64,000 bases of DNA, taken from positions 186,001 to 250,000 of the forward strand of contig JAURXM010000116.1 of NCBI GenBank assembly GCA_030654395.1. Reading direction: 5' to 3'. The stretch is from Aquabacterium sp. (GTDB taxonomy: Bacteria; Pseudomonadota; Gammaproteobacteria; Burkholderiales; Burkholderiaceae_C). The notes under the pieces were generated by a model that worked only from the letters and a program-made list of their open reading frames with translations, was not told the origin of the DNA and made no database searches. The stretch's first letter is position 1, and each line of letters begins with the position of its first letter. Shown here one piece after another: positions 1 through 64,000 of the stretch. The position numbers and the translations under genes are program-made.

Positions 1-3000
1 GAGGCCTTCAAATTGGACGGCGTGATCAATTTGGCTGGCAAGGATCGGTTTGCCTCAGGACAACTTGATTTATCGCTGCCATCCATGGTGTTGACCGATG
101 GCAGCCAGACCCTAGAGGCAGGCGCATCAACCGTGTCCGTGCAGGCACTTAACGCGACAGGCGCAGGCAGCATTTTGCTTGGCGGCACACGAGAAGGCAC
201 TGCCGAGGGCTCCACGATCACCACCACCGCCCATGACGTACGTGTGGCTGCAGGGCAAGTGTCCGCTGGTGAGCTGTTGCTGGTGGCCACCGACAACGTG
301 GTCGTTGACGATGGCGTGGTGATCGCGGCCAAGGGTGCCGTTAGCAACAAGGCCAATCAACTCAACCTCAAAGGTCACGGTGCAGCTTTGGTTGTGAGCC
401 AGAACCTTCAAACCGATATCCGCCGTGACCTGAAAGGTGCAGTCGACACGGGCGGCACTTTGAAAGTCGGCAAAGCCACGCTGAAGGGCGCGGCCGTTCA
501 GCTTGACGCCACCAAACGCCTTGCGCTTGACCCCGATTTGGTGATCGCGTCGCAGCAATTTGGTTTGGCTGCACCGCGCATCGTGATCGGGGGCGCAGCC
601 GATGGCACCGATGCGGTGTCTTTGGATGGCGCTTTGCTTGATACGGTTAAATCCGCCACGAGCATGCAGCTTCGCAGCTACAGCAGCATTGATTTCAAGG
701 GTGGGCAAGCGTTTGATGTGCGTCGCCCAGATGGGGCACCCCGCTTGTCCAAGGTGGTGCTGGATGCACCTCAGCTGCGCGGCCTGGGCCAAAGCGGTGA
801 TGTCGTCCGCGTGACCGCACAAGACATCACCTTGCGCAATACATCGGGCCTCAAAGCCAGTGTGGCTGAGCAAGGTAGCAGCCAACTGGTGATCAGGGCC
901 GAGCCGCCAAAACGCGACACGATCACGGGCGGGCTCACTGTGGGTGAGGGCGAGCAGCGCTTGGCATTTACAAGTGCCTCATTGCAATCAAAGGGCGACA
1001 TTGTTTTTGATGGACAAGGCAAGCTCGCCACGCAAGGCGATGTGACCTTGTCGGCAGCACGGGTAACGGCGACCAGTTCGGCCAAGCATGGCGTGGACAG
1101 CCAAGGCGTCTTGACGGTCACGGCGGCCGCCGATGCCCGCACACTGGGTGAGCGGCGCGGCGCAGGTGGGGCCTTGAGCCTGACTGGTCAGCGCGTGGTG
1201 CAAGATGGCATGGTGGATGTGGCATCGGGCAAGATCAACATCGTAGGCACAGGCAAAGACCAGCAAGGGCGGCGTGACACCGTGACTTTGACCGAGCGCT
1301 CAGTCACCCGTGCCGCAGGTTGGGCGCAGCAGGTCAGCCCGACTTGGGCTGTCTACGCGCCCGGTGGGGATGTAACGGTCAACGCGCAACAAGGCGATTT
1401 GATCTGGCGTGGTCAGATTGACGTGCAGGCGCCGGTTCACACAGACAAGCCTGATCAAGGTCAGGCTGCGGGTACGGTCAAGCTCACCGCGCAAGGCGTG
1501 GGGCCCGATGGCTACGTGGGTCAATTTGTTGTGGGCAAGCAGGCCAGCTTGAAAGGTGGCGCGGGCAGCGACCGCTTGTCAGCCAGCCTGAGTGTGGATG
1601 CACAGATGGTGAAAAACGAAGCGACCACGGGCTCGTCTGGCACCTTGGATCGCTTGGCCGATATCGCCATGCTGGGTGGGGTGCGCCGTGAGGTGGACCT
1701 GCGTGTGCGACAGGGTTCGCATTCGCTCAATACAAACTTGAGCGCACAGCGGGTGTTCATCAGCGCTGACGAAGGCAGCTTGACCTTGGGCGGCAAGATC
1801 GATGCCCGGTCACCCCAAGGTGGCGTGGTGCAACTGGCATCAGGCCAAGACCTCATCGTGCAAGCAAACGCACAGGTGCTGGCTGATTCAAGCCGTGCAG
1901 GTGCCAATGGCGGTGACATCTTGTTGGCATCCGCCGACGGGCAAGTGCGCATCAAGGATGGCGCCACCTTGTCTGCTGGTGGTGACGATCAGAAGGACGG
2001 CCGCGTCATCATCAGGGCACAACGCGATGATGCAGTCGATGTGCCGGACAATGTTCGCGTCAACGTGGATGCCATTGGGGCCGCCACGAAGATCACGGCC
2101 GGTGAGATCACGGTGGAAGCCACTCGCATCTACAACGGTAACAAGCTGAGCACAGGCAAGAGCACAGGCAGCACCATTGGGCAGTCATCCTTGTACGCCG
2201 ACAACGTTGAGTTCATGACGCACCAGGGCAGCGTGCTGGAGGCCTTGGGCCTGCAAGATCGCGCCAATGTGCACCTGCGCTCTGGCGTTGAAATTCGATC
2301 AACAGGTGACTTTGAGGTCAGCAAAGACTGGAATCTGTGGACGGCTGACAGGCCAGGAGGCGAGCCCCTTAACCTGACCATCCGCGCTGCGGGTGACCTC
2401 AACATCAAGGGCTCACTCAGTGATGGGTTTGACACAGCGTCGCGCACCACCACCGGCGACTTGCCCACGGACATCAAGGTGGGTGCTGCGGCATCCTTCA
2501 GGTTGGTGGCTGGCGCGGACATGACGGCGGCCAACGTACTCAAGACGAAAACTGACACGGACACTGGCAGCTTGCGCATCGATGGCGGCAAGATGGTGCG
2601 CACCACGGCAGGCTCGATCGAATTGGCTGCGGCCAAGGACATTGAGCTGAAGGCTGGTACGGGCAGCAAACCCGTTCAAGCCGTGGTGTATGTGGCTGGC
2701 GAGCGTGCTGCAGACCTGCTTGAGGGGCAATCGTTTACCGCACCGAATGACTGGGCGCAGTTCACCGATCATGGTGGTCGGCTTGCGATGCTTGCGGGCG
2801 GCAATATCAAGTCACCAGCGGCTGCACAGCTGATCGGCAATTGGTTCCATCACACAGGACCCACAGACACGACAAGCGGCGCGTGGTACAGCTTCTTCGA
2901 TGGGTTCAAACAAGGTGTGGGCTCATTTGGCGGCGGCAACGTCTCCATCGTTGCCGGTGGTTCAATTTCGAACATCGGGGTGGTGTTGCCGACATCAGCA

Positions 3001-5511
3001 CGTTTGATCGCGCAGAACGATGTGACCGAGCTCAAGGTTGACAACGGTGGCGACCTCAACATCAAGGCCGGTGGCGACATCCGGGGCGGCGTGTACTTCT
3101 TGGGCCGTGGCCAAGGCCTGATTCAGTCCGATGGGGCCGTGACCGTTGGCGACAGTGCCAACGCCAGCATCCCGCAAATTGGCGCTGTGGTGGCCTTGAT
3201 GGACGGCCAGTTGTCTATTCAAGCCCACGATGATGTGGTGTTGGCCTCGGTGTTCAACCCGACCGCGATGTCCAATACGGCGCGGGTTGGCGATGCAGGA
3301 GCATCGTATTTCACGTATGCACCGACCACCAGTTTGGCCTTGACCAGCACAGCCGGTCAGGTCAAGTGGGCAGCAGAATCGGCGCCTGGCACAGCACAGA
3401 TGTCGAGCTATTACAAAAATGTCAACTTACTCAATGCCAGCTCGAAAGAGCTTGACAGCGTCACAACAGGGACGGTTGTCGAGCGTAAGCGGTCCCTCGT
3501 GGCCGCGCCCAATATGGCCCTGACATCCTTGCAAGGCGATGTTGTCCTAGACCTGCCTGGCGGTGCGAACTTGACCATGTTCCCCTCAGACACTGGGCAG
3601 CTGGATGTCTACGCCGGGCAAGACGTCCTGATGCGGACGGTGCAAACCGGTGGCAGCGCATTAACCATGGCTGATGGGGCCTTGGCTGATTGGCCGACCA
3701 TCGCGTCCCCGGTTTGGGATCTTTTTGGGCAGCCCAATTTGAACCCACGCGTGCTTCACCAAAATGATGCTGTGCCTATCCACATTCACGCAGAACGCGA
3801 TGTGCTGACGGCTGCCACGGATAGCAAGAAGGGCATCGCATCATCTGGCATCAATGTGCCCAAAGCCGCTGAAATCACGGCAGGCCGTGACATTGTCAAC
3901 TTGAGCTTCACAGGGCAGCACTATCGGGACAGTGACGTCACACGCATTGAAGCCGGCCGCAATGTCATGGGCATCAACGGGACTTTCAGCCCGAAAGCGT
4001 CATCCTATGCAGGCTTGATTCAATTGTCTGGCCCGGGCGAGCTGCAAGTTCTTGCCGGGCGTCAACTGGACTTAGGCTCGTCAGGTGGCATCCGGACGGT
4101 TGGCAACGTTTATAACGGCGCCTTGCCTGAGACTTCAGCAAGCATCAAGGTGGCAGCGGGGCAGGCCAAGACCTTGGTGATGGCTGACTTTGCTGCGCGT
4201 TATCTGCCTGAGGGTGCTCAAGCTAGGGCGCAACTCGTCAGCTACGTCAAGCAGGTTTTGCACCTGCTTGATGCTGACTTGCCTGTTGACCCCGCAGCCG
4301 CTTTCGGCGTGGCCTTGGGTTATTTCAATGGCCTGACCAGCGCACACCAAGTTCGATTTGCCCAGCAGGTGATGGATCAAGGCTTTGCTGACAAATACCT
4401 GCAAGCCGGCGGCACCTATGCACAAGTGTGGTTGAACAAAGCGGCTGCATTAAACATTGATCCGAAGGACCTGAGCAGCATGGCGTTTGGGCAGTTCAAA
4501 GATGATGTGTTGATGGGAGAATTGGCCCGACTTGGTCAGGCTGCCGCCGCGGTGCCGCAGTCAGTTGATCCGGTTGCCAACGCCGAAGCCAAGCGCGTTC
4601 GGCAAGCATTTTATGACGAGGCCTTCAATGCCATCAGTCTGGCAGGGCAAGGCAGCGGCTTTGATTTTGTGGGCGACATCCAAGTGGCGGCCAGTGGCAT
4701 TCAAACCAGCGGCAAGGGTCGGCTGGGCACAGGCGGTATCGATCTGTTTGCGCCCGGGGGGCAAATCGTGGTGGGCCTGAATGCGCTCACAGATAAGCAA
4801 AAGCTGGCTGCGAAAGACCATGGCCTCATCACCTATGGTGGCGGCAGCATCAGGGCCATGTCAGACAGTGACTACCTTGTCAATGCACAAAAAACCTTTG
4901 TGGTGGGTTCAGGTGACATCTTGTTGTGGTCATCCAATGGCAGCATCGACGCAGGCCGTGGCGCCAACACCGATGTCACGGTGCCACCACCCATCGCCAA
5001 GCGCGATGCAGATGGCGTGGTCACCTACGAGTCGCCTGCGGTGACAACGGGCAGCGGTATTGGTCGCCTCAAGCCAGCAGAGGGCGCATCTGATGGTGTG
5101 GTGGGCCTGTATGCGCCTAACGGTGAGATCCGAGCTTTGGATGCACAAATCCGCAACGAGGGCGGCGGCGCGATCAACATTGGCGCTCAATTGGTCAAGG
5201 GCGCCGACAACTTGTCTGGCAAGGTCAGCGGTGGCCCGGCCGTTGTTGCTGTGAATGTGGCGGTCAGTGTCAATACCAGCTTGCCAAGCCAGACCGCAGC
5301 AGGCGCACAGGTCGCTGCGGCGGGGCAAGATGCAAAAGCCAAAGAACCCTCGTCCATCGTGACCGTGGATTTGTTGGGTGATGGTGATGAGCTCCCCGCG
5401 CCAGCCGCTGGGGCAGCCGGTGCACCAAGCGATGACCTTTGTCGCGACGGCAAAAAACCCACAACAGCCAAGGGTGAAGAGGCCGCACCCAACGCCTGCG
5501 GCAAACGCTGA
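1..5511 (+). CDS. Filamentous haemagglutinin-type surface adhesin (TpsA-like), 5' truncated by window
   Basis: The frame is open from base 1 and stops at TGA 5509-5511, so 1,836 C-terminal residues are visible and the N-terminal secretion domain lies outside. The protein is rich in Gly, Ala, Ser, Thr, Val and Asp and consists of many short beta-strand-like runs (recurring AGGDI, VxAG, SGGxV patterns), as expected of a right-handed beta-helix adhesin. From about nt 3,200 it resembles the DUF3739 C-terminal region of filamentous haemagglutinin family proteins, for example YFTYAPTTSLALTSTAG at nt 3,307. The tail after about nt 5,300 is Ala/Lys rich with two cysteines. Such proteins are exported by a TpsB outer membrane pore; no tpsB is visible, so it may lie upstream. 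The following ExbB/ExbD/TonB-like genes suggest an energised role at the cell surface. Confidence 0.85.
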   Translation, partial: EAFKLDGVINLAGKDRFASGQLDLSLPSMVLTDGSQTLEAGASTVSVQALNATGAGSILLGGTREGTAEGSTITTTAHDVRVAAGQVSAGELLLVATDNVVVDDGVVIAAKGAVSNKANQLNLKGHGAALVVSQNLQTDIRRDLKGAVDTGGTLKVGKATLKGAAVQLDATKRLALDPDLVIASQQFGLAAPRIVIGGAADGTDAVSLDGALLDTVKSATSMQLRSYSSIDFKGGQAFDVRRPDGAPRLSKVVLDAPQLRGLGQSGDVVRVTAQDITLRNTSGLKASVAEQGSSQLVIRAEPPKRDTITGGLTVGEGEQRLAFTSASLQSKGDIVFDGQGKLATQGDVTLSAARVTATSSAKHGVDSQGVLTVTAAADARTLGERRGAGGALSLTGQRVVQDGMVDVASGKINIVGTGKDQQGRRDTVTLTERSVTRAAGWAQQVSPTWAVYAPGGDVTVNAQQGDLIWRGQIDVQAPVHTDKPDQGQAAGTVKLTAQGVGPDGYVGQFVVGKQASLKGGAGSDRLSASLSVDAQMVKNEATTGSSGTLDRLADIAMLGGVRREVDLRVRQGSHSLNTNLSAQRVFISADEGSLTLGGKIDARSPQGGVVQLASGQDLIVQANAQVLADSSRAGANGGDILLASADGQVRIKDGATLSAGGDDQKDGRVIIRAQRDDAVDVPDNVRVNVDAIGAATKITAGEITVEATRIYNGNKLSTGKSTGSTIGQSSLYADNVEFMTHQGSVLEALGLQDRANVHLRSGVEIRSTGDFEVSKDWNLWTADRPGGEPLNLTIRAAGDLNIKGSLSDGFDTASRTTTGDLPTDIKVGAAASFRLVAGADMTAANVLKTKTDTDTGSLRIDGGKMVRTTAGSIELAAAKDIELKAGTGSKPVQAVVYVAGERAADLLEGQSFTAPNDWAQFTDHGGRLAMLAGGNIKSPAAAQLIGNWFHHTGPTDTTSGAWYSFFDGFKQGVGSFGGGNVSIVAGGSISNIGVVLPTSARLIAQNDVTELKVDNGGDLNIKAGGDIRGGVYFLGRGQGLIQSDGAVTVGDSANASIPQIGAVVALMDGQLSIQAHDDVVLASVFNPTAMSNTARVGDAGASYFTYAPTTSLALTSTAGQVKWAAESAPGTAQMSSYYKNVNLLNASSKELDSVTTGTVVERKRSLVAAPNMALTSLQGDVVLDLPGGANLTMFPSDTGQLDVYAGQDVLMRTVQTGGSALTMADGALADWPTIASPVWDLFGQPNLNPRVLHQNDAVPIHIHAERDVLTAATDSKKGIASSGINVPKAAEITAGRDIVNLSFTGQHYRDSDVTRIEAGRNVMGINGTFSPKASSYAGLIQLSGPGELQVLAGRQLDLGSSGGIRTVGNVYNGALPETSASIKVAAGQAKTLVMADFAARYLPEGAQARAQLVSYVKQVLHLLDADLPVDPAAAFGVALGYFNGLTSAHQVRFAQQVMDQGFADKYLQAGGTYAQVWLNKAAALNIDPKDLSSMAFGQFKDDVLMGELARLGQAAAAVPQSVDPVANAEAKRVRQAFYDEAFNAISLAGQGSGFDFVGDIQVAASGIQTSGKGRLGTGGIDLFAPGGQIVVGLNALTDKQKLAAKDHGLITYGGGSIRAMSDSDYLVNAQKTFVVGSGDILLWSSNGSIDAGRGANTDVTVPPPIAKRDADGVVTYESPAVTTGSGIGRLKPAEGASDGVVGLYAPNGEIRALDAQIRNEGGGAINIGAQLVKGADNLSGKVSGGPAVVAVNVAVSVNTSLPSQTAAGAQVAAAGQDAKAKEPSSIVTVDLLGDGDELPAPAAGAAGAPSDDLCRDGKKPTTAKGEEAAPNACGKR

Positions 5512-5530
5512 TATTTAGCTAGAGCCCCCC

Positions 5531-5575
5531 GCGCAGCACCCCCCTAGGCACACCCTGTCTAGGGGGGTGCTGCGC
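5531..5575 (+). other. Perfect 17-bp stem-loop after the adhesin gene
   Basis: GCGCAGCACCCCCCTAG (5531-5547) and its exact reverse complement (5559-5575) flank an 11-nt loop, 20 bp after the adhesin stop. No run of T follows, so it is not a textbook intrinsic terminator. It could protect the adhesin mRNA 3' end or uncouple adhesin expression from the downstream ExbB operon. Confidence 0.8.
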
Positions 5576-5697
5576 TATGTGACAAAAGCATGACGGCGAT
5601 AGCCCATTAAGCATGGTCATTTTGGCCCATGCGCATTCTCAACGGCGACACATGTTTTTTTGAAAATAGCGTTTTGTATTGTGTCGGGCTGAGTCCT

Positions 5698-7401
5698 ATG
5701 AATGCTGTCAAATCGTTGATTCTGGGTGCCGCCCTGAGTGCCTGCTTGTTGCCTACTTCAGCCAATGCGTGGTGGCATGGCGACTGGAAGGCCAGGGCCA
5801 AAATCTCTTTGAACACCACAGCGCAAGGTGTCGAGACCAAAGAGGCCTTGTCTGGCGTGGCCGTTCCGGTTCGCTTGCATTCTGGTAATTTTGACTTTTT
5901 GTCTGCCAAACCAGATGGTGCTGACCTGCGCGTCGTCGCTGCCGATGACAAAACCCCGCTGCGGTTTTGGGTGGAACGCTTTGATGGCGCCAACGAGTTG
6001 GCCGTGGTCTGGGTGCAAGTGCCCAGCGTGGCACCGGGCACCGACAAAAACACCGTGTACGTTTACGCTGGTAACGACAAGGCTGCGGCCGAGCCTGCGA
6101 CCGGCCTGTTGTTTGACGCCAGCACACTCGCGGCCTTCAGCTTCTCAGGCAAAGACGCCGTCGCTGCCGATGCCTCAGGCCAGATCAAGACAACGGCGGC
6201 TGTTGTTCGCGAGGTCAACGGCCTGATTGGTGCGGCCATCAAGCTCGATGGACAGCAGGCGGTTTTGATCCCTGCTGGTGACAAGCTCAAGGCCCCAGCT
6301 GCGGGCCCCTACAGTATCAGCCTGTGGGTCAAGCCTGTGACCTTGGTGGGTACCTTGCTCAAGCAAGGCCCTTTGTCGCTGGCGCTTGATGGTGGCAAAG
6401 TGGTGGCCTCTTTGGGTGGTGTCACAGCGGCGGGCGGTGTGTTGCCCACGTCGGCATGGGCCCACATCGGCGTGACCGTTGGCATCAACAAGTTGACCGT
6501 GTTCGTCAATGGCGAACAGGCCGCACAAGCTGACCTGGCTGCGTCCACACAAGGCATTGAGGGTGACGTGTCCATTGGCCAAGGGTGGGTCGGTCAGATC
6601 GATCAGCTAGAACTTGCCAGCACCGTGCGCAGTGCCGATTGGATGAAGTTCACCCATGCCGCGCAAAGTGCCGATGCCAAGCTGGTGGCGGCTGTCAGCC
6701 AGACGCCAGACACCGTTGAAGAAGGCGGTGCGGAGCAAGGTCACTTCGCGCTTTTGGTCAACAACCTGACCACAGATGCATGGGCGGTCATCATCATTTT
6801 GGCCATCATGTTTGTGGTGGCTGCGTGGGTGATGTATGACAAGGCCGTGTTGGTTGGCCGTGCTGACAAAGACAACAGCCGCTTCCTTAAGGGCTTTCGC
6901 GATGCCACCGATGTGCTGGCCGTACCGGCCTCATCGCATAAGCATTCGCAACTGGCGCGTTTGTACACAGCGGGCTTGCGCGAATTGGTCAAGCGTGATG
7001 TGGGTAAGCCTGGGGCGAAGCCCCTGTCTGGCGCATCCATGGACGCGGTCAAAGCGGCCATCGACGCCGACTTGATTCGCGAGAGCCAAACGCTCAACAG
7101 CAAGATCGTGCTGCTGACCATTGCCATCTCAGGTGGGCCGTTCTTGGGCTTGCTGGGCACGGTGGTGGGCGTGATGATCACCTTTGCGGCCATCGCTGCC
7201 GCCGGTGACGTCAACGTGAACGCCATCGCCCCCGGTATCGCTGCGGCTTTGTTGGCCACGGTGGCGGGTTTGGCTGTGGCCATCCCGTCCTTGTTTGGCT
7301 ACAACTACTTGGCCTCGCGCATCAAAAATATCTCATCTGACATGGGTATTTTTGTGGACGAGTTTGTCACCCGCGTCGCCGAAACTCACGGCGCACGATG
7401 A
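5698..7401 (+). CDS. DUF2341 / LamG-like periplasmic domain fused to a MotA/TolQ/ExbB proton channel
   Basis: 567 aa from ATG 5698. An in-frame ATG at 5629 adds 23 residues, but the 5698 start puts a clean signal peptide at the N-terminus (MNAVKSLILGAALSACL...SANA). Residues ~25-130 resemble DUF2341 (WWHGDWKARAKISL); ~140-310 resemble a LamG/concanavalin A-like lectin fold (SISLWVKP...TVFVNGEQ). A membrane segment at ~361-379, a cytoplasmic stretch, and two membrane segments at ~481-501 and ~513-533 form the ExbB/TolQ module (GGPFLGLLGTVVGVM). ExbB with ExbD makes the inner membrane proton motor that energises TonB-type systems. The large periplasmic binding-type domain is absent from classical ExbB, so this motor may sense or hold a periplasmic ligand. 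First gene of a tight operon. Confidence 0.85.
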   Translation: MNAVKSLILGAALSACLLPTSANAWWHGDWKARAKISLNTTAQGVETKEALSGVAVPVRLHSGNFDFLSAKPDGADLRVVAADDKTPLRFWVERFDGANELAVVWVQVPSVAPGTDKNTVYVYAGNDKAAAEPATGLLFDASTLAAFSFSGKDAVAADASGQIKTTAAVVREVNGLIGAAIKLDGQQAVLIPAGDKLKAPAAGPYSISLWVKPVTLVGTLLKQGPLSLALDGGKVVASLGGVTAAGGVLPTSAWAHIGVTVGINKLTVFVNGEQAAQADLAASTQGIEGDVSIGQGWVGQIDQLELASTVRSADWMKFTHAAQSADAKLVAAVSQTPDTVEEGGAEQGHFALLVNNLTTDAWAVIIILAIMFVVAAWVMYDKAVLVGRADKDNSRFLKGFRDATDVLAVPASSHKHSQLARLYTAGLRELVKRDVGKPGAKPLSGASMDAVKAAIDADLIRESQTLNSKIVLLTIAISGGPFLGLLGTVVGVMITFAAIAAAGDVNVNAIAPGIAAALLATVAGLAVAIPSLFGYNYLASRIKNISSDMGIFVDEFVTRVAETHGAR

Positions 7402-7413
7402 CAGGGCGGCCAC

Positions 7414-7821
7414 ATGTCCGGTGATGTTAAAGAAGACCTGCAGGCGTTTGACGATATCAACGTCACGCCCATGCTGGACTTGGCTTATGTGCTGTTGGTG
7501 GTCTTCATCATCATGACCACTGCGTCTGTGCAGGGCGTCAAGGTCAAGCCGCCGCTCACGCAGGTCAGCAACAACCTGGCCAAGCCTCAAACGCGCGGCA
7601 TCACGATCACCGCAGAGGGGCAGGTGTACTTGGATGCCTACCCGGTCACCTTGGATCAACTCCAAACCAACTTGGCGCAGTACAAGGCGGCCAACCCCAA
7701 TCTGCCCGTCGTCTTGAAGGCCGATGCGGCCACGCAGTATGAGAAGGTCATGGCTGTGTTGGACATCGCCAAGAAGCTTGACATCACCGAAATAGGCTTG
7801 GCCACCAAGCGCATGCAGTAA
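7414..7821 (+). CDS. ExbD-type biopolymer transport protein (first copy)
   Basis: 135 aa. A short cytoplasmic N-terminus precedes one membrane helix with the ExbD/TolR signature NVTPMLDLAYVLLVVFI, whose Asp corresponds to the proton-carrying Asp of ExbD. A periplasmic domain of about 90 residues follows (ITITAEGQVYLDAYPVT...VVLKADAATQYEKVMAVLD). It begins 12 bp after the ExbB-fusion gene and is followed by a second exbD. Its likely partner is the DUF2341-ExbB protein. Confidence 0.92.
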   Translation: MSGDVKEDLQAFDDINVTPMLDLAYVLLVVFIIMTTASVQGVKVKPPLTQVSNNLAKPQTRGITITAEGQVYLDAYPVTLDQLQTNLAQYKAANPNLPVVLKADAATQYEKVMAVLDIAKKLDITEIGLATKRMQ

Positions 7822-7842
7822 GCATCGAGGCAAACAGACACC

Positions 7843-8244
7843 ATGAAAGCGCAAGACGAAACCAAACCCTTCGACACGATCAACGTCACGCCCATGTTGG
7901 ACTTGGCCTACGTGTTGTTGGTGGTGTTCATCTTGATGACCACAGCATCGGTTCAAGGCCTGCACGTGAGCATGCCCAAACCAAGCAACAAGCCCAGCAC
8001 CGAGAAACACCCGCTCAAGATTGTGCAAATTTTGCCAGAGGGCAGTTTGGTCCTCAACGGCGTGCCCGTCACCTTGGCTGAGCTTGAATCCAAACTGATT
8101 CAGGCCAAGTCAGACGATGCCAAGATGAGTGTGGCCATCAAGGGCGATGCGCGCGCGCAGTACGCCCAGGTGGTCTCCGTCATTGACCTGTGCACCAAGC
8201 TGGAGGTGGCCATGGGCTTGGTCACTGCCCGCATTGGCACATAA
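7843..8244 (+). CDS. ExbD-type biopolymer transport protein (second copy)
   Basis: 133 aa, a divergent paralogue of the preceding gene: the helix signature NVTPMLDLAYVLLVVFI is almost unchanged, while the periplasmic part differs (PSNKPSTEKHPLKIVQILPE...VAIKGDARAQYAQVVSVID). ExbD works as a dimer inside an ExbB pentamer, so two different ExbD chains may form a heterodimer here. Located 21 bp after the first exbD and 9 bp before the TonB-like gene, clearly one operon. Confidence 0.92.
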   Translation: MKAQDETKPFDTINVTPMLDLAYVLLVVFILMTTASVQGLHVSMPKPSNKPSTEKHPLKIVQILPEGSLVLNGVPVTLAELESKLIQAKSDDAKMSVAIKGDARAQYAQVVSVIDLCTKLEVAMGLVTARIGT

Positions 8245-8253
8245 GGAGGCGCC

Positions 8254-8934
8254 ATGTCTGACATTCAAGATCAAGAAGAGACATCACGCCTGAAGTGGCT
8301 GATCCCCGTGGTCGCGGTATGTATCGTTGCCCCGCTGATCTATTGGGGTGTGACCTCACTGAAAAGTGGGTCGGGGCACAAGCAGCAAAAAATGGCGAAG
8401 ATCGCTTTGCTGCCCGATGCGCCGCCCCCTCCACCGCCGCCGCCACCCGAGAAAAAGCCCGAACCTGAGGTCAAAGAAGACAAGCCTCAGCCGCAACCTG
8501 AAGACGCCCCAAAGGCGCTTGATAAACCACCTGAAGACGTGGACATCAAGATGGATGAGGCAGCAGGGGATGGCCCCAGCCCTTTTACTGCTGGCCCCGT
8601 CAGCAAGGACTACATCAACGGCGACCCTAACGCAGGGGGGGGCGGTGGTGGGGATCGTTTGCAACAGGCCTTGGTCAAGCGGCGCTTGCAAAAACACATT
8701 CTGTCGGCCTTGTCACGTGACAAGTCCATCAAGTTGGGTGATTACCGTGCTACTGCCAGTGTCTGGATTGGCGAGCGCGGTGATATTCGCGTGGTCCTAG
8801 ATGGCTCTGCAGGCGACGATAAATTCGACGAGGCCTTGCGCGTGGCCTTGAGCAAACTCCCCCCTCTTTCGGATGTGCCGCCTGGCCTGCATCTGCCTAT
8901 TCGACTGGCCATTTCCAACCGGATGACCGGTTGA
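8254..8934 (+). CDS. TonB-like energy transducer
   Basis: 226 aa. A short N-terminal cytoplasmic part, one membrane helix (residues ~14-33, LIPVVAVCIVAPLIYWG), then a proline/glutamate/lysine-rich spacer (~50-100, with an uninterrupted run of prolines followed by EKKPEPEVKEDKPQPQPE), a Gly-rich hinge and a C-terminal domain (~140-226, RRLQKHILSALSRD...IRVVLDGSAGDDKFDEAL) of TonB/TolA C-terminal type. Such proteins carry force from ExbB-ExbD across the periplasm to an outer membrane partner. Well preceded by AAGGAGG. The candidate partners in this locus are the porin that follows and the TPS pore expected upstream. Confidence 0.85.
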   Translation: MSDIQDQEETSRLKWLIPVVAVCIVAPLIYWGVTSLKSGSGHKQQKMAKIALLPDAPPPPPPPPPEKKPEPEVKEDKPQPQPEDAPKALDKPPEDVDIKMDEAAGDGPSPFTAGPVSKDYINGDPNAGGGGGGDRLQQALVKRRLQKHILSALSRDKSIKLGDYRATASVWIGERGDIRVVLDGSAGDDKFDEALRVALSKLPPLSDVPPGLHLPIRLAISNRMTG

Positions 8935-8950
8935 TCATTGAAGTACCTAT

Positions 8951-10606
8951 ATGAAATCCTTGAAATCAAGCTGGTGGCCTACTTTGACGGCCTTGAGCCT
9001 GGCGGTCTGTGCCACCACCGCCCACGCCGATGAGCGTGCATCACTCGAAGCCCTGCGACAAACCACGCTGAGCCTGATCAACGCCCTGGTTGACAAAGGC
9101 GTGCTGACACGCGATGCGGTGGACATCATGCTCAAGCAGGCTGAGGCCGCGCCTGTTGTTGCGAACACTGAAGCCAAGCCTGTTCAGCGCATCCCTTACG
9201 TGTCCGAGGCCACGAAGGCGCAGATTCGCAACGAGGTCAAAGAAGAGGTGTTGACCCTAGCGCGTGCTGAGCGCTGGGGCGTGCCCAATGCGACCCCAGC
9301 ATGGGTGGACCGCATCAAGCTCGATGGTGACTTCAGGTTCCGCTTTCAGGGGGACCATCAGGACAGCCGCAACACGCCGCCCATCAACTACTTGGCCAGC
9401 GAAGACCTCAACGACGGGACTATCCGTGCACCGGACTTTGGCTCGTATCTCTCCGGTAATTCCAGCCAAGCCACGGCTTCAACGGTGGACAGCCGCAACC
9501 GCGAGCGCATTCGACTGCGTCTCAGCTTGACGGCCAAAGTCACTGATGAGGTGGGTGTGGGCATCCGCTTGGCTACTGGCAGCACCAACGACCGTGTGTC
9601 CACCAACCAGTCCTTGGGCCAAAGCTTCAACAAGTATCCCTTGCTGGTAGACCGGGCGTTTGCGCGCGTCACGCCTGTAGAGGGCGTGGATGTGCTGTTG
9701 GGGCGCTTTCCTAACCCTTGGTTTGGCACGGACATGGTTTGGAGTGAGAACCTCAACTTTGAGGGCATGGCCACCACCGCACGATGGGACGTACCGGAGG
9801 CCACCTTTGTGCCCTTTGCAACAGTCGGCGCCTTCCCCTTGCGTGAGGATGGGCCGCCTTTGCGAGGCGGACGCTGGCTCTACGGTGCGCAGGCTGGCGC
9901 CAGTTGGTTGCCCGCAGCACGCACGCGCCTGAAGTTCGGTATGGCTTACTACCAATACAAAAACCTGGAAGGCCAGCAAGATACCGATTACACAACCCAG
10001 AGTGGCACGCTTGCTCCGGGTAAAACCTACGGGCAATACGAGTATCCCGTGGGCATGCGCCAAAAAGGCAATACCCTGTTTGAGACCAATCCAAGCAGCC
10101 CGACCAACTTGGCACCCATCTGGGGCTTGGCCTACAAGTTCAAGCCCTTGGTGTTGACCGCATCGGCTGAGTTGACCCACTTCAGCCCCTATAGCTTGCT
10201 GTTGACGGGCGAGTTCGTGAAGAACACGGCATTCGATGCGGCGGACTTCCAGCGCCGATCTGGCCTGAATCTCAACCCAGGTGGCAAAGACAAGGGCTAC
10301 CAGCTCAAGGCCGCCTTGGGCGCGCTGGAGGTTCGCGATCAAGGCGACTGGCAAGGCGTGGTCAGCTACCGCTATCTGGGCTCAGACGCCGTGCTGGATG
10401 CCTTCAATGACAGCGACTTGGGCTTGGGCGGCACCAACGTGCAAGGCTATACGCTGGGTATGACCTATGGCGTCTATCGCAATACCGCCTTGGGCGTGCG
10501 TTACCTGTCTTCACGCACCATTGATTCGCCTATCAACGATGCGTTTGAACCCAATGCCAAATACCGCGTCAACTCGCTGCAGGTGGATTTCAATGTGCGT
10601 TTCTAA
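8951..10606 (+). CDS. Putative outer membrane porin (Porin_5-like)
   Basis: 551 aa with a signal peptide ending ATTAHA at residue ~26. A short helical periplasmic region follows (~30-105, residues like EALRQTTLSLINALVDKGVLTRDAVDIMLKQ), then an amphipathic beta-barrel rich in aromatic and alternating residues, ending in Phe (SLQVDFNVRF), the usual C-terminal signature of outer membrane proteins. The sequence resembles the 'putative porin' family PF16930. It follows the TonB-like gene by 16 bp and overlaps the next start by 14 bp, so it belongs to the ExbBD operon and may be the outer membrane element it acts on. Confidence 0.8.
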   Translation: MKSLKSSWWPTLTALSLAVCATTAHADERASLEALRQTTLSLINALVDKGVLTRDAVDIMLKQAEAAPVVANTEAKPVQRIPYVSEATKAQIRNEVKEEVLTLARAERWGVPNATPAWVDRIKLDGDFRFRFQGDHQDSRNTPPINYLASEDLNDGTIRAPDFGSYLSGNSSQATASTVDSRNRERIRLRLSLTAKVTDEVGVGIRLATGSTNDRVSTNQSLGQSFNKYPLLVDRAFARVTPVEGVDVLLGRFPNPWFGTDMVWSENLNFEGMATTARWDVPEATFVPFATVGAFPLREDGPPLRGGRWLYGAQAGASWLPAARTRLKFGMAYYQYKNLEGQQDTDYTTQSGTLAPGKTYGQYEYPVGMRQKGNTLFETNPSSPTNLAPIWGLAYKFKPLVLTASAELTHFSPYSLLLTGEFVKNTAFDAADFQRRSGLNLNPGGKDKGYQLKAALGALEVRDQGDWQGVVSYRYLGSDAVLDAFNDSDLGLGGTNVQGYTLGMTYGVYRNTALGVRYLSSRTIDSPINDAFEPNAKYRVNSLQVDFNVRF

Positions 10607-11246
10607 AACCCGTGGGCTGACCTTGGCCCTGATCCTGCTGACGATGGCTGGCCACAGCATGGCAGCTGAGCCTGCAGACCGCGAACAAGCCCAGTTGCAT
10701 CGCCTGAAATTGCAGCTACGCCAGCAACAGCAAGACAAAGACAGCGCCGTGCAAGAGGTGCAAACCCAAGCCGCAGCTGACAAGGCCGCGTTGACGCAAT
10801 CTTTGGCACGTGTGCAAGGTGATGTGGGCACGCAGCGCCGTGCGGCCGAGTCGGCGCTCAAGCGTGCCAATGCCCTGGCCGCTGACTTGGCTACGCTGCA
10901 AAAAGACAAAGCCGATTTGGCGGCGAAGGTGACGCAGTTGCAACAAGCGATCACCGACAGCCAAGCGCAAGCGGCGGCGCAGCAAAAAGCGGCGACCCAA
11001 GCACAGACCGAAGCCCAAACACGCCATGCGGCATTGCTAGGGCAGCATACGCAATGTCGCACCCACAATGCGACGCTTTACCGTGTGGGCGTGGACTTGC
11101 TGGCGCGGTATGAAAACAAAGGCTTTGGTGAGGTGTTCACCGCCAAGGAGCCCTTTTTGCAAACCGCTCGCGTCACCTTGGAGGGCGTCAAAGTGCAGTA
11201 CCAAGACAAGCTCGATGCGGCGCGCGTGCCATCCATCACGCCCTGA
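10593..11246 (+). CDS. Periplasmic coiled-coil protein of the ExbB/ExbD locus
   Basis: 217 aa. The ATG at 10593, inside the last codons of the porin gene, gives a signal peptide (MCVSKTRGLTLALILLTMAG...SMAAE) and has AGGTGG 6-8 bases upstream. Residues ~30-150 are a long, Gln/Ala/Lys-rich heptad-like coiled coil (AQLHRLKLQLRQQQQDKDSA...AADLATLQKDKADLAAKV). The C-terminal ~60 residues (NATLYRVGVDLLARYENKGFGEVF) are more globular. I do not recognise a named family. Translational coupling to the porin suggests a periplasmic spacer or assembly factor. Confidence 0.75.
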   Translation: MCVSKTRGLTLALILLTMAGHSMAAEPADREQAQLHRLKLQLRQQQQDKDSAVQEVQTQAAADKAALTQSLARVQGDVGTQRRAAESALKRANALAADLATLQKDKADLAAKVTQLQQAITDSQAQAAAQQKAATQAQTEAQTRHAALLGQHTQCRTHNATLYRVGVDLLARYENKGFGEVFTAKEPFLQTARVTLEGVKVQYQDKLDAARVPSITP

Positions 11247-11290
11247 GGCGTTAAGCTGTCCTCTTTGGCGCTTGCCAGAGGGACAAAATC

Positions 11291-11620
11291 ATGCCGTTGA
11301 CATTCAAAAGCCAAGCCACAGGCAATCTGGTGATGGTCCAAGCTCACGCTCGGGCACTTCTTCACGTATTGGGCAAAGCCGCCGAGGGCCCGGGCATTTT
11401 GTTGCCCGAGGACATGCCTGCCGCGCTGGCCACGCTCATGGCCTTGCCTGATCAGCAAAGCCCCCCAGCCGCGCCACCGGCTGACGAAGCCGATGCCCAG
11501 TCGCCTGTTGAGGCCCCCTTCCCGGACGAGGCCGTGAGCCTTCGAAAGCGTGCTTGGCCATTGATTCGCATGATTGAGCAAGCAATGCACGAAAGTAAGC
11601 CTATTGTTTGGGGTACATGA
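11291..11620 (+). CDS. DUF1840 domain protein
   Basis: 109 aa, cytoplasmic. It matches the family pattern from memory: MPLTFKSQATGNLVM at the start, GILLPEDMPAALATLMAL in the middle and VSLRKRAWPLIRMI...KPIVWGT at the end. The centre (residues ~55-80) is a Pro/Ala/Glu-rich linker. Function unknown; the family is widespread in Betaproteobacteria. It stands alone between the adhesin locus and the phosphatase gene. Confidence 0.85.
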   Translation: MPLTFKSQATGNLVMVQAHARALLHVLGKAAEGPGILLPEDMPAALATLMALPDQQSPPAAPPADEADAQSPVEAPFPDEAVSLRKRAWPLIRMIEQAMHESKPIVWGT

Positions 11621-11661
11621 GCTGATTCGGGGGTTGTGCACTGCAGCATTTTTGGTGCAAC

Positions 11662-12336
11662 ATGGTGACCATGTCAGATCAAGTCACCCGATTACTTGTC
11701 ATTCGCCACGGCGAAACGCCTTGGAACACCGAAACCCGCGTCCAGGGGCACATTGATATCCCCCTCAATGACAAGGGGAAATGGCAGGCTGCGCGCATGG
11801 GCCGTGCACTGGTTGGTGAGGGCATCGACGCCATCTACAGCAGTGATTTGCAACGCGCGCACCACACCGCCAATGCCTTGGGGCAGGCGGTGGGGGTACC
11901 TGTCCAGTTGGATGCCCGTTTGCGTGAGCGCCACTTTGGCCGCTTAGAGGGCATGACCCCGGATGAGGTCACCGCGCAATGGCCTGAAGAGGCCGCGCGT
12001 TGGCGCCAGCGGGATCCGTCCTATGGTCCGCAAGGCGGCGAGCCACTGCAGTTGTTCCATGATCGCTGCGTCGAGGCCATCACCCACTTGGCCAGTCAGC
12101 ATTTGGGGCAGACCATCGCCGTGGTGGCGCATGGCGGCGTGCTCGATTGTTTCTACCGAGAAGCCAATGGTGTGCCTGTTGAGGTGCCGCGCAGCTGGAC
12201 GATCGGCAATGCCAGCATCAACCGCTTGCTCTACACACCGCAAGGTTTACGCATGCTGGCTTGGGCTGATACGCGTCATCTGGAGGACGACCTCATTTTG
12301 GATGAAGCCACGGACGGGCAACTGGCCCGCGCCTGA
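11662..12336 (+). CDS. Histidine phosphatase family protein (phosphoglycerate mutase-like)
   Basis: 224 aa. The catalytic RHGETPWN motif near residue 14 supplies the phosphorylated histidine, and the second histidine is in AVVAHGGVLD (~155). The dimensions fit cofactor-dependent mutase-like or GpmB/CobC-like phosphatases; the real substrate cannot be told from sequence. In-frame ATGs at 11662 and 11671 are both possible starts. The 3' end overlaps the convergent tetR gene by 61 bp. Confidence 0.85.
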   Translation: MVTMSDQVTRLLVIRHGETPWNTETRVQGHIDIPLNDKGKWQAARMGRALVGEGIDAIYSSDLQRAHHTANALGQAVGVPVQLDARLRERHFGRLEGMTPDEVTAQWPEEAARWRQRDPSYGPQGGEPLQLFHDRCVEAITHLASQHLGQTIAVVAHGGVLDCFYREANGVPVEVPRSWTIGNASINRLLYTPQGLRMLAWADTRHLEDDLILDEATDGQLARA

Positions 12337-12938
12337 AGGCCATCCAAGAACAAGTCGATGCTGTGCTCGGCCATGTCCACCAAGTCAAACACGGTGGGAT
12401 CCAGCATCCACGTGCTAATCAGGCCATCAAAAATCGCCATGTAGCTGATGGCCAAGCCACGTGCGTTGGCGTGCTCGGGCAGTTGACCCAGTGCCCGTGC
12501 TCGCTCGAAGGTGGCTTCAATGTGTGCACGGCACGACTTTTGTAAATCCAGCTGGCGCGTGCGCACGCCCAACAACTCGTCGACGTATTCAAGCTTGGTT
12601 TGGGATATCTCAAACACCCTGCGTGTGCGTGGATCGTGCACGATGCGTTGCAGCGCCGCCAGCATCGAACGTTTGAGCTCGACCAAGGGCTCAGGCGCCT
12701 TGTCTGTGTCAATGGCTTTGAGGATGTCCTCCAGCGGCAGCGTGGTGCGCGCCATCATGGCGTTGAACAAAGCGACCTTGTCCTCGAAGTGCCAATAGAC
12801 TGCGCCCCGTGTCACACCTGCGGCGATGGCCACCTCTTGCAATGACGTGCGTGCGACGCCTCGTTGGGCAAACAGCACCTCCGCCGCATCAAGCAAGGCC
12901 TCTCGGGTTTGTTGGGCATCAATTTTGGTTCGGCGCAT
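12276..12938 (-). CDS. TetR-family repressor of the RND efflux operon (AcrR/TtgR-like)
   Basis: 220 aa. The N-terminal helix-turn-helix (residues ~10-57, TREALLDAAEVLFAQRGVARTS...GAVYWHFEDKVALF) is typical of AcrR, TtgR and MexZ-type repressors; the C-terminal half is the ligand-binding, dimerising domain. The gene is divergent from an RND efflux operon, with a palindromic operator in between, so it probably represses that operon and itself until a toxic compound binds. Its 3' end overlaps the phosphatase gene. Confidence 0.9.
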   Translation of the reverse strand: MRRTKIDAQQTREALLDAAEVLFAQRGVARTSLQEVAIAAGVTRGAVYWHFEDKVALFNAMMARTTLPLEDILKAIDTDKAPEPLVELKRSMLAALQRIVHDPRTRRVFEISQTKLEYVDELLGVRTRQLDLQKSCRAHIEATFERARALGQLPEHANARGLAISYMAIFDGLISTWMLDPTVFDLVDMAEHSIDLFLDGLQARASCPSVASSKMRSSSR

Positions 12939-12990
12939 GGCAAGTCAAAGAGACCGTATGGGGCAGGGGTGATTGGTGGCTGAAGCCATC

Positions 12991-13012
12991 ATACATACAT
13001 TGGCGTATGTAT
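12991..13012. promoter_or_regulatory. AcrR-type operator between tetR and the efflux operon
   Basis: ATACATAC (12991-12998) and GTATGTAT (13005-13012) are perfect reverse complements with a 6-bp spacer. This closely resembles the E. coli AcrR site, which has TACATACATT and its complement around a short spacer. It lies 53 bp upstream of tetR and 46 bp upstream of the adaptor gene, where a bound repressor could block both promoters. Confidence 0.85.
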
Positions 13013-13057
13013 ACTGGCAACCATATGTTGGTATGGCAAGTATTCAAGAGGTGTGTG

Positions 13058-14242
13058 ATGGCGAGTCGCAAGGTGAAAAACGATGTACTCCACTGGACGG
13101 CCAATGCGGTCGGGCTGATGGCCTTGTGTGCGTTGCTCGCGTCATTGTTGACCGGGTGTGGGCCCAGTAGCGGGCCATCGGGCGCCGTCGCGGCCCACCC
13201 GGCCATGCCGCCCGCGCAGGTGGGTGTGGTGACCGTGCGCCTGCAGACGGTGCCCGTCATCACCGAGTTACCCGGGCGACTTGAAGCCGTGCGCACTGCG
13301 CAGGTGCGGGCCCGCGTGGCGGGCATCATTGAGCAGCGCCAGTTCGTGGAGGGTGCTGATGTGCGGGCCGGCCAAGCCTTGTTCCAAATCAACGCCAGCG
13401 CCTACAAGGCGGCCTTGGACAGTGCGGCAGCCACCCAAGCCAAGGCCCAAGCCAATTTGGCTCAAACCACCTCTTTGTTTGACCGCTACAAGCCCTTGCA
13501 CGAGGCCAAGGCCATCAGCCCTCAAGAGTTCGTGAATGCCCAAGTGGCCCAGCAGCAGGCGCAGGCCGATGTGGCTGCGGCCAATGCAGCGCTCCAGATA
13601 GCGCGCATCAACTTGGGCTACGCCTCGGTGACGGCGCCGATCTCAGGGCGCATCGGCCGCGCACTCACGACCGAGGGCGCCTTGGTCGGCGTGGGCGATG
13701 CCACCCCCTTGGCTGTGATCCAGCAGGTCAACACCTTGTACGTCAACTTCACCCAGTCAGCCAATGAGGTGGTCAAGCGTACCGCCAACCGTGGCGCCCT
13801 TATCCATGTGGTCTTGGACGATGGCAGCGAGTACCCCTTGCCCGGTAAATTATTGTTCTCTGATGTGAGTGTGGACAGCAGTTCAGGGCAAGTCGCGTTG
13901 CGCGCGGAGCTGCCCAATCCACACGGCGTGCTGCTACCCGGCATGTATGTGCGTGTGCGGCTAGAGCAAGCACAGCTTGAGGGCGGCGTCTTGTTGCCTC
14001 AACAGGCGGTGACACGCAACAGCCAAGGCGACACTGTTTTGATTGTGGACGCACAAGGCAAAGTCACACCTCGGCCAGTGACACTTGGCGGCGCACGCGG
14101 CACGCAATGGGTGGTATTGCGTGGCTTGGCTGAGGGGGACCAAGTCATGGTGGATGGCTTTCAAAAAATGATGAACCCCAAAGCACCCGTCAAGGCCGTG
14201 CCTTGGGTGCCTCAAGGCGCAGCGCCTGCTGCGTCTCACTGA
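13058..14242 (+). CDS. RND efflux periplasmic adaptor lipoprotein (AcrA/MexA-like)
   Basis: 394 aa. ATG 13058 is preferred over upstream in-frame starts because it gives a lipoprotein signal with lipobox LLTGC at ~residue 32 and has AAGAGG upstream. The order is lipoyl-like half (PGRLEAVRTAQVRARVAGII), alpha-helical hairpin (~100-165, AQANLAQTTSLFDRYKPLHE), second lipoyl half and a beta-barrel ending in LAEGDQVMVDGFQ. It links the inner membrane pump to the outer membrane channel. First gene of the operon, followed after 12 bp by the pump gene. Confidence 0.93.
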   Translation: MASRKVKNDVLHWTANAVGLMALCALLASLLTGCGPSSGPSGAVAAHPAMPPAQVGVVTVRLQTVPVITELPGRLEAVRTAQVRARVAGIIEQRQFVEGADVRAGQALFQINASAYKAALDSAAATQAKAQANLAQTTSLFDRYKPLHEAKAISPQEFVNAQVAQQQAQADVAAANAALQIARINLGYASVTAPISGRIGRALTTEGALVGVGDATPLAVIQQVNTLYVNFTQSANEVVKRTANRGALIHVVLDDGSEYPLPGKLLFSDVSVDSSSGQVALRAELPNPHGVLLPGMYVRVRLEQAQLEGGVLLPQQAVTRNSQGDTVLIVDAQGKVTPRPVTLGGARGTQWVVLRGLAEGDQVMVDGFQKMMNPKAPVKAVPWVPQGAAPAASH

Positions 14243-14254
14243 CAGGGCGCCGAC

Positions 14255-17200
14255 ATGTCACGCTTTTTCATTGATCGGCCCATTTTTGCGTGGGTCATCG
14301 CGCTGTTCATCGTCGTGTTTGGCGGGGTCGCCATCACCAAACTGCCTATCGCGCAGTACCCAACGGTGGCGCCGCCCTCCATTGTCATCAGTGCCAGTTA
14401 CCCCGGTGCCTCGGCCAAAACGCTGGACGAAAGCGTGGTCAGCGTGATCGAGCAAGAGCTCAACGGGGCGCCCGGTCTGGCGTACATGGAGTCAGTCAGC
14501 CAGGCCAATGGCACAGGCCAAATCACGGTGACGTTTGATACCGGCACCAACATTGATCTGGCCCAAATTGAAGTTCAAAACCGTTTATCGCGGGCCTCGC
14601 CACGCCTGCCGTCTGCGGTGACCCAACAAGGCGTCAAAGTAGACAAGTCACGCAGCAACTTCTTGATGTTCGTGATGCTGGCATCCAGCAACAAAGCCTA
14701 TGACCCCATCTTTTTGGGTGACTATGCCTCGCGCAACATCATCCCTGAGCTTCAGCGCGTGCCCGGCATTGGGCAGGCGCAGCTGTTTGGCACCGAACGC
14801 GCCATGCGCATTTGGGTGGACCCGGCCAAGCTGGTGTCCTATGGCTTGGGCATGAGCGACGTCAACAATGCGATCCGTGCGCAGAACGCCTTGGTGCCTG
14901 CTGGCGGCGTGGGTGAGCGGCCCAACCTCCGTGAACAAACGGTCTCGGCCACCGTGGTCGTCAGTGGGCAGTTGGCCAACGTGCAGCAGTTTGGTCAAAT
15001 CGTCTTGCGTGCCAAAACAGATGGCGCCACGGTGCGCCTCAAAGACGTGGCCCGCATTGAACTGGGCGCTCAAACCTACGGCACCTACGCCCGCCTGAAC
15101 GGCCAACCCGCCACGGGCATTGGTCTGCAGTTGTCCACCACCGGCAACGCCCTGCAAACAGCCGATGCGGTCAAGGCACGCATGGCCGAACTCAAGCGCT
15201 ACTTCCCCGCGGGCGTTGACTTCTCCATCCCCTACGACACCTCGGGCTTCGTCAAGTTGTCCATCAGCCAAGTGGTGGAGACACTGGTTGAGGCCGTGCT
15301 CCTCGTCTTCTTGGTGATGTACCTGTTCTTGCAGAACATCCGCTACACCTTGATCCCCACGCTGGTCGTGCCTGTGGCCTTGCTGGGTACCTTCGGCGTG
15401 ATGATGGTGGCGGGCTTCTCTATCAACGTGTTGACCATGTTTGGCATGGTGCTGGCCATCGGCATCTTGGTAGACGATGCCATCGTGGTGGTCGAGAACG
15501 TAGAGCGGCTCATGACGCACGAAGGCCTGTCGCCCCGAGAGGCCACACGCAAAGCGATGGGCCAAATCAGTGGCGCCATTGTGGGCATCACCGTGGTGCT
15601 GGTTTCGGTCTTCATCCCGATGGCCTTTTTCTCGGGATCGGTGGGCAACATCTACCGCCAGTTCTCGTTGTCGATGGTCTCGTCGATGCTGTTCTCTGCC
15701 TTCTTGGCGCTGTCCCTGACGCCCGCCTTGTGCGCCACGCTGCTTAAGCCCGTATCCGGCGATCACCATGAAAAGCGCGGCTTCTTTGGCTGGTTCAACC
15801 GCAGTTTTGCCGCCAGCGCACAAGGCTATGAAAGTTGGGTGGCACGCCTTGTCAAGCGCGGTGGACGCGTCTTGATTGTGTATCTGCTGATACTGGCTGT
15901 CGTTGGCTGGTTGTATGTCCGCATGCCCTCGTCCTTCTTGCCAAACGAGGACCAAGGCAACCTGATCGTCAACGTGCAGTTGCCGCCCGGGGCCACGTCC
16001 AACCGCACCGAGGCCGTCATCTCTCAGGTTGAGTCTTACTTCCTTAAGCAACCCGAAGTGAAATCGGTGGTGGGCGTTGTCGGCTTCAGCTTCTCTGGAT
16101 CAGGCCAAAACGCCGCCTTGGGTTTTGTGACCCTCAAAGACTGGGATGAGCGCAAGGGCGCTGAACACGCGGCCCAAGCCATCGCCAAGCGTGCGTTTGG
16201 CGCCTTGATGGGCATCCGTGATGCGTTCATCTTCCCGCTCAATCCGCCCGCGATCCGCGAGTTAGGTAATGCCACCGGTTTTTCTCTGCGTCTGCAAGAC
16301 AGAGCGGGGCTTGGGCACGACGCTTTATTGGGCGCCCGCAACAAGCTGATGGGGCTGGCCATGCAAAGCAAAGTGGTGACCGGTTTGCGCCCTGACGGCT
16401 TGGAGGATGCGCCCCAGCTGCAAGTGGACATTGACCGTGACAAAGCACAAGCCTTGGGCGTGGGTGTGGATGCGATCAGCGCCACCTTGTCCACGGGCCT
16501 GGGGTCGACCTACGTCAATGACTTCCCAAACCAAGGGCGTTTGCAGCGCGTGATGGTGCAAGCGGACGCCAAAGACCGCATGCAGCCTGAGCAAATCTTG
16601 CAGCTCAATGTGATCAACAAGCTCGGCCAATCGGTGCCCTTGTCGGCCTTCGCCAGCACACGCTGGTTCAGTGGCCAGATGCAAGCTGTGCGCTACAACG
16701 GCTACCCCGCCATGCGCATCTCAGGGGATGCGGCTGCAGGGTTCAGCACAGGCCAAGCCATGGCTGAGATGGCCGCCTTGGCCGCGCAACTGCCCGATGG
16801 CATCAGCATCGAGTGGACTGGCTTGTCACGCGAAGAGCGCTTGTCCGGCTCGCAGGCCAATATGCTGCTGGGCTTTTCATTGCTGGCTGTGTTCTTATGC
16901 CTTGCTGCGCTGTACGAGAGTTGGACTATCCCCCTGGCCGTTTTGCTCGTCGTGCCCTTGGGCCTCTTGGGCTCTCTGCTGGGTGCGAGCTGGCGTGACC
17001 TGCCCAATGACGTCTACTTCAAGGTCGGCTTGATCACCATCATGGGCTTGTCGGCCAAGAACGCGATCCTGATCATTGAGTTTGCCAAAGAGCTGCAGCA
17101 ACAAGGTATGGGCTTGATTGATGCCACGATGGCCGCTTGTCGTTTGCGCTTGAGGCCCATCATCATGACCTCGTTGGCGTTCATCCTTGGCGTGATGCCA

Positions 17201-17380
17201 CTGGTGTTGGCCAATGGGGCGGGCTCAGCCAGCCAACGTGCGATCGGCACTGGCGTGATGAGCGGCATGATCGCGGCCACCGTCTTGGCTGTGTTTTTTG
17301 TACCTGTGTTTTTTGTTGTGGTCAGGCGCTTGTTCCCAGCGCGGCCTGCCGCTGTCACCGTGGAGTCCAACGATGCGTAA
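14255..17380 (+). CDS. RND multidrug efflux pump, AcrB/MexB type
   Basis: 1,041 aa, the usual HAE-1 length. The N-terminus MSRFFIDRPIFAWVIAL is diagnostic. Twelve membrane segments in two repeats surround two large periplasmic loops; transmembrane helix 4 carries the paired aspartates of the proton relay in ILVDDAIVVVENVER. It exchanges protons for hydrophobic drugs, detergents or solvents and works as a trimer with the adaptor and outer membrane channel encoded on either side. Confidence 0.97.
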   Translation: MSRFFIDRPIFAWVIALFIVVFGGVAITKLPIAQYPTVAPPSIVISASYPGASAKTLDESVVSVIEQELNGAPGLAYMESVSQANGTGQITVTFDTGTNIDLAQIEVQNRLSRASPRLPSAVTQQGVKVDKSRSNFLMFVMLASSNKAYDPIFLGDYASRNIIPELQRVPGIGQAQLFGTERAMRIWVDPAKLVSYGLGMSDVNNAIRAQNALVPAGGVGERPNLREQTVSATVVVSGQLANVQQFGQIVLRAKTDGATVRLKDVARIELGAQTYGTYARLNGQPATGIGLQLSTTGNALQTADAVKARMAELKRYFPAGVDFSIPYDTSGFVKLSISQVVETLVEAVLLVFLVMYLFLQNIRYTLIPTLVVPVALLGTFGVMMVAGFSINVLTMFGMVLAIGILVDDAIVVVENVERLMTHEGLSPREATRKAMGQISGAIVGITVVLVSVFIPMAFFSGSVGNIYRQFSLSMVSSMLFSAFLALSLTPALCATLLKPVSGDHHEKRGFFGWFNRSFAASAQGYESWVARLVKRGGRVLIVYLLILAVVGWLYVRMPSSFLPNEDQGNLIVNVQLPPGATSNRTEAVISQVESYFLKQPEVKSVVGVVGFSFSGSGQNAALGFVTLKDWDERKGAEHAAQAIAKRAFGALMGIRDAFIFPLNPPAIRELGNATGFSLRLQDRAGLGHDALLGARNKLMGLAMQSKVVTGLRPDGLEDAPQLQVDIDRDKAQALGVGVDAISATLSTGLGSTYVNDFPNQGRLQRVMVQADAKDRMQPEQILQLNVINKLGQSVPLSAFASTRWFSGQMQAVRYNGYPAMRISGDAAAGFSTGQAMAEMAALAAQLPDGISIEWTGLSREERLSGSQANMLLGFSLLAVFLCLAALYESWTIPLAVLLVVPLGLLGSLLGASWRDLPNDVYFKVGLITIMGLSAKNAILIIEFAKELQQQGMGLIDATMAACRLRLRPIIMTSLAFILGVMPLVLANGAGSASQRAIGTGVMSGMIAATVLAVFFVPVFFVVVRRLFPARPAAVTVESNDA

Positions 17381-18872
17381 GCCCTTGACCTTGCTGCACG
17401 CGGGTGTGGCCTTGGCTGCCATGCTGAGTCTGACGGCCTGCTCGCTGACGCCTGTGTACCAACGGCCAGAGCCCGCCGTGCCAGCGCAATGGCCGCCGTA
17501 CGCTGCGGATGCCAGCCGTGAGGCGGCACAGGCGCCTCCCGTGGCCCCCGCGAATGTGGCTGAACTGGCGTGGACCAGTTACTTCCCAGATGCCAGGCTA
17601 CAAGGCCTGATTGGCTTGGCCTTGAACAACAACCGCGACCTGCGCATGGCGGTGCTCCATATCGCCCAATGGCGTGCGCTGTATCAGGTCCAGCAGGCAG
17701 ATCGATTCCCCACGCTCAATGGCGCTGTCAGTGGCACGCGCCAGCCTGCCACGGCCGCGCCGCATGCCATCACAAGCAGCGCCACCGGTGGCGTCACCGT
17801 GTCCGCCTTTGAGCTTGATATATTTGGCCGTATCCAAGCACTGAGCGAGGCAGCGTCGGCCCAGGTCATGGCATCCGAGGAGGCGCGCAAAGCCGCCCAC
17901 ATCAGCCTGATAGCAGCCGTGGCCAATGCCTATTACCTGCTGTGGGCCGACCGATGGCAGCTCAGCCTGAGCGAGCACACCGTGGCGTCTCGCCAAGCGT
18001 CACTCAAACTACAGCAGCTGAAGTTTGATGCTGGCGTGCTCAACGAGCTCGACTGGCGCACGGCTCAGTCTTTGTTTGAGTCTGCACGTGTCACGCGTGC
18101 ACAAGCGCAACGCCAGTGGCTGCAGGACACCCACGCACTGAACCTGTTGCTGGGCAGTGTGGTGCCTGCTGATTTGTTGCCGCCCATACCTGATGTTGCT
18201 GATGCCACTGATGCCGCCGCTTTGACCCTGTCACCCACACTGTGGCCTGGCCTGAGTGAGCTGCCTGTGGGCTTGTCATCGGATGTGCTCTTGCAGCGCC
18301 CCGACGTGGCGCAAGCTGAGCAACAACTGATCGCGGCCAATGCCAACATCGGTGCGGCCCGCGCTGCGCGGTTCCCGCGGATCACGCTGACGGGCAATGC
18401 AGGCGTGGTGAGTGATTCACTGAGCGGCTTGTTCAACGACGGCCGCAGCGCGTGGAGCTTTTCTCCTTCCCTGACCTTGCCGATTTGGGACGCGGGGCGC
18501 ATACAAGCGGGTATTGATTCGGCACACATCAAGCGCGACATCGCGCTCGCACAGTACGACAAGACCCTGCAGACAGCCTTCAAAGAGGTGGCCGATGCGC
18601 TGGTATCGCGCAGCACCCAGGCCGAGCAAGCGCAGGCGCAGTACGCGCAAGCCCAGGCCGAGACCGCACGCTGGCGCGTGTCTACGCTCAGGTATGAGTC
18701 GGGCGTGTCCAATCAACTCGATTGGCTCGATGCTCAGCGCAGCTTGTTTGGTGTGCAGCAAGCATGGATCGCCTCGCAGCTGGCCCGCCAGCAAGCACAC
18801 ATCAGCGTATACAAGGCACTGGGCGGCGGCATGGTCAGTGGACAGATTCCGGCGAGATTGTCCGTTCAATAG
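17373..18872 (+). CDS. Efflux outer membrane channel lipoprotein (OprM/NodT family)
   Basis: 499 aa. ATG 17373 overlaps the pump stop by 8 bp (ATGCGTAA), indicating translational coupling. Signal peptide with lipobox LTAC at ~residue 25, then two repeats of the TolC-type outer membrane efflux domain (SAFELDIFGRIQALSEAASA in the first, PSLTLPIWDAGRIQAGIDSA in the second). It is the exit duct for the tripartite pump. Its last 38 bp overlap the convergent SapC-like gene. Confidence 0.93.
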   Translation: MRKPLTLLHAGVALAAMLSLTACSLTPVYQRPEPAVPAQWPPYAADASREAAQAPPVAPANVAELAWTSYFPDARLQGLIGLALNNNRDLRMAVLHIAQWRALYQVQQADRFPTLNGAVSGTRQPATAAPHAITSSATGGVTVSAFELDIFGRIQALSEAASAQVMASEEARKAAHISLIAAVANAYYLLWADRWQLSLSEHTVASRQASLKLQQLKFDAGVLNELDWRTAQSLFESARVTRAQAQRQWLQDTHALNLLLGSVVPADLLPPIPDVADATDAAALTLSPTLWPGLSELPVGLSSDVLLQRPDVAQAEQQLIAANANIGAARAARFPRITLTGNAGVVSDSLSGLFNDGRSAWSFSPSLTLPIWDAGRIQAGIDSAHIKRDIALAQYDKTLQTAFKEVADALVSRSTQAEQAQAQYAQAQAETARWRVSTLRYESGVSNQLDWLDAQRSLFGVQQAWIASQLARQQAHISVYKALGGGMVSGQIPARLSVQ

Positions 18873-19617
18873 CTGCGGCGCCCGTCTGTTGAGCCGCCAA
18901 GCGCTGGCCCAAGCGTGCGCCCAGTTTGTTCACATTGTTGAGTGACATCAAGTGAGCATGGACCCAGCCCAATGCACCCGACGAGAACAGTGACTGCACC
19001 GTGTCCGCAGGCAGAGCACGCAGTTTGGTCTCGTCAATGACCTTAAACCCATTGAGGGTCAGGCGCTCGCCATTGAGCTGGAAGTCAATCGAGCGCTCAA
19101 CCAGCAGATCCAGCTCAGACAGGCGTTGCGAGAATTTGGCCGTGGCCAGCATATCTTGGTGGAAGGACAGCAAGAAGGTCTGCAGCTGCTTCAGATAAGG
19201 GGTGTCCTGCCCCTGCTCGTCGAACAAGGCTTCACCCTGCTCGGTTCCCAAGCCGTCAAAGGCCTCGTCGATGCAAACCGTCATCTGCTCGTTGCCAGCT
19301 TGCTCTGCCAGCACAAACGGGTAACGGCGCACGAACGCGGGCACGTAGCTGTGATCGGCCCATTCGCCGTCTTTGTTGACCATCAGGTTTTCTTTATCAC
19401 GCAGGCCGACCAAAGCCACCAAAGCGTGGTGCTCGCCGTTTTGCACGAACACGCACGGGTAGTCCAGCGCAGCCAGTGGCAGCTCTGTCGCGGCCATCAG
19501 CATCGAGTTGGTCTCGCGCGCAAACCCGATCTTGCTCGCCCCTTGATGGATGCGCAGCTCACGATGTTGCTCGCGGTTGATGGGCACAAGGCGTTCGTAC
19601 ATCAGCAGTGTTTTCAT
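18835..19617 (-). CDS. SapC family protein
   Basis: 260 aa, no signal peptide. It fits the SapC family (PF07277): conserved pieces such as YPCVFV near residue 55, [19 protein letters not shown] and [13 protein letters not shown] in the first half. The family was named from an S-layer-associated gene, but its biochemical role is not established. Alone on its strand; its 3' end overlaps the efflux channel gene. Confidence 0.82.
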
Positions 19618-19654
19618 GGTGATCTGTCGGGTAAGGGTTAAGTGGGCAGGGATA

Positions 19655-20536
19655 ATGGTAGCCGTGAAAACATTGACTTGGCGTGACCGCTGCGCACTCT
19701 ATCTTGACCTGATCCGCTGGAGCCGACCGCAAGGCTGGTTGCTCTTGCTGTGGCCGACCTTGACCGCCATGTGGTTGGCTGCGGGCGGCTTTCCGGGCTG
19801 GCACTTGTTGACGGTCTTCACACTGGGCACAATTTTGATGCGCAGCGCCGGTTGTGCGGTCAATGACGTGGCCGACAAGGATTTTGACCGACATGTGCAG
19901 CGCACTGCGCAGCGCCCCATCACCAGTGGCAAGCTGTCAGTGAAGGAGGCCTTGGGTGTGGGTGCCGCACTGGCCCTGTTGGCTTTCGCCTTGGTGCTCA
20001 CGACCAATCAGCGCACCATCACCATGTCATTTGGGGCGCTGGCCGTTGCAGTCGCCTACCCCTTTACCAAGCGGTTTTTGGCGATGCCCCAGGCGGTGCT
20101 GGGCGTGGCCTTCAGTTTTGGTATCCCGATGGCCTTTGCTGCTGTTCAGAATCAGACGCCGCCTGTCGTGTGGTATCTGGTGGCGGGCAACTTGGCTTGG
20201 GTGCTGGCCTACGACACCCAATACGCCATGGTCGACAGAGACGACGACTTGAAAATTGGCATCCGTACCTCGGCGATCACACTGGGCCGTTTTGATGTGC
20301 TCGGTGTGATGACGTTCTATGCGCTGTGCTTGATGTGCTGGTACTTTGCAGGCCGATTGAGCGGGTGCGGCGCCTTTTATAACGCGGCGCTGGTTTTAGC
20401 GGGTGCGCAAGCCTTGTGGCATGGCTGGCTGATCAAAGGGCGTGAGCGAGAGGCCTGCTTCAAGGCCTTTCGGCTCAACCATTGGCTGGGTTTGACGGTT
20501 TGGCTCGGCGTGTTGGCCGAATCTTTAGTCGGTTAG
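19655..20536 (+). CDS. ubiA: 4-hydroxybenzoate polyprenyltransferase
   Basis: 293 aa. An integral membrane prenyltransferase that attaches the polyprenyl tail to 4-hydroxybenzoate in ubiquinone synthesis. The first Asp-rich motif is [15 protein letters not shown] and the second is [17 protein letters not shown]; eight or nine hydrophobic segments surround them. ATG 19655 is chosen (GGCAGGG upstream); an in-frame GTG at 19664 is possible. Divergent from the SapC-like gene by 37 bp. Confidence 0.95.
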
Positions 20537-20546
20537 CTAAGCTGGC

Positions 20547-21398
20547 TTAGCGTCCGAATTCGTCACCCAGCTCTGCGGCGCGGGCTTGGGCTGCACGCAT
20601 GGCCGCCACAAAGGCGTCTTTCACACCTGCGGCTTCCATGCTGGTTACAGCTGCATAGGTGGTGCCGCCCTTGGACGTCACACGCTCTCGCAGCACAGAT
20701 GGCGCCTCGCTGGACTGCGCGGCCAATGCGGTGGTGCCTGCAAAAGTGGCCAGCGCCAGTTGACGGCTTTGCTCGGTGCTCAGGCCCATGCCCACACCCG
20801 CTTGCATCATCGATTCAATGAAATACAAAACATAGGCCGGCCCTGAACCTGACAGCGCCGTGACGGTATCCAAATCTGCCTCTTGCTTGACCCACAGGTG
20901 CTGACCCGTTGGCGCAACCATCTGCTCTATGGCTTCGCGCTCGCCGCTGTTGACTTCGGGGCGTGCGAACAAGCCTGTCATCCCCTGACCGACCAGTGCG
21001 GGCGTGTTGGGCATGGCGCGCACGATGCGGGGGCTGCCCAACAGCCGGGCGATGTCATCGGTTCGCAAGCCTGCCATGACGCTGTAATGCAAGGCTTGGT
21101 GTGTCAGCGCCGCATAGGTTTGGGCGGCATCCTTGAATTGCTGCGGTTTGACGGCCCAGACCACGGTGTGTGCCTGCCGCAGTGCCGCATCAGGGCCAGC
21201 GGCCGTTTGCACGCCCAGCTCTTGGCTCAGCCGTGCACGTTGTTCTGCTACAGGGTCGATCACCAGCATGCTGCTGGCGGCGCGGCCTTGGCGCAATAAA
21301 CCACCGATGATGGCGGTGGCCATGTTGCCCCCGCCGATGAAGGCCATTTCAATGGCTGATACTGTTGCGGTTGTGGGGTGTGTCATGAGCGAGATCAT
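20547..21398 (-). CDS. proC: Pyrroline-5-carboxylate reductase
   Basis: 283 aa. Last step of proline synthesis, NAD(P)H-dependent. Rossmann motif MAFIGGGNMATAIIGGLL at ~residue 18, and the C-terminal signature ERVTSKGGTTYAAV...GVKDAFVAAM. Starts at 21398 or 21386 (in-frame ATG) are both possible. It ends 10 bp from the convergent ubiA stop and lies 4 bp from the end of the kinase gene on the same strand. Confidence 0.96.
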   Translation of the reverse strand: MISLMTHPTTATVSAIEMAFIGGGNMATAIIGGLLRQGRAASSMLVIDPVAEQRARLSQELGVQTAAGPDAALRQAHTVVWAVKPQQFKDAAQTYAALTHQALHYSVMAGLRTDDIARLLGSPRIVRAMPNTPALVGQGMTGLFARPEVNSGEREAIEQMVAPTGQHLWVKQEADLDTVTALSGSGPAYVLYFIESMMQAGVGMGLSTEQSRQLALATFAGTTALAAQSSEAPSVLRERVTSKGGTTYAAVTSMEAAGVKDAFVAAMRAAQARAAELGDEFGR

Positions 21399-21401
21399 GC
21401 C

Positions 21402-23267
21402 TCAGTCTGGCTCTGGCTCGCCCGATATGGCCTCTTGCAGCAGACGCACCATGCGGTCTGCGTGCACGGGCTTGTGCAGCAGGTGAACCTGGGCGTCCTT
21501 CGCTTCCTGCGCCAAACCGGGTGAGGCTTCACCTGTGATCAAAAAGGCGGGCAATTGGTCGCCGAACTCATAGCGCAAATTGCGGATCACATCCAAGCCA
21601 TTGACTGACAAGCCCAGCCTGTGGTCACTGATCAAGGCGACCGGCATCTCCCCCTCGGGCATGAGGCCTTGTTCTTGGAATCGGATCACCGCGTCCAGCG
21701 CGCCGTCCGGTGTCGTTGATGCGGCCGTGATCCAACCGTGCTGCTGCAAAATCAAGGCAGTGCTCTCAAGCACGTCTGGCTCATCGTCAATGAGGACGAC
21801 CACGCCTCGGCTACTCGGCATGTCGTCTTTGCTGTCTTGGTCGTCGGTGTCCTCATCGGGCGCCACCTTGGGCATCAGTTTGATCGCTTGTCCTGTGGCG
21901 TCCGACGGGATCAGCCGCGGCAGCCTGACGGCAAAGCATGAGCCTCGCCCTGGTCTAGATAGCAAGGTCACCGGGGTGGGCCCTAGCATGCTCAAGCGCC
22001 GCACCACAGCCAGCCCCAGCCCCAAACCTTCGCTGCTGCGACGTGCGTCGTTATTGGCTTGGAAATAATCTTCAAAAATGCGGGTTTTGTGCTGATGGGG
22101 TACGCCCACCCCGGTGTCCCACACTTGGCAGACGATGGAGGCACCACGAGCCCGTGCGCGCAAACGCACCTCACCCTTCTCTGTATAGCGCACGGCATTG
22201 TTCAGTAAGTTGCGCAAAATACGCTCTAGCACATGGGGGTCAACCTGTACCCAGTCCTTGGTCGGTTCAATCACCCAGTGCAGGCCTTTGCTCTGGCACA
22301 AGACCGCAAATTCATTGTCTAAGCGCGACCACAAAGCGGCGAGAGGCAGCGCTTGGGCGGTGTAGTCGATGCGCTGCGCATCGATGCGGGCCACATCAAA
22401 CATCTTCTCGAACATGGTGCTGAGCGAGCCCACCGCTGTGTTGATTTTGCCCAGCAAGGGGGCGCCCTCTACAGGGTCAACGTGGCGTTTGAGTGCGCTG
22501 CTCAGGAGCATGAGCACATGCAGCGGTTGGCGCAAGTCGTGGCTGGCAGATGCAAAAAACTCGCTTTTTTGCTTGTCAGCGGTTTCAGCTTTGGCCTTGG
22601 CCTGATTGACCTTGTTGATCTCCTCGCGCAACTGCAGCACCAAGTCGGCATTCTCGTGGCGTAGCAGGGCACGCTGTCTTAAGCGGCGGCTGAGCCCTCG
22701 CCCAAAGAGCATGCAGGTGATCTCTGAGCCCATGAGCACGTACACCAAAAACAGGGCACTTTGGGTTTGCTCCAGCAGCAAGCCACCTGATACCAGCAGC
22801 AGCAAAGGCATGTTGGCAATGAAAGACACACCCCAGTCGTGAATGGTCACCAAGGTCATGCAATAGACAAAGGCGAGGCTGCCAGCGATGAGCGTCACAC
22901 GCCATTCAGGGCCACTCACCGAAAGCATCGAATAAATGAGCAAGCCCCATAGGGTGCCTTGGATGCCGTGCCACCACAGCAGGCACTTTCGCCAATACTC
23001 ATAGCGGGATGCGGGGATGCCAAAGCGTCTGAAGTGCCTCGCCATCTGGCTCACGATGGCCCAAGTGGTCAACAGGCCGGCAAGCGGGATCATCCACTTC
23101 CAGCGCGCCATGTGCCACCCAGTGATCTCCCAGAGCAGGACAAGGATCACGAGCAATTGCGAGATGATGGACTCTGGCGCCGTACGCCAGAGGTCTTGCA
23201 GGATTTGCAGATCGATGCGAGCCTCGATAGGAGGCTTGCCTCGAAGCGTGCGCCACCATATGCTCAA
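21402..23267 (-). CDS. Hybrid sensor histidine kinase with C-terminal receiver
   Basis: 621 aa. Six or seven hydrophobic segments in residues ~30-190 form the sensor part, with no large periplasmic domain. Then come a coiled coil (~205-235), HisKA with the phospho-acceptor H243 in SHDLRQPLHVLM, HATPase_c (NLLNNAVRYTEKGE, DTGVGVP, GLGLGLAVV) and a receiver domain (~495-615) with IDDEPD, the acceptor Asp in ISDHRLG and the HKPV lysine. It overlaps the response-regulator gene by 4 bp, so the two are co-translated. The signal is unknown. Confidence 0.92.
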   Translation of the reverse strand: MSIWWRTLRGKPPIEARIDLQILQDLWRTAPESIISQLLVILVLLWEITGWHMARWKWMIPLAGLLTTWAIVSQMARHFRRFGIPASRYEYWRKCLLWWHGIQGTLWGLLIYSMLSVSGPEWRVTLIAGSLAFVYCMTLVTIHDWGVSFIANMPLLLLVSGGLLLEQTQSALFLVYVLMGSEITCMLFGRGLSRRLRQRALLRHENADLVLQLREEINKVNQAKAKAETADKQKSEFFASASHDLRQPLHVLMLLSSALKRHVDPVEGAPLLGKINTAVGSLSTMFEKMFDVARIDAQRIDYTAQALPLAALWSRLDNEFAVLCQSKGLHWVIEPTKDWVQVDPHVLERILRNLLNNAVRYTEKGEVRLRARARGASIVCQVWDTGVGVPHQHKTRIFEDYFQANNDARRSSEGLGLGLAVVRRLSMLGPTPVTLLSRPGRGSCFAVRLPRLIPSDATGQAIKLMPKVAPDEDTDDQDSKDDMPSSRGVVVLIDDEPDVLESTALILQQHGWITAASTTPDGALDAVIRFQEQGLMPEGEMPVALISDHRLGLSVNGLDVIRNLRYEFGDQLPAFLITGEASPGLAQEAKDAQVHLLHKPVHADRMVRLLQEAISGEPEPD

Positions 23268-23986
23268 GCGACGATTTCCTTGGTCGGCTCGTTGGCGCCT
23301 TGCTCGCTGTCATCACCGTCAGCCTGAGGGGCCGGACTGCGTGAACACAGCAAGACCAGTTGGGTGCGGCTGCGAACGCCGTAAGCACGGAAAATCGCAC
23401 TCACGTGCAGCTTGACCGTCTCGGCGCTGATGCCCAGTGCGGAGGCAATCGCTTGGTTGGTGCAGCCCTTCAAAATCCACTGCAACACGTCTTTTTGACG
23501 CGGCGTCAGGCGAACCAATTTCGGCGGGGTGTTGTCATCCGGCGTTGGCCAGTTCACACTACCGGGCGACAGCAGCTCTGATGGGAAGTGCAGGCGACCT
23601 TCAACCAGCGCCCGCAGCGCATTCGTGAAGCCTTCAATCTCGGCCAACTTGGGGATAAAACACGAGGCACCATGGTGGATACACTCCAGTGCAACTTGCA
23701 CATCACTTTGACCCGTGATGATGCCAACGCGCTGTGTGGCTGCCGCAGCGCGAACCGCTTGCAAGGTGGCCATGCCGCGGCTGTCCGGCAGACCCAGATC
23801 CAGCAGCACAACGGTGATCGGGTCGGTGACTTCGGTTTCTGCCAGTTTGCTCAGCGCCCCTTGGAGGGTGCCAGCCTGCGAAAAACGCGCAGACGGATCC
23901 AAGCTGCGTATGGCATGCATCATGCCCTCGCGGATCAAGCTGTGGTCATCGACCAACAAATAGTGGGGCGTTTGCGATGCTTCCAT
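23264..23986 (-). CDS. NarL/LuxR-type response regulator
   Basis: 240 aa. N-terminal receiver with VDDHSLIREGM, acceptor Asp at residue 63 in LLDLGLPDSRG, and a lysine in CFIPKL; C-terminal LuxR helix-turn-helix (~168-228, LTPRQKDVLQWILKGCTNQAI...VKLHVSAIFRAYGVRSRTQ). Its start is upstream of, and its 3' end overlaps, the hybrid kinase gene, which is its likely partner. No target can be inferred. Confidence 0.93.
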   Translation of the reverse strand: MEASQTPHYLLVDDHSLIREGMMHAIRSLDPSARFSQAGTLQGALSKLAETEVTDPITVVLLDLGLPDSRGMATLQAVRAAAATQRVGIITGQSDVQVALECIHHGASCFIPKLAEIEGFTNALRALVEGRLHFPSELLSPGSVNWPTPDDNTPPKLVRLTPRQKDVLQWILKGCTNQAIASALGISAETVKLHVSAIFRAYGVRSRTQLVLLCSRSPAPQADGDDSEQGANEPTKEIVA

Positions 23987-24023
23987 ACGTACTCTTTCAG
24001 TGATAGGTACATGTTACTGGAGC

Positions 24024-24710
24024 TTAGCGTTTGCCAAATAGGGCTGTACCCACCCTGACGAGGGTTGACCCTTGCTTAATGGCCTCTTCCAGGTCCGCGC
24101 TCATGCCCATGGAGAGGGTGTCTAGGGGTATGCCCTCTGATCGCAAGTGGTTAAATGCGATACGCATGTCGCGTAATGCACCTCGCTGAGCCTCCGGTTC
24201 ATCGCTCGGCGCGGGCAGGGCCATGAGGCCACGCAGGGTCAGTCTTGGCAACTGGGTCACAGCCTGAGCCAAGCACAGTACATCCTGTGGTGCGACGCCG
24301 CTTTTGCTGCTTTCCCCGCTGATATTGACCTGTAAGCAGACTTGCAGGGGGGGCAAATCCGCCGGGCGCTGTTCGCTCAAACGTTGGGCGATTTTGATGC
24401 GGTCAATGGTGTGCACCCAATCGAAGGTCTCCGCAACGACACGTGTCTTGTTGCTTTGCAGTGGACCAATCAGGTGCCAAGTGATTTGGTCGCGCAGGTC
24501 GGCGAGCTCGGCCATCTTGTCCACGGCCTCTTGCACGTAGTTCTCGCCAAAACAGCGCTGACCGGCTGAAAAGGCCTCTCTGACTGTTACAGCCGGAAAC
24601 GTTTTACTGGCTGCCAGCAGTGTCACGCTGGCACTTGAGCGGCCAACCTGTGCGCAAGCATGGTTTATCCGGCCATTCACGAGTTGTAGGTTGGTTGCGA
24701 TCGTCGCCAT
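24024..24710 (-). CDS. YggS-family pyridoxal-phosphate homeostasis protein
   Basis: 228 aa from ATG 24710. An in-frame ATG at 24746 would add 12 residues, but the family usually starts at MATIATNL. The PLP-binding lysine is in LLAASKTFPA; further family motifs are CFGENYVQEA, WHLIGPLQSNKT and LSMGMSADLEEAI. These proteins bind PLP without catalysis and balance vitamin B6 and amino acid pools. It is divergent from pilT, as is common in proteobacteria. Confidence 0.94.
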   Translation of the reverse strand: MATIATNLQLVNGRINHACAQVGRSSASVTLLAASKTFPAVTVREAFSAGQRCFGENYVQEAVDKMAELADLRDQITWHLIGPLQSNKTRVVAETFDWVHTIDRIKIAQRLSEQRPADLPPLQVCLQVNISGESSKSGVAPQDVLCLAQAVTQLPRLTLRGLMALPAPSDEPEAQRGALRDMRIAFNHLRSEGIPLDTLSMGMSADLEEAIKQGSTLVRVGTALFGKR

Positions 24711-24748
24711 AATGGGCCTGTCTTGGCATAAGTTTGCACCCATCATCC

Positions 24749-25792
24749 ATGGATATCACCCAACTGCTCTCGTTCTCGGTCAAAAACAAGGCATCTGACC
24801 TGCATTTGTCAGCGGGCTTGCCACCCATGATCCGGGTAAACGGCGACGTGCGCCGCATCAACATCGATTCGCTGGACCACAAACAGGTTCACGACATGGT
24901 GTACGACATCATGAACGACGCCCAGCGCAAGATGTACGAAGAGACGCTGGAGGTTGATTTCTCGTTTGAGATACAAGGTTTGGCTCGTTTTCGAGTCAAT
25001 GCTTTTAATCAAAACCGAGGGTCTGGTGCCGTGTTCCGCACGATTCCCTCCAAGATTTTGTCGCTTGATCAACTCAACGCGCCCAAAATTTTCCAGGATT
25101 TGGCTTTGAGGCCTCGGGGGCTGGTGCTGGTGACAGGGCCCACGGGCTCGGGTAAATCCACCACCTTGGCGGCCATGGTTAACCACCTCAATGAGACTGA
25201 ATACGGCCACATTCTGACTGTGGAAGACCCGATCGAGTTCGTTCACGACTCCAAGAAATGCCTCATCAACCAGCGCGAGGTGGGGCCCCACACCATGAGT
25301 TTCTCCAACGCCTTGCGCTCGGCGCTGCGTGAGGACCCAGACTGCATCTTGGTGGGCGAAATGCGTGACCTGGAAACCATCCGACTGGCGCTGACAGCGG
25401 CTGAAACCGGCCACTTGGTTTTTGGCACGCTGCACACATCCAGCGCAGCCAAGACGATTGACCGCGTGGTGGACGTCTTTCCTGCTGCTGAAAAGGACAT
25501 GGTTCGCGCCATGCTGTCGGAATCACTGCAGGCGGTCATCTCCCAAACGCTGTGCAAGACCAAAGATGGCCAGGGCCGGGTCGCCGCACACGAGATCATG
25601 ATCGGCACGCCGGCGATCCGCAATTTGATCCGCGAAAACAAAATCGCCCAGATGTACTCATCCATTCAAACCGGCAGCAACATGGGCATGCAAACGCTGG
25701 ACCAGAACCTGACCGATTTGGTTCGCCGCAACGTGATCTCGCCTGCGGAAGCCCGCGCCAAGGCCAAGATTCCGGAAAACTTCCCCGGCTAG
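24749..25792 (+). CDS. pilT: Type IV pilus retraction ATPase
   Basis: 347 aa. Hexameric ATPase that depolymerises type IV pili for twitching motility and DNA uptake. Walker A GPTGSGKST at residues 130-138; the Asp and His boxes follow (LTVEDPIEFVH, LVGEMRDLETI, GHLVFGTLHT). ATG 24749 matches the usual PilT N-terminus MDITQLLSFSVKNKASDLHL; an earlier in-frame start at 24734 is less likely. Followed 2 bp later by the cyclic-nucleotide-binding gene and then pilU. Confidence 0.97.
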   Translation: MDITQLLSFSVKNKASDLHLSAGLPPMIRVNGDVRRINIDSLDHKQVHDMVYDIMNDAQRKMYEETLEVDFSFEIQGLARFRVNAFNQNRGSGAVFRTIPSKILSLDQLNAPKIFQDLALRPRGLVLVTGPTGSGKSTTLAAMVNHLNETEYGHILTVEDPIEFVHDSKKCLINQREVGPHTMSFSNALRSALREDPDCILVGEMRDLETIRLALTAAETGHLVFGTLHTSSAAKTIDRVVDVFPAAEKDMVRAMLSESLQAVISQTLCKTKDGQGRVAAHEIMIGTPAIRNLIRENKIAQMYSSIQTGSNMGMQTLDQNLTDLVRRNVISPAEARAKAKIPENFPG

Positions 25793-25793
25793 C

Positions 25794-26447
25794 ATGAAGC
25801 GACTGTTGGATCGACTCGTTTCCAGTGCCACGAGCAAGCGCCGTGCTGAAGACGCGACGGCCGATGCTGACGACGAAGGCTACTTCGCCACGCAGTTTGT
25901 CGAACGGCCTGAAGATGCACGAGCCAATTCCGCTTGGACGGCTCGGGCGCTGGTTGTCGGGGCGACCTCGCTAGACCCTGAGGCGGGCTTGGCCTTGCTG
26001 CTCCAGACGTGGGGTAAAGATGCTTTGATGGCATCCTTGTCTGATGCCGATCGCCGCAAGCTGCTCACCCATTTGCACTTCGTCAGCGTGCCAGCTGGCC
26101 GAGAGCTGATCGTGCAAGACGAAAAAGGTGACTACGCCTTGGTGGTGCTCGAAGGGCTGGTGGCCGTTGACCGTGTGCAGCCCACAGGTGCGCGGGCACG
26201 GTTGGCGGAGGCGCGTGAAGGTGATGTGTTAGGCGAAATGTCGCTGCTGGACGCTGGGGCACGTTTCGCGTCTTGCTTGACTTTAAGCCGCTGCTCATTG
26301 GCCGTCTTGACATGCACGGCACTGGATGAGCTGGCGGTCGAAGAGCCTAGGCTGGGCATGGCCCTGATGAGCTCAACGGCACGCCGCCTGTCGTGGCGCA
26401 TGCGCCAACTCAGTGCCAGGCTGGGTGCCTTGCTCACCGCTGGCTGA
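25794..26447 (+). CDS. Cyclic nucleotide-binding domain protein between pilT and pilU
   Basis: 217 aa. Residues ~85-205 form a cNMP-binding (CRP-like) beta-roll: LVVLEGLVAVDR, then EGDVLGEMSLLDAGARFASCLT, a phosphate-binding-cassette-like segment with GE and R. No C-terminal DNA-binding helix-turn-helix is evident. The N-terminal ~80 residues are charged and of no recognised fold. It starts 2 bp after pilT and lies 43 bp before pilU, so it may tie pilus retraction to cAMP, cGMP or c-di-GMP; that is inference from context. Confidence 0.85.
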   Translation: MKRLLDRLVSSATSKRRAEDATADADDEGYFATQFVERPEDARANSAWTARALVVGATSLDPEAGLALLLQTWGKDALMASLSDADRRKLLTHLHFVSVPAGRELIVQDEKGDYALVVLEGLVAVDRVQPTGARARLAEAREGDVLGEMSLLDAGARFASCLTLSRCSLAVLTCTALDELAVEEPRLGMALMSSTARRLSWRMRQLSARLGALLTAG

Positions 26448-26490
26448 CCCCTTTCCTCAACAACGAACAAGACTTTAGGCGGAACCCTTC

Positions 26491-27627
26491 ATGGAACGCG
26501 ATCAGGCCTCCAAATTCATCAATGATTTGCTCAAGCTGCTGGTGGCCAGAGGGGGCTCAGACCTCTTCCTGACGGCCGACTTCCCCCCCGCCATCAAGGT
26601 GGACGGCAAAGTGACCAAAGTCTCGCCTCAGCCTCTGACAGCACAGCACACGCTGGAGCTCACGCGGGCGATCATGAATGACAAGCAGTCCGCCGAATTT
26701 GAGCGGACCAAGGAATGCAACTTCGCCATTTCACCGGGTGGGGTGGGGCGGTTTCGTGTCAACGCCTTCGTTCAGCAGAGCCATGTTGGCATGGTCTTGC
26801 GCGTGATTCCTCAGCAGTTGCCGACGGTGGACGGTATGGGGCTGCCGCAGGTACTCAAAGAATTGGTGATGACCAAGCGCGGTCTTGTCATCTTGGTTGG
26901 CGCGACCGGGTCGGGTAAATCCACCACGCTGGCAGCCATGGTCGATCACCGCAATGAGAACACCTTTGGTCACATCATCACACTGGAAGACCCCGTGGAG
27001 TTTGTGCACCCGCACAAGAACTGCATCGTCACCCAGCGTGAAATTGGCATTGACACCGACGGCTGGGGGCTTGCGCTCAAAAACACCTTGCGGCAAGCGC
27101 CCGACGTGATCTTGATGGGCGAAATCCGTGACCGCGAGACCATGGAGCACGCTGTGCAGTTCGCCGAAACAGGGCACTTGTGCATGGCCACACTGCACGC
27201 CAACAGCGCCAACCAAGCGCTGGACCGCATCATCAACTTCTTCCCTGAAGAGCGCCGTGCACAGTTGCTGATGGACTTGTCGCTGAACCTCAAAGGCTTG
27301 GTCTCTCAGCGCTTGCTGGCACACCAAGAGGGCAAGGGGCGCGTTGCCGCCGTTGAAATCCTTCTCAGCACACCGCTGATTGCGGACCTCATCTTCAAGG
27401 GCGAGGTTGGCGAGATCAAAGAGATCATGAAAAAGTCGCGTGAACTCGGTATGCAGACCTTCGATCAGGCCCTGTTTGACCTGTACGAGGGCAACTACGT
27501 CACCTACGAGGATATCTTGCGCAACGCTGACTCGGTCAATGACCTGCGCCTGCAAGTCAAGCTCCACAGCCACCGTGCACGCAACCTTGATTTGTCTGCG
27601 GGCACAGAACACTTCCGTATTGTTTGA
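26491..27627 (+). CDS. pilU: PilT-like twitching motility accessory ATPase
   Basis: 378 aa. PilT paralogue with Walker A GATGSGKST at residues 137-145, LEDPVEFVHPHKNC, MGEIRDRETMEHAV and GHLCMATLHANSANQ. PilU works together with PilT in pilus retraction. A C-terminal extension of ~25 residues past the ATPase core is usual for PilU. Third gene of the pilT cluster. Confidence 0.95.
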   Translation: MERDQASKFINDLLKLLVARGGSDLFLTADFPPAIKVDGKVTKVSPQPLTAQHTLELTRAIMNDKQSAEFERTKECNFAISPGGVGRFRVNAFVQQSHVGMVLRVIPQQLPTVDGMGLPQVLKELVMTKRGLVILVGATGSGKSTTLAAMVDHRNENTFGHIITLEDPVEFVHPHKNCIVTQREIGIDTDGWGLALKNTLRQAPDVILMGEIRDRETMEHAVQFAETGHLCMATLHANSANQALDRIINFFPEERRAQLLMDLSLNLKGLVSQRLLAHQEGKGRVAAVEILLSTPLIADLIFKGEVGEIKEIMKKSRELGMQTFDQALFDLYEGNYVTYEDILRNADSVNDLRLQVKLHSHRARNLDLSAGTEHFRIV

Positions 27628-27640
27628 TCAGGGCCCCAAG

Positions 27641-28540
27641 ATGACCGTAGCCAACAAGATTGACAACGCCTTATCTGCTCAACGCGTCGCCTTCATTGGG
27701 CTGGGCACCATGGGTGGGCCCATGGCTGTACACCTTTTGCGTGCAGGTCACCCCATCACGGTATACAACCGTACCGCAGCCAAAGCACGCGCGTGGGTCG
27801 GCGAGCACGGAGGGGCCATGGCGGACACGCCTGAAGCCGCTGCACGTGGCGCAGACATCGTGTTCACTTGCGTGGGCAACGATGACGACCTGCGTCAGGT
27901 CACCATGGGGCCGCAAGGTGTGTTTCAAGCGATGAGTGCGGGCTCCGTGCTGGTTGATCACACCACCACCTCCGCGGAAGTCGCCCGTGAGCTGGCGCTG
28001 CTCGCGCAGGAGAGGGGGCTTTCCTTCATTGATGCGCCTGTATCAGGTGGCAACTTGGGGGCCATCAACGGGGTGCTGACCGTGATGTGCGGTGGTGACC
28101 CAGGCTCTTTCGACAAGGTGCGACCTGTCCTCTTGGCCTACGCCCGCGCTGTGACATGGCTGGGCGGCAGTGGCTCAGGACAATTGGCCAAAATGGTCAA
28201 CCAAATTTGTGTTGCTGGTGTGCTGCAAAGCCTTGCCGAGGCGCTGGCGTTCGGGCAAAAAGCAGGGCTGGACATGCACCAAGTCATCGAGGTGATCTCA
28301 CAAGGTGCCGCCAGCAGTTGGCAAATGATCAACCGCGGGCCGACCATGGTCAACGACGAATTTGACTTTGGTTTTGCCGTCGACTGGATGCGCAAGGACT
28401 TGGGCTTGGTGCTGGACGAGGCCCGTCGCACAGGTGCCCGCGTGCCAACGACCGCCCTGATTGACCAGTTTTACGCCGATGTGCAAGCGCAAGGCGGGGG
28501 CAGGCTGGACACCTCCAGCTTGATCAAACGCCTGCGCTGA
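27641..28540 (+). CDS. Beta-hydroxyacid dehydrogenase (3-hydroxyisobutyrate dehydrogenase family)
   Basis: 299 aa from ATG 27641, 13 bp after pilU. Rossmann motif VAFIGLGTMGGPMAVHLL, the family substrate-binding signature FIDAPVSGGNLGAINGVLTVM, and the catalytic lysine in GSGQLAKMVNQICVAG. It could act on 3-hydroxyisobutyrate, tartronate semialdehyde or succinic semialdehyde; the sequence does not decide. The neighbouring genes give no pathway clue. Confidence 0.9.
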   Translation: MTVANKIDNALSAQRVAFIGLGTMGGPMAVHLLRAGHPITVYNRTAAKARAWVGEHGGAMADTPEAAARGADIVFTCVGNDDDLRQVTMGPQGVFQAMSAGSVLVDHTTTSAEVARELALLAQERGLSFIDAPVSGGNLGAINGVLTVMCGGDPGSFDKVRPVLLAYARAVTWLGGSGSGQLAKMVNQICVAGVLQSLAEALAFGQKAGLDMHQVIEVISQGAASSWQMINRGPTMVNDEFDFGFAVDWMRKDLGLVLDEARRTGARVPTTALIDQFYADVQAQGGGRLDTSSLIKRLR

Positions 28541-28558
28541 GTGTGCCGCTGGGTTGGC

Positions 28559-29185
28559 TCAAGGCTGCCTAGGCAGCTTGCGCGCCAACTCGTCTTCCGA
28601 GATGATCTGGAGCACCTTGATCACGCGGTTCACGCCGCGGATGCTGGCCGCCAGTTCCGCCGCCCGCTGGGCTTCGCGCTCCGTGACCAAGCCAAGCAAA
28701 TACACATCACCCCGATCGACAACGATGTCAAACGCGTTGGCAAAGATGTCCCTGGCGTCGATGAATGTCGCCTTGACCTTGCTGGCAATCAGCAGGTCAC
28801 TTGAGCGCGTACTCAGTGAACTGTTGACACCCACCAGCAACTCATTGACGACGCCTGTGACGGTGTCTGTGCGGCTGATGGCGTTGCCCACAGCCGCTTT
28901 GTCCTCTTCTGTCGGCACCTCGCCTGTCACCAACACCTGGCGGTTATAGGCGTTGATGCTGACGTGTCCCCGCTCGCCCAGTACCTCGCGCACGCGGTTG
29001 GCGGCCTTGAGCTCAATGCCTTGGTCTTCCAGTTGCGTGCCTGAGGTGCGGCGGTCTGTGGCCATGAAAGCGCTGCCGACAGCCGTGCCCAAAACCAACG
29101 GGGCGCAAGCAGACAAACTGGCCAATGCCATCAAAAGGGCGACCCAGCGCAAGCGGGTAGGGTGCAATGGTGATCGGTTAATCAA
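28559..29185 (-). CDS. BON-domain outer membrane lipoprotein (DolP/YraP-like)
   Basis: 208 aa. I choose a TTG start at 29185: AGGAG lies 7 bases upstream and the product begins LINRSPLHPTRLRWVALLMA with lipobox LSAC, a proper lipoprotein signal. Two BON domains follow (~50-120 VREVLGERGHVSINAYNRQ; ~125-195 VKATFIDARDIFANAF). In E. coli DolP supports outer membrane integrity and BAM. The start overlaps the SIS gene stop as TTGA, so it is translationally coupled. The order rsmI, yraN, diaA, dolP matches E. coli. Confidence 0.88.
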   Translation of the reverse strand: MINRSPLHPTRLRWVALLMALASLSACAPLVLGTAVGSAFMATDRRTSGTQLEDQGIELKAANRVREVLGERGHVSINAYNRQVLVTGEVPTEEDKAAVGNAISRTDTVTGVVNELLVGVNSSLSTRSSDLLIASKVKATFIDARDIFANAFDIVVDRGDVYLLGLVTEREAQRAAELAASIRGVNRVIKVLQIISEDELARKLPRQP

Positions 29186-29769
29186 GCGTCTTCTCCTAAT
29201 AAATGGGTGTCTACTGCAGTGCAAAGGCCGTGCAGAGCAAGCCACCCGATGGCGAACAAAGCTTCTGGCTGATTGCCAGGCAAAGGCACCCACACGTCAG
29301 TGTCCCGCAACTGCGGCCCCAGCGTGCGTGCGCTCTCGCCGGTGAAGGCGATCAAGGTCAAATCTTGTTCCCGAGCGGCTTCCGTTGCTGCCAACAAATC
29401 GGGCTCATCTCGCTCCAGTGAAAACGCCAACCAGACGTCACCGGGGTGGCCCAGCGCACGCACCTGCTGAGTCAAGCCCATTTGAGCCCCACCATGAGCC
29501 TGCGTCAGCGCCAAGGCTGCCAGCGGCGGGCGATGGCGCCCAGCACCCTGAACCAGCAAGGTCGCTGCATGCTCTGCCAGCCATGCGGCTTCTGCTTCGC
29601 CAGCGCAAAGCACCTTGCCGCCTGATGTGATGGTGTGCAAGATCGCCTGCGCTGCAAAATTGAGTTGCTGCGCCAAGCGTTCTGATGACTGATAGAGCCA
29701 ATCGGCCGCACCCAATAGAGGTTGCTGGAGCGATGACTGCTGAAAGTGGGAGTCCGGCATGGCGGGCAT
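29182..29769 (-). CDS. SIS-domain phosphoheptose isomerase-like protein (DiaA/GmhA type)
   Basis: 195 aa. SIS fold: SSERLAQQLNFAAQAILHTI, GGKVLCAGEAEAAWLAEHAA, then VWLAFSLERDEPDLLAATEAAREQDLTLIAFTGE. Position between yraN and the BON lipoprotein matches DiaA, the DnaA initiator-associating protein of E. coli. Typical GmhA residues are partly replaced (CAGEAEAAW rather than GNGGSAAD), so a non-enzymatic DiaA-like role is more likely than sedoheptulose-7-phosphate isomerisation. Confidence 0.8.
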   Translation of the reverse strand: MPAMPDSHFQQSSLQQPLLGAADWLYQSSERLAQQLNFAAQAILHTITSGGKVLCAGEAEAAWLAEHAATLLVQGAGRHRPPLAALALTQAHGGAQMGLTQQVRALGHPGDVWLAFSLERDEPDLLAATEAAREQDLTLIAFTGESARTLGPQLRDTDVWVPLPGNQPEALFAIGWLALHGLCTAVDTHLLGEDA

Positions 29770-29797
29770 GATATGTCAGTGCGGCACCTTGATCGTG

Positions 29798-30175
29798 TCA
29801 AGACGCATCAAAGGCTGCCGCAATCCACTGTAAAGTGCCACCATCTATCGCCACCACATCAAACCGGCACGGTGGCCACTCGCGCAGATTCATCAGATAA
29901 AACTGGGCCCCGAGGATGCATTTTCGCTGCTTGCTGCGGTTCACGGATGCGGCAGCTCCGCCGTGATCTTGCCCTTCTCTCTGGCGCACCTCAACGAAAA
30001 CCAGGGTGCCATCGCGATCACGCATGATGAGGTCGACCTCTGCGCCTCGTGCGCTTGGGCCACGCGCGACCCGATAATTACGCTCAACCAGCACCAAGCC
30101 TTGATCTAGCAAGTAGACCAAAGCACGTGCTTCACCCTCATCCCCACGGGACTTCGTTGTGACCTTAGATGTCAA
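29798..30175 (-). CDS. YraN family (UPF0102) nuclease-like protein
   Basis: 125 aa. A TTG start at 30175 has GGAG 7 bases upstream and gives the usual N-terminus (KSRGDEGEARALVYLLDQGL). The restriction endonuclease-like core is visible as GAEVDLIMRDRDGTLVFVEV, followed by R and a basic segment. Function is unproven; it is a constant neighbour of rsmI and diaA. Its start lies 2 bp from the likely rsmI ATG on the opposite strand. Confidence 0.87.
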   Translation of the reverse strand: MTSKVTTKSRGDEGEARALVYLLDQGLVLVERNYRVARGPSARGAEVDLIMRDRDGTLVFVEVRQREGQDHGGAAASVNRSKQRKCILGAQFYLMNLREWPPCRFDVVAIDGGTLQWIAAAFDAS

Positions 30176-31082
30176 TATGCTGCTCCAAGCGGCGCACCAA
30201 GTGGCCGCCAGCCAGCAGTATCCTAAAGGCACGCTCTATCTGGTTGCCACCCCTATAGGCAATATGGCAGACATGAGTCTGCGCGCACTGCATGTCCTCA
30301 GTCTGGTCGATGTCGTGGCTTGTGAAGACACCAGAGTCACCGGAGGCCTGTTGCGCCACCTCGGGATCGACAAAAAACTCGTTGCTCTGCACCAGCACAA
30401 CGAGATGGCCAGCGCACAAGGCATCGTCTCCTTATTGCAAGAAGGCCTGCGCGTGGCCTACGTCAGCGACGCAGGCACCCCGGCCGTCTCTGATCCTGGG
30501 GCCCACTTGGTGGCGGCGGTTCAAGCTGCGGGCTTGGTCGCTGTGCCCTTGCCGGGCGCCAGCAGCGTCACCACGGCACTGAGCGTCGCAGGCGATGCGC
30601 AGGCCAACGGCTTTCGGTTCGTCGGTTTTCTGCCATCAAAGGGCGCAGCCCGACTCACTGTACTGCGAGGCGTCTTGGGGCATGACCACAGCGTCGTGCT
30701 CTTTGAGGCGCCGCACCGCATCGAAACGCTGAGCGCCGAGCTGCTCGACGTGCTCCCTCTCGGGCGGATCACCGTCTGCCGCGAACTCACCAAGCAATTC
30801 GAGGACATCGCAACCATGGCCGTTGCCGCGCTGCCTGCATGGCTGCAAGCCAACGCCCACCGCCAACGAGGCGAATTTGTGGTCGTGGTGCACGCCCAAC
30901 CCAAAACAGAAGATGCCCTGACGCTGCCCCCTGCCATGGACGCGATATTGCAGGAGTTGGTCCGTCATGTGCCCGTCAAACTCGCTGCTGGCTTGGTCGC
31001 GGATGCCGCCGGTTGGCCGCGCAAGGCCCTGTATGAGATGGCCTTGCAACACCGCCAAGCTGATGAACCTGAGGCGCCTTGA
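30159..31082 (+). CDS. rsmI: 16S rRNA (cytidine-1402-2'-O)-methyltransferase
   Basis: Up to 307 aa. SAM-dependent tetrapyrrole-methylase fold: GTLYLVATPIGNMADMSLRAL, ACEDTRVTGGLL, AYVSDAGTPAVSDPGAHLV and PLPGASSVTTALSVAG are signature segments of RsmI, which methylates the 2'-O of C1402 in 16S rRNA. Start is uncertain: GTG 30159 or ATG 30177; the ATG gives a length closer to the family. Head-to-head with yraN. Confidence 0.95.
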   Translation: MTLDVNMLLQAAHQVAASQQYPKGTLYLVATPIGNMADMSLRALHVLSLVDVVACEDTRVTGGLLRHLGIDKKLVALHQHNEMASAQGIVSLLQEGLRVAYVSDAGTPAVSDPGAHLVAAVQAAGLVAVPLPGASSVTTALSVAGDAQANGFRFVGFLPSKGAARLTVLRGVLGHDHSVVLFEAPHRIETLSAELLDVLPLGRITVCRELTKQFEDIATMAVAALPAWLQANAHRQRGEFVVVVHAQPKTEDALTLPPAMDAILQELVRHVPVKLAAGLVADAAGWPRKALYEMALQHRQADEPEAP

Positions 31083-31135
31083 CACGTGCAGCAGCGACAT
31101 TGAGGCATCTCTGACACGGTAGCGCCCTCTTTCAT

Positions 31136-31165
31136 GTGACTGAAACGTCTGCCCGTGCCTACAAT
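31136..31165 (+). promoter_or_regulatory. Candidate promoter giving a leaderless tldD mRNA
   Basis: GTGACT (31136-31141, 4/6 to TTGACA), an 18-bp spacer and TACAAT (31160-31165, 5/6 to TATAAT). Counting 7 bases from the end of the -10 places transcription start at about 31172, which is the A of the tldD ATG. Confidence 0.55.
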
Positions 31166-31171
31166 GGGCCC

Positions 31172-32632
31172 ATGATTGCTGTCGACGCCACCATTGCACG
31201 CCTCCAAACCGCACGCGAACTTCTGCTCGCCCCATTCGGTTTGGACGAATCCACCCTGACAAAGGCCCTCAAACTCATCACAGAACACAGGGTGGATGAT
31301 GCGGATTTGTACTTTCAGTACACCCGCAGCGAAGGCTGGAGCCTTGAAGAGGGCATCGTCAAATCCGGCAGCTTTGGCATCGACCAAGGCGTTGGCGTAC
31401 GTGCCATCTCAGGCGAAAAAACCGCCTTTGCCTACTCAGACGATATCTCCGAGGCAGCCCTACTTGATGCAGCTCGAACAGTGCGCACCATTGCCTCGTC
31501 CGGGCAAAGCCGCCGAGTCAAAGTCGGCGCGCACCGCATCGTACCCAGCCGATCGCTGTACGCGGGCTTCGACCCCATTGCATCCATGGATAGCGCAGCC
31601 AAAGTAGCCATGCTGGAGGACGTCGAGCGCCGAGCTCGGGCCAAGGACCCTCGCATCGTCCAAGTCATGGCCGGGCTGGGTTGTGAATATGACGTGATCT
31701 TGGTTGCCAGGGCGGATGGCACATTGGCCGCTGACGTGCGCCCCCTGATCCGACTGTCTCTCACCGTCATCGCCGAGCAAAACGGGCGCAGAGAAGTCGG
31801 CTCTTCTGGCGGCGGCGGACGCTACGAATTGAGCTACTTCTCGCAGGCTGTCACCCAGACCTATGTGGATCAAGCCGTGCATGCCGCACTGGTCAACTTA
31901 GAGGCGAGGCCCGCTCCCGCAGGTGAAATGACTGTTGTACTTGGAAACGGCTGGCCAGGCATTTTGTTGCACGAGGCCGTGGGCCATGGCTTAGAAGGCG
32001 ACTTCAACCGCAAGGGATCCAGCGTCTTCTCTGGTCGAGTCGGGCAGCGCGTTGCAGCAAAAGGGGTCACCGTGCTGGACGACGGCACGCTCCCGGAGCG
32101 CAGAGGCTCGCTCAACATCGACGACGAAGGCCACGCCACGCAGCGCACCGTGTTGATTGAAGACGGCATCTTGAAGGGTTACATCCAGGATGCGACCAAT
32201 GCACGCCTCATGAAAACATCGCCGACAGGAAACGGGCGCCGCGAAAGTTACGCGCATGTCCCTATGCCCCGCATGACCAACACCTACATGTTGGCTGGTG
32301 ACAAAGACCCCCAAGAGATCATCGCATCCATCGAGCGCGGCCTTTACGCAGCCAACTTTGGCGGTGGCCAAGTTGACATCACAAGCGGCAAGTTCGTGTT
32401 TTCCGCATCCGAGGCCTATTGGGTCGAGAACGGCAAAATCCAATACCCCGTCAAAGGCGCCACTCTCATCGGCAATGGCCCTGAGGCCATGACGCGGGTC
32501 AGCATGATTGGCAACGACTTGGCCTTGGACAGCGGCGTAGGCACCTGCGGCAAAGAAGGGCAAAGCGTGCCCGTCGGCGTGGGGCAGCCCACCCTTCGCA
32601 TCGAAGGCTTGACCGTTGGCGGGACAGCCTGA
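31172..32632 (+). CDS. tldD: Metalloprotease TldD
   Basis: 486 aa from ATG 31172. TldD with TldE (PmbA) forms a zinc-dependent protease that processes modified peptides such as microcin B17 and degrades CcdA. The metal site HEAVGH is at residues 267-272, in [17 protein letters not shown]; the C-terminal barrel carries [20 protein letters not shown] and the conserved [13 protein letters not shown]. No tldE is in the window. It directly precedes the ribosomal protein cluster. Confidence 0.96.
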
Positions 32633-32665
32633 CGGCGACTTTCTTTCGATTATTTTCACAGAGGC

Positions 32666-32694
32666 TTGCACAGTCGTTAAAACTCGTGCATAAT
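32666..32694 (+). promoter_or_regulatory. Promoter of the spc ribosomal operon
   Basis: TTGCAC (32666-32671), a 17-bp spacer and CATAAT (32689-32694) predict a start near 32701. This leaves a leader of about 218 nt before rplN, which contains a GTGCAA/TTGCAC inverted repeat (32763-32768 and 32783-32788). A GC-rich block upstream is absent; the region is AT-rich as expected. Confidence 0.75.
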
Positions 32695-32918
32695 TCAAGG
32701 CTTCGCTGATCAAGCAGCTGACTTCGGCCTAAACGCCCTCGTTGGGGTAATGTGAAAAGCAAGTGCAAGGTTTAATTTGCATTTGCACACGCCCAACGCT
32801 GAGGCAGGTATATGGAAGTCAGTTGTTTTTTCGGATCCGCCCGATTCTTCGGGCCCAAGACTGACCGTTCGTTGTTGAGCTTTGTTGCTTAGCCGTTCGG
32901 GCCAAGTTGGGATACACC

Positions 32919-33287
32919 ATGATTCAAATGCAATCGCGACTTGACGTCGCTGACAACACGGGTGCTAAGAGCGTTCAGTGCATCAAGGTGCTCGGTGGCT
33001 CTAGGCGTCGTTACGCCGGTATTGGCGACATCATCAAGGTCAGCATCAAAGAAGCTGCTCCTCGTGGTCGCGTCAAAAAAGGCGAAGTCTACAGTGCTGT
33101 GGTCGTTCGTACGGCCAAGGGCGTCCGTCGTCAAGACGGTTCCTTGGTTAAGTTTGACGGCAATGCTGCCGTTTTGCTCAACGCCAAGCTGGAGCCAATC
33201 GGTACCCGCATCTTCGGCCCAGTGACGCGTGAACTGCGTACTGAGCGTTTCATGAAGATCGTTTCGCTGGCTCCCGAGGTTCTGTAA
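32919..33287 (+). CDS. rplN: 50S ribosomal protein L14
   Basis: 122 aa, full length, beginning [17 protein letters not shown] and containing KRG-type RNA-binding segments ([20 protein letters not shown]). L14 sits at the subunit interface. ATG 32919 is chosen over an upstream in-frame start because it matches the universal N-terminus. First gene of the spc operon here; normally rpsQ (S17) is upstream, but here it is tldD. Confidence 0.99.
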
Positions 33288-33325
33288 CCGTCGGCCATCA
33301 GTGAAGCTCAGGCAAAGGACAGCTC

Positions 33326-33643
33326 ATGAACAAACTTAAGACAGGCGACCAGGTCATCGTTCTGACCGGTCGCGATAAAGGCAAGCGGGGCACTATTTCC
33401 GCTCGCGTGGATGCCGATCACTTGGTGGTTGATGGCGTGAATGTGGCTAAAAAGCACCTCCGCCCGAACCCCATGAAAGGCACCACCGGCGGCATCGTTG
33501 ATAAAACAATGCCGATCAATCAGTCCAACGTGGCCATTTTCAACCCTGCCTCTGGCAAGGCTGACCGCGTCGGTATCAAGCTCCTGGCAGACGGCAAAAA
33601 AGTGCGTGTCTTCAAGTCCAGTGGCGAAGAAATCAAGGCTTGA
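33326..33643 (+). CDS. rplX: 50S ribosomal protein L24
   Basis: 105 aa. KOW motif near the N-terminus ([19 protein letters not shown]) and the following [10 protein letters not shown] segment identify L24, an early assembly initiator of the 50S subunit. 38 bp after rplN, same operon. Confidence 0.99.
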
Positions 33644-33654
33644 CGAGGTAGCAC

Positions 33655-34206
33655 ATGGCTGAACAACAAGCTCGCCTGCAGCAGTTATATCGCGAAAAAA
33701 TCGTGTCCGATCTGGTTGCCAAATTTGGCTACAAGTCGGTCATGGAAGTGCCGCGTTTGACCAAGATCACCCTGAACATGGGCGTCTCGGAAGCAGTATC
33801 TGACAAGAAGGTTATGGAGCACGCCGTTGGCGACCTGACCAAGATCGCCGGCCAAAAGCCTGTGGTTACCATGTCCAAAAAGGCTATCGCCGGTTTCAAA
33901 ATCCGCGAAAACATGCCGATCGGGACAATGGTTACCTTGCGCGGCGTTCGCATGTACGAATTCCTAGATCGCTTTGTCACCGTCTCGCTTCCGCGTGTTC
34001 GTGACTTCCGCGGTATCTCGGGTCGTTCTTTTGATGGCCGCGGCAATTACAACGTCGGTGTCAAGGAACAGATTATTTTCCCTGAGATTGAATACGACAA
34101 GATCGACGCCATCCGTGGGCTGAATATCAGCATCACGACATCGGCCAAGACCGACGACGAAGCGAAGGCTCTGCTGGCTGCTTTCAAGTTTCCGTTCAAG
34201 AACTGA
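33655..34206 (+). CDS. rplE: 50S ribosomal protein L5
   Basis: 183 aa. Typical segments: [40 protein letters not shown] and [21 protein letters not shown]5 binds 5S rRNA in the central protuberance. 11 bp after rplX. In E. coli the S8 regulatory target of this operon lies around the rplE start; I did not fold the RNA here. Confidence 0.99.
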
Positions 34207-34214
34207 GGTTCATC

Positions 34215-34520
34215 GTGGCAAAACTATCCCTGATTCAGCGCGAAGAAAAGCGCGAAAAGCTGGTTGCCAAGTACGCCAAGAAGTACGCCGAACTCAAGGC
34301 CATCAGCAATGATGCCAAAAAGTCCGACGAAGAGCGCTATGTCGCCCGTCTTGAGCTGCAAAAACTGCCCCGCAACGCAAATCCGACCCGTCTTCGCGCT
34401 CGTTGTAGCCTGACAGGTCGTCCACGCGGCACGTTCCGTCAGTTCGGTTTGGGTCGTAGCAAGATCCGTGAATTGGCATTCGCCGGTAACATCCCCGGTG
34501 TTACCAAGGCGAGCTGGTAA
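34215..34520 (+). CDS. rpsN: 30S ribosomal protein S14
   Basis: 101 aa, starting at GTG 34215 with GAGG upstream. The long form without zinc-binding cysteines: [25 protein letters not shown] and the C-terminal [11 protein letters not shown] are diagnostic. It binds the head of 16S rRNA. Confidence 0.98.
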
Positions 34521-34550
34521 TCCCAGCAGGGCACGAACAGGAGTTATCCC

Positions 34551-34946
34551 ATGAGCATGAGTGATCCCATCGCCGACCTGCTGACACGCATTCGTAACGC
34601 ACAAATGGTTGCAAAACCAAGCGTCGCAATGCCGTCGTCTAAGCTAAAAGTCGCGATTGCCCAGGTCCTTAAGGACGAAGGCTATATCGACGGTTTTGCC
34701 GTCACCGGTGAGGCTGCAAAGCCCACGCTGGAAATCACACTGAAGTACTACGCTGGCCGTCCGGTCATCGAACGTATCGAGCGTGTTAGCCGCCCCGGTC
34801 TGCGCATCTATAAGGGTCGCCACGACATCCCTCAGGTCCAAAATGGCCTGGGTGTTGCAATCGTGACAACCCCACAAGGTGTGATGACTGATCGCAAGGC
34901 TCGCGCTGTCGGTATTGGCGGTGAAGTCTTGGCCTACGTCGCCTAA
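34551..34946 (+). CDS. rpsH: 30S ribosomal protein S8
   Basis: 131 aa. [20 protein letters not shown] at the start and [22 protein letters not shown] at the end are signature ends of S8, a primary 16S rRNA-binding protein and, in E. coli, translational repressor of the spc operon. Confidence 0.99.
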
Positions 34947-34963
34947 CCTGAGGAGCAATCGCT

Positions 34964-35497
34964 ATGTCCCGCGTTGGAAAATCGCCGATCGCCGTCCCTC
35001 AAGGTGTGGACGTCCAGATCACCCCCGAAGCCATTGTCATCAAGGGCATCTTGGGTCAGTTGAGTCTGACCCAGAATCCTTTGGTCACCGTCGTCAATGA
35101 CGGTGGCGTGTTGAAAGTTGCACCAGTTGATGAATCTACCCGCGCCAATGCGATGTCGGGAACCATTCGTGCACTGCTGGCCAACAATGTCAACGGCGTA
35201 AGTAAGGGTTTTACCAAGAAATTGACTTTGATTGGTGTGGGTTATCGTGCCCAAGCCCAAGGTCAGAAGCTGAACCTTCAAATTGGCTATTCGCATCCCG
35301 TGGTCAAGGACGTGCCGGAAGGCATCAAGATTGAGACACCGTCTCAGACTGAAATCCTGATCAAAGGTGCCGATCGTCAAGTCGTCGGTCAGATCGCCGC
35401 TGAAGTGCGAGCCTTCCGTCCCCCAGAGCCCTACAAGGGTAAGGGGATCCGCTACGCCGACGAGCGCGTGGTCTTGAAAGAGACCAAGAAGAAGTAA
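34964..35497 (+). CDS. rplF: 50S ribosomal protein L6
   Basis: 177 aa. Two homologous L6 folds; the C-terminal signature [20 protein letters not shown] is clear. 17 bp after rpsH with GAGGAG upstream of the ATG. Confidence 0.99.
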
Positions 35498-35511
35498 GGA
35501 GCTGATTCATC

Positions 35512-35874
35512 ATGGCAACAAGCAAGAAGGAACAGCGCCTGCGTCGCGCACGTCAAACGCGTGCACGCATCGCCCTGCAAGGCGCAGTGCGCTTGACGGT
35601 ATTCCGTACAAATCTGCACATCTACGCCAGCGTAATTTCTGGCGACGGCAACAAAGTCTTGGCTTCGGCCTCGACAGCCGAAAAAGAAGTGCGCGACCAG
35701 CTCAAGACGGCTGGAAGCAACGTGGCTGCGGCCATCCTGATCGGCACACGTATTGCCGAACGGGCCAAAGCTGCTGGCGTCGAGAAGGTTGCCTTCGACC
35801 GCGCTGGCTTTGCATACCACGGTCGAATCAAGGCCTTGGCTGACGCCGCGCGTGAAGCCGGTCTTCAGTTCTAA
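35512..35874 (+). CDS. rplR: 50S ribosomal protein L18
   Basis: 120 aa. Basic N-terminus ([16 protein letters not shown]) and [20 protein letters not shown]...[20 protein letters not shown]18 binds 5S rRNA with L5. 14 bp after rplF. Confidence 0.99.
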
Positions 35875-35903
35875 GCCGCGTCTGCAACCGGAAGGAATTT
35901 CAA

Positions 35904-36422
35904 ATGGCTAAGTTTCAACCCAAGGTAGCGGACGAAGGTCGCGATGACGGTCTGCGCGAAAAGATGATCCAAGTAAACCGAGTGACCAAAGTGGTCAAGG
36001 GCGGTCGGATCATGGGTTTCGCAGCATTGACTGTCGTCGGTGACGGTGAAGGTCGCGTTGGCTTCGGTAAGGGTAAGGCGCGTGAAGTGCCCCTCGCCGT
36101 TCAAAAGGCAATGGATCAAGCACGCCGCAATCTGGTCAAAATTCCGCTCAGGAATGGCTCTGTTCACCACAATATTCGCGGTGAATTCGGTGCTGCAAAG
36201 GTTCTGCTGGCTCCTGCCCAGCCAGGTACAGGCATCATCGCTGGCGGCCCAATGCGCGCTGTGTTCGAAGTATTGGGTATCACCGATATCGTGGCCAAAA
36301 GCCTCGGTTCGAGCAACCCATACAACATGGTTCGCGCCACGTTCGACGCATTGAACAAGGCAACAACGCCTTCCCAAGTCGCCGCCAAGCGTGGGCTGTC
36401 TGTTGAAGACATCTTCAACTGA
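35904..36422 (+). CDS. rpsE: 30S ribosomal protein S5
   Basis: 172 aa. N-terminal double-stranded RNA-binding domain ([36 protein letters not shown]) and C-terminal [21 protein letters not shown]5 affects translational accuracy. 29 bp after rplR. Confidence 0.99.
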
Positions 36423-36436
36423 TCGGGAGAGTTGAT

Positions 36437-36619
36437 ATGAGCGAAAAGAAAACAGTAACAGTCAAGCTGGTCCGCAGTGTGATTGGAACCCGCGAAGATC
36501 ACCGAGCCACAGTGCGTGGCTTGGGGCTGCGTCGTCTGAACAGCACCTCTGTGCTCGAAGATACGCCATCTGTGCGCGGCCTGATCAACAAGGTCCGTTA
36601 CCTGGTTGTGGTGCTTTAA
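36437..36619 (+). CDS. rpmD: 50S ribosomal protein L30
   Basis: 60 aa, the short bacterial form: [20 protein letters not shown] and [19 protein letters not shown]. 14 bp after rpsE. Confidence 0.98.
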
Positions 36620-36643
36620 GCAGCCGCAGCCTTAGGGAATACC

Positions 36644-37078
36644 ATGGAACTCAATACCATTAAGCCAGCCGCTGGCGCTAAGCATGCTAAGCGTCGTTGC
36701 GGTCGTGGCATCGGCTCCGGCCTAGGCAAGACCGCAGGTCGCGGTCACAAGGGTCAGAAGTCACGTTCGGGCGGCTATCACAAGGTCGGTTTTGAAGGCG
36801 GTCAAATGCCTTTGCAACGGCGCCTGCCTAAGCGTGGTTTCAAGTCACATTTGCTGAAGTACAACGCAGAGGTTTCTCTGGGTGAACTGCAAGCTTTGGG
36901 CGCATCAGAAGTAGATGCTTTGTCTCTGAAGGCGGCCGGCATTGTGCCAAAGCGTGCCAAGGTGATCAAGGTGATCAAGTCTGGTGAGCTGACTATCAAG
37001 GTGGTGCTCAAGGGTATCGGCGCTACTGCCGGCGCCAAGATCGCCATTGAAGCGGCCGGTGGCTCGCTGGCTGCGTAA
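36644..37078 (+). CDS. rplO: 50S ribosomal protein L15
   Basis: 144 aa. [20 protein letters not shown], then the Gly/Arg-rich [20 protein letters not shown] and [18 protein letters not shown], diagnostic of L15. 24 bp after rpmD. Confidence 0.99.
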
Positions 37079-37125
37079 GCCAGTAGGCTCAGTAAGAACT
37101 TAAAGACCTCGAACGGACTTCAAGC

Positions 37126-38436
37126 GTGGCAACTTCTCCCAATCAACTGGCACAGAGCGGTAAATTCGGCGACCTTCAACGGCGACTGACTTTCCTGCTG
37201 TTGGCGTTGGTCGTCTACCGTGTCGGGGCGCATATCCCCGTGCCCGGAATAGATCCATCCCAGCTGCAACAGTTGTTCAAAGGGCAGCAAGGCGGCATCC
37301 TGAGTTTGTTCAATATGTTCTCGGGGGGCGCGTTATCGCGATTCACCGTGTTCGCTCTGGGCATCATGCCGTACATCTCGGCGTCCATCATCATGCAGAT
37401 GATGGGCTACGTGATACCTGCTCTCGAAGCCTTGAAAAAGGAAGGCGAAGCAGGTCGTCGCAAGACAACGCAATACACCCGTTACGCGACGCTCGGTCTG
37501 GCTCTGTTTCAGTCGTTTGGTATCGCTGTGGCTTTAGAGGGCACGGCTGGGCTGGTCATCAGTCCCGGCTTTGGGTTCCGAATGACCACCGTGATCAGTT
37601 TGACAGCAGGCACCATGTTCCTGATGTGGTTGGGTGAGCAGATTACAGAGCGTGGTTTGGGTAACGGTATATCGATTTTGATTTTCGGCGGTATCGCTGC
37701 AGGTTTGCCCGGCGCTATGGGTGGCCTGTTCGAGTTGATCCGCACAGGTGCAATGAGCATCCCTGCTGCTATTTTTATCATGGCGCTGGTTGTTCTCGTC
37801 ACTTATTTGGTTGTGTTTGTAGAGCGTGGTCAGCGGAAGATTCTGGTGAACTATGCGAAGCGTCAAGTTGGTAATCGGGTTTATGGCGGACAGTCTTCCC
37901 ATTTGCCTTTGAAGATCAACATGGCCGGCGTGATTCCTCCGATTTTCGCGTCATCCATTATCTTGTTGCCAACGACCGCGGTTGGTTGGTTTGCTACGGG
38001 TGACAGCATGCGCTGGCTGAAAGACTTCGCCGCTTTGTTGTCTCCAGGGCAGCCCATTTATGTGCTGCTGTATTCTGTAGCCATCGTGTTCTTTTGTTTT
38101 TTCTATACAGCGTTGGTGTTCAACAGCCGTGAGACAGCAGATAACTTGAAGAAGAGCGGTGCCTTTATTCCCGGGATCCGTCCAGGTGATCAGACTGCTA
38201 GGTTCATCGATAAAATTCTTGCTAGGCTGACGTTGGCTGGTGCTGTGTATATCACCGCAGTTTGCTTGTTGCCGGAGTTCTTGGTTCTCAAGTACAACGT
38301 GCCATTCTATTTTGGTGGAACTTCGCTGCTGATCATCGTGGTTGTCACGATGGATTTTTGGGCGCAAGTTCAGTCCTATCTCATGTCTCAGCAGTACGAT
38401 TCGCTGCTGAAGAAGGCGAATTTCAAAGCAGGCTGA
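37126..38436 (+). CDS. secY: Preprotein translocase channel subunit SecY
   Basis: 436 aa from GTG 37126. Ten membrane segments form the protein-conducting channel for Sec export and membrane insertion. Recognisable pieces: [33 protein letters not shown] (helix 2) and the cytoplasmic loop [20 protein letters not shown]. 47 bp after rplO. Confidence 0.98.
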
Positions 38437-38743
38437 TGAGGTCGGTAACTCGATGCTCAACAGAGGGACAATAGGCTGTGAAGTTGTCAGCATGCTGACC
38501 AGTTCAAATGCTTAAGTGTTTTTTTGTTCAGTTTGAAGCGAATGTGTGTTTCTTTGTCGCATCTCTGGCAGAATGCGTGGCTCAAAACGTCATGGTTCTG
38601 GCATAGGCTCAATGTGTCATAGCGCCCCATTCGTGTGGTTTGATTAGTGCTCGCATCGTGGTCCGGGCGAGGTGAGCTTTGTTTTTAGACCCCGGAAACG
38701 TGGGCGAATTTCCGTTGAGCAATCAACGGTTCAGGAGAAGACC
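38437..38743 (+). other. 307-bp gap between secY and rpmJ, no infA
   Basis: No gene is visible. It holds a perfect 14-bp palindrome GTCAGCATGCTGAC (38486-38499) followed about 20 bp later by a run of seven T, which might be a weak terminator. In many Betaproteobacteria infA (IF-1) sits here; I find no frame resembling IF-1. An AGGAG precedes rpmJ. Confidence 0.6.
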
Positions 38744-38857
38744 ATGAAAGTCTCGGCATCCGTCAAGAAGATGTGCCGTAATTGCAAAATCATTCGCCGT
38801 AAAGGCGTGGTTCGTGTGATTTGTACCGACCCACGTCATAAGCAGCGTCAAGGCTAA
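38744..38857 (+). CDS. rpmJ: 50S ribosomal protein L36
   Basis: 37 aa. [20 protein letters not shown] with the zinc-ribbon pattern C-x2-C...C-x4-H (CRNC, ICTDPRH) of the zinc-binding L36 form. ATG 38744 has AGGAG upstream; longer in-frame starts are not credible. Confidence 0.98.
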
Positions 38858-38898
38858 TAGCCTGACCTGGCGACGACACAAGTGTTCAGAGGACAGTT

Positions 38899-39261
38899 AT
38901 GGCACGTATTGCTGGCATCAACATTCCGCCGCACAAGCATTCCGAAATCGGTCTGACTTCGATCTACGGCATTGGTCGCACAACCGCGCAGAAAATCTGC
39001 ACGGCTGCAGGCATTCCCTTCGATAAGAAGATCAAGGAATTGACTGACGGCGATCTGGAAAAGATTCGAGAAGAAGTGGGTAGGCTCACCATTGAAGGTG
39101 ACCTGCGTCGCGAGCTCTCGATGAACATCAAGCGATTGATGGACTTGGGCTGCTACCGCGGCTTCCGTCATCGTCGCGGCTTGCCCCTTCGCGGCCAGCG
39201 GACTCGCACAAATGCGCGCACTCGTAAGGGTCCACGCAAAGCAGTCTCTGGTAAGAAGTGA
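38899..39261 (+). CDS. rpsM: 30S ribosomal protein S13
   Basis: 120 aa. [20 protein letters not shown], helix-two-turn-helix [16 protein letters not shown], and the basic C-terminal tail [20 protein letters not shown]. First gene of the alpha operon; S13 contacts the P-site tRNA. Confidence 0.99.
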
Positions 39262-39296
39262 TCCAGGCTTGGTTCTGAGTTCAAGAGAAAGTTACT

Positions 39297-39701
39297 ATGG
39301 CTAAAGCACCTGCGAACAGCGCTGCCCGTCGTGTAAGCAAAAAAGTTCGCAAGAATATTGCGGATGGCATCGCTCACGTGCACGCGTCGTTCAACAACAC
39401 GATCATCACCATCACTGACCGCCAAGGCAATTCCCTTGCTTGGGCGTCAAGCGGTGGTCAAGGCTTCAAGGGCTCACGTAAGTCCACCCCTTTCGCTGCC
39501 CAGGTGGCAGGTGAAGTGGCTGGGCGCGCTGCTCAAGAACAAGGCATCAAGAATCTGGACGTCGAGATCAAGGGCCCTGGCCCAGGTCGCGAATCGTCTG
39601 TGCGTGCCTTGGCGTCCCTTGGTATTCGCATCAACTCGATTTCTGATGTGACCCCCGTTCCTCATAACGGTTGCCGCCCTCAAAAGCGTCGTCGCATCTG
39701 A
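39297..39701 (+). CDS. rpsK: 30S ribosomal protein S11
   Basis: 134 aa. [20 protein letters not shown] and the C-terminal [18 protein letters not shown] are diagnostic. S11 forms part of the mRNA exit region. 35 bp after rpsM. Confidence 0.99.
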
Positions 39702-39712
39702 TTTTCAAATGA

Positions 39713-39775
39713 GCGATCAGGCGCAAGTTTGATCGCATCAATACCTCGCCTGACCATGATAGTGGCCAAGCGAGG
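39713..39775 (+). repeat. Two tandem inverted repeats after rpsK
   Basis: GCGATCA (39713-39719) pairs with TGATCGC (39730-39736), and CCTCGC (39744-39749) with GCGAGG (39770-39775). No T-run follows either one. They lie between rpsK and the rpsD promoter and may form RNA hairpins that slow or process the alpha-operon transcript. Confidence 0.6.
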
Positions 39776-39815
39776 TGTGTGCGTTGTGGGATTTTGACTG
39801 CGGCACAGTGTGTTG

Positions 39816-39845
39816 TTGGTTATTCCTTGCGCAGCTTGCTATAAT
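39816..39845 (+). promoter_or_regulatory. Extended -10 promoter upstream of rpsD
   Basis: TTGGTT (39816-39821), an 18-bp spacer and a perfect TATAAT (39840-39845) preceded by TGC, an extended -10. Start near 39852 leaves a leader of about 171 nt before rpsD, long enough for autogenous control by S4, which regulates the alpha operon in E. coli; the leader control is inference. The rest of 39702-40022 holds no gene. Confidence 0.75.
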
Positions 39846-40022
39846 TGCAAGTTCTCTTGATCGGTCATCTGTTTGCTGCATCTCACTCTGTGTGTTGGCG
39901 GCAGATTTTGCGTGGCCGTTTTGATCTAAGCCCACCGTTTGGTACGATTTTGATCTACCAGACTCGCGTTGGTCTGTTGCTCTCGAGCTCAGCTGGCGTC
40001 AGATAATTTAAGGACACTACAA

Positions 40023-40646
40023 GTGGCACGTTACCTCGGACCTAAGGCCAAACTGGCCCGCCGTGAAGGCACCGATCTGTTTCTCAAGAGCGCTCGCCGC
40101 CCTATCAGCGACAAGTCTAAATTTGATACCAAACCTGGTCAACATGGCCGTACCTCTGGTTCGCGCACATCTGACTTTGGTCTTCAATTGCGTGAAAAGC
40201 AGAAGGTCAAGCGCATGTATGGCGTGTTGGAGCGTCAGTTCCGCCGCTATTTTGCTGAAGCTGACCGTCGCAAGGGCAGCACTGGCGCCAACTTGCTGAT
40301 GTTGTTGGAGTCACGCTTGGATAACGTTGTGTACCGCATGGGTTACGCATCGACTCGCGCTGAAGCTCGTCAATTGGTCGGCCACAAGGGTGTGGTTGTC
40401 AACGGCCAAGTTGTGAACATCCCTTCATATTTGGTCAAGACTGGCGACGTGGTTGCTGTTCGCGAAAAAGCCAAAAAGCAAACGCGCGTTTTGGAAGCCT
40501 TTAAGTTGGCTGAGTCTATCGGCTTGCCCGCTTGGGTTGCTGTGGACGGTGTCAAGCTGGAAGGTGTTTTCAAGAAGAGTCCCGATCGCGATGAATTCGG
40601 TGCTGATATCAATGAATCGTTGATCGTCGAACTGTATTCTCGTTAA
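40023..40646 (+). CDS. rpsD: 30S ribosomal protein S4
   Basis: 207 aa from GTG 40023, with AAGGA upstream; the N-terminus [18 protein letters not shown] fixes the start. The S4 RNA-binding domain is at ~95-155 ([20 protein letters not shown]). S4 initiates 16S assembly and represses its operon in E. coli. It is separated from rpsK by 321 bp that contain its own promoter. Confidence 0.99.
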
Positions 40647-40787
40647 TGCACTGGTGGCTGCGCTTCACGGTCTTAGGGCTGTGACGTGCGGCTTTGTGCA
40701 TTTGTATTTCAGGGCCGGGGCATGTGCTTCGGTTGGTCCAGTAGCCTTATCGGTGTAACGAGCCGAGGGTATTGACAGGAAGACTTC

Positions 40788-41774
40788 ATGCAGACTAACT
40801 TGCTGAAACCCAAAGCCATTCAAGTGGAGCCGCTTGGCGGCAACCGCGCCAAGGTGACACTCGAGCCCTTCGAGCGTGGCTATGGTCACACGCTCGGCAA
40901 TGCGCTTCGCCGCGTGCTGTTGTCGTCGATGGTTGGTTATGCTCCGACAGAAGTGACCATTGCTGGCGTGCTCCATGAGTACTCTGCCATTGATGGCGTG
41001 CAAGAAGATGTTGTTCACATCATGTTGAACCTCAAGGGCGTTGTGTTCCGGTTGCATAACCGGGATGAGGTCACTTTGGTTTTGCGTAAGGATGGCGAGG
41101 GCCCTGTGACAGCGGCTGACATTCAGACTCCTCACGATGTGGAAATCGTCAATCCTGGTCATGTCATTGCGCACCTGTCGCATGGCGGCAAGCTGGATAT
41201 GCAGATCAAGATCGAAAAGGGTCGCGGTTACGTTGCTGGCAATGTTCGTCGTTATGGCGAAGAGAGCAGCAAAGCCATTGGCCGCATCGTTCTGGACGCT
41301 TCGTTCTCGCCGGTTCGCCGTGTGAGCTACACGGTCGAAAGCGCCCGTGTGGAGCAACGTACCGATTTGGATCGCTTGGTCGTTGAGATCGAAACCAACG
41401 GTGCTGTGTCACCAGAGGAAGCCATCCGTGCTTCGGCCAAAATTTTGGTTGAGCAATTGGCTGTGTTCGCTCAATTGGAAGGCAGCGAGATTGCTGACTT
41501 TGATGCGCCTGCTAAGTCGGCTCAAAACTTTGATCCGATCTTGCTGCGTCCAGTCGATGAGCTGGAGTTGACGGTTCGTTCTGCCAATTGCTTGAAGGCG
41601 GAGAACATTTATTACATCGGCGACCTGATTCAGCGTACCGAGACCGAGTTGCTCAAGACCCCTAATTTGGGTCGCAAGTCGCTCAACGAAATCAAAGAAG
41701 TTTTGGCTTCGCGTGGTTTGGCTTTGGGTTCGCGCCTGGAAGCTTGGCCTCCGCAAGGCTTGGATAAGCGTTAA
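40788..41774 (+). CDS. rpoA: RNA polymerase alpha subunit
   Basis: 328 aa. N-terminal dimerisation domain ([20 protein letters not shown]) and C-terminal domain that binds UP elements and activators ([40 protein letters not shown]). 141 bp after rpsD; AGGAAG precedes the ATG. Confidence 0.99.
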
Positions 41775-41879
41775 TTTAGGAAAGAAGCATGTTTTGCTGC
41801 TGAGAGGTGGCATGCATGCGGTGCACCCGGCGGTACCTTGAACCGGCCGTCGGTTTTATAATAGTGAAAGGAAAGCACC

Positions 41880-42269
41880 ATGCGTCACGGACACGGACTC
41901 CGTAAACTTAACCGCACATCGTCGCATCGTTTGGCGATGCTGCGTAATATGTGCAACTCGCTCATCGAGCACGAAGCCATCAAGACCACTTTGCCTAAGG
42001 CCAAGGAATTGCGTCGCGTCGTTGAGCCCCTGATCACCTTGGCTAAGGTGCCTACCTTGGCGAACAAGCGTTTGGCGTTTGACCGTTTGCGTGATCGCGA
42101 CAACGTGGTTAAGCTGTTTGACGTGTTGGGCCCTCTTTTTAAAGAGCGTCCAGGTGGTTACACCCGTATTCTGAAAATGGGCTTCCGCGTTGGCGACAAT
42201 GCACCAATGGCTTACGTTGAATTGGTTCAGCGCAGCGAAGTTGCCGCTGTTGAGGCCGTGGCTGAATAA
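41880..42269 (+). CDS. rplQ: 50S ribosomal protein L17
   Basis: 129 aa. [20 protein letters not shown] and [20 protein letters not shown] are diagnostic. Last gene of the alpha operon. A perfect TATAAT at 41857-41862 just upstream could be an extra promoter but has no convincing -35 box. Confidence 0.99.
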
Positions 42270-42292
42270 GCTACCGTTCTAGCGAACACAAG

Positions 42293-42325
42293 ACCCGCAC
42301 TGCCTCTGGCGATGCGGGTTTTTTT
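42293..42325 (+). terminator. Intrinsic terminator of the ribosomal operon
   Basis: ACCCGCA (42293-42299) pairs with TGCGGGT (42313-42319) and is followed by a T-run to 42325, 24 bp after the rplQ stop. Confidence 0.9.
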
Positions 42326-42400
42326 ATGGCTGTGTCAAAGTGCTGCATACCGCTCGGTATTTGTTTTTACAAACTTGTGGCTATTGCACAGTATCCGTGA

Positions 42401-42406
42401 CATAAT
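42401..42406 (+). promoter_or_regulatory. Probable -10 box of the initiator tRNA pair
   Basis: CATAAT ends 12 bp before the first tRNA, so transcription would start about 6 bp before it. The -35 is unclear: TTGTGG (42375) gives a 20-bp spacer, and TTGCAC (42384) is only 11 bp away. Confidence 0.5.
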
Positions 42407-42418
42407 AGCTTTCTCTGT

Positions 42419-42495
<77 letters not shown>

Positions 42496-42588
42496 TTAGA
42501 GTTGATGCAGTCCTTGTTAAGTAGCTTGGATTGATATTTGATTAGATGCGATCTGGCTGTTGCTGCGTCGAGTGAGAATAAATCCTGT

Positions 42589-42665
<77 letters not shown>

Positions 42666-42691
42666 ATTGGATTTCGTTGTCAATATTGAAT

Positions 42692-42715
42692 GCTCGCTTA
42701 GGCGGGCTTTTTTTT
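42692..42715 (+). terminator. Terminator after the tRNA pair
   Basis: GCTCGC (42692-42697), loop TTAG, GCGGGC (42702-42707) with one G-U pair, then eight T (42708-42715). Confidence 0.8.
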
Positions 42716-42750
42716 GCCTGTCTGTATTCAGATGTGCCATTATTTTGTCC

Positions 42751-43503
42751 GTGCCTGAACGAATCCCCCTCCCGCCGTTGCTCACCACTGAGCCAGTGTG
42801 CTGCAGTGTGTGTGGCTGGAGGGGGCTGTCTTTTCTCGGGGTAAAGGACTTTGCCTACAGCTGCAATGACCACTTTCAAGGGCAAGGGCAGTTTGCGTTC
42901 GCAGATGCGCCTGTGGGGTACCACCGCTGTGACGCGTGTGGCTTCACCAGTACTTCGGCGTTGGATGCGTGGTCACATGAGGATTTCAAGGCGCATATCT
43001 ACAATGAGGCCTATGTCCTCGCTGATCCGATTTTTGAGGTCATCAGGCCGCAACGTAACAGCGAGATGGTGTCGGCTTTGTGGGGACGCTCGCTGCTAGG
43101 CATTTCGGTGCTCGACTACGGTGGCGGGGATGGCGCGTTCTCTCGGTTTATGCAGGGGCGCGGGTTTTCTTGTTTGAGCGTGGATGCTTTTCATGGTGGG
43201 GATGTTCTGGTGCCGGGCGCGGTCTACGATTTGGTGACCTGCTTTGAGGTGATAGAGCATGTGCCGCACTTGGGGCTGGCCGCTTGGTTTGCCGGCTTGG
43301 TCGCTTGCCTGAGTCCATCGGGCACCTTGCTGTTGAGCACGGAGTTGCTTGACACCCATCCGGGCATCGACAATTGGTACATCGCACCACGCAATGGGCA
43401 CATCAGCTTGCATACAGGGGCAAGTTTGCGTGCGTTGGCTGCGTCACATGGCTTGACCGTGTATAGCGTGAGCAACGAAATGCACCTGTTTCGCCGCACT
43501 TGA
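42751..43503 (+). CDS. Class I SAM-dependent methyltransferase with N-terminal Cys motifs
   Basis: About 250 aa from GTG 42751; the frame is open further upstream, into the tRNA, so the start is uncertain. The N-terminus has two paired cysteines (CCSVCGWRG and YHRCDACGF) that look like a zinc ribbon. The methyltransferase core follows: SVLDYGGGDGAFSRFMQGRG (motif I), YDLVTCFEVIEHVPHLGLAA and a late strand SGTLLLSTELLD. The Methyltransf_23-like class includes sugar and small-molecule methylases; no substrate can be inferred. Confidence 0.75.
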   Translation: MPERIPLPPLLTTEPVCCSVCGWRGLSFLGVKDFAYSCNDHFQGQGQFAFADAPVGYHRCDACGFTSTSALDAWSHEDFKAHIYNEAYVLADPIFEVIRPQRNSEMVSALWGRSLLGISVLDYGGGDGAFSRFMQGRGFSCLSVDAFHGGDVLVPGAVYDLVTCFEVIEHVPHLGLAAWFAGLVACLSPSGTLLLSTELLDTHPGIDNWYIAPRNGHISLHTGASLRALAASHGLTVYSVSNEMHLFRRT

Positions 43504-43558
43504 GCGCGAGCTTGCCTCGCTGCGGTGCGCTGATTGTCATTGTTCTGGAGGATGATGG

Positions 43559-44959
43559 GTGGTTTCAGCTAGCAACGGCGTGATGGGTATGACTTCTTTC
43601 AGCAATCGCACATTCGACCAGATCAGCGTGGGCGAGCGCATTGCCGTTGCGCACAGCGTGACGCGTGATGACGTGGAGCTGCTCGCGTTGGTGTCCGGTG
43701 ATGTCTCTGTCTTAAGCGCTGATGTCGAGTGGGGTCAGTTGCGTGAACCGGTTTGCGAGGCGGTGAGTGCGGAGGCTTTGGTGCATGGTTTGCTCAAGCG
43801 CCGCCTGCCTGGTCCGGGCACCTCCATCGTGGCTCATCAGCTCGTATTCACGGGTGCGGTGAGCATGGGTGATGAGCTAGAGGCCAGTGTGTGTGTTGCC
43901 TCGAAGCTGGCGCCTGACTGCTTGGTGATGGATTGCCTTGTTGTGCGAGGCGATGAGGTTTTGCTCTCGGGGACGGTGACGGTTCGGGCTCCTCCGCATA
44001 ACTTGACTGTGGATCAGAGGGCTCAGCCTGCTGTGATCCTGCGTCGCAATGACGTTTTTGGCCACCTCTTTCGGGGTTGTGAAGCTTGTGCGCCTGTGTT
44101 GTGTGCGGTTGTTCATCCATGCGATGTGGATTCTTTGGCTGGGGCGATCGAGGCGGCACGGCATCGTTTGATTGAGCCTGTGCTGGTGGGCCCTCGCGCC
44201 AAGATCATGGCTGTGGCGCAGGCGGGGGGCTGGGATATTTCGGGCTACCGCTTGGTTGATACCGAGCACAGTCATGCTGCTGCAGCTCAGGCGGTTGCCT
44301 TGGCTCGCAATGGTGAGGTGCAAGCGTTGATGAAGGGGAGTTTGCACACCGATGAGCTGATGGGGGCTGTTGTGGCACGGGACACGGGGCTGCGTACGGC
44401 TCGCCGGGTGAGCCACGTGTTTGTGATGGATGTGCCGTCCTACCCTCGCATGTTGCTGGTGACGGATGCGGCAGTGAATATCGCGCCCACCATTCGGGAT
44501 AAGGTGGATATTGTTCAAAACGCGATTGACTTGGCGCATGTGCTGGGCGTGGCGCAGCCTAAGGTGGCGATCTTGGCTGCGGTGGAGACTGTCAATCCCG
44601 ACATGCAGGCAACGATTGATGCCGCGATGTTGTGCAAGATGGCTGATCGTGGGCAGATCACGGGCGGTTTGGTCGACGGCCCTTTGGCTTTTGATAACGC
44701 GGTGAGCGTGGAGGCTGCGCGGACCAAGCACATTGTGTCGCCGGTTGCTGGTTTGGCTGACATTTTGGTGGTGCCCAGCTTAGAGGCGGGCAACATGGTG
44801 GCTAAGCAGTTGCAGTATTTGGCCGGTGCAGATAGCGCAGGCATCGTGTTGGGCGCACGGGTGCCGATCGTGCTGACCAGCCGATCCGATTCGGTGCGAA
44901 CTCGGCTGGCTTCTGCTGCCGTGCTCAAGCTGTTGGTACACGCCAAGGCTTGTCGATGA
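43559..44959 (+). CDS. Bifunctional MaoC-like enoyl-CoA hydratase / phosphate acetyltransferase
   Basis: 466 aa from GTG 43559, with GGAGG 7 bases upstream. Residues ~15-150 are a MaoC-like hot-dog domain (FDQISVGERIAVAHSVTRDD); ~165-460 are the PTA/PTB domain (PVLVGPRAKIMAVAQAGGWD, ALMKGSLHTDELMGAVV, YPRMLLVTDAAVNIAPT). The second domain interconverts acetyl- or acyl-CoA and acyl phosphate. It overlaps the acetate kinase start by 4 bp, so the pair forms a Pta-Ack pathway to ATP and acetate. Confidence 0.92.
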   Translation: MVSASNGVMGMTSFSNRTFDQISVGERIAVAHSVTRDDVELLALVSGDVSVLSADVEWGQLREPVCEAVSAEALVHGLLKRRLPGPGTSIVAHQLVFTGAVSMGDELEASVCVASKLAPDCLVMDCLVVRGDEVLLSGTVTVRAPPHNLTVDQRAQPAVILRRNDVFGHLFRGCEACAPVLCAVVHPCDVDSLAGAIEAARHRLIEPVLVGPRAKIMAVAQAGGWDISGYRLVDTEHSHAAAAQAVALARNGEVQALMKGSLHTDELMGAVVARDTGLRTARRVSHVFVMDVPSYPRMLLVTDAAVNIAPTIRDKVDIVQNAIDLAHVLGVAQPKVAILAAVETVNPDMQATIDAAMLCKMADRGQITGGLVDGPLAFDNAVSVEAARTKHIVSPVAGLADILVVPSLEAGNMVAKQLQYLAGADSAGIVLGARVPIVLTSRSDSVRTRLASAAVLKLLVHAKACR

Positions 44960-46185
44960 CCGACGCGATAGCGGTGATCAATGCGGGCTCGTCTAGCCTG
45001 AAGTTCTCTGTGTTCACGGCGCGGGGCTGTTTGCCTTTGCTGCGTGGGCAAATCAGCGGGCTAGGCGTTGCGCCGCATGCGGTGGCAACGGGGGCGCTTG
45101 GCGAGGTGTTGTTGGATCACCGCTGGGCAGCGTCTGCGGCGTTGAGTCACGAGGAGAGTTTGGCGTTTCTATTGGAGGCGCTGCCGCCCCTGCTACAAGG
45201 ACATCGTTTGGTGGCTGTGGGGCATCGCATCGTGCATGGCGGCTTGCACTTTCATGAGCCAGTGAAGTTGTCGGCGGCGGTGATGACTGAGTTGACTGCA
45301 CTGGTGCCCTTGGCACCTTTGCACCAAGCGCACAACTTGGCTCCCGTTGCGGCTTTGGCGCGGTTGCAGCCTGATCTGTTGCAGGTGGGGTGCTTTGATA
45401 CGGCCTTTCATGCGAGCAACCCGGATGTGGCCAGACGCTTTGCTTTGCCGAGGGCTTTGCACGATGCAGGTGTGATGCGCTACGGCTTTCATGGCTTGTC
45501 ATATGAGTACATCGCTGATGCGCTGGTGGGCGTTGATGCTTTGGCTGCCCGTGGTCGCTCGGTGGTGCTGCATCTGGGCAATGGTGCGAGCATGTGTGCC
45601 ATGCGCGACCGGGTTAGCGTGGCCAGTTCCATGGGTTTCACGGCTTTGGATGGCTTGATGATGGGCAGCCGGTGCGGTCGCTTGGATGCCGGTGTGTTGT
45701 TGTGGTTGATGGACGAGCGAGGTATGAGCGCACGTCAGATCGAACACTTGCTCTACAGCGAGTCTGGTTTGCTGGGGGTGTCGGGCTTGTCTTCGGATAT
45801 GGCGACCTTGTTGGCCAGCGATTCGGATGCCGCACGGGATGCCGTGGCTTTGTTTGTCTATAGTGCCGTGCGTGAGTTGGGTGCCATGGCTGCGGTGCTT
45901 GGGGGGGTGGATGCGATCGTGTTCACCGCCGGTATCGGTGAGCATGCTGCGGCGATTCGGGCTCAGATTTGCCGTGGCGCAGCGTGGCTGGGTGTCGATT
46001 TGGATGAGTCAGCTAACCATGCCGCATCACCTGGTGCTGGCGGTGCTTTGCGCATCAGCACGGTGGGCAGCCGCGTATCGGCATGGGTGATTCCAACCGA
46101 TGAAGAGCTGATGATCGCTAGGCACACGGGGAGGATGTGGCTTGGCGCCGTCGGGGCTCACCCAAGCGCTACAATCGAAGGCTAA
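44956..46185 (+). CDS. ackA: Acetate kinase
   Basis: 409 aa from ATG 44956 (ATGA overlap with the preceding stop). Acetate and sugar kinase fold: VINAGSSSLKFSVF at the N-terminus, GHRIVHGG, YGFHGLSYEYI, HLGNGASMCAM and FTAGIGEHAAAIR. It makes ATP and acetate from acetyl phosphate, the product of the preceding enzyme. Confidence 0.96.
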   Translation: MTDAIAVINAGSSSLKFSVFTARGCLPLLRGQISGLGVAPHAVATGALGEVLLDHRWAASAALSHEESLAFLLEALPPLLQGHRLVAVGHRIVHGGLHFHEPVKLSAAVMTELTALVPLAPLHQAHNLAPVAALARLQPDLLQVGCFDTAFHASNPDVARRFALPRALHDAGVMRYGFHGLSYEYIADALVGVDALAARGRSVVLHLGNGASMCAMRDRVSVASSMGFTALDGLMMGSRCGRLDAGVLLWLMDERGMSARQIEHLLYSESGLLGVSGLSSDMATLLASDSDAARDAVALFVYSAVRELGAMAAVLGGVDAIVFTAGIGEHAAAIRAQICRGAAWLGVDLDESANHAASPGAGGALRISTVGSRVSAWVIPTDEELMIARHTGRMWLGAVGAHPSATIEG

Positions 46186-46205
46186 TTCGCGCCGACAAAC
46201 GGCGC
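46170..46205 (+). promoter_or_regulatory. Candidate ilvE promoter and leader hairpin
   Basis: TACAAT at 46170-46175 predicts a start near 46182. The resulting 45-nt leader begins with GCGCCG (46189-46194), a 5-nt loop and CGGCGC (46200-46205). The -35 is unclear, and the promoter would lie inside the last codons of ackA. Confidence 0.45.
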
Positions 46206-46226
46206 CACCTTTGAGAAGGATTTCCC

Positions 46227-47150
46227 ATGTCGATGGATGATCGTGACGGCAAGATCTGGATGGATGGCCAGATGGTGGAGTGGCGTGACGCCAAGATCCA
46301 CGTGCTGACCCACACACTGCACTATGGCTGCGGCGCGTTTGAGGGTGTTCGTGCCTACAACACGGTCAATGGCCCGGCGATCTTCCGTCTGCAAGAGCAC
46401 ACAGAGCGGCTGTTCAACAGCGCGAAGATTCTGCGTATGCCGATGCCCTTCACGCAAGATGAAGTCCGGCAAGCTCAGATTGACGTGGTCAAGGCCAACA
46501 ACCTAGAGAGCGGCTATATCCGCCCCTTGGTGTGGTTGGGCTCTGAAAAGCTGGGTGTGAGCCCCAAGGGTGCCAAAGTGCACCTGATGGTCGCTGCTTG
46601 GACTTGGGGCGCGTACTTGGGTGAAGATGGCATGAAGCGCGGCATTCGGGTCAAGACATCAAGCTACACGCGCCACCACGTCAACATCACGATGACGCAG
46701 GCTAAGGCCGTGAGCAATTACACCAATTCGATACTCGCTAACCTCGAAGTGACCGAAGAGGGCTACGACGAAGCGCTGTTGTTGGACAGCTCTGGTTTTG
46801 TCTCTGAAGGCGCAGGCGAGAACATCTTCATCATCAAGGGCGGCATGATCTACACGCCTGACTTGTCGGCTGGTGCCTTGAATGGCATCACGCGCAACAC
46901 CATCTTTGCAATTTGCAAGGACATGGGTCTTGAGGTCAAGGAAAAGCGCATCACGCGCGATGAGGTCTACATCTGCGATGAGGCTTTCTTCACCGGCACC
47001 GCTGCTGAAGTGACACCGATTCGTGAGCTCGACCGGATTGAAATTGGGCAGGGTTCGCGTGGCCCGATCACCGAAAAAATCCAAGCCGCGTACTTTGACA
47101 TCGTCAATGGCCGCAACCCCAAGTACGCTGAATGGCTGACCAAGGTCTGA
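46227..47150 (+). CDS. ilvE: Branched-chain amino acid aminotransferase
   Basis: 307 aa. Fold type IV PLP aminotransferase making valine, leucine and isoleucine from their 2-oxo acids. Family marks: MDGQMVEWRDAKIHVLTHTL, HYGCGAFEGVRAY, the PLP-lysine region ITMTQAKAVSNYTNSIL and EGAGENIFIIKGGMIYTPD. 13 bp before the zinc-finger gene. Confidence 0.96.
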   Translation: MSMDDRDGKIWMDGQMVEWRDAKIHVLTHTLHYGCGAFEGVRAYNTVNGPAIFRLQEHTERLFNSAKILRMPMPFTQDEVRQAQIDVVKANNLESGYIRPLVWLGSEKLGVSPKGAKVHLMVAAWTWGAYLGEDGMKRGIRVKTSSYTRHHVNITMTQAKAVSNYTNSILANLEVTEEGYDEALLLDSSGFVSEGAGENIFIIKGGMIYTPDLSAGALNGITRNTIFAICKDMGLEVKEKRITRDEVYICDEAFFTGTAAEVTPIRELDRIEIGQGSRGPITEKIQAAYFDIVNGRNPKYAEWLTKV

Positions 47151-47163
47151 TCAGAGGCAACCC

Positions 47164-47382
47164 ATGAGCACGAGTATCCAAACCCCTATGACCGTTGTTG
47201 AGGTGACTGCAGCCGAGTTGTTGGGCCCAGGCGTGGTGTATTGCCCCAATCCCAAGCAGGATTTGGGCAGCAACCACCCCAAGGTCTTTATTGATGTAGC
47301 GACCAAGGGGCAAGGTAAGTGCCCGTATTGCGGTACGGTGTACAAGCTCAAGGCGGGTGAGAAGGTCAGCCACGGCCATTGA
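47164..47382 (+). CDS. CHCC-type zinc-finger domain protein
   Basis: 72 aa. Zinc-binding pattern of zf-CHCC (PF10276): a Cys in VVYCPNPKQ, His in SNHPKVFID, then KCPYCGTVYKLK. Related to the NDUFS6 accessory subunit of mitochondrial complex I, but the bacterial role is not known. Commonly placed right after ilvE in Burkholderiales. Confidence 0.88.
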   Translation: MSTSIQTPMTVVEVTAAELLGPGVVYCPNPKQDLGSNHPKVFIDVATKGQGKCPYCGTVYKLKAGEKVSHGH

Positions 47383-47388
47383 TGGGCC

Positions 47389-48414
47389 TCAGGGCACCAA
47401 GAGCACTTTGCCGATGTTTTGACGCTGCTCGATGTAGGTGTGCGCTTGCGCGGCTTCGGCGAACGTGAACACCTTGTCGACGTGAGGGCGCACCCAGCCC
47501 GCAGCGACGCCTTGGAGGATCTCGTCCATCCACAGGCGGATCAACTCGGGTTCGTGCCACATGTGGCCCATGTTCACCCCGAAGGCGCCATGGTTGCTGT
47601 TCATCAAGCCGACTGGGTGGAAAAACGGCATTTGAATCGCCGTTTTGATCAACTTGAACTTACCTAAGAGGCCGGAGTCTGATGCGGCTGAGATGCCGAA
47701 CATGCCCAAGCGGCCTGTTGACCTGAGCAGCTTGCCGGCTTTGCGCCAGCTTTCGCCGCCCAGTGGGTCGGTGATCAGTGCCACCCCGCGGCGGTCGGTC
47801 AGCGTCATGACCTGATCTGACCAGTCGGCTTGACGGTAGTCCACTGCATGGTCTAGTCCACGAGCCAACAAGAAGGCGTGTTTTTGGGCGCTGGCTGTGC
47901 CGATGGTGGTTGCCCCGATGTGTCGGGCGATATCGAGGATGGCCAAACCCACACCGCCACCAGCGTTTTGGATCAAGATGGTTTCGTGTTTTTTCAGGTT
48001 GCCCATGGCCACGACCAAGGCGTAGGCTGTGCCGTAGGCTACGGGGATCGACGCGGCCTTTTGGTAGTCCAGACTTGGCGGGATCTCGAACATTTGATCG
48101 AGCGGGACGTTCACGTGGCTGCTGTAGCCGCCAAAGCGCGTCATGCCCACCACGCGCTTGCCTAGCCAGGATGGATCAACATTCGCCCCGATGGCGATCA
48201 CGTCGCCGGCGACCTCGTAGCCCACGACCATGGGCAGCGGTGGGGCGTCGGGGTAGAGACCTTGCCGCGCCATGATGTCGGCGAAGTTCACGCCTGCTGC
48301 GTGGACCTTGACGGTGAGCTCTAGTGAGGGGGGCTCTGGCAACGGCGATGAGACGACGCGCATGACATCAGGGCGGCCATGTTGCTCGATGATGACTTGC
48401 TGGCGTGTGATCAT
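47389..48414 (-). CDS. Zinc-free quinone oxidoreductase-like MDR dehydrogenase
   Basis: 341 aa from ATG 48414. MDR superfamily without zinc-ligand cysteines: AAGVNFADIMARQGLYPDAP, then the NADPH Rossmann segment ILIQNAGGGVGLAILDIARH. Resembles NADPH:quinone oxidoreductases. Its ATG overlaps the SDR stop by 4 bp, so the SDR and this gene form an operon, probably under the divergent TetR regulator. Confidence 0.88.
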   Translation of the reverse strand: MITRQQVIIEQHGRPDVMRVVSSPLPEPPSLELTVKVHAAGVNFADIMARQGLYPDAPPLPMVVGYEVAGDVIAIGANVDPSWLGKRVVGMTRFGGYSSHVNVPLDQMFEIPPSLDYQKAASIPVAYGTAYALVVAMGNLKKHETILIQNAGGGVGLAILDIARHIGATTIGTASAQKHAFLLARGLDHAVDYRQADWSDQVMTLTDRRGVALITDPLGGESWRKAGKLLRSTGRLGMFGISAASDSGLLGKFKLIKTAIQMPFFHPVGLMNSNHGAFGVNMGHMWHEPELIRLWMDEILQGVAAGWVRPHVDKVFTFAEAAQAHTYIEQRQNIGKVLLVP

Positions 48415-49214
48415 GTTGGCTTCCTTGATGACGTCACGGTCATGGCCATGCTTTTCCCGACCAAGCCACTGCGGATGCCGGAGGGCAGATGGCGTGCCAG
48501 TGCGCTGAGTTGATTTAACAAGCCGGGCACGCTGATGACTTTGTGCGCGAACATGGCGTCGAGCATCAAGCCTGCCACCACATCGGCTTGCATCATGCCG
48601 ATGTTGCTGATTTGCTTTTGACCGGCCAGTGCCAAGAAGTCCGTTTGGACGCCTCCTGGGCAAACGCAGGTGACACGCACGTTGCTGCCTTTGAGCTCAT
48701 GCGCAAGCACCTCGGAAAAGGCAATCACGTAGCTTTTGGTGGCCGAGTAGACAGCAAAGCCCGGCGCTGGCAGCAGGCCTGCGAGCGACGCGATGTTCAG
48801 TACGTGCGAGGGCGCCCTGTGTGCCAGTGCATGGGTGACGAAGTCACGCGTGAGGTGCGTGGTGGCGCTGACGTTCAGGTCAATGTCGCGCTGCAAGGTG
48901 TCTTCATCTTGCTGAATGAAGTCATCCCAGACCCCTGTGCCGGCGTTGTTGATCAAGATGGTGAGTGGCTCTCCGATTGTTTGCGCCCACGCCGCTGCTT
49001 GTTTGACCACCTGCCTGCGTTGCGCGGCGGAAGTGAGGTCGGCAGCCAAGACGTGGGCTTTGACGCCATACTGCGTGCGCAATTGGGCGGCGAGGGCTTC
49101 TAGTCGATCTTGTCTGCGGGCAACCAAAACCACCGCATGGCCTTTTTGTGCCAAGGCCAAAGCCAGCGCAGCACCGATGCCGCTGGATGCTCCTGTGATG
49201 ACGGATACACTCAT
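48411..49214 (-). CDS. Short-chain dehydrogenase/reductase
   Basis: 267 aa. Rossmann start VITGASSGIGAALALALAQK, NNAG motif in ILINNAGTGVWDDF, and the catalytic Ser...Tyr-x3-Lys (IASLAG, YSATKSY). NAD(P)-dependent; substrate unknown. Divergent from the TetR gene with a palindromic operator between; overlaps the oxidoreductase start by 4 bp. Confidence 0.9.
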   Translation of the reverse strand: MSVSVITGASSGIGAALALALAQKGHAVVLVARRQDRLEALAAQLRTQYGVKAHVLAADLTSAAQRRQVVKQAAAWAQTIGEPLTILINNAGTGVWDDFIQQDEDTLQRDIDLNVSATTHLTRDFVTHALAHRAPSHVLNIASLAGLLPAPGFAVYSATKSYVIAFSEVLAHELKGSNVRVTCVCPGGVQTDFLALAGQKQISNIGMMQADVVAGLMLDAMFAHKVISVPGLLNQLSALARHLPSGIRSGLVGKSMAMTVTSSRKPT

Positions 49215-49224
49215 GATTTGCCGA

Positions 49225-49262
49225 TGTGATCATTGTTCATGAAAACATTATCAATGTTCACA
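49225..49262. promoter_or_regulatory. Candidate TetR operator
   Basis: TGTGATCATTG (49225-49235) and CAATGTTCACA (49252-49262) are inverted repeats matching at 10 of 11 positions, centred between the SDR and tetR starts. The placement fits autoregulation and control of the SDR operon. Confidence 0.6.
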
Positions 49263-49284
49263 TATATTGACGTCAAGCCTATTT

Positions 49285-49914
49285 ATGAGACGAGCCCCCA
49301 TCCAGTCACGCAGCAAGGAGATGGTCAACACCATCCTCATGTCGGCCAAGCAGCTCATTGGTCAACAGGGTTATGACGCCGTGAGCATGCGGGAGATTGC
49401 ACGCGAGGCGGGCATCTCTCCGGCGGGCATTTACCAGTACTTTGATGACAAAAATGCCATCTTGGCTGAGCTTGTCTCGCGGTATCACGAGATGACGTCC
49501 TTGATGACGCGTGAGTTGCTTGAGCGGCTCAGCGCCTTGGATGATGTCGAGCAGTTGCTGCGTGATGCGACGGCCTTCATCCATGGCTATTTCACGCAGG
49601 ATGCTGATTTGCTGGGCGTTTGGAGCGCGGTCATGGCCAGTCACACTGTCAAGACCATGGATGTGCAGCATTGCGTGGAGACAGCCCGTGTCATCGCCAA
49701 ACGGCTGCTTGATCTGCAGCCGAGCTTGAATCTAGAGCGGACACAGACGAGCTGTTTGCTGATGGTGCGGATGCTGACCGCGACGGTTCACTTGGCGCTG
49801 TCTATGACACCCAAGGATGCGCAGCCTGTGCTTGATGAGTTCGCAGTGGTGTTTGCAGGGCGCATCAAGCAGCTATCGGTGGGCGCTGACCTCTACAATC
49901 GGGCCCCATCATGA
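49285..49914 (+). CDS. TetR-family transcriptional regulator
   Basis: 209 aa from ATG 49285; an in-frame TTG at 49267 is possible. Helix-turn-helix at ~10-60 (MVNTILMSAKQLIGQQGYDA...REIAREAGISPAGIYQYFDD); the remaining C-terminal domain is not assignable. Divergent from the SDR/oxidoreductase operon, its probable target. The stop overlaps the purU ATG (ATGA). Confidence 0.88.
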   Translation: MRRAPIQSRSKEMVNTILMSAKQLIGQQGYDAVSMREIAREAGISPAGIYQYFDDKNAILAELVSRYHEMTSLMTRELLERLSALDDVEQLLRDATAFIHGYFTQDADLLGVWSAVMASHTVKTMDVQHCVETARVIAKRLLDLQPSLNLERTQTSCLLMVRMLTATVHLALSMTPKDAQPVLDEFAVVFAGRIKQLSVGADLYNRAPS

Positions 49915-50795
49915 AGCCCTCACAAGAATTCGTCCTGACCCTGTCCTGCGTGGACACCAAGGGCATCGTCCACGCCGTGTCTGGCCTGCTCTATCAGGCT
50001 GGCTGCAACATCATTGACTCGCAACAATTTGGTGATGTGCAAAGCGAGGACAGCACCGGTTTGTTTTTCATGCGCGTGCATTTTGCTGCGCCCGATCACC
50101 TAGGGGATGCGGCCGCGCTGACCAACCTGTTTGGCCATGTCCGCCAGCAGTTCAAGATGACGGCGCACATCCATGCCTTGTCACGCAAGCCGCGTGTGTT
50201 GATCATGGCCAGCAAGCACGGGCATTGCCTCAATGACCTGTTGTTTCGCTGGCGATCGGGTTGGTTGCCCATTGATATCCCGGCCATCGTGTCCAATCAC
50301 CCTGACTACGCTGATTTGGCTGCCAGTTATGGCATCGCGTTTCATCACCTGGCACTGCCTACAGGATCAGGCGCGCAGGTCAAGCGCACGCAAGAGTTGC
50401 AGATCGAAGCCTTGGTCGACCAAGAGGGCATTGAGCTGGTTGTGCTGGCTCGCTACATGCAAATCCTCAGCCCTGAGTTTTGCGCGTTTTTATCGGGTCG
50501 TGCGATCAACATCCACCACAGTTTTTTACCCAGCTTCAAGGGCGCCAAGCCTTACTATCAGGCACATGACCGTGGTGTGAAGTTGATTGGTGCCACGGCA
50601 CACTATGTGACGGCCGACTTGGATGAGGGCCCGATCATTGAGCAGGACGTCGAGCGCGTTGATCACACCTTGAGCCCTGAGGACTTCACTGCGGTGGGCC
50701 GCGATGTTGAATCCGTGGTGCTGGCGCGCGCCGTGAAGTGGCACACCGAGCACCGCGTTTTGATGAATGGCCACAAGACCGTGGTCTTCAAGTAA
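49911..50795 (+). CDS. purU: Formyltetrahydrofolate deformylase
   Basis: 294 aa. N-terminal ACT domain (FVLTLSCVDTKGIVHAVSGL) and C-terminal formyltransferase-like domain with VLARYMQILSPEFC, INIHHSFLPSFKGAKPY and HYVTADLDEGPIIEQDV, which carry the catalytic Asn-His-Asp. It hydrolyses 10-formyl-THF to formate and THF. TACAAT at 49894-49899 would place a transcription start about 5 bp before the ATG. Confidence 0.96.
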   Translation: MKPSQEFVLTLSCVDTKGIVHAVSGLLYQAGCNIIDSQQFGDVQSEDSTGLFFMRVHFAAPDHLGDAAALTNLFGHVRQQFKMTAHIHALSRKPRVLIMASKHGHCLNDLLFRWRSGWLPIDIPAIVSNHPDYADLAASYGIAFHHLALPTGSGAQVKRTQELQIEALVDQEGIELVVLARYMQILSPEFCAFLSGRAINIHHSFLPSFKGAKPYYQAHDRGVKLIGATAHYVTADLDEGPIIEQDVERVDHTLSPEDFTAVGRDVESVVLARAVKWHTEHRVLMNGHKTVVFK

Positions 50796-50824
50796 GCAAC
50801 AGCCCTTTTCGGTAGGACACGACC

Positions 50825-51283
50825 ATGAACGATCCGCGTGCCAGTAAGAAGTCTCAAGCGGCCTTGATGAGCACGGCTGATGAAACCGAAGCTTCGTTTT
50901 ATGAGGCGATGCAGCAGGGCGATCTGGATCGCATGATGGCCACGTGGGCTGACGATGAAGAGATCGCTTGCGTGCATCCAGGCGGGCCGCGTGTGGTGGG
51001 TACGGTTGCTGTGCGGGCTGGATTTGAGGCCGTCTTTCACCACGGGCCCGTGCAAGTGCATGTGCACCACGTGCGCCGGTTTGAGACGGCTGTGTGCGCC
51101 GTGCACCATGTGACCGAGCGCGTGCAGGCCATGACCGATAAGGGCTTGCAAACCGCCTACGTGATTGCCACCAATGTGTTTGTTCGATCAAACCAAGGCT
51201 GGCGGATGGTGGCCCACCATGCCAGCGCGGGCTTGCCTCAGGACCTGCCGGACATCACCGCGTCACAGGCGACTTTGCATTGA
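50825..51283 (+). CDS. SnoaL/NTF2-like fold protein
   Basis: 152 aa. The NTF2-like pattern is visible: EASFYEAMQQGDLDRMMATWADDEEIACVHPGG, a mid-domain strand pair and NQGWRMVAHHASAG at the end. Close to the SnoaL_3 type. The function is unknown; a small-ligand-binding or scaffold role is usual for the fold. The stop TGA shares a base with the next ATG (TGATG), indicating coupling to the hydrolase. Confidence 0.8.
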   Translation: MNDPRASKKSQAALMSTADETEASFYEAMQQGDLDRMMATWADDEEIACVHPGGPRVVGTVAVRAGFEAVFHHGPVQVHVHHVRRFETAVCAVHHVTERVQAMTDKGLQTAYVIATNVFVRSNQGWRMVAHHASAGLPQDLPDITASQATLH

Positions 51284-52281
51284 TGGTCATGCAGCAATAT
51301 CGTGCGCCGCGTTGGTTGTCTGGCCAAGGCCCGCTTGGCGGCAATGTGCAGACCATCTGGCCTGCCTTGTACAGCCGCGCACACGCCGATCATGGTGGCA
51401 AACGAACCGACTACCAACGCCAACGATGGTCTACACCTGACGGTGACTTCATCGATGTGGACTTCTTGCCTGCCTTGGCTGGGCGCCCGTTGCTGGTGCT
51501 TTTTCATGGGCTGGAAGGCTCGTCGCAGAGCCACTATGCACGCGCCTTTGCGCATTGGGCGACAGCACAGGGTTGGGGCTATGTGGTGCCGCACTTTCGG
51601 GGCTGCTCGGGGGAGTTGAACCGGGGACCACGCACTTACCATTCTGGTGACCACACAGAGATCAACTGGGTGCTGCGCCGTCTGGCCGAAAATCATTTGG
51701 GGCCGGTTGTGGCTGTGGGCGTGTCTTTGGGTGGCAATGCCTTGCTGCGCTGGGCGCAGGAGCAGGGCGCTTGCGCCTCTGATGTGGTGAGGGCCGTGGC
51801 GGCCATCTCGTCGCCGATTGACTTGGCTGCAGCGGGCCACGCACTCGGGCGAGGCTTTAACCGGCAGGTCTATACGCGGATGTTCTTGAGCAGCTTGAAA
51901 CCCAAGGCGCTGGCCAAGCTGGCGCAACACCCCGGCTTGTTTGATGAAGCTGCGCTGCGTGCTGCAAAGGATTTGCACGCGTATGACAATGCCTTTACCG
52001 CCCCTTTGCATGGCTTTGCCAACACGGAAGACTATTGGGCACGTTGTTCAGCCAAGCCCGGTTTGAAAGCCATGCGCGAAGTTGCCACACTGGTGGTGAA
52101 CGCGCGCAATGACCCCTTTGTGCCGCAGGCGTGTCTGCCGGGCTATGCTGACGTGGGGCCGGCTGTGACCTTGTGGCAACCGCCAGAGGGCGGGCATGTG
52201 GGCTTTGCCTCTGGTCGCTTCCCTGGGCATGTGGCTGATTTGCCGACGTCGGTGGGACGCTGGCTGGACCAGCAAATCTAA
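51283..52281 (+). CDS. YheT-type alpha/beta hydrolase
   Basis: 332 aa from ATG 51283, with an in-frame TTG just before. Alpha/beta hydrolase fold: LLVLFHGLEGSSQSHYARAF (oxyanion region), nucleophile Ser in AVGVSLGGNALLRW, Asp in VNARNDPFVP and His in PPEGGHVGF. Family members hydrolyse esters, but the YheT substrate is not settled. Coupled to the preceding NTF2-like gene. Confidence 0.9.
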   Translation: MVMQQYRAPRWLSGQGPLGGNVQTIWPALYSRAHADHGGKRTDYQRQRWSTPDGDFIDVDFLPALAGRPLLVLFHGLEGSSQSHYARAFAHWATAQGWGYVVPHFRGCSGELNRGPRTYHSGDHTEINWVLRRLAENHLGPVVAVGVSLGGNALLRWAQEQGACASDVVRAVAAISSPIDLAAAGHALGRGFNRQVYTRMFLSSLKPKALAKLAQHPGLFDEAALRAAKDLHAYDNAFTAPLHGFANTEDYWARCSAKPGLKAMREVATLVVNARNDPFVPQACLPGYADVGPAVTLWQPPEGGHVGFASGRFPGHVADLPTSVGRWLDQQI

Positions 52282-52294
52282 ACCAAGGACAAGC

Positions 52295-52852
52295 ATGGAC
52301 GACATCGTCAAAGCCGCATTGAAGAAGTGGCCCAACGTGCCTGATTGCTATGGCTGGCTGGCGCTGGATGCGCGTGGCGACTGGTATATGCGCGATGACC
52401 GCACGCAAGAGGCGGGCCCCTTCCCGCAGGTCAAGGGCAGCCGCATCAACCATGACAAGCTCAAAGAGTTCATTCACCGCAACTACGAGCATGACGCACA
52501 AGGCGCGTGGTTCTTTCAAAACGGGCCGCAGCGTGTCTACCTTGAACTAGAAGCGGCCCCGTTTGTATGGGGTGTACGCAAGCTGGGTGAGGGCGCTCAG
52601 GCTCAGTTTGCGCTGGAGTCCCATACGGGGCGGCCTGTTGATGCCGTCAAATCAGCGTGGCTGGACGAGCATGGACGCTTGTTTTTAGACACGTCCCTGG
52701 GCTTTGGCGTGGTGAGGTCGATGGACATGGACGCCGCGGCCGATGCGGTCATCGCTGGTGTTTGGCAGCCCGAAGAGATGCTGTTTGCCGACATGCCCGG
52801 CCGTTTTGCTTACAGCTTGAAGCCACACCCACATCCGACAATGGCGACATGA
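52295..52852 (+). CDS. DUF2946 family protein
   Basis: 185 aa, from ATG 52295, cytoplasmic. WPNVPDCYGWLALDARGDWY and WFFQNGPQRVYLELEAAPFV fit DUF2946 as I remember it. The C-terminal part (~100-185) carries acidic segments and FLDTSLGFGVVRSMDMDAAA. The function is unknown. It lies 13 bp after the hydrolase and ends before a terminator. Confidence 0.75.
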   Translation: MDDIVKAALKKWPNVPDCYGWLALDARGDWYMRDDRTQEAGPFPQVKGSRINHDKLKEFIHRNYEHDAQGAWFFQNGPQRVYLELEAAPFVWGVRKLGEGAQAQFALESHTGRPVDAVKSAWLDEHGRLFLDTSLGFGVVRSMDMDAAADAVIAGVWQPEEMLFADMPGRFAYSLKPHPHPTMAT

Positions 52853-52860
52853 TCAGGCGT

Positions 52861-52891
52861 AAAAAAACCGGCTGAAGAGGCCGGTTTTTTT
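52861..52891. terminator. Bidirectional intrinsic terminator
   Basis: ACCGGC (52867-52872) pairs with GCCGGT (52880-52885), flanked by seven A on the left and seven T on the right, so it can stop both the DUF2946 transcript and the convergent cytochrome transcript. Confidence 0.92.
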
Positions 52892-52916
52892 AGTGATGAC
52901 CCTAGAGGTCAACCGA

Positions 52917-53459
52917 TCATGGGGCTGAAGCCGCACTGGCAGCGCCTGCGGGGGCAGCGGGTTCAGCAAACTTGGCGCCGCCTGCGTTGGCCATGTAGAC
53001 CACAGAACGGGACAGCTCGTACTCGCTGAAGTCACCACCGCTTTGTGCTGGCATGGCATTTTTGCCTTTCACGGCCGAGTTCACCAAGGACGCAAAGCCG
53101 CTTGCAATGCGTGGACCCCAAGCTGCAGCATCACCCAGCTTAGGTGCGCCCATCATGCCCGTTGTGTGGCAGTTGGTGCACTGTGCTTTGAACACATCTT
53201 CGCCAGTACGTGGACCTGTATTGGCTGACGCCACTTTGATCTCGACCGTGCCAACGGGCATGATGCGCTGTGCTGTGGCCTGTGGGCTCAGTGCATCACT
53301 GCCTGCGGCGCCACCGTTGTTGGATGAGACATAGTTCACCAACAGCACGATGATGAGCACTGGCACGACAAACGCCGCTAGCACGGCTACGGCCAATTGT
53401 TTGGTGGTTTTGATCGGGCCTTCATGGCCGGATTCTGGGGAGTGTGGCGCTTGGCTCAT
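52917..53459 (-). CDS. c5-type membrane-anchored cytochrome c
   Basis: 180 aa. An uncleaved N-terminal membrane helix (~20-45, LAVAVLAAFVVPVLIIVLLV), then a Gly/Ser linker and a monohaem domain with CTNCH at ~93-97 and a Met ligand probably in KNAMPAQSGG. Ends in an Ala/Pro-rich tail. Probably a periplasmic electron carrier to terminal oxidases. Confidence 0.9.
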   Translation of the reverse strand: MSQAPHSPESGHEGPIKTTKQLAVAVLAAFVVPVLIIVLLVNYVSSNNGGAAGSDALSPQATAQRIMPVGTVEIKVASANTGPRTGEDVFKAQCTNCHTTGMMGAPKLGDAAAWGPRIASGFASLVNSAVKGKNAMPAQSGGDFSEYELSRSVVYMANAGGAKFAEPAAPAGAASAASAP

Positions 53460-53583
53460 GGGTGTTCAGGAGGCGCTGGTTGAGGTTGGAATGCCGCACA
53501 CCGGCAGACAGCACCTGATATGCGAAAAAGAGATTATAGGTCGTGACGGGTGCTTCGTGAGGCTGATTGGGCTTGCTGACTGC

Positions 53584-53589
53584 TAGAAT
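53584..53589 (+). promoter_or_regulatory. -10 box of tRNA-Arg
   Basis: TAGAAT preceded by TGC (extended -10), ending 10 bp before the tRNA; no strong -35 is apparent at 16-18 bp. Confidence 0.5.
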
Positions 53590-53599
53590 CGCGACCGTT

Positions 53600-53675
53600 G
53601 CGCCCGTAGCTCAATGGATAGAGTACTGCCCTCCGAAGGCAGGGGTTGCTGGTTCGATCCCAGCCGGGCGCACCA
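53600..53675 (+). tRNA. tRNA-Arg (CCG)
   Basis: 76 nt. Acceptor GCGCCCG pairs with CGGGCGC, anticodon stem CTGCC/GGCAG with loop CTCCGAA, and encoded CCA. Reads CGG. Confidence 0.97.
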
Positions 53676-53683
53676 TATGTATC

Positions 53684-53715
53684 AAGCACTTAGCTTCGCG
53701 GCTAGGTGCTTTTTT
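53684..53715 (+). terminator. Terminator after tRNA-Arg
   Basis: AAGCACTTAGC (53684-53694), loop TTCGCG, GCTAGGTGCTT (53701-53711) with one G-U pair, then T to 53715. Confidence 0.85.
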
Positions 53716-53848
53716 CTTGGCGGTAGGAAAATGATGGCTGTCTTTGTGTACCGTGATACGGCCTGTCGGGGCGTGCAGGTATGGCAAAGTACCCTTTTCA
53801 GTCTTGAGCGCGCGCCACATTTGACGACACACTCATCGGGTTCCTGTT

Positions 53849-54754
53849 TTGAATCGACCTCTGCCTTACTCACTCAACTTGCTGCGCGTGTTCGAAGTCG
53901 TCGCTCGCTTCGAAAGCATCAAGCTTGCAGCAGACAAGCTGTGTCTGACGCCTTCGGCTGTTAGCCAGCAACTCAAAAGCTTGGAATCGCAGCTGGGTAT
54001 CACGCTGTTTGATCGGCATCCCAGTAGGCTGCAATTGACCTCGATCGGTAAGCAGTACGCCACATCGATTCGCCCGATTTTGTCCGCGCTCGACGAAGTC
54101 ACCGCGGGCGTTTGCGAGCGTGGTCGTGATCAGCAAATCCTTCGGGTGACCATGCTCACGCCGATGGCCAACCGCATCGTGCTCCCCAGGCTCAAATCGT
54201 TTAGACAGGCGCACCCAGACATTGAATTGCACTTGGACAGTACCCGCCAACATCAGGATTTGCAGCAACGGCAGGTTGATTTGGCCTTTCGCTATGGCAG
54301 GCCTCCATGGGCAGGTTGTGTTCACGAAAAGCTGCTGGATCTCTACGTTCAGCCTATTTGTAGCCCGGCATTGGCCGCTGAATACGGCCTGAGCGACCAA
54401 TCAACAGAAGCACTGAGGTATCCGCCTCTGGTGCACATGACGGAACGCCCGGATGCGTGGGGCGTGTATCTGGCTCACATCAATGTGCACCGTGAAAGCG
54501 CCACAACCGATTTTCATGTGGATGACTACCCCTCGGCCATCGAGGCAGCAGAAACCATTGGCGTGAGCCTGGCCGTCATGCCGCTGGAGCAACCCTTGGT
54601 GAAGAGTGGGCGGGTTCAAGCAGCAGGGCCCGTGACGGGGCCATTGCCTGATGGCTTGTATGCCGTGATGCTGCCTGAGATGCAGGCTGATCCACGCGTG
54701 GTGGGATTCCTGGCTTGGATCCGTGCCCAGCTGGCATCCAGTGGGCAAGGCTAA
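53849..54754 (+). CDS. LysR-family transcriptional regulator (GcvA-like)
   Basis: 301 aa from TTG 53849. Winged helix-turn-helix at ~5-65 (LLRVFEVVARFESIKLAADK...SAVSQQLKSLESQLGITLF), then a periplasmic-binding-like effector domain. It lies upstream in the same orientation as the 167-aa gene and the probable alcohol-oxidation genes. Candidate palindromic sites follow in both copies of the cassette. A remnant of its 3' end (~30 bp) is carried at the start of the second copy, showing the duplication began inside this gene. Confidence 0.9.
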   Translation: MNRPLPYSLNLLRVFEVVARFESIKLAADKLCLTPSAVSQQLKSLESQLGITLFDRHPSRLQLTSIGKQYATSIRPILSALDEVTAGVCERGRDQQILRVTMLTPMANRIVLPRLKSFRQAHPDIELHLDSTRQHQDLQQRQVDLAFRYGRPPWAGCVHEKLLDLYVQPICSPALAAEYGLSDQSTEALRYPPLVHMTERPDAWGVYLAHINVHRESATTDFHVDDYPSAIEAAETIGVSLAVMPLEQPLVKSGRVQAAGPVTGPLPDGLYAVMLPEMQADPRVVGFLAWIRAQLASSGQG

Positions 54755-54757
54755 GGC

Positions 54758-54776
54758 ATCAGTTTGGCTGATGCTG
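54758..54776. promoter_or_regulatory. Candidate LysR-type site, copy A
   Basis: GCATCAG, 5-bp spacer TTTGG, CTGATGC: a perfect 7-bp inverted repeat containing ATC-N9-GAT, a T-N11-A LysR box. It sits 4 bp after the LysR stop and about 75 bp before the 167-aa gene. Confidence 0.55.
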
Positions 54777-54793
54777 GCCTTATAAATGATCGT

Positions 54794-54848
54794 TTGATGC
54801 GCGCTAAGCGAATGCACACAATGAATCCATCTTTTTTGAGGATTCATT
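54794..54848 (+). promoter_or_regulatory. Promoter and operator/leader hairpin of the 167-aa gene, copy A
   Basis: TTGATG (54794-54799), 17 bp, CACAAT (54817-54822) is a weak promoter. A perfect 9-bp inverted repeat follows: AATGAATCC (54820-54828), an 11-nt loop and GGATTCATT (54840-54848), ending 1 bp before the ATG. The GAGG that should act as ribosome binding site begins in the loop and runs into the right arm, so the RNA hairpin would mask it; as DNA it could be an operator. Confidence 0.6.
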
Positions 54849-54849
54849 C

Positions 54850-55353
54850 ATGTCTGCCATCATCCATCCACGCACCTACACAGCATCGGAGTTGCTGAGT
54901 CAACGACAGTCAGAACTCGATGAGTTGTTCACTGTCTTGCCCGCGGTCTCGGCCAAAAGCGTCCAAGGTCATTACGCTGGCCGTCTGTTTGCCATCTTGG
55001 GCTTGGGTGTGCTGCCAAGGTTCGTGGCGTCCGGCTTCTATCGCCTGATGGGGGCACCCATCCTCAACCCATGGCGCGGCAAGTCCTTCAACAAGGGTGT
55101 GGGCGCCAATCATTGGTTTGGCGTCAAAGGCCTTGCGTTTGGCCGATACACCGTCAGCAACGGCGTCAGTGAAGTTGATGGCTTGCCCGCCCTGCTGTTG
55201 AACTACGACGTGCCAGAGAACTTGGCCCTGCTGCGTCGGATCAGGGGCGAGGCCCGCCAGCTGAGTGATGGCGTGGTGCTGGCCCGCATGAACTGGAAGA
55301 CCCGTGCAGGCGTTTACCGCGTGCTGTACTTCACTTTGCGCAAGGGTGACTGA
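54850..55353 (+). CDS. Uncharacterised 167-aa protein, copy A
   Basis: 167 aa, no signal peptide. Differs from copy B at only two residues (L15/V, H88/S). The first half carries SVQGHYAGRLFAILGLGVLP; the second half WRGKSFNKGVGANHWFGVKG, LPALLLNYDVPENLALLRRI and YRVLYFTLRKGD. The layout (G-x-W/Y-x-G near the start, a late YD-x-P...R pattern and terminal Y-x-x-L/F strand) faintly recalls the GXWXG-DUF4334 lipid-binding-type fold; this is a weak guess. The gene is the first of the cassette. Confidence 0.85.
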   Translation: MSAIIHPRTYTASELLSQRQSELDELFTVLPAVSAKSVQGHYAGRLFAILGLGVLPRFVASGFYRLMGAPILNPWRGKSFNKGVGANHWFGVKGLAFGRYTVSNGVSEVDGLPALLLNYDVPENLALLRRIRGEARQLSDGVVLARMNWKTRAGVYRVLYFTLRKGD

Positions 55354-55376
55354 CGCGCAGCGTGTCGTCATCAACC
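55354..55376 (+). pseudogene. Scar of a deleted GMC oxidoreductase gene
   Basis: After the 167-aa stop the sequence still follows the first ~25 bp of the copy B GMC gene, but its start codon is ACG and one base is missing (GCGCAGCG-TGTC versus GCGCAGCGATGTC). Then ~28 bp of unrelated sequence lead to the AhpD-like leader, which matches copy B from just after its GMC stop. About 1.4 kb of gene is lost. Confidence 0.8.
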
Positions 55377-55437
55377 AATGCATATTTCTTGAGGGCGGAA
55401 TGCCCGCGTTCTTCATCAAGTGAAAGTGAGACCCATC

Positions 55438-56031
55438 ATGTCATCAGCAACAGCATGCGCTGTGCCCACTCGCTTTACGAAGCGAACCTTTACCGCGGGT
55501 TTGTTTGCTCGCAGCATGTTCTCAGTCGTCATGCATCTTCCAACCTTGGCCCTTGCCATGGTCTCGCCGCGCACATCTCGTGCCCTGCGTGAGCAGGTCA
55601 TGCTGGCCGTTACATCGGTCAATGGCTGTCGATACTGCAGTTGGTTGCACACCGGATTGGCCTTGGAAAACGGGGTCGATCTGGCTGAGCTGCAAAGCAT
55701 CCTGGAATCCGAAGGCATTGAGGTCAAAGATACCCCAGAAGCCGTTGCCATCCTGTTTGCCAAGCACTTTGCGGACACGGTGCGGCAGCCTTCTGCTGCA
55801 GCCGTTCAATCGCTGGAGCAAGTCTTCACGCCTGCCCAAAAGCGAGAAGTCATGGCTTACATCCATGCCATTTACGTGGGCAATCTCAGCGGCAACTGCA
55901 TGGACGCCTGGCTGGCTCGGCTGCGCGGGCAACCCGTAGATACGGGTAACCCAGTCACCGAGGCCGTGGCTGCCATCATCGCTTCCCCGATATTGTTGGC
56001 CATCTGGTTGGCAAATCGGTCCAAACGCTGA
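55438..56031 (+). CDS. AhpD-like / carboxymuconolactone decarboxylase-fold protein, copy A
   Basis: 197 aa from ATG 55438. All-alpha CMD fold with the redox motif C64-x2-C67-x3-H71 (NGCRYCSWLHTGLAL), as in AhpD, where the cysteines act in peroxide reduction. The C-terminus is hydrophobic (EAVAAIIASPILLAIWLAN) and may be a membrane anchor or helix packing. It differs from copy B at about ten residues. The trxB gene further down could supply its reducing power; that is inference. Confidence 0.85.
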   Translation: MSSATACAVPTRFTKRTFTAGLFARSMFSVVMHLPTLALAMVSPRTSRALREQVMLAVTSVNGCRYCSWLHTGLALENGVDLAELQSILESEGIEVKDTPEAVAILFAKHFADTVRQPSAAAVQSLEQVFTPAQKREVMAYIHAIYVGNLSGNCMDAWLARLRGQPVDTGNPVTEAVAAIIASPILLAIWLANRSKR

Positions 56032-56047
56032 TCACGGAGTTTTGACC

Positions 56048-56509
56048 ATGCGTTTTCTAGAGCACAAAATTCCGCCCCCGGTTGTGGGTTTGCTCATTGG
56101 CGCGGGCATGTGGTTCATCGCCGCATCGATGCCGAAGCTCGCGCTGGGTGACCTGCTGCGGTGGGCGATGGCTGGATGGCTGATTGCCGGTGGGTTGAGC
56201 ATCACCTTGCTTGGTGGATGGGCATTTCGTCGAGCCCAAACAACCGTCAACCCATTGAAGCCAGAGGCTGCATCCACACTGGTTGTGGCCGGTATATATC
56301 GGTACACACGCAATCCAATGTATGTTGGCTTTGCCATGGTGCTTATCGGCTGGGCGGCTTATCTGTCGTCTCCTCCAGCTTTGTTGGGCCCCGCATTGTT
56401 CGTGCTGTTCATTACCCGTTTTCAGATCGTTCCTGAAGAACGCGTGCTGAGCGTCAAGTTTGGCCAGCAGTTTGCTGCGTACAAGGTGCAGGTGCGGCGA
56501 TGGCTGTGA
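56048..56509 (+). CDS. Isoprenylcysteine carboxyl methyltransferase-like membrane protein
   Basis: 153 aa, four hydrophobic segments. The C-terminal signature VVAGIYRYTRNPMYVGFAMV and a late EERVLSVKFGQQFAAYKVQV (the EE-x-L-x3-F-G-x2-Y pattern) belong to the ICMT/PEMT membrane methyltransferase family. In bacteria the substrates are mostly unknown, often lipids. 16 bp after the AhpD-like gene, probably co-transcribed. Confidence 0.88.
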   Translation: MRFLEHKIPPPVVGLLIGAGMWFIAASMPKLALGDLLRWAMAGWLIAGGLSITLLGGWAFRRAQTTVNPLKPEAASTLVVAGIYRYTRNPMYVGFAMVLIGWAAYLSSPPALLGPALFVLFITRFQIVPEERVLSVKFGQQFAAYKVQVRRWL

Positions 56510-56634
56510 GCCAACAACCTAGCCCGCCTCAACATCACGCGTTTTAAAACAGCTCCGATAGAGCAGAGGCTGTTCTCCTGTGCGGACGCTGGCATTGCGC
56601 CGCACCGTACAGCCACGCCTTGTCGAAAATTTGA

Positions 56635-57594
<960 letters not shown>

Positions 57595-57667
57595 GCCAAA
57601 CGCCAACCCAGGATTGCACCTTTTAGGTACACGAAGCGGTTGAGCCGCTCGATTGGAAGGAACAAGC

Positions 57668-58546
57668 ATGACGGACAAGACCAATCTATTGCGGATTTCT
57701 GGGGCATTCAGCGAGCGCGTCGCGCGCCTGTTCGCAGCCCAGCAGGCCGCATTTCTGAAGCAACCCTACCCTGAAGCTGCTCAGCGCATCGCCCAACTCA
57801 AGGCCTTGCGCACGCAGATCTCGCGTTATCAGGACGTGCTGGCCGAGGCCATGCGCAAGGACTTTGGCTATCGACCTGCGGCCGAATCAAAAATGGTCGA
57901 TCTTCTCGGCTCGACATTGGAATTGAACCATGCCATCAAGCACGTGAAACGCTGGATGAAATCGAGTCGGCGCTCGGTTGAATGGATGTTCCTCACCAAC
58001 AGAGTCGAGGTGACCTACCAGCCCAAAGGCGCGAGCGTTGAGGCCTGTGCGCCGATCCCTGCCGGCACCGGGCGGCAGATGCCGTTGCACATCGTCACGA
58101 ATATGAGCCCTGACATGGCGGTCATGAAGGAAGAGTTGTTCGGACCCGTGCTGCCGATCGTGCCCTACGACACGATGGAAGAAGCCATAGCCTTCATCAA
58201 CAAGCGGCCGCGCCCACTCGCCCTGTATTGCTTTAGTCACAACGGACACGAACGCGATGAGTTGCTGCGCCGCACGCATTCGGGCGGCGTGTCAGTCAAC
58301 GACTGGGGGTGGCACGCCATCAACCATGATGCGCCATTCGGTGGTGTGGGCAATTCGGGTATGGGGAACTATCACGGCGAGGAAGGCTTCCGCGAGCTGT
58401 CGCACGCCAAGACGGTGTTCCAGCGTCATCGCTTTTTCCCCATCGGGCTGTTTTATCCGCCATACGGCACCTTCGTGCCGCGCCTCGTACTGAAGGTGTT
58501 CTTGGGCAAAGGCGATCCGGAGTTGGGCGGCCAGGCTAGGCATTGA
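57668..58546 (+). pseudogene. Coniferyl-aldehyde-dehydrogenase-like gene with a large internal in-frame deletion
   Basis: 292 aa, against about 470-480 for the family. GGAAGG precedes ATG 57668. The N-terminal part (to EVTYQPKG, residue ~116) and the C-terminal part (from IPAGTGRQMPLHIVTN) are well conserved, but the middle ~180 residues are gone. These held the NAD-binding core (PWNFP, GGK) and the catalytic cysteine. The remaining frame is intact with no stop, so the loss is a clean deletion. It cannot be an active aldehyde dehydrogenase. Confidence 0.85.
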
Positions 58547-58619
58547 GTGCCTCCCGCTGTTCGACCCCGGCTGATTTGCGCCATACCTTTCACCACGCAT
58601 CAAATCGACGCAATCACCA

Positions 58620-58652
58620 TGCAAGACCCGTCCCCTGTAGGGAGGTCTTGCA
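58620..58652 (+). promoter_or_regulatory. Strong leader hairpin upstream of the acyl-CoA synthetase gene
   Basis: TGCAAGACC (58620-58628) pairs with GGTCTTGCA (58644-58652), and inside it TCCC (58631-58634) pairs with GGGA (58640-58643); only a 2-nt bulge interrupts 13 pairs. It ends 21 bp before the ATG; a possible RBS TAGGAGA follows. No T-run follows. Confidence 0.8.
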
Positions 58653-58673
58653 GGCATTCCATAGGAGACGACC

Positions 58674-60308
58674 ATGACGACCAGGCACTGGCAGGCCAGC
58701 TACGGCAGCATCCCTAAAGAAATCAACCCCGATGAGTACAACTCAGTCGTCGCGCTGATGGAGCAGGCGATGAGCCGTTTCTCCGCGTTGCCGGCGTTCC
58801 GTAGCGTTGACCAGACGCTGAGTTACGCGGACATTGACCGCTTGTCGCGAGACTTTGCTGCCTACCTGCAGGGCAAGCTCGGCGTGAAAAAGGGCGACCG
58901 CGTCGCTGTCATGGCGCCGAACCTGCTCGCCTTCCCGATCGCCTTCCTGGGGATCATTCGCGCGGGTGCCGTGCAAGTGAACGTGAACCCGCTGTACACG
59001 CCGCGTGAGCTGGAGCATCAGTTGAATGACGCGGGCGTTGAAACGATCTTGGTCTACAGCGGCGTGTCAGGCACGGTGGCTGAGGTGATGCCTAAGACGC
59101 GATTGAAGACCGTCATCACGACCGGTGTCGGCGACGGCAGTGGCGCCGCCTTGCCGAGCACGCCTGTCGATCAGCGCCTGAATGGCTCGATCACGCTCGA
59201 TGATGCGCTCGCCGATGGCGCTGCACTCACCTTGCTGCCTGTCGAGGTCGGTGGCGACGACCTGCTCTTCCTGCAATACACAGGGGGCACCACCGGGCTG
59301 TCCAAAGGTGCTGCACTTTCGCACCGCAACCTCGTAGCCAATATCGAGCAATTCAAGGCCTTCATGCCCGAGAACCTGCGGCCCGGGCAGGAGGTTCTCG
59401 TGACAGCGGTCCCGATGTATCACATCTTCGCGCTCATGGTGAACTTCATTACTTACTTTTCGGTGGGTGCAGACAACTGGCTGGTGCCCAACCCGCGCGA
59501 CTTCGACAACTTCATCGACACCTTGAAGAAATCGCGGCCCAGCATCTTCACCGGCGTCAACACGCTGTACGCCGGCTTGGTCGCGCACCCCAAGAGTAGA
59601 TCGGTCGACTGGTCCAATCTACGCCTGGCTGTAGGCGGTGGCTCTGCCGTAATCCGGTCCGTGTCAGACAAGTGGTTGGCGCTCACCGGCACCTTCATTC
59701 GTGAAGGTTTTGGCATGTCGGAGGCAAGCCCGGCTGTCAGTTTCAATCCGGCCTCCGTGCAGAGCTTCAACGGCACCACCGGGCTGCCGATGCCCTCGAC
59801 CGACGTTAAGCTCCTTGATGAGGCCAACCGCGAGGTCAGCATCGGTGAACCCGGCGAGATCTGCGTCAAGGGCCCGCAGGTCATGCGTGGCTACTGGCTA
59901 AGGCCAGAAACCCAGGCCAGTACCTTCACCGAGGACGGCTACTTCCGCACCGGTGACATCGGCGTGTTTGACGACAAGGGATTCCTGAAGATCGTCGATC
60001 GCAAGAAGGACATGATCATCGTCTCTGGTTTCAACGTCTTCCCGAACGAGATAGAGGAAGTGGCGACCGCCTGCCCTGGCGTATTCGAATGCGCTTGCGT
60101 TGGCGTACCTGACGAGAAATCGGGCGAAGCGATCAAGCTGTTCGTCGTGAGGGCGGCCGGTTCCGAGTTGACTGAGGCCGACTTGCTTGCCCATTGCCGC
60201 AAGGACTTGACAGGCTACAAAGTGCCGAAAATCGTGCGTTTCGTCGATGCGCTGCCGAAGTCGACGGTCGGCAAAATCCTGCGCCGCGAATTGCGCAACG
60301 TGGCGTGA
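58674..60308 (+). CDS. Long-chain fatty acid-CoA ligase-like AMP-binding enzyme (FadD type)
   Basis: 544 aa. ANL superfamily adenylating enzyme: P-loop-like YTGGTTGLSKGAALSHRN, GYFRTGDIG (A8 hinge) and the catalytic lysine near the C-terminus in PKSTVGKILRREL. It activates a carboxylic acid with ATP and CoA. The RBS is TAGGAGA. Context (GMC oxidase, aldehyde dehydrogenase) suggests the acid comes from alcohol oxidation. Confidence 0.92.
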   Translation: MTTRHWQASYGSIPKEINPDEYNSVVALMEQAMSRFSALPAFRSVDQTLSYADIDRLSRDFAAYLQGKLGVKKGDRVAVMAPNLLAFPIAFLGIIRAGAVQVNVNPLYTPRELEHQLNDAGVETILVYSGVSGTVAEVMPKTRLKTVITTGVGDGSGAALPSTPVDQRLNGSITLDDALADGAALTLLPVEVGGDDLLFLQYTGGTTGLSKGAALSHRNLVANIEQFKAFMPENLRPGQEVLVTAVPMYHIFALMVNFITYFSVGADNWLVPNPRDFDNFIDTLKKSRPSIFTGVNTLYAGLVAHPKSRSVDWSNLRLAVGGGSAVIRSVSDKWLALTGTFIREGFGMSEASPAVSFNPASVQSFNGTTGLPMPSTDVKLLDEANREVSIGEPGEICVKGPQVMRGYWLRPETQASTFTEDGYFRTGDIGVFDDKGFLKIVDRKKDMIIVSGFNVFPNEIEEVATACPGVFECACVGVPDEKSGEAIKLFVVRAAGSELTEADLLAHCRKDLTGYKVPKIVRFVDALPKSTVGKILRRELRNVA

Positions 60309-60362
60309 ACAGCCTAGCCTTGTTGATCCGTGCCCCCTGGCATCCAGTGATACATGCTTAAA

Positions 60363-60381
60363 GCATCAGTTTGGCTAATGC
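60363..60381. promoter_or_regulatory. Candidate LysR-type site, copy B
   Basis: GCATCAG-TTTGG-CTAATGC, the same site as in copy A with one mismatch in the right arm. The T-N11-A spacing is kept, so the LysR protein could bind both. Confidence 0.5.
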
Positions 60382-60400
60382 TGGCCTTATAAATGATCGT

Positions 60401-60455
60401 TTGATGCACGCTAAGCGAATGCACACAATGAATCCATCATTCTTGAGGATTCATT
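60401..60455 (+). promoter_or_regulatory. Promoter and operator/leader hairpin of the 167-aa gene, copy B
   Basis: AATGAATCC (60427-60435), 11-nt loop, GGATTCATT (60447-60455): both arms are identical to copy A while the loop has two changes (ATCATTCTTGA instead of ATCTTTTTTGA). The GAGG again straddles loop and right arm. Confidence 0.6.
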
Positions 60456-60456
60456 C

Positions 60457-60960
60457 ATGTCTGCCATCATCCACCCACGCACCTACACCGCATCTGAGGT
60501 GCTGAGTCAACGACAGTCAGAACTCGATGAGTTGTTCACTGTCTTGCCCGCGGTCTCGGCCAAAAGCGTCCAAGGTCATTACGCTGGCCGCCTGTTTGCT
60601 ATCTTGGGTTTGGGTGTGCTGCCAAGGTTCGTGGCGTCCGGCTTCTATCGCCTGATGGGCGCCCCCATCCTCAACCCATGGCGCGGCAAGTCCTTCAATA
60701 AGGGGGTGGGCGCCAATAGTTGGTTCGGGGTCAAAGGGCTGGCTTTTGGCCGATACACCGTCAGCAACGGCGTCAGTGAAGTTGATGGCTTGCCCGCGCT
60801 GCTGTTGAACTACGACGTGCCAGAGAACCTGGCCCTGCTGCGTCGGATCAGGGGTGAGGCCCGCCAGCTGAGTGATGGCGTGGTGCTGGCCCGCATGAAC
60901 TGGAAGACCCGCGCAGGCGTTTACCGCGTGCTGTACTTCACCTTGCGAAAGGGCGACTGA
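60457..60960 (+). CDS. Uncharacterised 167-aa protein, copy B
   Basis: 167 aa, 165 identical to copy A. By eye about 25 base differences separate the two genes, of which all but about three are silent, a sign of selection on the protein. The stop TGA shares its last base with the GMC ATG (TGATG), so it is translationally coupled to the oxidoreductase; a partner or substrate-carrier role for that enzyme is plausible but unproven. Confidence 0.87.
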   Translation: MSAIIHPRTYTASEVLSQRQSELDELFTVLPAVSAKSVQGHYAGRLFAILGLGVLPRFVASGFYRLMGAPILNPWRGKSFNKGVGANSWFGVKGLAFGRYTVSNGVSEVDGLPALLLNYDVPENLALLRRIRGEARQLSDGVVLARMNWKTRAGVYRVLYFTLRKGD

Positions 60961-62396
60961 TGCGCAGCGATGTCATCATCATTGGCAGCGGCTTTGGTGG
61001 CTCATTTGCTGCACACCAGCTGGTTAAAGCGGGCGCCAAAGTCACGATGATCGAGCGTGGCCCATGGCGCCAAACGGCAGCACTTGAGCGCCTGGGTGTG
61101 CAGATGGAGCGCAGCCCTTTGCCCCGTGGCCGGCACGTGTTCAGTCATTTGGTGCGTGAGGTGCATGCCCCCTTCTTGAAGGCCAGCGGCGTGCGCTTGA
61201 ACCGGCACGGTCTGTTTGACATCCACCTCGGGGGGGAGTTGACCGTGGTGTGCAGCAGCGGTGTGGGCGGGGGCAGCCATGTGTACTCCGCCATGAACAC
61301 GCGCCCGATCGACCCGGCATATTGGACTGGCCATGTGGATGGCGTTGACGAGCACGTCATGTCGCCTTGGTATGACCAAGCACTTGGCATCATGGGCTCA
61401 CAGGTGCCCCAGCTGGGCCAAGGCATGCCCAATTTCACCGGTGATCGTTTGGCAGCAGATCCCCTGCTGAAGGCCGATCCAGATTTGGCCCAACCAGCCA
61501 TGGGCTATCGGTTTGAGTCTGGCCACTACCGCAACAACAGCTTCTTTGGCAGCGCGCAAGGCGACAAAGTCACGCTGGACGAGCGCTTGATCGTGCCCGC
61601 CACGTCGCAAGGGCTGACGGTACTGGACAGGCACGAGGCACTCGATATCGGGGCGGCCGCCAATGGCTGGCGCGTCACGGTCAGGGACGAGGGCGGCCGA
61701 TACCGCCACCTGCAGGCACCGCGCGTCATCATGGCGGCAGGCACACTCAACACCATGCGGCTGATGCTGAGCTCGCGTGCTCGCGGTCAATTGGGTGAGC
61801 TGCCGGGCTTGGGCTTGGGTATCGGCGGCAATGGCGATTCGCCTGCATGGTGGGCTTGCCAGCATGAAGATGCTGACTACAGTCTGGGCCCACCTTGCCA
61901 TGGTCGCTTCGCCTTGCGTGAAGGCGACACGCCCGGCTACCTCACCTCGTTTGGCCTGAACGGTGTGGACGAATTGCCTCTGCCAGCTTCTATCAAAAAG
62001 CGGCTGAAGCAGAGCCTGCTTTTGGTGGGCATGGGGCCCGATGGGGCCAATGGGCAAGCGGTATGGCGCAAAGGCAGGTTGCAACTGCGCTACGACCGAG
62101 AGGCCAACCCGATACTGGGCGACATCGCCAAGGCCTACCGTCAACTGGGCCTGGCATCCGGGAAGCCGCTCTACCAGTTCCCGCAATGGCCGGCCACTGT
62201 GCACCCGCTGGGCGGCGCGCGCCTGAGCCAGACCGCGCACACCGGCGTTGTCAATGGGCAAGGCCAAGTTCATGGCCTGCCAGGCTTGTACGTTGCCGAT
62301 GCCAGTGCCTTGCCTGCTGCACCTGGCACACCACCTTCCATGACCATCGCCGCATGGGGACAGCACGTCGCCCAAGGCATTTGTCTAGTGGGCTGA
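60960..62396 (+). CDS. GMC-family FAD oxidoreductase (cholesterol-oxidase-like)
   Basis: 478 aa. FAD motif VIIIGSGFGGSFAAHQLVKA at the N-terminus, SSGVGGGSHVYSAMNTRP, and near the C-terminus TVHPLGGARLS, which contains the active-site histidine region, then GLYVADASALPAAPGTPPSM. No secretion signal. Enzymes of this branch oxidise sterols, long-chain alcohols or similar hydroxyl compounds to carbonyls. It is fused in translation to the 167-aa gene and followed by the AhpD-like gene. Confidence 0.9.
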   Translation: MRSDVIIIGSGFGGSFAAHQLVKAGAKVTMIERGPWRQTAALERLGVQMERSPLPRGRHVFSHLVREVHAPFLKASGVRLNRHGLFDIHLGGELTVVCSSGVGGGSHVYSAMNTRPIDPAYWTGHVDGVDEHVMSPWYDQALGIMGSQVPQLGQGMPNFTGDRLAADPLLKADPDLAQPAMGYRFESGHYRNNSFFGSAQGDKVTLDERLIVPATSQGLTVLDRHEALDIGAAANGWRVTVRDEGGRYRHLQAPRVIMAAGTLNTMRLMLSSRARGQLGELPGLGLGIGGNGDSPAWWACQHEDADYSLGPPCHGRFALREGDTPGYLTSFGLNGVDELPLPASIKKRLKQSLLLVGMGPDGANGQAVWRKGRLQLRYDREANPILGDIAKAYRQLGLASGKPLYQFPQWPATVHPLGGARLSQTAHTGVVNGQGQVHGLPGLYVADASALPAAPGTPPSMTIAAWGQHVAQGICLVG

Positions 62397-62434
62397 TCGC
62401 CCGCGTTCTTCATCAAATGAAAGTGAGATCAACC

Positions 62435-63028
62435 ATGTCTTCAGCAACGGCACCCTCATTGCCCACTCGCTTTACGAAGCGAACCTTTACAGCGGGCTTG
62501 TTTGCTCGCAGCATGTTCTCAGCCACCATGCATCTTCCAACCTTGGCCCTTGCCATGGTCTCGCCACGTACGTCTCGCGCACTGCGTGAGCAGGTCATGC
62601 TGGCCGTCACATCGGTCAACGGCTGTCGATATTGCAGCTGGTTGCACACCGGATTGGCCTTGGAGAACGGAGTCGATCTGGCTGAGCTGCAAGGCATTCT
62701 GGAATCCGAAGGCATAGAGGTCAAAGATACCCCAGAAGCCGTTGCCATCCTGTTTGCCAAGCACTTTGCAGACACTGTGCGGCAGCCTTCTGCTGCAGCC
62801 GTTCAATCTCTGGAGCAGGTCTTCACACCTGCCCAAAAGCGTGAAGTCATGGCCTACATCCACGCCATCTACGTGGGCAATCTGGCCGGTAATTGCATGG
62901 ATGCTTGGCTGGCGCGGCTGCGTGGACAAGCCGTAGACACGGGCAACCCAGTCACCGAGGCCGTGGCTGCCATCATCGCATCGCCCATATTGCTGGCCAT
63001 CTGGTTGGCCAATCGCGACAAGCACTGA
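62435..63028 (+). CDS. AhpD-like / carboxymuconolactone decarboxylase-fold protein, copy B
   Basis: 197 aa from ATG 62435. The C64-x2-C67-x3-H71 redox motif is the same as in copy A, and differences are confined mostly to residues 7-9, 30-31 and the end. It probably handles peroxide from the oxidase, as AhpD-type proteins do; this is inference from context. Confidence 0.85.
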   Translation: MSSATAPSLPTRFTKRTFTAGLFARSMFSATMHLPTLALAMVSPRTSRALREQVMLAVTSVNGCRYCSWLHTGLALENGVDLAELQGILESEGIEVKDTPEAVAILFAKHFADTVRQPSAAAVQSLEQVFTPAQKREVMAYIHAIYVGNLAGNCMDAWLARLRGQAVDTGNPVTEAVAAIIASPILLAIWLANRDKH

Positions 63029-63070
63029 TCACGCATCAAATCGATGCAGCTTACTGGCTAGGCCTTATAT

Positions 63071-63592
63071 ATGCGCACCGTTGCTTGTACCCGTGACCGT
63101 CACGCCGAGTCCATCCTCGCGATCTTCAATGATGCGATCGTGCATTCAACGGCGCTTTACGACTACTCGGCCAGGCCGCTGTCATCCATGGACGCGTGGT
63201 TTGCAGCGAAAGCAGCGGGCGGCTTCCCCGTCATTGGCATCGAGTCTGAGTCGGGCGAGTTGTTGGGTTTTGCGAGCTATGGTGTATTCAGGGCATGGCC
63301 TGCGTACAAGTACACCGTGGAGCACGCCGTGTACGTTCACAAGGACCACCGTGGTTCGGGCTTGGGGATGAGGCTCATGGGTGAGCTCATTGCGGCAGCG
63401 AAGGCGCAAAACCGCCACGTGCTGGTGGGCTGCATCGATGCCAGCAACCAAGGCAGCATCGCGCTGCACGAGCGGCTCGGGTTTGCGCATGCCGGGACCA
63501 TCAAACAGGCCGGGTTTAAATTTGGGCGCTGGCTGGATGTGGCGCTGTATCAACTGATCCTTGACACCCCCTCTGAGCCTGTGGATGGCTAG
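63071..63592 (+). CDS. GNAT N-acetyltransferase (phosphinothricin acetyltransferase-like)
   Basis: 173 aa. GNAT fold: SILAIFNDAIVHSTALYDYS, acetyl-CoA-binding loop in VYVHKDHRGSGLGMRLMGEL, then VGCIDASNQGSIALHERLGF. Resembles PAT/Bar-type acetyltransferases, which act on glufosinate or methionine sulfoximine-like amines. An AGG lies 9-12 bases before the ATG in a GGCCTTATAT context that echoes the leaders of the two cassette copies. Confidence 0.88.
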   Translation: MRTVACTRDRHAESILAIFNDAIVHSTALYDYSARPLSSMDAWFAAKAAGGFPVIGIESESGELLGFASYGVFRAWPAYKYTVEHAVYVHKDHRGSGLGMRLMGELIAAAKAQNRHVLVGCIDASNQGSIALHERLGFAHAGTIKQAGFKFGRWLDVALYQLILDTPSEPVDG

Positions 63593-63671
63593 AAATAGCA
63601 GGTCAAAGCCCTTTTGAATTGGGCGGTCAACCCTCAGGAAGTGCGGCCCAATGAGGCCATGAGGATTCAGC

Positions 63672-64000
63672 ATGGCCAATGACGCGACCAACCCCAGCGA
63701 GCAGATCGACGATGCAGAGTTGACGCTGGAGTATTTGTTGCGCCGCATGCGCTTCAAGAGCGACTTCCCTGCTTTGTCGGCGTCCGTCACACGGGTGCAG
63801 GCCTTGTCTGACTCGGACACCGACAGCATGCAGGCCTTGTCTGATGAGGTGCTGCAAGATGTGGCGCTGACACAAAAGCTGCTGCGTGTGGTCAACACCG
63901 CACACTTCAGGCGTGCGGGCACCGATCCGATCAGCACCGTGTCGCGGGCCGTGGCCTTGATTGGTGTGGGTGGTGTGCGCAATATGGCGCTGTCGCTGAT
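63672..64000 (+). CDS. HDOD-domain protein, 3' truncated by window
   Basis: 109 codons from ATG 63672 with GAGG upstream, still open at the right edge. LTLEYLLRRMRFKSDFPALS, then LQDVALTQKLLRVVNTAHFR and TVSRAVALIGVGGVRNMALS form the start of an HDOD domain, found in signalling proteins, sometimes joined to a Ser/Thr kinase or GGDEF module. The rest is outside. Confidence 0.85.
   Translation, partial: MANDATNPSEQIDDAELTLEYLLRRMRFKSDFPALSASVTRVQALSDSDTDSMQALSDEVLQDVALTQKLLRVVNTAHFRRAGTDPISTVSRAVALIGVGGVRNMALSL

Follow-up and report, generated by a model that had tools for sequence, protein, structure and literature searches.

Two copies of a gene set in the 64,000-nt stretch of Aquabacterium sp. 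DNA analysed here (the window) appear to have been locked in by complementary loss: copy A retains the only LysR-type regulator of this kind in the assembly and copy B the only GMC flavoprotein of its kind, with the regulator predicted to act in trans. We put the probability of this reading at about 60%. The pair would be held in place because losing either copy removes a unique part. Bacterial duplications are generally lost or amplified rapidly, and retention through complementary loss of operon parts would represent a clear and testable route to permanent duplication, of which this case would be a tidy example built from ordinary parts.

Anatomy of the duplicated set

All genes described below lie on the forward strand. 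BLASTN delimits copy A, which lacks the GMC gene, at 54718-56036 and copy B, which contains it, at 60325-63033. The homology falls into two segments, the first (54718-55373 versus 60325-60981) identical at 617 of 658 columns (94%) and the second (55375-56036 versus 62372-63033) at 592 of 662 (89%). Two repeats of this length that agree in both order and direction far exceed what chance would produce. An initial annotation had placed a duplicated cassette at 54718-63033, and both of these ends coincide exactly with the limits of homology. The two orf167 genes (encoding the 167-residue protein) are 5,607 bp apart, in agreement with the 5.6 kb given in that annotation, and the two ahpD-like genes are 6,997 bp apart; the difference of 1,390 bp is accounted for by deletion of the GMC gene in copy A. 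The duplication is genuine, and it is not of recent date. The annotated cassette comprised two genes, and these are indeed doubled, but the true unit is a set of four (LysR regulator, orf167, GMC flavoprotein and AhpD-like protein), from which copy A has lost GMC and copy B has lost LysR.

Copies A and B of orf167 (54850-55353 and 60457-60960), the only two matches to this gene in the assembly, share 479 of 504 nucleotides (95.0%, as annotated), with approximately 22 silent and 3 replacement changes and complete identity between positions 61 and 120. The ahpD-like genes, at 55420-56031 in copy A (start GTG at 55420 or ATG at 55438) and 62417-63028 in copy B (start ATG at 62417 or 62435), share 550 of 612 nucleotides (89.9%), with approximately 45 silent and 17 replacement changes. 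The description of the changes as mostly silent is therefore accurate for both pairs. All four gene copies are open, and the proposed comparison of replacement and silent rates gives A-B dN/dS values of 0.041 for orf167 and 0.104 for ahpD, in keeping with the view that both copies are maintained. Changes specific to copy A fall at 8 of 732 sites at codon positions 1 and 2 versus 33 of 366 at position 3 (p 3e-10). Judged by these substitution patterns, orf167 and ahpD are under purifying selection in both copies.

The GMC gene (60960-62396, 478 aa) has no other of its kind in the assembly, where a search at E<=1e-60 gives a single match. In copy A its two ends are fused into a decayed relic at 55354-55399, recognised by alignment with copy B and Aquabacterium parvum, in which gene-end remnants (55354-55373 and 55375-55399) retain 45 decayed bases, the start and stop codons are altered and one base has been lost. 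Changes specific to copy A affect 7 of 46 columns of the relic, differing from the rate at positions 1 and 2 (p 7e-6) and not from that at position 3 (p 0.19). By this measure the relic has evolved about as fast as silent sites, which is suggestive of an early loss of GMC from copy A, with the estimate drawn from just 46 columns.

The reciprocal loss concerns the GcvA-like LysR-type regulator (53849-54754; Pfam HTH_1 and LysR_substrate), which is complete only before copy A and is 88-89% identical to its A. parvum counterpart. It is the single regulator of its kind in the assembly, the next best match being 29% identical. When the two copies are aligned with A. parvum, a stub of about 36 bp from the 3' end of this gene is seen before copy B (60325-60361). 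With a single GMC and a single LysR of these kinds in the assembly, the two copies complete each other. The upstream repeat, annotated as kept in both copies, is retained in each and carries a CGTTTG element (54791-54796 in copy A, 60398-60403 in copy B) that is present in all eight copies read. This is the sole 6-mer common to the five lineages, and none of 5000 resampled sets shared any; ATCGTTTG is found at 7 places in the window, however, so the motif by itself is not specific. Promoter and terminator scans returned no more candidates than in shuffled sequence. The presence of the element upstream of both copies is consistent with control of both by one LysR in trans.

Distribution of the four-gene set

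The complete set, in identical gene order, is found in six other loci, namely those of A. parvum, a Nevskiales MAG, two Alcanivoracaceae and two more, and marks an uncharacterised flavoenzyme operon common to distant proteobacteria. The aldehyde dehydrogenase, FadD, thioredoxin reductase and PEMT genes that lie between copies A and B are absent beside the set in these six loci, within the stretches compared, and the bracketing of lipid and redox genes to which the initial annotation drew attention looks incidental. Strong matches to both orf167 and GMC occur in only 2 of 42 genus genomes. Synonymous divergence from A. parvum is 0.19-0.27 for orf167 and GMC versus 0.66-1.55 for five core genes; the values for LysR (0.69) and ahpD (0.57-0.64) fall around that of SecB (0.66), the least diverged of the five. 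By these values the set is patchy and has diverged from A. parvum less than most core genes, and it was probably acquired horizontally. A plasmid origin was rejected, as orf167 has no match at E 1e-5 in the plasmid collection.

Weak orf167 matches in G139, G090, G681, G330, G301 and G309, and a second one in G305, were not counted as representatives of the set. In the 3 kb of sequence at two of these matches (L003 in G139 and L004 in G090), no window gene was found. Reading of the sequence at two weak-match loci (L119 and L120) indicates an adjoining ORF resembling short-chain dehydrogenases. Among the literature titles and abstract openings listed we found no description of the LysR-orf167-GMC-ahpD set, which does not prove that it is unpublished.

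Insertion beside tRNA-Arg(CCG)

Both copies reside in an insert of approximately 10.0 kb (53676-63671) that extends from tRNA-Arg(CCG) (53600-53675; ARAGORN and Rfam) to an HDOD-domain gene. At all 30 loci examined in the genus, this one included, the tRNA gene adjoins a cytochrome c gene, and the flanking genes (cytochrome c, tRNA-Arg, HDOD, TrmL, GpsA and SecB) are ordered as in the relative G324. At the equivalent place G324 has only 444 bp and G326 only 408 bp; in lying 3' of a tRNA gene and being missing in these relatives, the insert resembles a genomic island. Other relatives carry unrelated cargo at this site, two of them with partial tRNA repeats: G321 combines an integrase with such a repeat, and G033 has a tRNA repeat. 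Comparison of these loci identifies the tRNA-Arg(CCG)-HDOD interval as a recurrent insertion hot spot in the genus. The present insert resembles tRNA-targeted integrative islands in its position directly after the tRNA gene, but differs from them in that Pfam and NCBIfam scans recognised no integrase or transposase among its main ORFs and the 3' end of the tRNA gene is not directly repeated at the right border (best matches score 10). Inverted repeats are likewise absent from the borders, those found being imperfect, 15-22 nt long and located elsewhere. A composite transposon or IS-driven duplication was discarded, there being no transposase among the main ORFs and no inverted repeats at the borders. 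The statement that no mobile element explains the duplication thus holds for the insert's recognised genes, but it overlooked the hot spot and the patchy occurrence of the set.

Proposed history and alternatives

We suggest that the set LysR-orf167-GMC-ahpD entered the Aquabacterium lineage horizontally beside tRNA-Arg(CCG), and that it was then duplicated, or a close relative of the set was added. Copy A would have retained the regulator and lost GMC early; copy B would have retained GMC while its LysR was reduced to a stub. A single LysR protein would then act on both copies through the conserved element upstream of each, with copy B providing the GMC enzyme and both providing orf167 and the AhpD-like protein. 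This resembles subfunctionalisation by complementary loss, in that the copies have lost different parts, jointly hold the whole set and, according to the dN/dS values and the test on the A branch, have both remainders under selection. It differs in that the losses concern a bacterial operon, one copy having shed a regulator gene and the other an enzyme gene, and the dependence of copy B on the LysR of copy A is a prediction of the model.

The relationship of the copies to A. parvum bears on the somewhat unlikely alternative that copy B did not arise from copy A but arrived on its own from a related donor, as a fragment that began within LysR. Copy B of orf167 is slightly nearer to A. parvum (dS 0.186) than to copy A (0.197), which is not what a simple duplication after the A. 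parvum split predicts, and some upstream letters are common to B and A. parvum against A; the patchy, horizontally moving nature of the set would also make a second arrival plausible. Nevertheless, A and B are clearly closest to each other over ahpD (dS 0.37 versus 0.57-0.64 to A. parvum) and over the upstream 95 bp (5 differences versus 17-18), and by these comparisons both regions accord with duplication after the split.

It is improbable that copy A is a decaying leftover in which orf167 and ahpD are no longer needed and appear intact only through recent decay or gene conversion from B. Its GMC gene is gone with decayed ends, a neighbouring aldehyde dehydrogenase gene is also truncated, and runs of identity such as that within orf167 would permit some conversion. 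The bias of A-branch changes towards position 3 argues against this, however, as does the adjacent relic, which changed at the silent rate; conversion would moreover have reduced silent divergence. An assembly artefact or strain chimera is very unlikely. The source is a draft assembly (95.62% complete, 8.27% contamination) and two internal deletions fall within 10 kb, yet the copies are 5-10% divergent and structurally different within a 357,762-bp contig, the flanking gene order on both sides matches that of G324, and the GMC relic bears point changes peculiar to it. Retention by complementary loss remains our preferred reading.

Predicted functions of the encoded proteins

The GMC protein belongs to the GMC superfamily (GMC_oxred_N 30.9 against a cut-off of 23, GMC_oxred_C 57 against 24.6). 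It matches the cholesterol oxidase 1coy over its full length (profile E 9e-28) and retains the FAD-binding motif and the active-site histidine of HPLGG, but all seven sequences compared have Pro at the position of the active-site Asn in 1coy, and the NCBIfam cholesterol oxidase model scores 79 bits against a cut-off of 850. Assignment as a cholesterol oxidase was not adopted. Both AhpD-like copies contain the CxxCxxxH motif and exceed the cut-offs for Pfam CMD (carboxymuconolactone decarboxylase; 32.8 bits for copy A and 31.5, within a longer ORF, for copy B, cut-off 23) and NCBIfam ahpD_dom, although the match covers only part of the domain and the genes accompany GMC and orf167 rather than AhpC.

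The best Foldseek match to the orf167 model (mean pLDDT 68, only fair) is 4mve_A, of the GXWXG (PF14231)/Tcur_1030 type (E 3.3e-5, TM 0.54/0.60). Neither window copy matches Pfam at E<=10, and the GXWXG matches in L006 and L007 reach only 12.7 and 11 bits, below the cut-off of 25; membership of that family was not accepted. In the proposed scheme GMC would oxidise a hydrophobic substrate at an alcohol group, while orf167, as a barrel-type protein, would bind or present the ligand, and the AhpD-like protein would handle peroxide or thiol redox through CxxCxxxH. We offer only tentatively the combined proposal that this is bacterial complementary operon loss with one LysR serving both promoters, and that orf167 may be the ligand-presenting partner of an Asn-less GMC in an undescribed, horizontally spread redox operon under LysR control.

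Genes between the copies

Between the copies lie a PEMT-family methyltransferase (56042-56509; Pfam PEMT 48 bits) and a second thioredoxin reductase (56650-57594; NCBIfam TIGR01292 367.8 bits, cut-off 343.45), 77% identical to the other on contig C101. They are followed by an aldehyde dehydrogenase (57653-58546) that has lost about 200 aa internally and in frame, including the GQTC (catalytic Cys) region, the Pfam match being confined to profile positions 346-461; the homologue at L116 has 488 aa. We do not consider this gene to encode a functional enzyme. A FadD-like acyl-CoA ligase (58674-60308, 544 aa) matches Pfam AMP-binding and scores 671.8 bits for NCBIfam PRK07059, below the cut-off of 869. 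A pathway from alcohol to acyl-CoA through GMC, aldehyde dehydrogenase and FadD was set aside, since the dehydrogenase lacks its central part and neither it nor FadD accompanies the set in the six other loci.

A 19-nt near-repeat, CACGCATCAAATCGAYGCA, which includes a short palindrome, is located at 58594-58612 and 63030-63048. It could be a footprint of the arrival of copy B, or a putative binding site.

Two incomplete copies of a redox operon

The initial annotation described a duplicated cassette in this region, and the duplication is borne out, since both parts of the repeat align (54718-55373 with 60325-60981 at 94% identity, and 55375-56036 with 62372-63033 at 89%). Its interpretation holds in part, and the cassette needs to be redrawn: what is duplicated is a probably mobile redox operon, encoding a LysR regulator, a 167-residue protein (orf167), a GMC flavoprotein and an AhpD-like protein, and present at a tRNA-Arg hot spot as two partial copies, each supplying what the other lacks. 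The repeat halves adjoin in copy A (54718-56036); in copy B (60325-63033) their separation is larger by 1,390 bp, the extra spacing corresponding to a 478-aa GMC flavoprotein gene located between them. Copy A retains a GMC relic in which 45 bases from both gene ends are joined, with altered start and stop codons and one base missing. Copy B starts within the final codons of the LysR gene, which is complete upstream of copy A only. The assembly (4.37 Mb in 132 contigs, 95.62% complete, 8.27% contamination) encodes one GMC protein of this kind (E<=1e-60) and one such LysR, the second-best LysR match being 29% identical; we infer that the LysR of copy A regulates copy B in trans. Elsewhere in the window, tandem tRNA-Met genes (42415-42495 and 42585-42665) share 81 identical bp.

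Distribution and divergence of the complete set

The complete order LysR-orf167-GMC-ahpD is found in six other loci, from A. parvum (L005), a Nevskiales MAG (L006), a further MAG (L007), Alcanivorax sp. 1008 (L008), an Alcanivoracaceae MAG (L009) and genome G506 (L104). No matches to the genes that separate copies A and B (ALDH, FadD, TrxB and PEMT) were detected in these stretches of 10.9-18.5 kb, that of A. parvum starting at a contig end 1.4 kb ahead of orf167. Strong matches to orf167 and GMC are confined to 2 of 42 genomes of the genus, including our own. Additional orf167 matches, all weak, occur in G330, G301, G309 and, as a second match, G305. For orf167, the family sample gave 3/299 (our genome and two weak matches, G305 being absent among the matches listed), the class sample 3/369 (our genome, G506 and one weak partial match) and the family of G506 1/17; a scan of genome contigs gave five loci.

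Relative to A. parvum, dS amounts to 0.19-0.26 in orf167, 0.27 in GMC, 0.57-0.64 in ahpD and 0.69 in LysR; five core genes that flank the insert give 0.66, 0.93, 1.31, 1.35 and 1.55. The difference is evident in orf167 and GMC but not in LysR and ahpD, whose values overlap that of the lowest core gene. Together with the patchy distribution and the different genomic location in A. parvum, the low dS values speak for horizontal spread of the set. Silent divergence is uneven along L005:394-4011, being low in orf167 and GMC and high in LysR and ahpD, and hints at recombination inside the set, the middle of which may have recombined later than its ends.

History of the two copies

Both duplicated genes are constrained, with dN/dS between copies of 0.041 for orf167 and 0.104 for ahpD. 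Using A. parvum as third sequence, changes specific to copy A fall at 8/732 sites in codon positions 1+2 and 33/366 in position 3 (p 3e-10). The GMC relic carries 7 such changes in 46 columns, which differs from positions 1+2 (p 7e-6) and is indistinguishable from position 3 (p 0.19). This is suggestive of an early loss of GMC from copy A while neighbouring genes stayed constrained, a grading that reflects the short relic and the unrooted tree obtained from three sequences.

Sequence comparison favours an origin of copies A and B by duplication, as they are each other's closest relatives in ahpD and over the 95-bp upstream stretch, where they differ from each other at 5 positions and from A. 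parvum at 18 and 17. Across orf167 the three sequences are roughly equidistant, copy B being marginally nearest to A. parvum. Recombination or a second acquisition may have contributed to the pair.

A variable insertion site

The insert (approximately 10.0 kb, 53676-63671) lies between tRNA-Arg(CCG) and an HDOD-domain gene. The adjacent cytochrome c gene has matches in 41 genomes of the genus, and in all 30 loci examined, our own included, it adjoins tRNA-Arg(CCG). The HDOD gene falls within the locus, 0.4 kb on, in two of the 30 (G324 and G326), several loci ending at contig ends. Among ten longer stretches (L091-L100), the interval is near-empty in G324, and the HDOD gene is reached after 4.0-10.8 kb in five (G159, G305, G303, G241 and G033) and is not reached within the stretch examined in G333, G321 and G325; that of G336 runs to TrmL with no HDOD match. 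The G321 interval contains a 37-nt repeat of the tRNA, type I restriction genes and an integrase (PHROG 1, E 1.5e-27; Pfam 24.3 bits, slightly below the cut-off of 27.1). The G033 interval carries a 44-nt tRNA repeat together with one HipA-like gene; others of this type are found in the G159 and G241 intervals. Across the genus, this is a site of variable insertions. In our own insert, Pfam and NCBIfam scans of the main ORFs gave no integrase, and no tRNA repeat was found.

Upstream element

CGTTTG is present upstream of orf167 in 8/8 copies read. Measured back from where this upstream region ends, it lies at 59 nt in copies A and B and A. parvum, 61 nt in L007, 62 nt in L008 and L009 (another occurrence being at 46), 75 nt in L006 and 99 nt in L104, where the start is uncertain. 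It is the sole 6-mer common to five lineages (B, L006, L007, L008 and L104), and 0/5000 first-order resampled sets had any; it is a putative LysR binding site. ATCGTTTG alone is non-specific, as it occurs 7 times in the window against a shuffle mean of 1.97. One 19-nt sequence (CACGCATCAAATCGAYGCA), with a short palindrome in it, occurs twice in direct orientation with a single mismatch, upstream of FadD (58594-58612) and directly past copy B (63030-63048), and may be either a regulatory site or a recombination footprint.

Encoded proteins and intervening genes

The chemistry proposed for the redox operon is a putative one. GMC matches the cholesterol oxidase 1coy profile over its full length (E 9e-28) and retains the histidine, but 7 of 7 sequences have Pro in place of the active-site Asn of 1coy. 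The AhpD-like protein scores above the CMD family cut-off and contains CxxCxxxH. Orf167 has no Pfam matches; its structure model (mean pLDDT 68) gives a single Foldseek match at E<=0.001 (4mve_A), weaker matches including ligand-binding barrels alongside unrelated folds.

Between the copies, the ALDH gene (57653-58546) has, as assembled, an in-frame internal deletion of approximately 200 residues including the catalytic Cys region. The remainder is 63-68% identical to a 488-aa homolog from a genome of the same order (L116), and a second relative matches at 69% (L117). In the latter (G846, L117:2521-6091), an AMP-binding ligase with 34% identity to FadD directly follows the ALDH relative, and given this adjacency the two may be long-standing neighbours. 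The thioredoxin reductase gene (56650-57594) is a second one, 77% identical to that on contig C101, which is equally similar to those in other genomes of the genus.
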